From a virus, in IMG/VR virus record IMGVR_UViG_3300037488_000226, positions 1-23,452 of that record: 23,452 bases of DNA. One strand, 5' to 3'. Of the stretch, positions 1 through 23,452 are shown piece after piece. The notes under the pieces are model-generated. The model saw nothing but the letters and a program-made list of their open reading frames with translations, ran no database searches and had not been told where the DNA came from. Position 1 is the first letter of the stretch, and every line of letters starts with the position of its first letter. A program made the translations under genes and the position numbers.

Positions 1-1262
1 TGGCTATCATGCAGGCGAAGAGGGGCGGCGCTGGCGCTGGTGATGCCGTTCCCAAGAAGAGCGGCGGCAAGGTCAGCAAGGCAAACTGGGAACACTCCAA
101 GGCTGACTTGAAGCAGGACAAAAAGCTCTCCAAGAAGCACGGCATGTCGATGGAAAAGTGGGAGAAGTCCAAGCTTGATGGCAAGCATGACGCCCAGCAG
201 TCCTCCAAGGGCTTGAAGGGCGGTGGCCGCGCCAAGAAGTTCGTCGGCGGTGGCATGCCCTATGAGGGCGCTAACTTCGGCATCCCGCAGGGTGTTGGCA
301 CCAGCAAGATGCGCCAGTTGACCGGCTACAAGAAGGGCGGTCGTGCTGGCAAGCAGGATGGCGGCGCTAATGAAGCTGACGGCTTCCTGCGCGACTACTA
401 CGCCAACACCATGACTGGCCGCACCCTTGATAAGGCCGCGCGGGCTATGGGCATGAAGAACCCCTACGCTGAAAGCGACAGCGTGGAGTACATGGACCCG
501 AAGGTCATGCGCAAGGGCAAGGGCGACCGCCTGCCGGTTCGCAGCAACGACAAGTATGAGGATCGTCCGCTTGTCGAAGGCATGGATGCCCCTCCGTACA
601 AGAAGGGCGGCAAGGTTGACCATTCGGCTCACAAGGCCATTGGTCACGCTGTCGGCGCTGCACTCCGTGCCTACAACGACCATGAGGATGAAGAGGCTGG
701 CGAACGCAAGGAACGCAAGTCTGGTGGCCGCATTGGCAAGGCTAACGGCGGCGGCTTCGGTGGCTTTGGCGAGGACATGAACAACCCCAAGTCCAAGCCC
801 ATGAACTCTGGCGGCAAGAGCAAGACCCCGGTCGTTAACATCACGATCAACTCTGAGCCGAAGATGCCTATGGGTCCGGTTCCGGGTGGGCCGATCCCGC
901 TTGGCGCTCCTCCCATGCCCCCTCCGGGCGCTCCCATGATGGGTCCTAGCATGGGCGCTCCGGGTGGCGCTCCCGGTGGACCTCCGGGCGGTGGCATGCC
1001 CCCCGGCCTGATGGAAGCTCTGGCTGGTGCTGGTGGCCCCGGTGGTCCCGGTGGAATGCCGCCCATGCCCCGCAAGTCTGGTGGCCGCACCAACCCCATG
1101 ACGGCTGGCGCTGGCTCCGGTGAGGGCCGCCTTCAGAAGGCTGACTGGTATGGCGCTCGCGCTGCCCGTGCCGCTGGCGGCAAGATTGGCATGACTGCCG
1201 GTGCTGGCTCCGGTGTTGGCCGCAAGCAGAAGATTGACGCCTACGGGAAGAAGGCATACTGA
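1..1262 (+). CDS. Lys/Gly-rich basic phage protein with repeated K-S/K-G-G-K/R motifs (5' end at window edge)
   Basis: A basic protein of about 417 residues from the ATG at base 9. The frame is open to the window edge, and bases 1-2 (tg) preceded by one unseen base would form a start codon, so translation may begin one base outside the window (M-A-I-M-Q). Short motifs such as KKSGGK, KKGGR, KKGGK and KSGGR recur along the chain. Residues about 285-355 are Pro/Gly/Met-rich low complexity. The C terminus carries two near-copies of [11 protein letters not shown] followed by a basic segment. There is no recognisable enzymatic domain. The composition suggests an unstructured nucleic-acid-binding or packaged virion protein, which is inference. 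It lies just upstream of head assembly genes and is followed by a hairpin region and a terminator. The small gene at 6596 has the same style of motif. Confidence 0.7.
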
Positions 1263-1269
1263 TAGATAG

Positions 1270-1334
1270 CCGCAGCGGACCTGTCGCCCCCGCGTCAGGA
1301 AAGTGGAAGCCCTCTGGGTTTCCTGCCGCTGCGG
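1270..1334 (+). other. Bulged nested inverted repeat in the 3' untranslated region
   Basis: The outer arms ccgcagcgg (1270-1278) and ccgctgcgg (1326-1334) are perfect reverse complements. The inner arms caggaaa (1296-1302) and tttcctg (1319-1325) are also perfect complements. The two 3' arms are contiguous, while the 5' arms are separated by 17 bases, so the RNA would form a long stem with one large bulge. It lies between the stop codon and the terminator. Its role is unknown; RNA stabilisation or a processing site is possible. Confidence 0.5.
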
Positions 1335-1346
1335 ACCAAAAGATTG

Positions 1347-1379
1347 AGGCCGGGTGTAAAATCCCGGCCTTTTTTATAT
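1347..1379 (+). terminator. Rho-independent terminator
   Basis: A perfect 8-bp stem, aggccggg (1347-1354) with cccggcct (1363-1370), has an 8-base loop and is followed at once by a run of six T then AT. It ends the transcript of the upstream basic protein. Confidence 0.9.
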
Positions 1380-1422
1380 CTGGTGAATGAATTTTTACAT
1401 TGCTTGTAAGTTAATGGATTTT

Positions 1423-1441
1423 GGTAACAACACTGGTTACC
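1423..1441 (+). other. Short inverted repeat just before the 1450 start
   Basis: ggtaac (1423-1428) and gttacc (1436-1441) are perfect complements with a 7-base loop. It ends 8 bases before ATG 1450 and could be a small hairpin affecting ribosome access, or an operator-like site. This may be chance. Confidence 0.3.
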
Positions 1442-1449
1442 TACCAAGC

Positions 1450-1665
1450 ATGGTGCAGACTTATGATACTTTTTGGCAGAAGATATTTGCAAAGAGGTTA
1501 GGCGAAGCGGCATCGCGTGAAAGCGAGCGCATCGTCACCGGAAATGCTGAAGATTTTGCTGACTATAAGTATCAGGCGGGCATCATCCGTGGCCTTAACA
1601 TCGCCCACGATTTGATTGACGATGTTAACAGTGAAATCAACAAGGCAGAACAGGGGAGCAAGTAA
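1450..1665 (+). CDS. Small phage protein of unknown function
   Basis: A 71-residue soluble, mixed-charge, probably helical protein beginning M-V-Q-T-Y-D-T-F-W. I do not recognise a family with certainty; short proteins of this kind lie near portal, co-chaperonin and scaffold genes in podovirus-like genomes. An in-frame ATG at 1387 would add 21 residues, but that stretch is AT-rich, unlike the rest, and begins only a few bases after the terminator, so ATG 1450 is preferred. Neither start has a good ribosome site. A ggtaac/gttacc inverted repeat (1423-1441) lies where the site for ATG 1450 would be. The stop codon overlaps the next start (TAATG at 1663-1667), indicating coupled translation with the GroES-like gene. 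Confidence 0.65.
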   Translation: MVQTYDTFWQKIFAKRLGEAASRESERIVTGNAEDFADYKYQAGIIRGLNIAHDLIDDVNSEINKAEQGSK

Positions 1666-2057
1666 TGCCGTACATGCGTATGGAGCATTCGGACGATCCT
1701 GCGGAGTTGATCCGCAAGGAAATGGGCGACATCAACGACATTGAGATTTTCCATAACCAAGTCCTTGTCGCCATCTACATCCGCCCGGAAAAGACCAAGA
1801 GCGGACTGTATCTCTCAGCCCAGACGCGGGAAGAGGACAAGTATCAGGGCAAGGTTGGCCTCATCATCAAGAAGGGCGCTGATGCGTTTGTTGATGACAG
1901 CGGCAAGTGGTTCAAGGGCGTCAAGCTTGATGTTGGCAATTGGATTTACTTCCGCCCCAGCGATGGCTGGCAGATCACGGTTCACGGGCAGCTTTGCCGC
2001 ATTCTGGATGACACTGATGTCCGTGGCCGCATCCCAGCACCTGACGCTGTTTGGTAG
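1665..2057 (+). CDS. GroES-like co-chaperonin
   Basis: A 130-residue protein that fits a chaperonin-10 fold from about residue 30. It has a beta strand NQVLVAIYIRPE, a mobile-loop-like KTKSGLYLS segment (about 43-51) and a KYQGKVGLIIKKG strand (about 59-71). The dome-to-base pattern KLDVGNWIYF (about 87-96) follows, then a final strand QLCRILDDTDVRGRI. GroES caps the GroEL ring for protein folding, and some phages carry their own cap (T4 gp31 is the known case) for capsid folding. Compared with bacterial GroES of about 97 residues, there is an extra N-terminal segment of about 28 residues and a C-terminal tail ending in DAVW. ATG 1665 overlaps the previous stop and follows a ggggag ribosome site. 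No GroEL gene is in the window, so it would act with the host chaperonin. Confidence 0.75.
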   Translation: MPYMRMEHSDDPAELIRKEMGDINDIEIFHNQVLVAIYIRPEKTKSGLYLSAQTREEDKYQGKVGLIIKKGADAFVDDSGKWFKGVKLDVGNWIYFRPSDGWQITVHGQLCRILDDTDVRGRIPAPDAVW

Positions 2058-2068
2058 GAGATAAGTTA

Positions 2069-2959
2069 ATGGCAGACGAAGAAGTTAAGACAGAAGAAGA
2101 AATCATCATCAAGGACGCACCGGAAAAGGCTGAAGCGCCTGAGCTGGAAGCGAATGATGAGATTACGCCTGATGTCGGCATTGAAGCCCTGAAAATTCAG
2201 CTTGAACAGGAGCGCATGGCTCGCGCTGACGCTGAAGGCAGAGCTAGGGCGGCAAGCGAACACGCTGCACGCGCGGGCGCGGAGGTGCAGGATAGCAACT
2301 TGCAGCTTATCGTTAGCGCGATTGATAGCGTTAACCGCACCAACTACATGCTGAAGCGCGACTATGCGGCGGCCATGTCGGCTGGCAACTTTGAACAGGC
2401 GGCTGAAATCCAGTCGCAGATGTCGATCAACGGGGCGAAGATGCTCCAGTTGGAGAATGGAAGGGCGGCACTTGAGCAACGGATTGCCAATCCCCCGCCA
2501 AGGCAGCAAGAAGCACCGCTGGACCCTGTCGAAGCCATCGCTTCCCAGTTGTCGCCCCGTTCTGCGGCGTGGGTCAGGGCGCATCCTGAGTGCGTCAAGG
2601 ACAGGCGGCTGTACATGAAGATGGTTGGCGCGCACAACATCGCGGTCGCTGACGGTTTTCAGGCGGATACAGATGAGTATTTCTCTGAAATTGAGCGCCA
2701 GATGGGCTACCGCAAGCCCCAGACGGCGGTCGCACGCGAGGAAGCCGAAGAACCGACCTCAATGGCGGCCAAGCCCATGACCAGAAAGCCACAGCCGCCC
2801 GCCGCGCCCTCCTCTAGGACCGCTGGAAACGGCTCCGCAGGCCGCAACACGGTCACTTTGAACTCCGCAGAGCGTGAAATGGCGTCGATCATGGGCATGA
2901 CGCCGGAAGAATACGCGAAAAACAAGGTTGCCCTGAAAAAAGAAGGGAAATTGCAGTGA
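2069..2959 (+). CDS. Scaffold-like coiled-coil head assembly protein
   Basis: A 296-residue protein. The start is ATG 2069 after taggaga; an upstream in-frame TTG at 2051 is not needed. The first 40 residues are strongly acidic (E/D-rich). Residues about 40-160 are Ala/Glu/Arg/Gln-rich and predicted helical coiled coil. A Pro-rich linker runs about 230-255, and the tail is basic (TPEEYAKNKVALKKEGKLQ). An acidic start, a helical middle and a basic tail, placed before the capsid gene, are typical of phage scaffolding proteins, whose basic C terminus binds capsid subunits and which leave the prohead. The assignment rests on composition and position rather than on a conserved active site. The stop overlaps the next start (TGATG at 2957-2961). 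Confidence 0.6.
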   Translation: MADEEVKTEEEIIIKDAPEKAEAPELEANDEITPDVGIEALKIQLEQERMARADAEGRARAASEHAARAGAEVQDSNLQLIVSAIDSVNRTNYMLKRDYAAAMSAGNFEQAAEIQSQMSINGAKMLQLENGRAALEQRIANPPPRQQEAPLDPVEAIASQLSPRSAAWVRAHPECVKDRRLYMKMVGAHNIAVADGFQADTDEYFSEIERQMGYRKPQTAVAREEAEEPTSMAAKPMTRKPQPPAAPSSRTAGNGSAGRNTVTLNSAEREMASIMGMTPEEYAKNKVALKKEGKLQ

Positions 2960-3546
2960 TGAGCGACGATAACATGCCCGAAATCGTGAAAAAGAAGCCC
3001 GGTCGGCCCGCAAAGGTCATTGAGGACATGCGTCCTGAGCCTGTTGGCGAGGTTCGTGAGGAAATGCGTGCATCCAAGCGCGAAGAAGACCCGCGTGCGC
3101 GTGCAGAGCGCAGGGCGGCTGAAATCCGACAGCATCTGAAGGGCGATACCAGCGATGGGGCGGATCGTTTCTTCGTTGATCCGCGCATTATCCCTGACGG
3201 ATGGTCCTACGAATGGAAACGTAAGACCATTTGGGGCAAGGAAGACCCGGCACATGAAGTTGAACTGGCCCGTCAGGGCTGGGAAGCTGTTCCGGCAAGC
3301 CGCCACCCGCAGATGATGCCCAAGGGCAATTGGCAGACCATCGACCGTGACGGAATGGTGCTTATGGAGCGCCCGAAGGTGCTTACTGATGACATCCACA
3401 AGGAAAATCTCAGGAAGGCGCGTCTTCAGGTCCGGGCAAAGGAAGCCCAGCTTACTCAGGCACCGGAAGGCACATTTGAACGCGACGATCCGCGCGTCAG
3501 GCCCAGCATCAAGAAGTCCTTTGAGGCCATGCCGATAGAAGACTAA
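2959..3546 (+). CDS. Basic phage protein with AT-hook-like motif
   Basis: 195 residues from ATG 2959, overlapping the upstream stop by one base; an in-frame GTG at 2956 is possible. The N terminus contains KKKPGRPAKV (about 11-20), whose basic-flanked GRP core looks like an AT-hook for minor-groove DNA binding. Residues about 30-65 are charged and helical. The central part holds IPDGWSYEWKRKTIWG and GWEAVPASRHPQMMPKG, then LMERPK. This GW-x2-V-x3-RHP and LMERPK pattern I associate, from memory, with a conserved but unnamed protein near the scaffold and capsid of environmental phages. There are no membrane segments. The gene closes the head-assembly unit and is followed by a terminator. The function is unknown; a DNA- or scaffold-associated head factor is inference. 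Confidence 0.65.
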   Translation: MSDDNMPEIVKKKPGRPAKVIEDMRPEPVGEVREEMRASKREEDPRARAERRAAEIRQHLKGDTSDGADRFFVDPRIIPDGWSYEWKRKTIWGKEDPAHEVELARQGWEAVPASRHPQMMPKGNWQTIDRDGMVLMERPKVLTDDIHKENLRKARLQVRAKEAQLTQAPEGTFERDDPRVRPSIKKSFEAMPIED

Positions 3547-3565
3547 GTTAACGTGAGGGGCTAGT

Positions 3566-3604
3566 AACCGCCGTCTATTAACTTAGGCGGCGGTTTACTT
3601 TTGC
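3566..3604 (+). terminator. Rho-independent terminator
   Basis: A 12-bp stem with one G-U pair (3566-3577 with 3584-3595) has the loop ttaact. It is followed by an interrupted T-rich tail (TACTTTTG). It lies 20 bases after the stop codon of the AT-hook-like gene and separates the head-assembly unit from the capsid unit. Confidence 0.75.
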
Positions 3605-3607
3605 CTA

Positions 3608-3636
3608 TTGTCAAGTTGCAAGTTTTGTTTTACAAA
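3608..3636 (+). promoter_or_regulatory. Candidate sigma70-type promoter for the capsid unit
   Basis: TTGTCA (3608-3613) and TACAAA (3631-3636) are spaced by 17 bases, giving 5 of 6 and 4 of 6 matches to consensus. It directly follows a terminator and precedes the decoration and capsid genes, a sensible place for a promoter. The match is modest and unproven; a phage-encoded polymerase could use other sites. Confidence 0.35.
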
Positions 3637-3654
3637 CATTCCATTCCTTCCCGG

Positions 3655-3698
3655 CGAAGGATTAACCTTCGTTTGATTGTCCTACGACCCGGTGTCGT
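3655..3698 (+). other. Two small hairpins in the leader of the capsid unit
   Basis: The first is cgaagg/ccttcg (3655-3660 with 3666-3671), loop attaa. The second is acgac/gtcgt (3684-3688 with 3694-3698), loop ccggt, followed by four T including its last paired base. Both lie between the candidate promoter and the ribosome site (taggag, about 3717-3722). Such 5' hairpins can stabilise an abundant capsid mRNA. Weak termination is an alternative. Confidence 0.4.
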
Positions 3699-3731
3699 TT
3701 TGTGATGATCGTCCTCTAGGAGAAGACCGGG

Positions 3732-4319
3732 ATGGCTAACACCAACGCTCCCTTCGGTTTCCGCCAGTACAGTGGTACTGGTTCTGCGCCGACATACGAA
3801 CAGACCGTTCGTAAGATCGCGTCCAACAACACGACCGCCATTTTCTTTGGCGATGCTGTGATCCCGCTCAACACTGGTTACATTGCTCAGGCTACCGCCA
3901 GCACTGTCCAGCTTGCTGGCATTTTTGCTGGCTGCAAGTACGTTTCTACTTCGCAGAAGCGCACGACTTGGTCGAATTACTGGCCGGGTTCTGACGCCAC
4001 TGGCGATGTTGAAGCCTATGTCATTGATGACCCGAATGCCAAGTTCTTGGTTCAGGCTGGCGGAACGGCTGTGACGCTTGCTGATGTCGGCAACAACATT
4101 CAGCTTAATGTCGGCACAGGCAACACTGCCACTGGCATTTCTGGCATGTATGCAGAATCGGTCAACACGACTATTACGCTGCCCTTCAAGGTTGTAGGTC
4201 TGGTGGAATCCCCTCCGGGCGCTAACGGCACGGACGCGGCATCTGCCTACAACCAGATCATCGTGCAGTTCAACAACACCGCAGCCCGCGCCAATGGTGC
4301 TGGCCCTGTCGGCATCTAA
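3732..4319 (+). CDS. Probable head decoration / capsid-associated protein
   Basis: A 195-residue, beta-rich, Ala/Thr/Gly/Asn-rich protein with no signal peptide or membrane segment. It begins MANTNAPFGFRQYSGTG and ends in a low-complexity NNTAARANGAGPVGI tail. Placed 13 bases before the probable major capsid gene and read in the same unit, it resembles the small capsid-stabilising or decoration proteins that precede or follow the capsid gene in many tailed phages. No residue-level signature proves this. The start is supported by taggag about 9 bases upstream. Its stop sits just before the capsid gene's ribosome site; the TAA forms the start of AAGGAG. Confidence 0.6.
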   Translation: MANTNAPFGFRQYSGTGSAPTYEQTVRKIASNNTTAIFFGDAVIPLNTGYIAQATASTVQLAGIFAGCKYVSTSQKRTTWSNYWPGSDATGDVEAYVIDDPNAKFLVQAGGTAVTLADVGNNIQLNVGTGNTATGISGMYAESVNTTITLPFKVVGLVESPPGANGTDAASAYNQIIVQFNNTAARANGAGPVGI

Positions 4320-4332
4320 GGAGTAATGACCA

Positions 4333-5244
4333 ATGGCTGTTAACCTTAGTGCCATCAAAGACCTTCTCCTGCCGGGACTTCGCGGCATTGAAGGCAAGTA
4401 CGAACAGATTCCGTCCCAGTACGACAAGATTTTCACCAAGCACGAAAGCCGCATGGCTCTGGAGCGCACTGCTGAAATGCGCTATCTGGGTCTTGCCCAG
4501 CTTAAGACCGAAGGCGGACAGACCGCTTTCGACAACGGCGCTGGTGAGCGTTATGTCTACAATCAGGAACACACGGAAATCGCCCTTGGCTATGCGATCA
4601 CTCGCAAGGCCATTGATGACAACCTGTACAAGACACAGTTCCAGCCGTCTAACCTTGGCCTGATTGAGTCCTTCAATCAGACGAAGGAAATCTACGGCGC
4701 GAACGTCATCAACACTTCGACAACGTACAATGCGTCTGTCGGCGGTGACGGTGTCGCTCTTGTCGCCACCAATCACCCGATTGATGGCGGCACGGTTGCC
4801 AACCGTCCTGCAACTGACGTTGAACTGAACGAAGCGACCCTGCTTGCGGGCATGATCGCCATCCGTACAGCTTTCAAGGATCAGGCCGGTCTTAAGGTGT
4901 TCGCTCGCGCTCGCAAGTTGCTGGTTCCCCCGCAGCTTGAGCCGGTCGCGATCCGCCTCACAAAGTCTGAACTGCGCCCCGGTACAGCGGATAACGATGT
5001 CAATGCGATCATCAGCACTTCGGGCGGTCTGCCTGAAGGCTACATGACCAACGACTTCCTCACATCCGCCACAGCTTGGTTCCTTCTCACCAACATCGAC
5101 GGCCTCTCCTACATGGAGCGCGTCAAGTTTGAGACGGACATGCAGGTTGACTTTGTAACGGACAATTTGCTGGTCAAGGGGTATGAAAGATACTCCTTCG
5201 GCTATTATAATTTCCGGAGCATCTGGGGCAGCCTTCCTACCTAA
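4333..5244 (+). CDS. Probable major capsid protein (HK97-fold type)
   Basis: A 303-residue protein. The N-terminal region MAVNLSAIKDLLLPGLRGIEG is followed by a charged helix. The middle region has a QTAFDNGAGERYVYNQEHTE segment and an ALGYAITRKAIDD helix, as in P-domain and E-loop regions of HK97-fold capsids. Later comes ALVATNHPIDGG, then LKVFARARKLLVPPQLEP, a pattern common in capsid proteins that resemble Mu gpT. The C terminus YERYSFGYYNFRSIWGSLPT fits a final A-domain strand. Position after scaffold and decoration genes and length near 300 residues agree. The start ATG 4333 lies 9 bases after AAGGAG. The stop codon is inside a terminator-like palindrome. Confidence 0.75.
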   Translation: MAVNLSAIKDLLLPGLRGIEGKYEQIPSQYDKIFTKHESRMALERTAEMRYLGLAQLKTEGGQTAFDNGAGERYVYNQEHTEIALGYAITRKAIDDNLYKTQFQPSNLGLIESFNQTKEIYGANVINTSTTYNASVGGDGVALVATNHPIDGGTVANRPATDVELNEATLLAGMIAIRTAFKDQAGLKVFARARKLLVPPQLEPVAIRLTKSELRPGTADNDVNAIISTSGGLPEGYMTNDFLTSATAWFLLTNIDGLSYMERVKFETDMQVDFVTDNLLVKGYERYSFGYYNFRSIWGSLPT

Positions 5245-5262
5245 TTGATTTAATTAGGTTTT
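5239..5262 (+). terminator. AT-rich hairpin at the end of the capsid gene (weak terminator)
   Basis: acctaatt (5239-5246) and aattaggt (5252-5259) form a perfect 8-bp stem with loop gattt, followed by TTTTG. The capsid stop codon TAA (5242-5244) lies in the 5' arm. AT-rich stem, so weak alone; a stronger terminator follows at 5297. Confidence 0.45.
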
Positions 5263-5296
5263 GAGGTTTTACACAGACACCTCTTGAAAAGATAAG

Positions 5297-5342
5297 TCCT
5301 CCGGTGTATCGGTTAAAAGCCAAACATCGGAGGATTTTTTTT
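5297..5342 (+). terminator. Terminator hairpin that also contains the ribosome site of the next gene
   Basis: An 11-bp stem with one G-U pair (5297-5307 with 5324-5334) and a 16-base loop is followed by eight T (5335-5342). The 3' arm contains GGAGGA (5329-5334), the best possible Shine-Dalgarno sequence for ATG 5343, and the T run is exactly the spacer. Transcripts would mostly end here, and readthrough transcripts would have the ribosome site paired, so the endonuclease would be kept low from the capsid transcript. Confidence 0.8.
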
Positions 5343-6017
5343 ATGCAAGGCAAAGCAAAGATACCTGATTTTACTCATCAGGATGTTTTAGACGCGCTTG
5401 AATATAATCCCGCCACTGGGGTGTTTAAGTGGAAAATCCGCCCTAGTAAAAACATTGCTCCCGGTTCTCAAGCTGGCGGCAACTTAAAGGGCAACGGATA
5501 TCGCTACATAAGCTTTAGGGGTCATGAGCTTACTGAGGGTAGGCTGGCATGGTTTTACGTGACTGGCGAATGGCCTGAGCGCCGCATTCGTTATAAAAAT
5601 GGAAAACCAGATGATAGCCGCTTTGAGAACATGACTTTGTTCAATGGCATTGGCGGTGAATACAACCATAAAACACGCGAAGGGCGTAATCAGTATCTTC
5701 GCCAGTATAGGAAAGCTTCTCCAGAACTTGAGAAGGCGCGTGCATTGCGGGCTGATTTTGGTATTTCCTTAGAGAAATACAATCAAATGTTAGAAGCTCA
5801 AATCGGACTGTGCGCGATTTGCAAACAACCAGAAACCCACAAAAGAGACGGAAAAGTTAAGGCCCTTGCCGTTGACCACCATCATGGAACTGGGAAAATT
5901 CGTGGCCTTCTTTGCTCTGATTGCAACACCGGAATTGGCAAGCTAAAGGACGATGTTAACGTACTAAGCAACGCCATTGACTACTTGCGCAAGCACAACA
6001 TTGATGATACCAATTAG
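5343..6017 (+). CDS. HNH endonuclease: degenerate HNH_3-like N-terminal half fused to an Endonuclease VII-like domain
   Basis: 224 residues from ATG 5343, chosen because GGAGGA lies 8 bases upstream; an in-frame GTG at 5304 lies inside the terminator. The C-terminal domain (about 135-220) matches phage Endonuclease VII. It has zinc cysteines CAIC (157, 160) and CSDC (191, 194), VDHHHGTGKIRGLL with Asp178/His179 as catalytic candidates, and Asn195. The N-terminal half (about 10-100) follows the HNH_3 plan (YNPATGVFKWK, RLAWFYVTGEWP, ENM). However, the usual HRLAW is GRLAW and the usual DHINGD is RYKNGK, so its catalytic histidines are gone. Such enzymes cut double-stranded or branched DNA, and free-standing copies behave as mobile homing genes. 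It separates the capsid gene from the next structural gene and is more AT-rich than its neighbours. Confidence 0.85.
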   Translation: MQGKAKIPDFTHQDVLDALEYNPATGVFKWKIRPSKNIAPGSQAGGNLKGNGYRYISFRGHELTEGRLAWFYVTGEWPERRIRYKNGKPDDSRFENMTLFNGIGGEYNHKTREGRNQYLRQYRKASPELEKARALRADFGISLEKYNQMLEAQIGLCAICKQPETHKRDGKVKALAVDHHHGTGKIRGLLCSDCNTGIGKLKDDVNVLSNAIDYLRKHNIDDTN

Positions 6018-6041
6018 GAGGCGGCTAAAACCGTCTCCTTT
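6016..6041 (+). terminator. Hairpin with short T tail after the endonuclease gene
   Basis: aggaggcgg (6016-6024) and ccgtctcct (6031-6039) form a 9-bp stem with one G-U pair and loop ctaaaa, followed by only two further T. The stop codon TAG (6015-6017) overlaps the 5' arm. Likely terminator, but the tail is short. Confidence 0.55.
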
Positions 6042-6050
6042 CTGGTGTAA

Positions 6051-6101
6051 CTTGCTGTACCGACCGTACCAGCGGACTTTGCACAGACGGTACAGCGCAA
6101 G
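6051..6101 (+). other. Long imperfect hairpin in the leader of the 6117 gene
   Basis: cttgctgtaccg (6051-6062) pairs with cggtacag (6088-6095) plus caag (6098-6101), giving 12 pairs with a 2-base bulge around a 25-base loop. It ends 3 bases before the ribosome site aaggagg. The loop contains a further gaccgtacc segment that could pair alternatively with ggtac, allowing two structures. This is a leader RNA element of unknown role. Confidence 0.5.
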
Positions 6102-6116
6102 TGCAAGGAGGTTCCT

Positions 6117-6572
6117 GTGGGAACTACCACCTTTTCGGGGCCGATCAAGGCAGGCCCCATTCAGAACACCAGTGGCACGACCCTTGGCCGGGATGTGAAG
6201 AACACCGGTTTTGTTGTCATGTCTCAGGTTGTCGCGATCACTCAGGCGGGTACTGCAACAGCCCTTGGGACGCGAATTGTCCTTCCGGTAAACAGCCACA
6301 TCCTGAACATCCAGTTGCTTGCCACTGTCGCATGGACTGGTGCCGCCACAACTCTTAGCGTTGGAACTAGCGCAACCTCCACGGAACTTGTTTCTGCTGG
6401 TGCTGGTGGCGCGATTGGTCTGTCCGCGCTGACACCCGGAACGGATGCAACACGCACCGCGAACTGGGATGACACAGGGACAGCGGACAAGCGCATTTTT
6501 GTCCTTTCCGCAAACACTGGCTCTGGTGTTGGCACCCTGACGGTGCGCTACATTCAGGCTCACGATTCGTAA
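6117..6572 (+). CDS. Small structural-type phage protein
   Basis: 151 residues from GTG 6117, supported by aaggagg (6105-6111) with a 5-base spacer; no ATG fits better. It is Thr/Ala/Gly/Val-rich and looks all-beta, with alternating short strands (VVMSQVVAITQ, TRIVLPVNSHILNIQLLATVAW, TLTVRYIQAHDS). There is no signal peptide, membrane helix or cysteine. The TTFSGPIKAGPIQNTSGTTLG start resembles small capsid-associated proteins found after the capsid gene in environmental phages, from memory only. It would have followed the capsid gene directly before the endonuclease gene was inserted. Virion protein of unknown position is the safest description. Confidence 0.6.
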   Translation: MGTTTFSGPIKAGPIQNTSGTTLGRDVKNTGFVVMSQVVAITQAGTATALGTRIVLPVNSHILNIQLLATVAWTGAATTLSVGTSATSTELVSAGAGGAIGLSALTPGTDATRTANWDDTGTADKRIFVLSANTGSGVGTLTVRYIQAHDS

Positions 6573-6595
6573 TTCTCACAAAAGGAACTGAGAAA

Positions 6596-6838
6596 ATGGA
6601 AAAGATGAAGGGCGTTGCCCCGAAGAAGAATACCCCGGAACTTGTTGCCGGTAACAAGGACGTTGTCGCTGCGGCCCGCAAGATGCGGAAGTCCGGTGGC
6701 AAGGCCATGAAGGACATGGGCAAGATGGGTGGCAAGATGGCCGCCATGCGCGGTGATCGCAAGGCCCGCAAGTCTGGCGGCATGTGTTCGTCGGATTGGT
6801 CTGCGGCTCAGGGCGAAGGCCAGAAGCCGCGCGGCTAA
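6596..6838 (+). CDS. Small basic protein with repeated K-x-GG motifs
   Basis: 80 residues, strongly basic and Met/Lys/Gly-rich. KSGGK, KMGGK and KSGGM motifs occur in the second half, and it ends DWSAAQGEGQKPRG. It follows the previous gene by 23 bases, with aaaggaa about 12 bases before the ATG. The motif style is the same as in the large basic protein at the start of the window, pointing to a shared kind of function such as nucleic acid or virion binding. No named family is recognised. It is the last gene before a strong terminator. Confidence 0.6.
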   Translation: MEKMKGVAPKKNTPELVAGNKDVVAAARKMRKSGGKAMKDMGKMGGKMAAMRGDRKARKSGGMCSSDWSAAQGEGQKPRG

Positions 6839-6902
6839 ACAGTTCTGCGCAGTCTCAGGCCCTCCCCTGCTGGCTGTTCAGAAACCCCGTGGTTGGGGGA
6901 TT

Positions 6903-6938
6903 GGGCGGGGTGTTATCTGACATCCCGTCCTTTTTCTT
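6903..6938 (+). terminator. Rho-independent terminator
   Basis: An 11-bp stem with two G-U pairs, gggcggggtgt (6903-6913) with acatcccgtcc (6920-6930), has loop tatctg and is followed by TTTTTCTT. It ends the unit containing the 6117 and 6596 genes. A weaker cccc/gggg hairpin precedes it (6885-6898). Confidence 0.85.
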
Positions 6939-6949
6939 AGGAGACGGCA

Positions 6950-7045
6950 ATGGTTAATTTGTCTGTTGGTCGCGGTGCTGCTGGACGGCCTTACCCAAAT
7001 GCGGTAGACAATATCGCAGTATCTCGCTCTTCCAAGAAAGGCTAA
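6950..7045 (+). CDS. 31-residue peptide gene
   Basis: ATG 6950 follows a good ribosome site (taggaga, about 6938-6944). It runs 31 codons to TAA and starts a new gene unit directly after a terminator. The product is basic and soluble: it opens MVNLSVGRGAAGRPYPNAV and ends SRSSKKG. The next gene starts 3 bases later and its ribosome site (aaagg) lies in the end of this gene, so the pair looks translationally coupled. The function is unknown; a leader peptide or a tiny virion protein are both possible. Confidence 0.5.
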   Translation: MVNLSVGRGAAGRPYPNAVDNIAVSRSSKKG

Positions 7046-7048
7046 GTT

Positions 7049-7702
7049 ATGCGCGCCATTTCAGCTACGGTTGGTCCTCTTGCTACGGCAAGCGGTAACA
7101 ATGTTTGCCTTTCCCAGACCCCTGCCGGTGCCGGTGCGCTTACGCTGAACGGCGCTGCTGTCGTGAGTGGTGTGGCTATTCTGGACACTGCCCGCCGCGT
7201 TGTAGTCACATCCGCAGCAAACGAAACGGGCCGCACGTTTACCATCACCGGAGCGTCCTACAACGGGCGGGTTCAGTCTGAGACGATCACTGGCGCTAAC
7301 GCTAGCGCTTCGCAGTCTGCGCTGGACTACAAGACGGTTACATCAGTGACGATCAACGGCGTGGCCTCTGGCGCGATTACTGTAGGCACGAACACGGTGG
7401 CTTCCACACGCTGGCTCCGCCTTGATGAGTGGGCGCATGCTCAGGTTTCCATCCAGTGCGATGTGACCGGAAGCGTGATCTACACAGTCCAGCAGACGCT
7501 GGATGACCCGAATGATCCGACCAATCCGGTTGCGCTGAGCGCGGTTAACTGGGTTGATCATGCTGACGCACAGCTTGTTAACGCCACGGCTACAAAGCAG
7601 GGCAACTACGGTTATGTCCCGCTGTATGGCCGCGTGACGCTTGCAAGCGGAACTGGTTCTGTCACACTGACGCTGGTTCAGGCTGGCAGCGTAGCCAAGT
7701 AA
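7049..7702 (+). CDS. Virion-type beta-rich protein, unknown position
   Basis: A 217-residue, Thr/Val/Ala/Gly/Ser-rich protein of alternating beta strands, with one Cys near the start and one later. A repeated Ig-like pattern is suggested (VVVTSAANETGRTFTITGA, VTSVTINGVASGAITVGTN, GRVTLASGTGSVTLTLVQAG). There are no membrane segments or enzymatic motifs. It lies 3 bases after the 31-codon gene and before the fibre genes. The composition fits a tail, fibre-base or head-surface protein. The DEWAHAQVSIQCDVTG and VNWVDHADAQL segments give handles for homology search. I do not recognise the family. Confidence 0.6.
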   Translation: MRAISATVGPLATASGNNVCLSQTPAGAGALTLNGAAVVSGVAILDTARRVVVTSAANETGRTFTITGASYNGRVQSETITGANASASQSALDYKTVTSVTINGVASGAITVGTNTVASTRWLRLDEWAHAQVSIQCDVTGSVIYTVQQTLDDPNDPTNPVALSAVNWVDHADAQLVNATATKQGNYGYVPLYGRVTLASGTGSVTLTLVQAGSVAK

Positions 7703-7714
7703 TCTGAGGGCGGG

Positions 7715-8020
7715 ATGTCGGGTCTTTACACTGGTGCAAATGGGCTTTGGGGCGGTCAGGTCGGCCTTAAGTACGGTGTGGGCCTCTCCACTGGCTCAGG
7801 TTTCAGTGCTGACAGTGGCGGCGACTCTCCTAATCCTCCTGTCCCGCCCAGCGATCTGATCGGCAATGAGTGGCAGGGGATGTCTCTGGACTTCCTCACC
7901 AACACTTATCAGGTCCGCATTGCTACAGGCTCTGAACAGCTTACTGGCTCTGGCCCATACACTGTAGAGGTGTCTCTGGGCATTGACTTCACACAGAACA
8001 ATTACACGATGGTGGTCTAA
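7715..8020 (+). CDS. Small Gly/Ser-rich protein in frame with the following fibre gene
   Basis: 101 residues. The N-terminal half is Gly-rich (MSGLYTGANGLWGGQVGLKY), with a Pro-rich linker PNPPVPPSD at about 40-48. The C-terminal half is beta-like (TYQVRIATGSEQLTGSGPYTVEVS). The start follows gaggg at a short distance. Its TAA is followed immediately by the ATG of the 768-residue fibre, and the two reading frames are the same (306 bases, 102 codons). It could be an independent small virion protein or the N-terminal anchoring domain of the fibre, separated by a single stop codon. Short Gly-rich N-terminal parts like this often anchor fibres to the virion, which is inference. Confidence 0.55.
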   Translation: MSGLYTGANGLWGGQVGLKYGVGLSTGSGFSADSGGDSPNPPVPPSDLIGNEWQGMSLDFLTNTYQVRIATGSEQLTGSGPYTVEVSLGIDFTQNNYTMVV

Positions 8021-10327
8021 ATGGTTACGACAACAACCGGCATCGCAACAAGCTACATCCAGTTCACACGCGCATCGAACGCGACAGTCACCAACAATGT
8101 CGGCAACATTGCTTGGGCGGGCCATAATTTGCTGACGAACAGCGAAAGTTTTGATGCGGCGGCGTGGACGAAGGTTGGCGTAACAGTTACCGCCGCAAAT
8201 GGCGCAGTCGCCCCAAACGGAACGACTACAGCAGACACAATAACTTTGGGCGCTGGTACTGCTGTTAAGGTTGTCTACCAGACAATAGCGTCTACCGACG
8301 CTCAGTGTGCTATTGGGTTTTACGTTAAGATAGCAAGTGGAACTGTAAGATACGTTCAGTTGCTACAGAATATTGATGTCCAATCTTACGCGAATTTTGA
8401 CATCACTGGTAACGCTGTAGGCACCAAGGGAACCAATACGCCAGCCAGCGCAATCACAAGCGTAGGAGCCAACTGGTACTATATCACGGCTACGTTTTCT
8501 GGCGCAGGAAGTGGTGCATGGATACAAGTTGTAGACGGTACAAGTTCCTCATATAGCCCTTCTACATCAGCTACTGGCACGTTCCACCTCTGGGGCGCAT
8601 CCCTCTACCGCTCAGACCTTGGCGGCATGGTATTCAACCCTGCCCAGCCTGCTGGCTTTGGAACGTATTACCCAACGACCCCTCCGAATTTGCTGGGTTA
8701 TACGCAAGATTTCAACAATGCGTATTGGCTCAAGTACGCCGTTGCAGTTCCCGCTACTAAGTACGCTGATCCTTTTGGAGGTACAACCGCCAACCTACTT
8801 TATCCGACACTCGCCCTCGCTGCCGCATTGTATAAAGGAGGGTTTCCTTCTGTTAGCAAGACGCATAGTTATTATGTTAAGTCTGCCGGGAAGTCGTGGG
8901 TCTGTATTTGGAAAGAAGACGTAACCGGAGGCGCTGCATGGTTTAATCTTTCGACAGGTCTTGTAGGGACAGTTGCTGCGGGGTACACTGCATCTGGTCC
9001 AGTATTGATTGGAAATGGTTGGTATCGCTGTTCTGTGACATCAACCAGCGGATTTAGTCAGTATACCGCGATTAGCGCCGTAGATGCTGATAACTCAACT
9101 ACGCCAATCCCCAACGGAACAGACGGCATTTACATCTGGGGCGCACAGTTATCCGACAGCGCATCTCTGGACGCCTACTCCCCCGTATACGGAGCCGCTG
9201 TAACTTCCTCTGCCTACTACGCTCCCCGCCTAGATTATTCCCCGACCACAATCCAGCCCTTGGGAATTCTGGTTGAGGAGCAGAGGACCAACATTGTTCT
9301 TAACAGCGCGGCATTTGACGCAGCATCGTGGACTAAAACAAACTTAAACACAACGGGAACGCCCGCTTGGATAAACGCTGAGAGCGCCCCTGATGGTACT
9401 GTGACTGCGGAAAAGCTAATCGCGAATACTGTTGCAGATCGGCATATTGTCACTTCTGCTGATATAGCCGCAGGGACTTATACTTGGTCTGTCTTCATGA
9501 AAGCAGGAGGTAGGCCCCGTGGTTTCATTTCAGCATACACGCCTACAGATGCGTACAAAGTAGGCACGATTTTTGAGCTTTCTGGTGCTGGTAGCATTGT
9601 ATCGCAAGTTGCTGGCTCCAACTCAACAATTACGGCATTGAGCAACAGTTGGTATCGTTGCACTGTAACCACGACACTCACAAGTGGAACAGTGTTTGGC
9701 GGTATGCAAATCGGTCCAAACTTAGGCGGCGGGGTTGTCGAAGCTACCGCTGGCAACAATGTTGATGGCATTTACGTTTGGGGCGCACAGCTTGAGGCCA
9801 ACGCCTCCTTCGCCACCAGCTATATTCCAACGGGCGCATCAACCGTCACCCGTTCTGCTGACGTAGCCAGCGTCAGCACGCAAGCGTTTCCGTATAGCCA
9901 AGGCGTTGGTAGTCTTGTTGTGGCTGTTGCTAACATGCCCACGGTCAACCAAACAGCTATGATTTCCGGCTTTAATACTTCTACGTATTCTAATGCCATC
10001 CAGTTTTACAAAAACAACGCCACTAATACCGGTGCTGGCGGCAACTTTACTGTGCTGATGTTTGATGGTGTTGATACAAGCCTCTCATTAGCAACAAGTG
10101 CCAACGATGGCAATCAACACAAGCTAGGCATGGCATGGAACTCATCTGGTGTTTCAGGTGTGGCTGATGGCGGCACGGTGCAAAGCGGTACATATCGCAA
10201 TGCCCAGCCGACACAGTTGGAAATTGGGGGGATAAACGGTAGTAGTTGCATCAACGGCCACATCCGCCAGATCACCTATCTGCCGCGCCGCATAACCAAC
10301 GCCGAACTCCAGACCCGCACGACTTAA
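8021..10327 (+). CDS. Tail or head fibre with three tandem carbohydrate-binding-type repeats and a C-terminal LamG-like domain
   Basis: 768 residues. Three repeats of about 165 residues each begin with an N-L/I-L-x-x-S/T-x-x-F-x3-x-W-T/L-K pattern (about 36, 223, 423). Each ends with WGASL, WGAQL or WGAQLE (about 191, 373, 587), a beta-sandwich module common in phage fibre and spike proteins. An FTRAS motif (about 15) and LGILVEEQRTN (about 414) surround them. The C-terminal part (about 606-768) begins VTRSADVAS and ends [22 protein letters not shown], resembling a concanavalin/LamG-like lectin domain. A close relative of the third repeat plus this domain ends the 12639 fibre. Likely role: receptor recognition on host polysaccharide. 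No ribosome site is clear; initiation may depend on the adjoining upstream stop. Confidence 0.75.
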   Translation: MVTTTTGIATSYIQFTRASNATVTNNVGNIAWAGHNLLTNSESFDAAAWTKVGVTVTAANGAVAPNGTTTADTITLGAGTAVKVVYQTIASTDAQCAIGFYVKIASGTVRYVQLLQNIDVQSYANFDITGNAVGTKGTNTPASAITSVGANWYYITATFSGAGSGAWIQVVDGTSSSYSPSTSATGTFHLWGASLYRSDLGGMVFNPAQPAGFGTYYPTTPPNLLGYTQDFNNAYWLKYAVAVPATKYADPFGGTTANLLYPTLALAAALYKGGFPSVSKTHSYYVKSAGKSWVCIWKEDVTGGAAWFNLSTGLVGTVAAGYTASGPVLIGNGWYRCSVTSTSGFSQYTAISAVDADNSTTPIPNGTDGIYIWGAQLSDSASLDAYSPVYGAAVTSSAYYAPRLDYSPTTIQPLGILVEEQRTNIVLNSAAFDAASWTKTNLNTTGTPAWINAESAPDGTVTAEKLIANTVADRHIVTSADIAAGTYTWSVFMKAGGRPRGFISAYTPTDAYKVGTIFELSGAGSIVSQVAGSNSTITALSNSWYRCTVTTTLTSGTVFGGMQIGPNLGGGVVEATAGNNVDGIYVWGAQLEANASFATSYIPTGASTVTRSADVASVSTQAFPYSQGVGSLVVAVANMPTVNQTAMISGFNTSTYSNAIQFYKNNATNTGAGGNFTVLMFDGVDTSLSLATSANDGNQHKLGMAWNSSGVSGVADGGTVQSGTYRNAQPTQLEIGGINGSSCINGHIRQITYLPRRITNAELQTRTT

Positions 10328-10336
10328 GGAGACACC

Positions 10337-10699
10337 ATGATTTACGACCTTATGTACAAGTCCACGACGAAAGCTACATGGGACGCATTCACTCTGTCCT
10401 CTGGGCTTGTCGTGGATCAGGATGGCTCAGTATATCCCGCAGAGAACGTGCTGATTGATGAGATTGGCCCGATTGTCACAGAGCCAGCCGTTTACGATGA
10501 AGACGGTGACCTTTTGACCCCGGCAGTTATTGACGAAAGCTGGCATGTTAATGTCCGCCTTATTGGCGAAGGCTTTGACATCCCTGAACTGGCGGCGGGC
10601 GACGAAGATACGGAATGGATCGACCCAGCCTTAGTCACCGTTCCTAACCGCATTTGGGCTGGCGGCATGAACTACTGGGTTCCGGCAGTTTCTGAATAA
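10337..10699 (+). CDS. Small acidic phage protein, unknown function
   Basis: A 120-residue acidic soluble protein (many Asp/Glu) with no Cys. ATG 10337 follows aaggaga. The text reads like a small beta protein (VVDQDGSVYPAENVLIDEIGPIV) with a Trp-rich end (NRIWAGGMNYWVPAVSE). It lies 9 bases after the fibre gene in the same unit. Small acidic proteins here are often fibre assembly factors or tail accessory proteins; nothing in the sequence proves that. Confidence 0.6.
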   Translation: MIYDLMYKSTTKATWDAFTLSSGLVVDQDGSVYPAENVLIDEIGPIVTEPAVYDEDGDLLTPAVIDESWHVNVRLIGEGFDIPELAAGDEDTEWIDPALVTVPNRIWAGGMNYWVPAVSE

Positions 10700-10728
10700 C
10701 CACACTAACCAACCACACAGGGGAAACC

Positions 10729-10896
10729 ATGATTAAGCTTGAACTGACGATGGATGAAGCAAACGCTATGGCTAACCTTCTTGACCTTGCTGTCAAGGCT
10801 GGCGGCATTCGCGTTGCCGGTGCCGCATCTGAGTTTATGCGCCGCCTTGAAGAGGCTTCAAAGGAAGCTTCCCAAGAAATGAAGGATGACAACTAA
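10729..10896 (+). CDS. Short helical protein of 55 residues
   Basis: ATG 10729 follows aggggaaa, with a run of 55 codons to TAA. The product (MIKLELTMDEANAMANLLDL, then a basic/acidic helix ending EEASKEASQEMKDDN) is predicted to be entirely helical and soluble. The stop shares bases with the next start (TAATG at 10894-10898), so it is coupled with the following gene. It is shorter than usual gene-calling limits but has a ribosome site, coding composition and coupling. The function is unknown. Confidence 0.65.
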   Translation: MIKLELTMDEANAMANLLDLAVKAGGIRVAGAASEFMRRLEEASKEASQEMKDDN

Positions 10897-11222
10897 TGGC
10901 TTTGTCTTACTCTTGGAGCTTTCCAGTCCTTGACGTTATTTACGATGAGGGCGGCCTTGATAACGTAGTAACGACTGTACACTGGGTCTACACGGCTCAG
11001 GATGAGACATACTCTGCGCAGTCCTACGGCACGGTTTCACTGGCTCCTCCGGGCCAGCCGTTCATCAGTTACGATGACTTGACCGAAGAAATCGTGACTG
11101 GTTGGGTTGTAAGTGCTATGGGTGCTGAACAGGTTTCCGCTATGGATGCATCTCTGGCGGCCCAGATTAACGCTCAAAAGAACCCGACTGGCGGGCCGCT
11201 TCCTCCCCCTTGGTCGCAGTGA
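10896..11222 (+). CDS. Small conserved-looking tail-region protein
   Basis: A 108-residue protein with no signal peptide or membrane helix. The N-terminal half is beta-like (SYSWSFPVLDVIYDEGGLDN, VTTVHWVYTAQDETYSAQSYG), followed by a helical part (YDDLTEEIVTGWVVSAMG). It ends in QKNPTGGPLPPPWSQ. I recall proteins with this WSFP-x-LDV, VHW-x-YTA and KNPTGG-x-LPPPW pattern as common unnamed proteins in fibre or tail regions of environmental phages; that is memory, not a search. The start overlaps the previous stop, and the next gene begins 9 bases later. Confidence 0.65.
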   Translation: MALSYSWSFPVLDVIYDEGGLDNVVTTVHWVYTAQDETYSAQSYGTVSLAPPGQPFISYDDLTEEIVTGWVVSAMGAEQVSAMDASLAAQINAQKNPTGGPLPPPWSQ

Positions 11223-11231
11223 GGTCAGGCT

Positions 11232-11924
11232 ATGACAACCAGCGGAACGTATGCATATAACCCGTCGATTGGCGAAGTTGTGTTGTATGCCTTTAATCTC
11301 TGTCAGGTCCGCTCAACGTCAATTGCTCAGGAACACCTGAACAGCGCGCGGCAGGCCATGAACATGATGCTGTCGCGCTGGAGCAATATGGGACCTGACC
11401 TGTGGAAGGTTGATACAGTAACTATCACGCTTCAGGCGGGTGTTTCTACTTACTCTGTTCCCGCTGACACAGTCATGATCCTTGATATGTACGCCCGCAC
11501 TCCCAGCGGCACGACGAACACGGATCGCATCATGATGCCCATCAGCCGCTCTGAGTATGCCAGCTACCCCAACAAGCTTCAGCAGGGCTTTCCGACCGTG
11601 TTCTGGTTCGACCGCCTGATCAGCCCGACAGTGACCGTCTGGCCCGTCCCGGACGGCTCTGGAAGCCCCACGACGATCACATACTACCGCGTGACACAAG
11701 TTCAGGATGCAAACCTTCCGGGCGGCGAAACGATTGACGTTCCGTACCGCTGGCTGGACGCATTTGCCAATGGCCTTGCTTATTACCTTGCCCGCATCTG
11801 GCAACCCCAGTTGGTCGGACAGTTGAAGCAGGAGGCGGATGAGGCTTACATGATCGCCGCCAATCAGGATACGGAGAACGTCTCTGTGTTTATAAGCCCG
11901 CAGATACAGGGTTATTTCAGGTAA
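11232..11924 (+). CDS. P22 gp4-like head-to-tail adaptor (first copy)
   Basis: A 230-residue protein. An N-terminal helical half (about 10-55, EVVLYAFNLCQVRSTSIAQ, then NSARQAMNMMLSRWSNMG) leads into a beta region (VDTVTITLQAGVSTYSVPAD, typical). Then come EYASYPNKLQQGFPTVFWFDR, VTVWPVPDGSG and TITYYR, and a C-terminal helix DAFANGLAYYLARIW. This layout is that of P22 gp4-type adaptors (tail accessory factors), which bind under the portal ring and continue the DNA channel. The length agrees with environmental homologues and is longer than P22 gp4 (166 residues). The ribosome site aggtcagg precedes ATG 11232. The next gene starts 4 bases after the stop. Confidence 0.7.
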   Translation: MTTSGTYAYNPSIGEVVLYAFNLCQVRSTSIAQEHLNSARQAMNMMLSRWSNMGPDLWKVDTVTITLQAGVSTYSVPADTVMILDMYARTPSGTTNTDRIMMPISRSEYASYPNKLQQGFPTVFWFDRLISPTVTVWPVPDGSGSPTTITYYRVTQVQDANLPGGETIDVPYRWLDAFANGLAYYLARIWQPQLVGQLKQEADEAYMIAANQDTENVSVFISPQIQGYFR

Positions 11925-11928
11925 GAAT

Positions 11929-12638
11929 ATGCGCCCTCATGGAAGAGCAAAGGTAAGTACAAGAAGCCCTGAAGCGTTCGCAATCTGCGATAATTGCGGC
12001 TTCCTGTACAACCACTCTGAGTTGCGCTTTCAATTCCAGTGGGCGGGCAATAAGCTTGTCAACCTTCGCCAGCTTGTGTGCCGCCGTTGCAACGACATCC
12101 CGCAGACCCAGCTTCGGGCGATCATTCTTCCCGCTGATCCCATGCCGGTCGCAAACCCACGCCCCCAAAACTATCAGGCGGCGACCACTGACAACCGCAC
12201 GATATCGGGCCAGAACACGGTTGACACGCGCACTGGCATCCCGATCATTGGCACCACCATGCGTATCACTGAGGATGACGATCACCGCGTCACCCAGCAG
12301 ACCGGCGCTCCCAATGGAAGCCTGAATGAGCTTCCGGGTACTGACCCGAACGCGATCACCTACCGCACGATCAGCAATGCCATTGGCAACGGATCGGGCC
12401 GCATCCGCCTGACTGTTAACACGACAAGCGGCATGATCACGGGCCAGAATGTAACTATTGGCGATGTAGTCGGCACTACAGAGGCCAATGGCAATTGGAC
12501 GATTACAGTGATTAACTTGACAACTGTTGACCTAGATAATTCTACATTTACCAATGTTTATTCCAGTGGCGGATATATTGTGAATAATCCTGCATTGCCG
12601 TATGGTTTCACTGAAATTCCGAAGACAGGACCGCTCTG

Positions 12639-12639
<1 letters not shown>
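11929..12639 (+). CDS. Zinc-ribbon phage protein with FCCH-like domain
   Basis: 236 residues. The N-terminal CDNC (Cys20, Cys23) and CRRC (Cys51, Cys54) pairs make a four-cysteine zinc ribbon of about 35 residues. The middle is Pro/Asn-rich and partly disordered. Residues about 155-217 ([49 protein letters not shown]) fit the repeat found in phage proteins annotated with an FCCH (ubiquitin-activating E1) domain. That label describes the fold, not activity. It lies between the adaptor and the collagen-like fibre and probably is a tail-attached protein. The start is 4 bases after the adaptor stop; its own stop overlaps the next ATG (TGATG). Confidence 0.7.
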
Positions 12640-15053
<2,414 letters not shown>

Positions 15054-15068
15054 AATAAGGCACACACA

Positions 15069-16697
15069 ATGGTTAAGCTTATCGGTACAGGCGGCAATCA
15101 GGCTCCCACAAACAACATGCTGGGCAACATGGCCTTCCAGAACAAGGAAGGCGTTGCCATTGACTTGCTTGGTCTTGCTGCTGGCACTGCGGCGGCACCT
15201 TCACTGATCCCGACAGGTGACCCGAATACTGGTGTATGGTTCCCGGCTGCTGACACTGTTGCCGTAAGCACTGGCGGCACTGAGCGACTGCGCGTCAATA
15301 GCTCAGGCGATGTCGGTGTTGGAACCAGCAGCCCAGCCGCTGGTTACAGGATGGACATTCAGGCAAGTTCTGGCCGCATGCGCCTAACCTCAACAACTGG
15401 AACCAATACTACCGATTTTCAGTTCATAAACACAGGCGGGACGCTTTATTCCGGGATTGATAGTAGCGCGGGTGGCATCTCTGGTGCTGCCTATGCTGGG
15501 CTTATGTGGCACAGTGGTGCGTACCCACTTGTGTTTGGGACGAACAATTCTGCCCGTATGAGGATTGATAGTTCTGGAAGGGTAGGTGTAGGTACAACCA
15601 GCCCATCAGCGAAACTAGATATTAGCACCAATTTTTCTTCTGATAATATTGGTGCAAACATATATCTTGTGGGTGTCTCAGGCGGCGCTTCTGGAAGTGT
15701 CTATGGTTTGAAAGTTTCGACTGGCTCTTCAAATAATGCTTCAGCACTATATGGTGTGTATAGTGACATCAACTATACAAACAGCCAGACAAACTACGGG
15801 GGTTATTTTTCCGCGCGTGAAGTATACACCACATCATACGGAATATTTGCCCTTGGAACTCAGCCTGATTTAAATGGCGGCGGAATTTCTTATGGGGGTT
15901 ATTTTCGCGCAGCTTCTGTTAATGCTGGTGCTGCGGGAAGTACTTACGCCGCTCGCGTAGAAAATACTGCGACTTCCGGTGCCGCCGCTTATGGGCTTGT
16001 TGTAAGCACAGTGGCCGGTGCAAACTCTATTATTCCATTTCAGGCTTTGCATGCTGGCTCTGAAATCATGCGACTTACCAGCACTGGTAGACTTGGAATT
16101 GGCACAACATCTCCAAATTCTCTTCTTGAAGTAAGGGGAACTTCAACATCTTTTGATGGATACATTCAGGTAACCGCACCCGCTGGTGGCGGCGGCGCGA
16201 GAACACCAGCAATTCTTTTGAAAGATGAATATTACGCTTATCAGGGCGGTCTTACTGGTAATCATATTGCTTCTGTTTATGCTGGGCTAAACCTTGAATT
16301 AGCTAGTTCTTCTACAGACGTTTACACATCAAGATCAAAAATCACAATTGGTATAGGCGCAAATCCCGGGTTTGTTGTTTCTAACTCATCAAATAAGGGC
16401 GTAAGCTATACAGACGCAATGATTTTAAATGGCAATAACAACCTTGGTCTTGGCACAAGTACTTTTGGAAGTTCAGCTATAAAGGTTATGGCGATTGGCA
16501 GCGGGACTGCTCCAACAACAGGACCGGCAGATACAATCCAGATATATTCTTCTGATTTGTCTGCTGGCAACACTATGCTTTCCATCTTCACAGAGGGAAC
16601 AACTGTAAACGCAAACGCTACTGCGGCGGCCACACACCGCATAGCTATCCGCGTCAACGGAACTGTTTACTATCTGTTGGCAAACACCTCTGCGTAA
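15069..16697 (+). CDS. Tail fibre with GVGTSSP-type beta repeats
   Basis: 542 residues. Four copies of the fibre motif G-x-V/L-G-V/I/L-G-T-T/S-S/T (GVGTSSP about 83, GVGTTSP about 173, GIGTTSP about 343, GLGTSTF about 460) are each followed by an (A)KLDI-type strand. They are separated by Gly/Ser/Asn/Thr-rich beta repeats. The N terminus (MVKLIGTGGNQAPTNNMLGN) is a plausible attachment part; the end THRIAIRVNGTVYYLLANTS is a small beta domain seen at the end of environmental phage fibres. There is no intramolecular chaperone or lectin domain. It lies 15 bases after the collagen-like fibre. The central part (about 185-445) is AT-richer, hinting at recombination of a receptor-binding region. 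Confidence 0.75.
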   Translation: MVKLIGTGGNQAPTNNMLGNMAFQNKEGVAIDLLGLAAGTAAAPSLIPTGDPNTGVWFPAADTVAVSTGGTERLRVNSSGDVGVGTSSPAAGYRMDIQASSGRMRLTSTTGTNTTDFQFINTGGTLYSGIDSSAGGISGAAYAGLMWHSGAYPLVFGTNNSARMRIDSSGRVGVGTTSPSAKLDISTNFSSDNIGANIYLVGVSGGASGSVYGLKVSTGSSNNASALYGVYSDINYTNSQTNYGGYFSAREVYTTSYGIFALGTQPDLNGGGISYGGYFRAASVNAGAAGSTYAARVENTATSGAAAYGLVVSTVAGANSIIPFQALHAGSEIMRLTSTGRLGIGTTSPNSLLEVRGTSTSFDGYIQVTAPAGGGGARTPAILLKDEYYAYQGGLTGNHIASVYAGLNLELASSSTDVYTSRSKITIGIGANPGFVVSNSSNKGVSYTDAMILNGNNNLGLGTSTFGSSAIKVMAIGSGTAPTTGPADTIQIYSSDLSAGNTMLSIFTEGTTVNANATAAATHRIAIRVNGTVYYLLANTSA

Positions 16698-16709
16698 TTT
16701 GGGTGTTTG
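16681..16709 (+). other. Hairpin spanning the fibre stop codon
   Basis: caaacacc (16681-16688) and ggtgtttg (16702-16709) are perfect 8-bp arms with a 13-base loop holding the stop codon TAA (16695-16697). No T run follows, so it is more likely an RNA processing or stability element, or a weak pause site, between fibre and glycosyltransferase genes. Confidence 0.45.
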
Positions 16710-16743
16710 TTACACGGAAATTTAACTGTATCGGAGGGGATAC

Positions 16744-17817
16744 ATGAGATTCCATATTTGTGCTTTGCCACACACTCAAACTACGACTGATTATGTATCG
16801 TGTGCATACACCGCCAAGGTAATTGGCTTCTGCCGCATGATGAAGGATCGCGGACACACGGTCTTTCTGTACGGTGGTGAGGAAAACCAAGCACCATGCG
16901 ATGAACATATCGTGTGCGTCTCTGAGGCTAACCGGGCGGCGCATGTTGGTGACAAGCACTTCACATCAGCCAGCTTCGATTACAATCTGCCGTTCTGGGT
17001 TAACGCAAACGCTAAAATGGCGGCTGAGATAGCCAAGCGCGCCAGCCCGCACGACTTCATCTGCATAATTGGCGGCTATGCCCAGAAGCAGATTGCTGAT
17101 GCCCTGCCGAACATGATGGCTGTTGAATTTGGCGTTGGCTACGGCGGCACCTTCTCCAAGTACCGCGTGTTTGAGAGCTACGCATGGATGCACACATGCT
17201 ACGGGGCGGCAACGATGGGCAAGCCTCACGATGCTGACGGTAGCTGGTGGGACGCTGTAATTCCGGGATACCTAGACCCCGCCATGTTCCCCTTCAGTGC
17301 GGAGAAGGAAGACTACTACCTCTTCATTGGCCGCCTAGTGGATCGCAAGGGCTACAGGATCGCGGCGGATGTCTGCTTCGACCTTGGCAAGAAGCTTGTC
17401 GTTGCCGGTCAGGGTGATCCTCCTGTGGGCTGTGAGTATGTCGGCGTAGTAGGGCCGGAAGAGCGCGGCTTACTTATGTCGCGTGCTAAGGCAGTATTTG
17501 TACCTACTATTTACATTGAGCCATTTGGCAATGTTAACGTGGAAGCTCAGGCATGCGGCACGCCGGTTATCACGACTGATTGGGGCGCGTTCACGGAGAC
17601 AGTCATAGACGGTGTTACCGGCTTCCGGTGCCGCACGTTTGGAGAGTTTAAGCGGGCGGCTCAGGACGTTGAAAGGCTTGACCCCCGCGCAATCCGTGAG
17701 CGCGCTGTGAACCTGTACAGTCTGGATGTAATTGGCAAGAAATACGAAGAGTACTTTGAGCGGCTTTTACATTTGTGGGACAAGGGCTGGTATGAGGGAA
17801 GGGAATTTGGGGTCTAA
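16744..17817 (+). CDS. GT4-type glycosyltransferase
   Basis: A 357-residue GT-B fold glycosyltransferase. The N-terminal domain begins with the unusual LPHTQTTTDYVSCAYTAKV pattern (about 8-26). The C-terminal domain has FIGRLVDRKGY (about 194-204; Arg197 and Lys202 would bind the donor phosphates). It also has the E-x7-E motif EPFGNVNVE (Glu259, Glu267) followed by AQACGTPVITTDWGAF. These are features of GT4 retaining enzymes that use nucleotide sugars; acceptor and sugar cannot be read from sequence. It lacks membrane segments. It lies downstream of the two fibre genes with ribosome site ggagg and is ended by its own terminator. Likely roles are fibre glycosylation or modification of host surface sugar. 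Confidence 0.85.
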   Translation: MRFHICALPHTQTTTDYVSCAYTAKVIGFCRMMKDRGHTVFLYGGEENQAPCDEHIVCVSEANRAAHVGDKHFTSASFDYNLPFWVNANAKMAAEIAKRASPHDFICIIGGYAQKQIADALPNMMAVEFGVGYGGTFSKYRVFESYAWMHTCYGAATMGKPHDADGSWWDAVIPGYLDPAMFPFSAEKEDYYLFIGRLVDRKGYRIAADVCFDLGKKLVVAGQGDPPVGCEYVGVVGPEERGLLMSRAKAVFVPTIYIEPFGNVNVEAQACGTPVITTDWGAFTETVIDGVTGFRCRTFGEFKRAAQDVERLDPRAIRERAVNLYSLDVIGKKYEEYFERLLHLWDKGWYEGREFGV

Positions 17818-17833
17818 TGGCCCCCTTTTCTTT
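17809..17833 (+). terminator. Terminator with the stop codon in its loop
   Basis: ggggtc (17809-17814) pairs with ggcccc (17819-17824), one T-G pair, loop taat holding the TAA stop (17815-17817), followed by C-TTTT-C-TTT. It ends the fibre/glycosyltransferase unit and lets the lysis genes be separate. Confidence 0.7.
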
Positions 17834-17911
17834 GACGATAAATTGATATAGAAAATGCCGATAGGGCAGCTAAACTCTGCAATGTTAACACAATGAATTG
17901 TGGATTGCGCA

Positions 17912-18193
17912 ATGGGGCAAGAATTACAGCGGGAACAGTGGCACCTTGATAAGAGGGTTCCAATTGGAATTATCTTTGCCCTTCTTATCCAGACAATTAC
18001 ATTTTTTACTATTGCCGCCGCATGGAAAACGTCTGTTGACGGTCGGATCGACAGACTGGAGGAAATCGCTGTTGACAGCACGAAACAGGGCGACCGCATC
18101 CTCATCCTTGAACAGAAGTTTAATTATATAGTTGATAGCTTGGCCCGCATCGAAAAAAAGCTAGACATCGTTGATAGCGGGAAAACCAAATGA
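17912..18193 (+). CDS. Membrane-anchored coiled-coil protein, first lysis gene (spanin- or holin-like)
   Basis: 93 residues. A positively charged N-terminal stretch (REQWHLDKR) leads to one hydrophobic segment of about 22 residues (about 17-38, PIGIIFALLIQTITFFTIAA). A charged coiled coil (about 42-88, DGRIDRLEEIAVDSTKQGDR, IEKKLDIVD) then runs to the end. The N-in/C-out topology resembles an inner-membrane spanin (Rz type) or an XhlA-like helper. No outer-membrane lipoprotein partner is seen. GTG at 17900 is an alternative start; ATG 17912 gives the cleaner N terminus. Neither has a strong ribosome site. It overlaps the endolysin start by ATGA. Confidence 0.65.
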   Translation: MGQELQREQWHLDKRVPIGIIFALLIQTITFFTIAAAWKTSVDGRIDRLEEIAVDSTKQGDRILILEQKFNYIVDSLARIEKKLDIVDSGKTK

Positions 18194-18720
18194 ACCTTCC
18201 CGCGCAGTACAAGTGGCTTTCAAAAGAGCCGGGTCCGCGCATCCTTGTGGAGGGTCTTAAGACCTACGGAACCATTGAGACGCCGGGTTCCGGCAATAAT
18301 CCCAGCATTATCCAGTGGGCCAAGGATGTCGGCCTGAGCCGGGTTTACAAGGAGGATGCCACCGCGTGGTGTGGCTTGTGGATGGCTTACGTTGCCCTTC
18401 AGGCTGGATGGGAGCCGCCTCTTAATCCTCTATGGGCGCGCAATTGGCTTAACTTCGGCACCCCGCAGAAGAAGGCGGGACTTGGTGACGTTCTGGTGTT
18501 CTCTCGTGGCAATAGCGGCCACGTTGGCGAGTATGTGGGCGAGGACGATACCGCATACCATGTGCTTGGCGGAAACCAGTCCGACCGTGTAATGTTCAAA
18601 CGCATTGCGAAAAACCGCCTTCTGGGTATTCGTCGCTGCCCTTGGCGGGTTAACCAGCCCGGAAACATCAGGGCTGTTACACTTGCGGCAAACGGTTCGC
18701 TTTCGCAAAATGAAGCATAG
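18190..18720 (+). CDS. Endolysin, NlpC/P60-CHAP-like cysteine peptidase (TIGR02594-like)
   Basis: 176 residues. The catalytic Cys is in ATAWCGLWMAYV (Cys61) and the His is in NSGHVGEYVGED (His109 region), spaced as in NlpC/P60-type amidases and endopeptidases. The surrounding pattern (GNNPSIIQWAKDVG, KKAGLGDVLVFSRG, YHVLGGNQSDRVMF, LLGIRRCPWR) is that of TIGR02594 proteins, often annotated as phage endolysins. It would cut peptidoglycan cross-links or stems. There is no signal peptide, so it needs a holin, which fits the next gene. ATG 18190 overlaps the upstream stop by 4 bases. The tail (about 155-176) is extra and low complexity. Confidence 0.85.
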   Translation: MNLPAQYKWLSKEPGPRILVEGLKTYGTIETPGSGNNPSIIQWAKDVGLSRVYKEDATAWCGLWMAYVALQAGWEPPLNPLWARNWLNFGTPQKKAGLGDVLVFSRGNSGHVGEYVGEDDTAYHVLGGNQSDRVMFKRIAKNRLLGIRRCPWRVNQPGNIRAVTLAANGSLSQNEA

Positions 18721-18731
18721 GAGACATTAAC

Positions 18732-18914
18732 ATGAACATGACTGCGCACAAGGCACTCGCCGCCTTCCTGACAAGCCTTCTGGCCCTTGTTGGCCTCTTT
18801 GGCGTTTCTACCGGCTGGGTTACGCCCACCATGATCGACTCCGTTTCTGTCATTGGCGGCGCTCTCTTGACCGCTGTTGTGACCTACATGGTGCCTAACC
18901 AGCCCAAGGTATGA
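18732..18914 (+). CDS. Holin-like small membrane protein
   Basis: 60 residues with two hydrophobic segments (about 8-28, LAAFLTSLLALVGLFGV, and about 36-54, VSVIGGALLTAVVTYMV) joined by a short turn. The size and two-helix form match class II holins, which make the membrane hole that lets the endolysin out. ATG 18732 follows taggaga 5-6 bases upstream. The stop overlaps the next ATG (ATGA). It sits directly after the endolysin. Confidence 0.75.
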   Translation: MNMTAHKALAAFLTSLLALVGLFGVSTGWVTPTMIDSVSVIGGALLTAVVTYMVPNQPKV

Positions 18915-19156
18915 ATTGGCTTGAGATAGCCGCCATAGTCGTTCTCCTCATGGGGATCGGCGCTGGCGGCTACCTTGTTGCCCAGCGGCCTGCGTTTTGG
19001 GTTGGGTTGGGTTCTGTTTTGTTCAAAGCTGTCTGGCCCCATATCCTGAAATACGTTTCCGCCAGAATGACGCCCGAACAGGAAAAAGAGTTCCATGATT
19101 GCGTTAAGCGTGGCGGCGAATGGGACGGCTTCAGAAAGAAGTGTCGGATCAAGTAA
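18911..19156 (+). CDS. Small membrane protein of the lysis region
   Basis: 81 residues with an N-terminal hydrophobic segment (about 4-24, EIAAIVVLLMGIGAGGYLV), a second weaker hydrophobic stretch (about 29-48) and a charged C-terminal part with two cysteines (FHDCVKRGGEWDGFRKKCRI). It overlaps the holin gene by ATGA, so it is co-translated. It could be a second holin, an antiholin or a spanin-like partner, but it has no lipobox. Function unknown. Confidence 0.6.
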   Translation: MNWLEIAAIVVLLMGIGAGGYLVAQRPAFWVGLGSVLFKAVWPHILKYVSARMTPEQEKEFHDCVKRGGEWDGFRKKCRIK

Positions 19157-19220
19157 CATGGGCTTCGCAACAATATAAAGCTGTGGTAAAACAGCAATAA
19201 GAAGTTAATGAGGGCGTCCA

Positions 19221-19934
19221 ATGGCTGGTTTGACTTACGCTACTTATAAAACAGCACTGGCTACGCTTTCGGTTGTTCCTGAAACTGACCCGAATTGGCT
19301 GGCTGTACTTCCTGACGCGATTGATTACGCCGAACTCCGCATCTACCGTGACCTTGATCTTCTTTCGACCGTCCAGACCCTGTCAACATTCGCCACGACC
19401 GCCAATGCCTCAAAGGTCCAGTTGACGGCGGGAACCTTCGTCACGCTCCAGAATGTTAACGTCATCTCCCCGGCTGGAACCACGGTCCCGGACAGCGGCA
19501 CGCGGAACCCGGTCCTTCCTGTCTCCAAGGAATACATCCAGTATTCTTGGCCCAGTTCCACCAACGCTGGCATCCCGAAATACTTTGCGATGATTGATGA
19601 GCGCACATTCTCCTTGGGACCGTGGCCTGACGCCGCCTACACCCTTGAGATCGTCGGAACCTATCGTCCGCCGACCCTGTCATCCGTAGATACTACTACG
19701 TTTATTTCCCAGTATCTGCCTGACCTGTTCCTGATGGCGTCCATGATCTTCGTCAGCGGATACCAGCGCAACTTTGGCCGCCAGAGCGATGACCCAGCAA
19801 TGGCTCAGTCTTATGAGAGCCAGTACCAAGCCCTCCTGCGCGGCGCGACTGTTGAGGAATATAGAAAAAAATTCCAAGCCTCTGGATGGACATCCCTGTC
19901 TCCATCACCTGTTGCCACACCGGGGAGGGGTTAG
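19221..19934 (+). CDS. P22 gp4-like adaptor (second, divergent copy)
   Basis: A 237-residue protein. An N-terminal helical region (NWLAVLPDAIDYAELRIYRD, about 25-44) is followed by a beta segment (LSTFATTANASKVQLTAGTF) and a Pro-containing part. Then comes EYIQYSWPSSTNAGIPKYFA, TFSLGPWPDAAYTLEIVGTYR and a C-terminal helix. The GIP-x-YF, then LGPWPD then GTYR order parallels GFP-x-VF, VWPVPD and TYYR in the 11232 protein, so both fit a gp4-type head-completion fold. The end (about 200-237) is helical then disordered. The ribosome site gaggg lies upstream. The stop TAG shares its G with the GTG of the endonuclease gene. Confidence 0.65.
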   Translation: MAGLTYATYKTALATLSVVPETDPNWLAVLPDAIDYAELRIYRDLDLLSTVQTLSTFATTANASKVQLTAGTFVTLQNVNVISPAGTTVPDSGTRNPVLPVSKEYIQYSWPSSTNAGIPKYFAMIDERTFSLGPWPDAAYTLEIVGTYRPPTLSSVDTTTFISQYLPDLFLMASMIFVSGYQRNFGRQSDDPAMAQSYESQYQALLRGATVEEYRKKFQASGWTSLSPSPVATPGRG

Positions 19935-20560
19935 TGTATTACATTTATGAACACTGGCGGCCTGATCGTGATGAACCTTTTTATGTTGGGAAGGGGCGTG
20001 GATATCGCGCAAATTTAATGGCGCGTAGAAACCCCCACCATACCGCCATTCAAAAAAAGCTTCATCGTCTTGGTATGGCAGTAGAAGTGCGAATTATTTT
20101 TTCAAATTTAACTGAAGAAGAAGCTTACCAGATAGAAATTGAACGGATTGCTATGTGGCAAGCCGCTGGAATTGATTTAGCTAATAAAACTATAGGTGGA
20201 GAAGGCGTACCGGGACTTGTTTTCTCCAAGGAACATAGAGAAAAAATTGGAAATACTTGGCGCGGCAAAAAAAGACCGCCAATGTCAGAAGAACAAAAAA
20301 GAAAAATATCCCTTTCTAAAAAGGGGCAAAAAACGCGGCTTGGAGCAAAGCTTTCAGCCGAAACAAAAGAGAAAATTGCTGCATCAAGGCGGGGAAAATC
20401 AAGTTGGGCCAAAGGCATCCCAAAGTCGCCTGAGGTAAGAGAGAAAATTTCAAAAGCCGTTTCCGCCTCAATCCGTGGTGTTAACAATCCATTTTGGGGC
20501 AAAAAACATACAGAAGAAACGCGCTTAAAAATATCAATCGCCAAAAAAGAAGGGGTATAG
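19934..20560 (+). CDS. GIY-YIG homing endonuclease with NUMOD3 repeats
   Basis: 208 residues from GTG 19934. An in-frame ATG at 19886 lies inside the adaptor gene and would add 16 unlikely residues. The nuclease domain starts at once: YYIYEHW then FYVGKG (GIY and YIG elements), Arg22 in GRGYRA, Glu in EEEAYQIEIERI and NKTIGGEG. The rest carries NUMOD3-type DNA-binding repeats (FSKEHREKIG, MSEEQKRKIS, LSAETKEKIA, NPFWGKKHTEETRLKIS). GIY-YIG enzymes of this kind nick or cut a target site so that their own gene is copied into relatives. A purine-rich ggggagggg ribosome site precedes it. It is strongly AT/A-rich compared with its neighbours, a sign of transfer. The next gene starts one base after its stop. 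Confidence 0.9.
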   Translation: MYYIYEHWRPDRDEPFYVGKGRGYRANLMARRNPHHTAIQKKLHRLGMAVEVRIIFSNLTEEEAYQIEIERIAMWQAAGIDLANKTIGGEGVPGLVFSKEHREKIGNTWRGKKRPPMSEEQKRKISLSKKGQKTRLGAKLSAETKEKIAASRRGKSSWAKGIPKSPEVREKISKAVSASIRGVNNPFWGKKHTEETRLKISIAKKEGV

Positions 20561-20561
20561 C

Positions 20562-22985
20562 ATGCCCCATACAACTATTCGTTTGGTTCCGGGTGTCGAT
20601 ACTAACAAAACGCCCACCCTCAATGAGGCGGCAATCTCCTACACCGATCTTGTCCGGTTCATGCCTGACAGGAGCGGGTACGGCCTTGTCCAGAAGCTTG
20701 GCGGCTGGACGCGGTATATTTCCAGTAGTTTTTCGGCTCCCATCCGCGCGCTTCTTGGCTGGAGCGACCTTGAGTACACCAAGTATCTAGCTATTGGCGG
20801 CGAAGGAAACGTAGGCGCTCAGGTTTACAACCAAGGTGACGGCTCCCTTACTGATGTGACGCCAAACATCCTTACTCAAGATATTACGGTAGGCACTACT
20901 TACGGCATAACGACACAAGCTGCATCTAGCTCCGTCACGCTGTACATGCCGCTGATACCAAGCGCGGCTTCTTACGTTTACTTCCCGACTATCGTAAATG
21001 TTGGAAACGTCAACCTTGTTGGCCCTTACGACATCGTGACAGTTGGCTCTGGGTTTTTGACATTTGTTGTTCCAAACATACAGACATACATCGCAAAGAT
21101 CAGCGCCGTACCCGCTGGTGTGGATAGAACTGTAACGATTTTATTCCAGTCCGCGACTTATTTTAAAGTGGGTCAGGTTGTATATGTCAGCGGTGTAAGT
21201 AATTCAACGCCACCGGCCACGACTTTTGATGGCTCATTCACGATCACTTCTGTCACTGCAAATTCTATAACCTACACACAAACCGGCAACGCGAATGCCG
21301 CTACATCATATGGCGGATCGGTCGTTCCAGTGGTGACTCTTGGCGGGCTTCCGCCCAAGTTTAATACAACAGCATCAAGCAATACTGTTGTAGTTGATCT
21401 TGTTGCCCACGGTTTTTTTGTTGGCGACACATTCAATGTGCCTGTCCCAACAACTGTTGGCGGAGCTACAATTAGCGGCCTGTACACTGTTGCAAAAGCA
21501 AGCATTCCAGATCAGTTTGAAATTGTCCTGTCCCTTCCTGCAACATCCACAGCCAATGGTTATGAAAACTCCGGTAATCTGAGAGTGCAAAGCTTTGTTA
21601 GCATTGTCGGCGCTGATCAGGGCGACAACTATGTATATGACGGTGGCGTCTACAATGAGGGCCTATACGGCAGCGGTTACGTTCCATCCGCCTCTCTTGG
21701 AGTTTCTTTAGTAGCGACTGACTGGTCATTCGATAACTGGGGTTCTATTCTTGTCGCCAACCCCAAGAATGGTACGATCTATTATTGGCAGCCAGTAGGC
21801 GGTTCAGTTCAGAACTTGAGCTACATGCCAAATGCCCCGGTGTATAACACTGGCGCATTCGTATCCATGCCCCAGAGACAGGTCGTTGCGTATGGCTCCT
21901 CATTTGGAACCATTCAAGACCCGCTTCTTGTACGCTGGTGCGATCTGGAAGACTTCACAGTCTGGTTTGGCACCGCGAACAATCAGGCGGGCAGCTACAG
22001 AATACCTACCGGATCAAGGATTGTTGGCGGCTTTCAGGCGGCCCAGCAGACGCTTCTCTGGACCGACCTTGACCTCTGGTCGATGACATACATTGGTCAG
22101 CCATACATCTACGGCTTCAACAAGATCGGTGCCAATGCTGGCTTGATCGCACAGAAGGCGGCTTCCCAGATGGGCGGCGTTGTCTACTGGATGAGCCAGA
22201 AGCAGTTCTTCAAGTTCTCCGGGAATGGCGTTGAGGTGATTCAATGCCCCATCTGGGATCAGGTTTTCCAGAACTTCTATCCGGGCAATGATGACGAAGG
22301 AAATCCTTACACGGATCGTATTCGCTGCGCATCTAACAGCCAGTTCAATGAAATCACTTGGTACTTCCCGGCGCACTACACGAACAACATTGATCCCGCC
22401 ACTGGCATTGCGCTGACAGAGTTGCAGATCGGGACCGGTGAAGTAAACGCATACGTTAAGTACAATGTCGCCCTGAACCAGTGGGATTACGGATATCAGC
22501 ATCCTGATAATGCGGATGTCCTTGTCGGTCGTACTGCTTGGATTGACCAGTCTGTTCTTGGCTCGCCAATTGGCGCTGCCGCTGCAACATCTGTGGCTGG
22601 GGAGACAACAGGGTTCTACATCTATCAGCATGAAACGTCGAACAATGCTGATGGCGCTGCGATGGATTCCGGCTTCACAACTGGTTACTCAGCCCTCTCT
22701 GAGGGAGACCAGATGATGTTCATTGATCAGGTGTGGCCTGACATGAAATGGGGCTTTGTTGATGAGGCGAAGACAGCCGTAGTCAAGATCACATTCTATG
22801 TGACCAACTATCCCGGAGATGAGCCTATCCAGTACGGGCCTTATAGCGTCACTCAGGGAACGCAATACTTAAGCGTTCGCATGCGTGGCCGCCTTATTTC
22901 TATGAGCGTTTCAAGCACAGACGCTGACAGTTTCTGGAGAATTGGTGCCATTAGGTACAGGTATCAACCTGACGGAAAGTACTGA
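20562..22985 (+). CDS. P22 gp10-like tail hub / DNA stabilisation protein with inserted FCCH-like domains
   Basis: 807 residues. The opening IRLVPGVDTNKTPTLNEAAI, then RFMPDRSGYGLVQKLGGW, is the typical start of environmental phage hub proteins. Residues about 200-252 (FKVGQVVYVSGVSNS, GSFTITSVTANSITYTQTG) are an FCCH-like module like that in the 11929 protein; a second related one is about 275-335. The core after about 385 holds a beta-propeller-type region. Motifs there are RWCDLEDFTVW, AGSYRIPTGSRIVGG, LLWTDLDLWSMTYIGQ, GLIAQKAASQMGGVVYWMSQ and IWDQVFQNF, a pattern of P22 gp10-like proteins that plug the head and carry the tail. The ribosome site gaagggg lies at the end of the GIY-YIG gene. 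Confidence 0.75.
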   Translation: MPHTTIRLVPGVDTNKTPTLNEAAISYTDLVRFMPDRSGYGLVQKLGGWTRYISSSFSAPIRALLGWSDLEYTKYLAIGGEGNVGAQVYNQGDGSLTDVTPNILTQDITVGTTYGITTQAASSSVTLYMPLIPSAASYVYFPTIVNVGNVNLVGPYDIVTVGSGFLTFVVPNIQTYIAKISAVPAGVDRTVTILFQSATYFKVGQVVYVSGVSNSTPPATTFDGSFTITSVTANSITYTQTGNANAATSYGGSVVPVVTLGGLPPKFNTTASSNTVVVDLVAHGFFVGDTFNVPVPTTVGGATISGLYTVAKASIPDQFEIVLSLPATSTANGYENSGNLRVQSFVSIVGADQGDNYVYDGGVYNEGLYGSGYVPSASLGVSLVATDWSFDNWGSILVANPKNGTIYYWQPVGGSVQNLSYMPNAPVYNTGAFVSMPQRQVVAYGSSFGTIQDPLLVRWCDLEDFTVWFGTANNQAGSYRIPTGSRIVGGFQAAQQTLLWTDLDLWSMTYIGQPYIYGFNKIGANAGLIAQKAASQMGGVVYWMSQKQFFKFSGNGVEVIQCPIWDQVFQNFYPGNDDEGNPYTDRIRCASNSQFNEITWYFPAHYTNNIDPATGIALTELQIGTGEVNAYVKYNVALNQWDYGYQHPDNADVLVGRTAWIDQSVLGSPIGAAAATSVAGETTGFYIYQHETSNNADGAAMDSGFTTGYSALSEGDQMMFIDQVWPDMKWGFVDEAKTAVVKITFYVTNYPGDEPIQYGPYSVTQGTQYLSVRMRGRLISMSVSSTDADSFWRIGAIRYRYQPDGKY

Positions 22986-22993
22986 GGTAAGGC

Positions 22994-23365
22994 ATGGCAA
23001 ATCTAGATGATATTGTAACAGTACAAAAGAACGGCGTCATTGCGGTTAATGCGCTTGTTCAGGCACTGGACGCCTTCAAGACGATCTACGAAAGCTTTGT
23101 CGGCAACACATCCTCTGTTGGCCTGTCGGGTGATACACTCATCTCCACCAATGCTGGCCGCCTTGTTACCGTGTCTGTGATCACAGGAGTGGCGGGCGGG
23201 AAAATATACGATTCCGCTACTGTTGTGGACGCGGCAGACGCAAATGCGATCTACACGATCCCTAGTGTTGCCGGGGCGACAACTGTTAATTTCCCATTCT
23301 TCAATGGTCTGGTAATCAAGCCCGCGTCTGGCTCCGTTGTCAGCATTTCATATTCTGAGGGATGA
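22994..23365 (+). CDS. Small virion-type protein
   Basis: A 123-residue protein. It begins MANLDDIVTVQKNGVIAVNA with an amphipathic helix, followed by short beta strands (GRLVTVSVITGVAGGKIYDS, TYTIP-like YTIPSVAGATTVNF) and ends SVVSISYSEG. It is Val/Ala/Gly/Thr-rich with no Cys or membrane helix. It follows the hub gene by 8 bases, with ribosome site gaggtaagg. From memory such small proteins follow tail genes in environmental podoviruses; function unknown. Confidence 0.6.
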   Translation: MANLDDIVTVQKNGVIAVNALVQALDAFKTIYESFVGNTSSVGLSGDTLISTNAGRLVTVSVITGVAGGKIYDSATVVDAADANAIYTIPSVAGATTVNFPFFNGLVIKPASGSVVSISYSEG

Positions 23366-23452
23366 TCAGCATGATCAAGTCCGCGCCCACCAAGTCCATT
23401 GATAAGGCTCTCAGCCTTGCCAAGAAGGTCAGCGCCCCTGAGCCTGCCACTC
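23362..23452 (+). CDS. Start of a further phage gene, cut by the window end
   Basis: ATG 23362 overlaps the previous stop (ATGA). An in-frame ATG 23371 is 9 bases after the gaggg ribosome site and is the better start by spacing. The visible product is MIKSAPTKSIDKALSLAKK followed by VSAPEPAT, basic and helical. The C terminus is outside the window. Function cannot be judged. Confidence 0.6.
   Translation, partial: MISMIKSAPTKSIDKALSLAKKVSAPEPAT

Follow-up and report, generated by a model that had tools for sequence, protein, structure and literature searches.

We identified, directly behind the capsid gene of a phage, an RNA hairpin that probably serves to lock translation of a mobile endonuclease gene, with a promoter built into the hairpin as the key. 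The sequence analyzed, here called the window, spans the 23,452 bases of a virus record that is possibly a fragment. In the mechanism that we propose, RNA coming from the capsid gene would contain both arms of the hairpin and fold, hiding the ribosome site of the endonuclease. A host-type (sigma-70) promoter, whose -10 box forms the top of the 5' arm, would start RNA within the loop, and this RNA, devoid of the 5' arm, would be translated. The endonuclease would in this way be uncoupled from the late, abundant transcription of the capsid gene and expressed from a promoter of its own, which is probably early and of modest strength. The genes and the hairpin parts are the following:

4333..5244, + strand: major capsid (head) protein gene; match to phrog_371 major head protein (E 5e-11), 86.8% identical to the annotated major capsid protein of MW202675
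5294..5307, + strand: 5' arm of the hairpin, AAGTCCTCCGGTGT, with the anti-Shine-Dalgarno sequence CCTCC at 5298-5302; from fold and covariation
5324..5337, + strand: 3' arm of the hairpin, holding the ribosome site GGAGGA at 5329-5334
5335..5342, + strand: T8 run, the U tract of a terminator-like site and the spacer between ribosome site and start; found only in the window and one relative, L084
5343..6017, + strand: endonuclease gene, 224 aa, with a phrog_99 (HNH endonuclease-like) region at the N-terminus and an Endonuclease VII domain at the C-terminus

The hairpin begins 50 bases past the capsid stop codon. Its computed fold has 14 pairs (5294-5307 with 5324-5337), of which 11 form a GC-rich core from T5297-A5334 to T5307-A5324, the stem being extended from the core through A/G-U pairs that reach into the T run. 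The minimum free energy of -25.0 kcal/mol compares with -10.4 +/- 2.6 in dinucleotide shuffles (z -5.7; none of 200 as good). An earlier note on this DNA had described an 11-bp stem with the GGAGGA site in its 3' arm and an eight-T tail acting as the spacer between site and start, and the fold returned the same 11 pairs, placed the site inside the 3' arm and found the T run to fill exactly the gap between GGAGGA and the ATG at 5343-5345. A simple consensus scan of the window listed neither the hairpin, probably because its loop exceeds the limit of 8 set in the scan, nor the embedded promoter, because only 8 of its 12 positions match. No Rfam family was found for the hairpin, the sub-threshold matches being due to chance.

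The gene behind the hairpin matches PF02945 at residues 135-217 of 224 (E 9e-25) and, among PHROGs, phrog_99 (E 2e-21) and phrog_2914 (E 3e-31). The catalytic and zinc residues C157xxC160, D178-H179-x-H181, R187, C191xxC194 and N195 are invariant in 14 relatives; the Endonuclease VII motif, with its DHHRN residues conserved, lies at the C-terminus. These matches place the gene in a homing-capable family, in keeping with the homing type assigned to it before, and the enzyme may itself be active in homing. Aligned relatives share M-[KQ]-G-K from the ATG at 5343, which identifies this codon as the true start; a longer frame starting from GTG at 5304 was rejected, as conservation in the relatives begins only at the ATG. 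According to the accessible part of its published account (PMC6083498), the characterized homing enzyme F-CphI of cyanophage S-PM2 is likewise free-standing and shares the C-terminal Endonuclease VII motif (CX2C, DHxH, R, N, CX2C), but works with a psbA intron, whereas the window enzyme sits behind a capsid gene and has an extra N-terminal HNH_3/phrog_99-like region. That part of the account describes no comparable control of expression. The window contains a second endonuclease-like gene, of the homing-endonuclease/NUMOD3 type (PF07460, phrog_314), at 19886-20560. It is wedged between two virion genes and overlaps the end of the upstream frame; a GTG close to 19935, where that frame stops, may serve as its start, and no hairpin lock was seen there.

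For comparison, we took approximately 80 relatives of the capsid gene and approximately 80 of the endonuclease gene from viral contigs. Almost all close relatives of the endonuclease lie directly behind the same capsid gene, and the 51 distinct occupied sites are of three kinds: in 38 a hairpin precedes the start codon, 11 are of stop-start type, lacking a hairpin and having the start codon at most 17 bases from the capsid stop, and 2 (L035 and L072) differ from both. The lock is therefore not obligatory. Endonuclease VII-type genes located elsewhere in viral contigs had a lock in only 1 of 15 cases with a recognizable ribosome site (L220), indicating that the lock goes with the capsid-adjacent site and not with the enzyme family.

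Within the hairpins, the conserved part of the element is the predicted translational lock. In an alignment of 19 relatives, 91.9% of the cells of a 13-pair stem were paired, in comparison with 39-53% in controls with the alignment slid; 10 of the 13 pairs, and 41 cells, had changed on both sides (5.4 and 12.4 in shuffles), and none of 500 shuffles reached this. To count divergent forms, the hairpins were grouped into 25 clusters at 75% identity, not all of which are independent origins. G-U pairs outnumbered A-C pairs by 24 to 6 in the stem alignment and by 35 to 9 over the 25 clusters, and this approximately fourfold excess suggests that the stem acts as RNA and not as a DNA palindrome. It bears directly on the alternative that the palindrome is an operator for autorepression, bound as DNA by the endonuclease or by another protein, with the RNA fold secondary. 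There is a precedent in I-TevI, which binds an operator overlapping its own promoter (PMC2988022), and the palindrome here overlaps a promoter as well; such binding would be compatible with the lock as an added layer. The excess of G-U pairs is nevertheless not predicted by DNA symmetry, and the base of the stem drifts freely by compensatory change, leaving the operator as a quite unlikely primary function.

On RNA initiated upstream, the ribosome site is paired in a stable hairpin. The computed cost of opening it is approximately 18 kcal/mol in the window, in agreement with the prior claim that read-through RNA hides the site, and has a median of 12.9 kcal/mol over the 25 clusters. With RNA starting from the embedded promoter, the median cost is 1.8 kcal/mol, and the drop exceeds 3 kcal/mol in 24 of the 25 clusters. 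The fold model thus predicts that translation of the endonuclease would be repressed on the long RNA. The release depends on a promoter with these parts:

5284..5289, + strand: -35-like hexamer TTGAAA, conserved in position as TTGACA-like in relatives
5307..5312, + strand: -10-like hexamer TATCGG, topping the 5' arm; of the three columns that are invariant among the 19 aligned sequences, two are its T and A
5318..5319, + strand: predicted transcription start in the loop, 6-7 bases past the -10 hexamer

A start at 5318-5319 would remove 21 of the 22 pairs to the ribosome-site side. By itself, the window promoter (TTGAAA-17-TATCGG) is a weak match, agreeing at 8 of 12 positions with a shuffle P of approximately 0.1; the promoter cannot be judged from the window alone and becomes significant only through the relatives, among which L104 has a stronger promoter. 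The relatives have a TTGACA-like hexamer 15-18 bases before a TATnnT-like box that tops the 5' arm. The best promoter scores, found without constraint on position, summed to 207 over the 25 clusters against 147 +/- 9.6 in dinucleotide shuffles, giving a z of 6.3 that overstates the independence of the data because the clusters share ancestry. When the -10 box was fixed from the hairpin, the mean -35 match was 4.2 of 6 at spacings of 15-18 and 1.8-2.8 elsewhere, with the TTGACA-like peak at the right spacing seen over 23 divergent hairpins; this profile comes from the second of two anchor rules, in which the -10 box is placed starting from the 5' arm, and replaced a first rule that picked TA dinucleotides in the loop and gave a weaker peak. 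From sequence comparison, a putative sigma-70-type promoter inside the 5' arm of the hairpin, yielding RNA without that arm, is thus conserved across divergent relatives. The earlier note had seen no clear separate promoter for the endonuclease, a view that the relatives overturn. Some observations go the other way: the third invariant column, a T five bases past the A of the -10 box, falls one base past the canonical last -10 position and counts against a promoter, L089, L110 and L001 have poor matches, and three stop-start control regions also score 8-9. A promoter-like ATGAAA-17-TATAAT is also found at 5183-5211, within the 3' end of the capsid gene; RNA from it would carry the full lock, and the match may be due to chance, as TATAAT is here coding sequence for YYN.

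The weakness of the window match by itself and the joint presence of T run and lock fit the model of the earlier note, in which the hairpin is terminator and lock without a working promoter and the endonuclease is made only from rare read-through. Under that model, one would not expect promoter hexamers to hold their position across many divergent relatives, nor the invariant columns to be confined to T and A in the -10 box and the T five bases on. The two lock-free relatives speak against it too: L035 and L072 have a GC-rich hairpin past the capsid stop and then, before the endonuclease, near-consensus sigma-70 promoters (TTGACA-17-TATATT and TTGACA-16-TATAAT). Calling their GC-rich hairpins terminators is a guess, since the scores are not positive. 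We regard expression by read-through alone as unlikely and favor the lock with an embedded promoter.

In the window phage, the hairpin has the appearance of a good terminator too: as in intrinsic (Rho-independent) terminators, a U tract comes immediately after the GC-rich stem. Terminator strength was expressed as the d score, calculated with its formula and read against its zero threshold. The window scored +21.0 and L084 +15.5, and the remaining 22 of the 24 scored hairpins had -29 or lower (-29 to -68). Only these two of the 51 occupied sites have the T run, and they share the loop-side sequence CCAAACATCGGAGG, making a single origin of the T-run form likely. In their lineage, a T run would have been gained between ribosome site and start, turning the hairpin into a terminator as well, so that RNA from upstream would be blocked twice and promoter-born RNA, without the 5' arm, would escape both. 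The idea of one element being both terminator and lock may consequently hold for this phage but is not supported as the design of the element, and the double block claimed for the endonuclease would apply to upstream transcripts and not to RNA from the embedded promoter. There is perhaps an even chance that a single 5' arm of approximately 14 bases does three jobs, as the start of the -10 box in DNA and as half of the terminator and half of the lock in RNA. With this triple role, the choice of promoter would switch termination and translation together with no protein factor.

The high score, the T8 directly 3' of the stem and the position 50 bases past the capsid stop could also mean that the hairpin is merely the terminator of the capsid gene, which the endonuclease start happens to follow. 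The relatives make this very unlikely, since they keep the hairpin without the T run and with the strongly negative scores given above. A comparison of relatives with and without the endonuclease, as the earlier note had suggested, furthermore showed that empty relatives carry a different GC-rich hairpin, often in a terminator approximately 7-15 bases past the capsid stop and with a positive score in about one-third. The window and L084 have a comparable GC-rich hairpin 3' of the endonuclease:

6017..6038, + strand: terminator-like hairpin 3' of the endonuclease, GGAGGCGGCTAAAACCGTCTCC then TTTCT, score -9; occupies the position that the capsid terminator has in empty relatives

These positions indicate that the cassette was inserted between the capsid stop and the capsid terminator and that the ancestral terminator of the capsid gene was a hairpin other than the lock. 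Gain and loss of the cassette are apparent among three close relatives: L065 has the complete endonuclease, L064 a truncated one and L075 none, while their last 300 capsid bases are 99.3% (L064) and 95.7% (L075) identical to those of L065. Right after the capsid stop, L064 retains the lock hairpin together with the initial endonuclease codons (ATGAAAGGTAGAG), the remainder being deleted, which is not what a plain capsid terminator would predict. Among named phages, a nucleotide search found one capsid relative only, MW202675, and it has no endonuclease behind the capsid gene.

Hairpins hiding the ribosome site are known for I-TevI, I-TevII, I-TevIII and segB of phage T4 and mobE of phage Aeh1, the RNA from their own promoters being without the 5' arm (PMC2988022). 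As in I-TevI and Aeh1 mobE, long RNA from upstream is predicted to form a stable hairpin whose 3' arm holds the endonuclease ribosome site, and RNA from the predicted promoter would be unable to fold in this way. The element thus appears to be a lock of the same kind, new in its phage group, which is unrelated to T4, its capsid-adjacent site and its endonuclease family: the site lies between a capsid gene and the next gene, unlike in the T4 and Aeh1 cases, and the enzyme is of Endonuclease VII type, being neither GIY-YIG nor classical HNH. The promoter looks like host sigma-70, and that of I-TevI is a T4 late promoter, so the timing would be reversed, with the own promoter early and the lock acting on the late RNA of the capsid gene. 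The window lineage further adds the terminator U tract. Terminators and UAAUG-type coupling also limit free-standing endonucleases in T4, where mobE and segF have internal terminators and nrdA and mobE overlap by stop and start (PMC2988022), and the terminator-like, lock and stop-start versions found at one site in our relatives match these ways. The T4 mobE and segF terminators are inside the coding region and apart from any ribosome-site hairpin, whereas that of the window is the same hairpin; in the searchable literature, we found no single hairpin described as both terminator and lock. Hairpin control of homing endonucleases has so far been known from T4-like phages, mostly as single cases. 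The many divergent occupied and empty alleles at one site in environmental phages allow the rules to be read from evolution, and these appear to be that the enzyme is kept apart from the late capsid transcript by a lock, a terminator-like hairpin or a stop-start overlap and that it has a host-type promoter. This suggests a general constraint on mobile endonucleases entering strong operons, and the element offers a minimal two-layer switch.

A second conserved RNA element precedes the gene 3' of the endonuclease, at 6042-6117 of the window, and is present also in L003, L034, L046, L085, L127 and others. Its interleaved helices, P1 (6042-6046/6068-6072), P2 (6055-6062/6088-6095) and P3 (6079-6084/6101-6106), make a double pseudoknot that ends at a ribosome site and has the near-invariant core GACCG..CC.AGCGGAC..TGCACAGAC. 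Rfam has no family for it, with sub-threshold matches due to chance, and the double pseudoknot is undescribed so far; it is possibly a translational regulator of unknown kind. Covariation is strong in P2, where all 8 pairs show several pair types in 29 sequences, and a scan found the core pattern 79 times, in 78 cases downstream of the same capsid gene.
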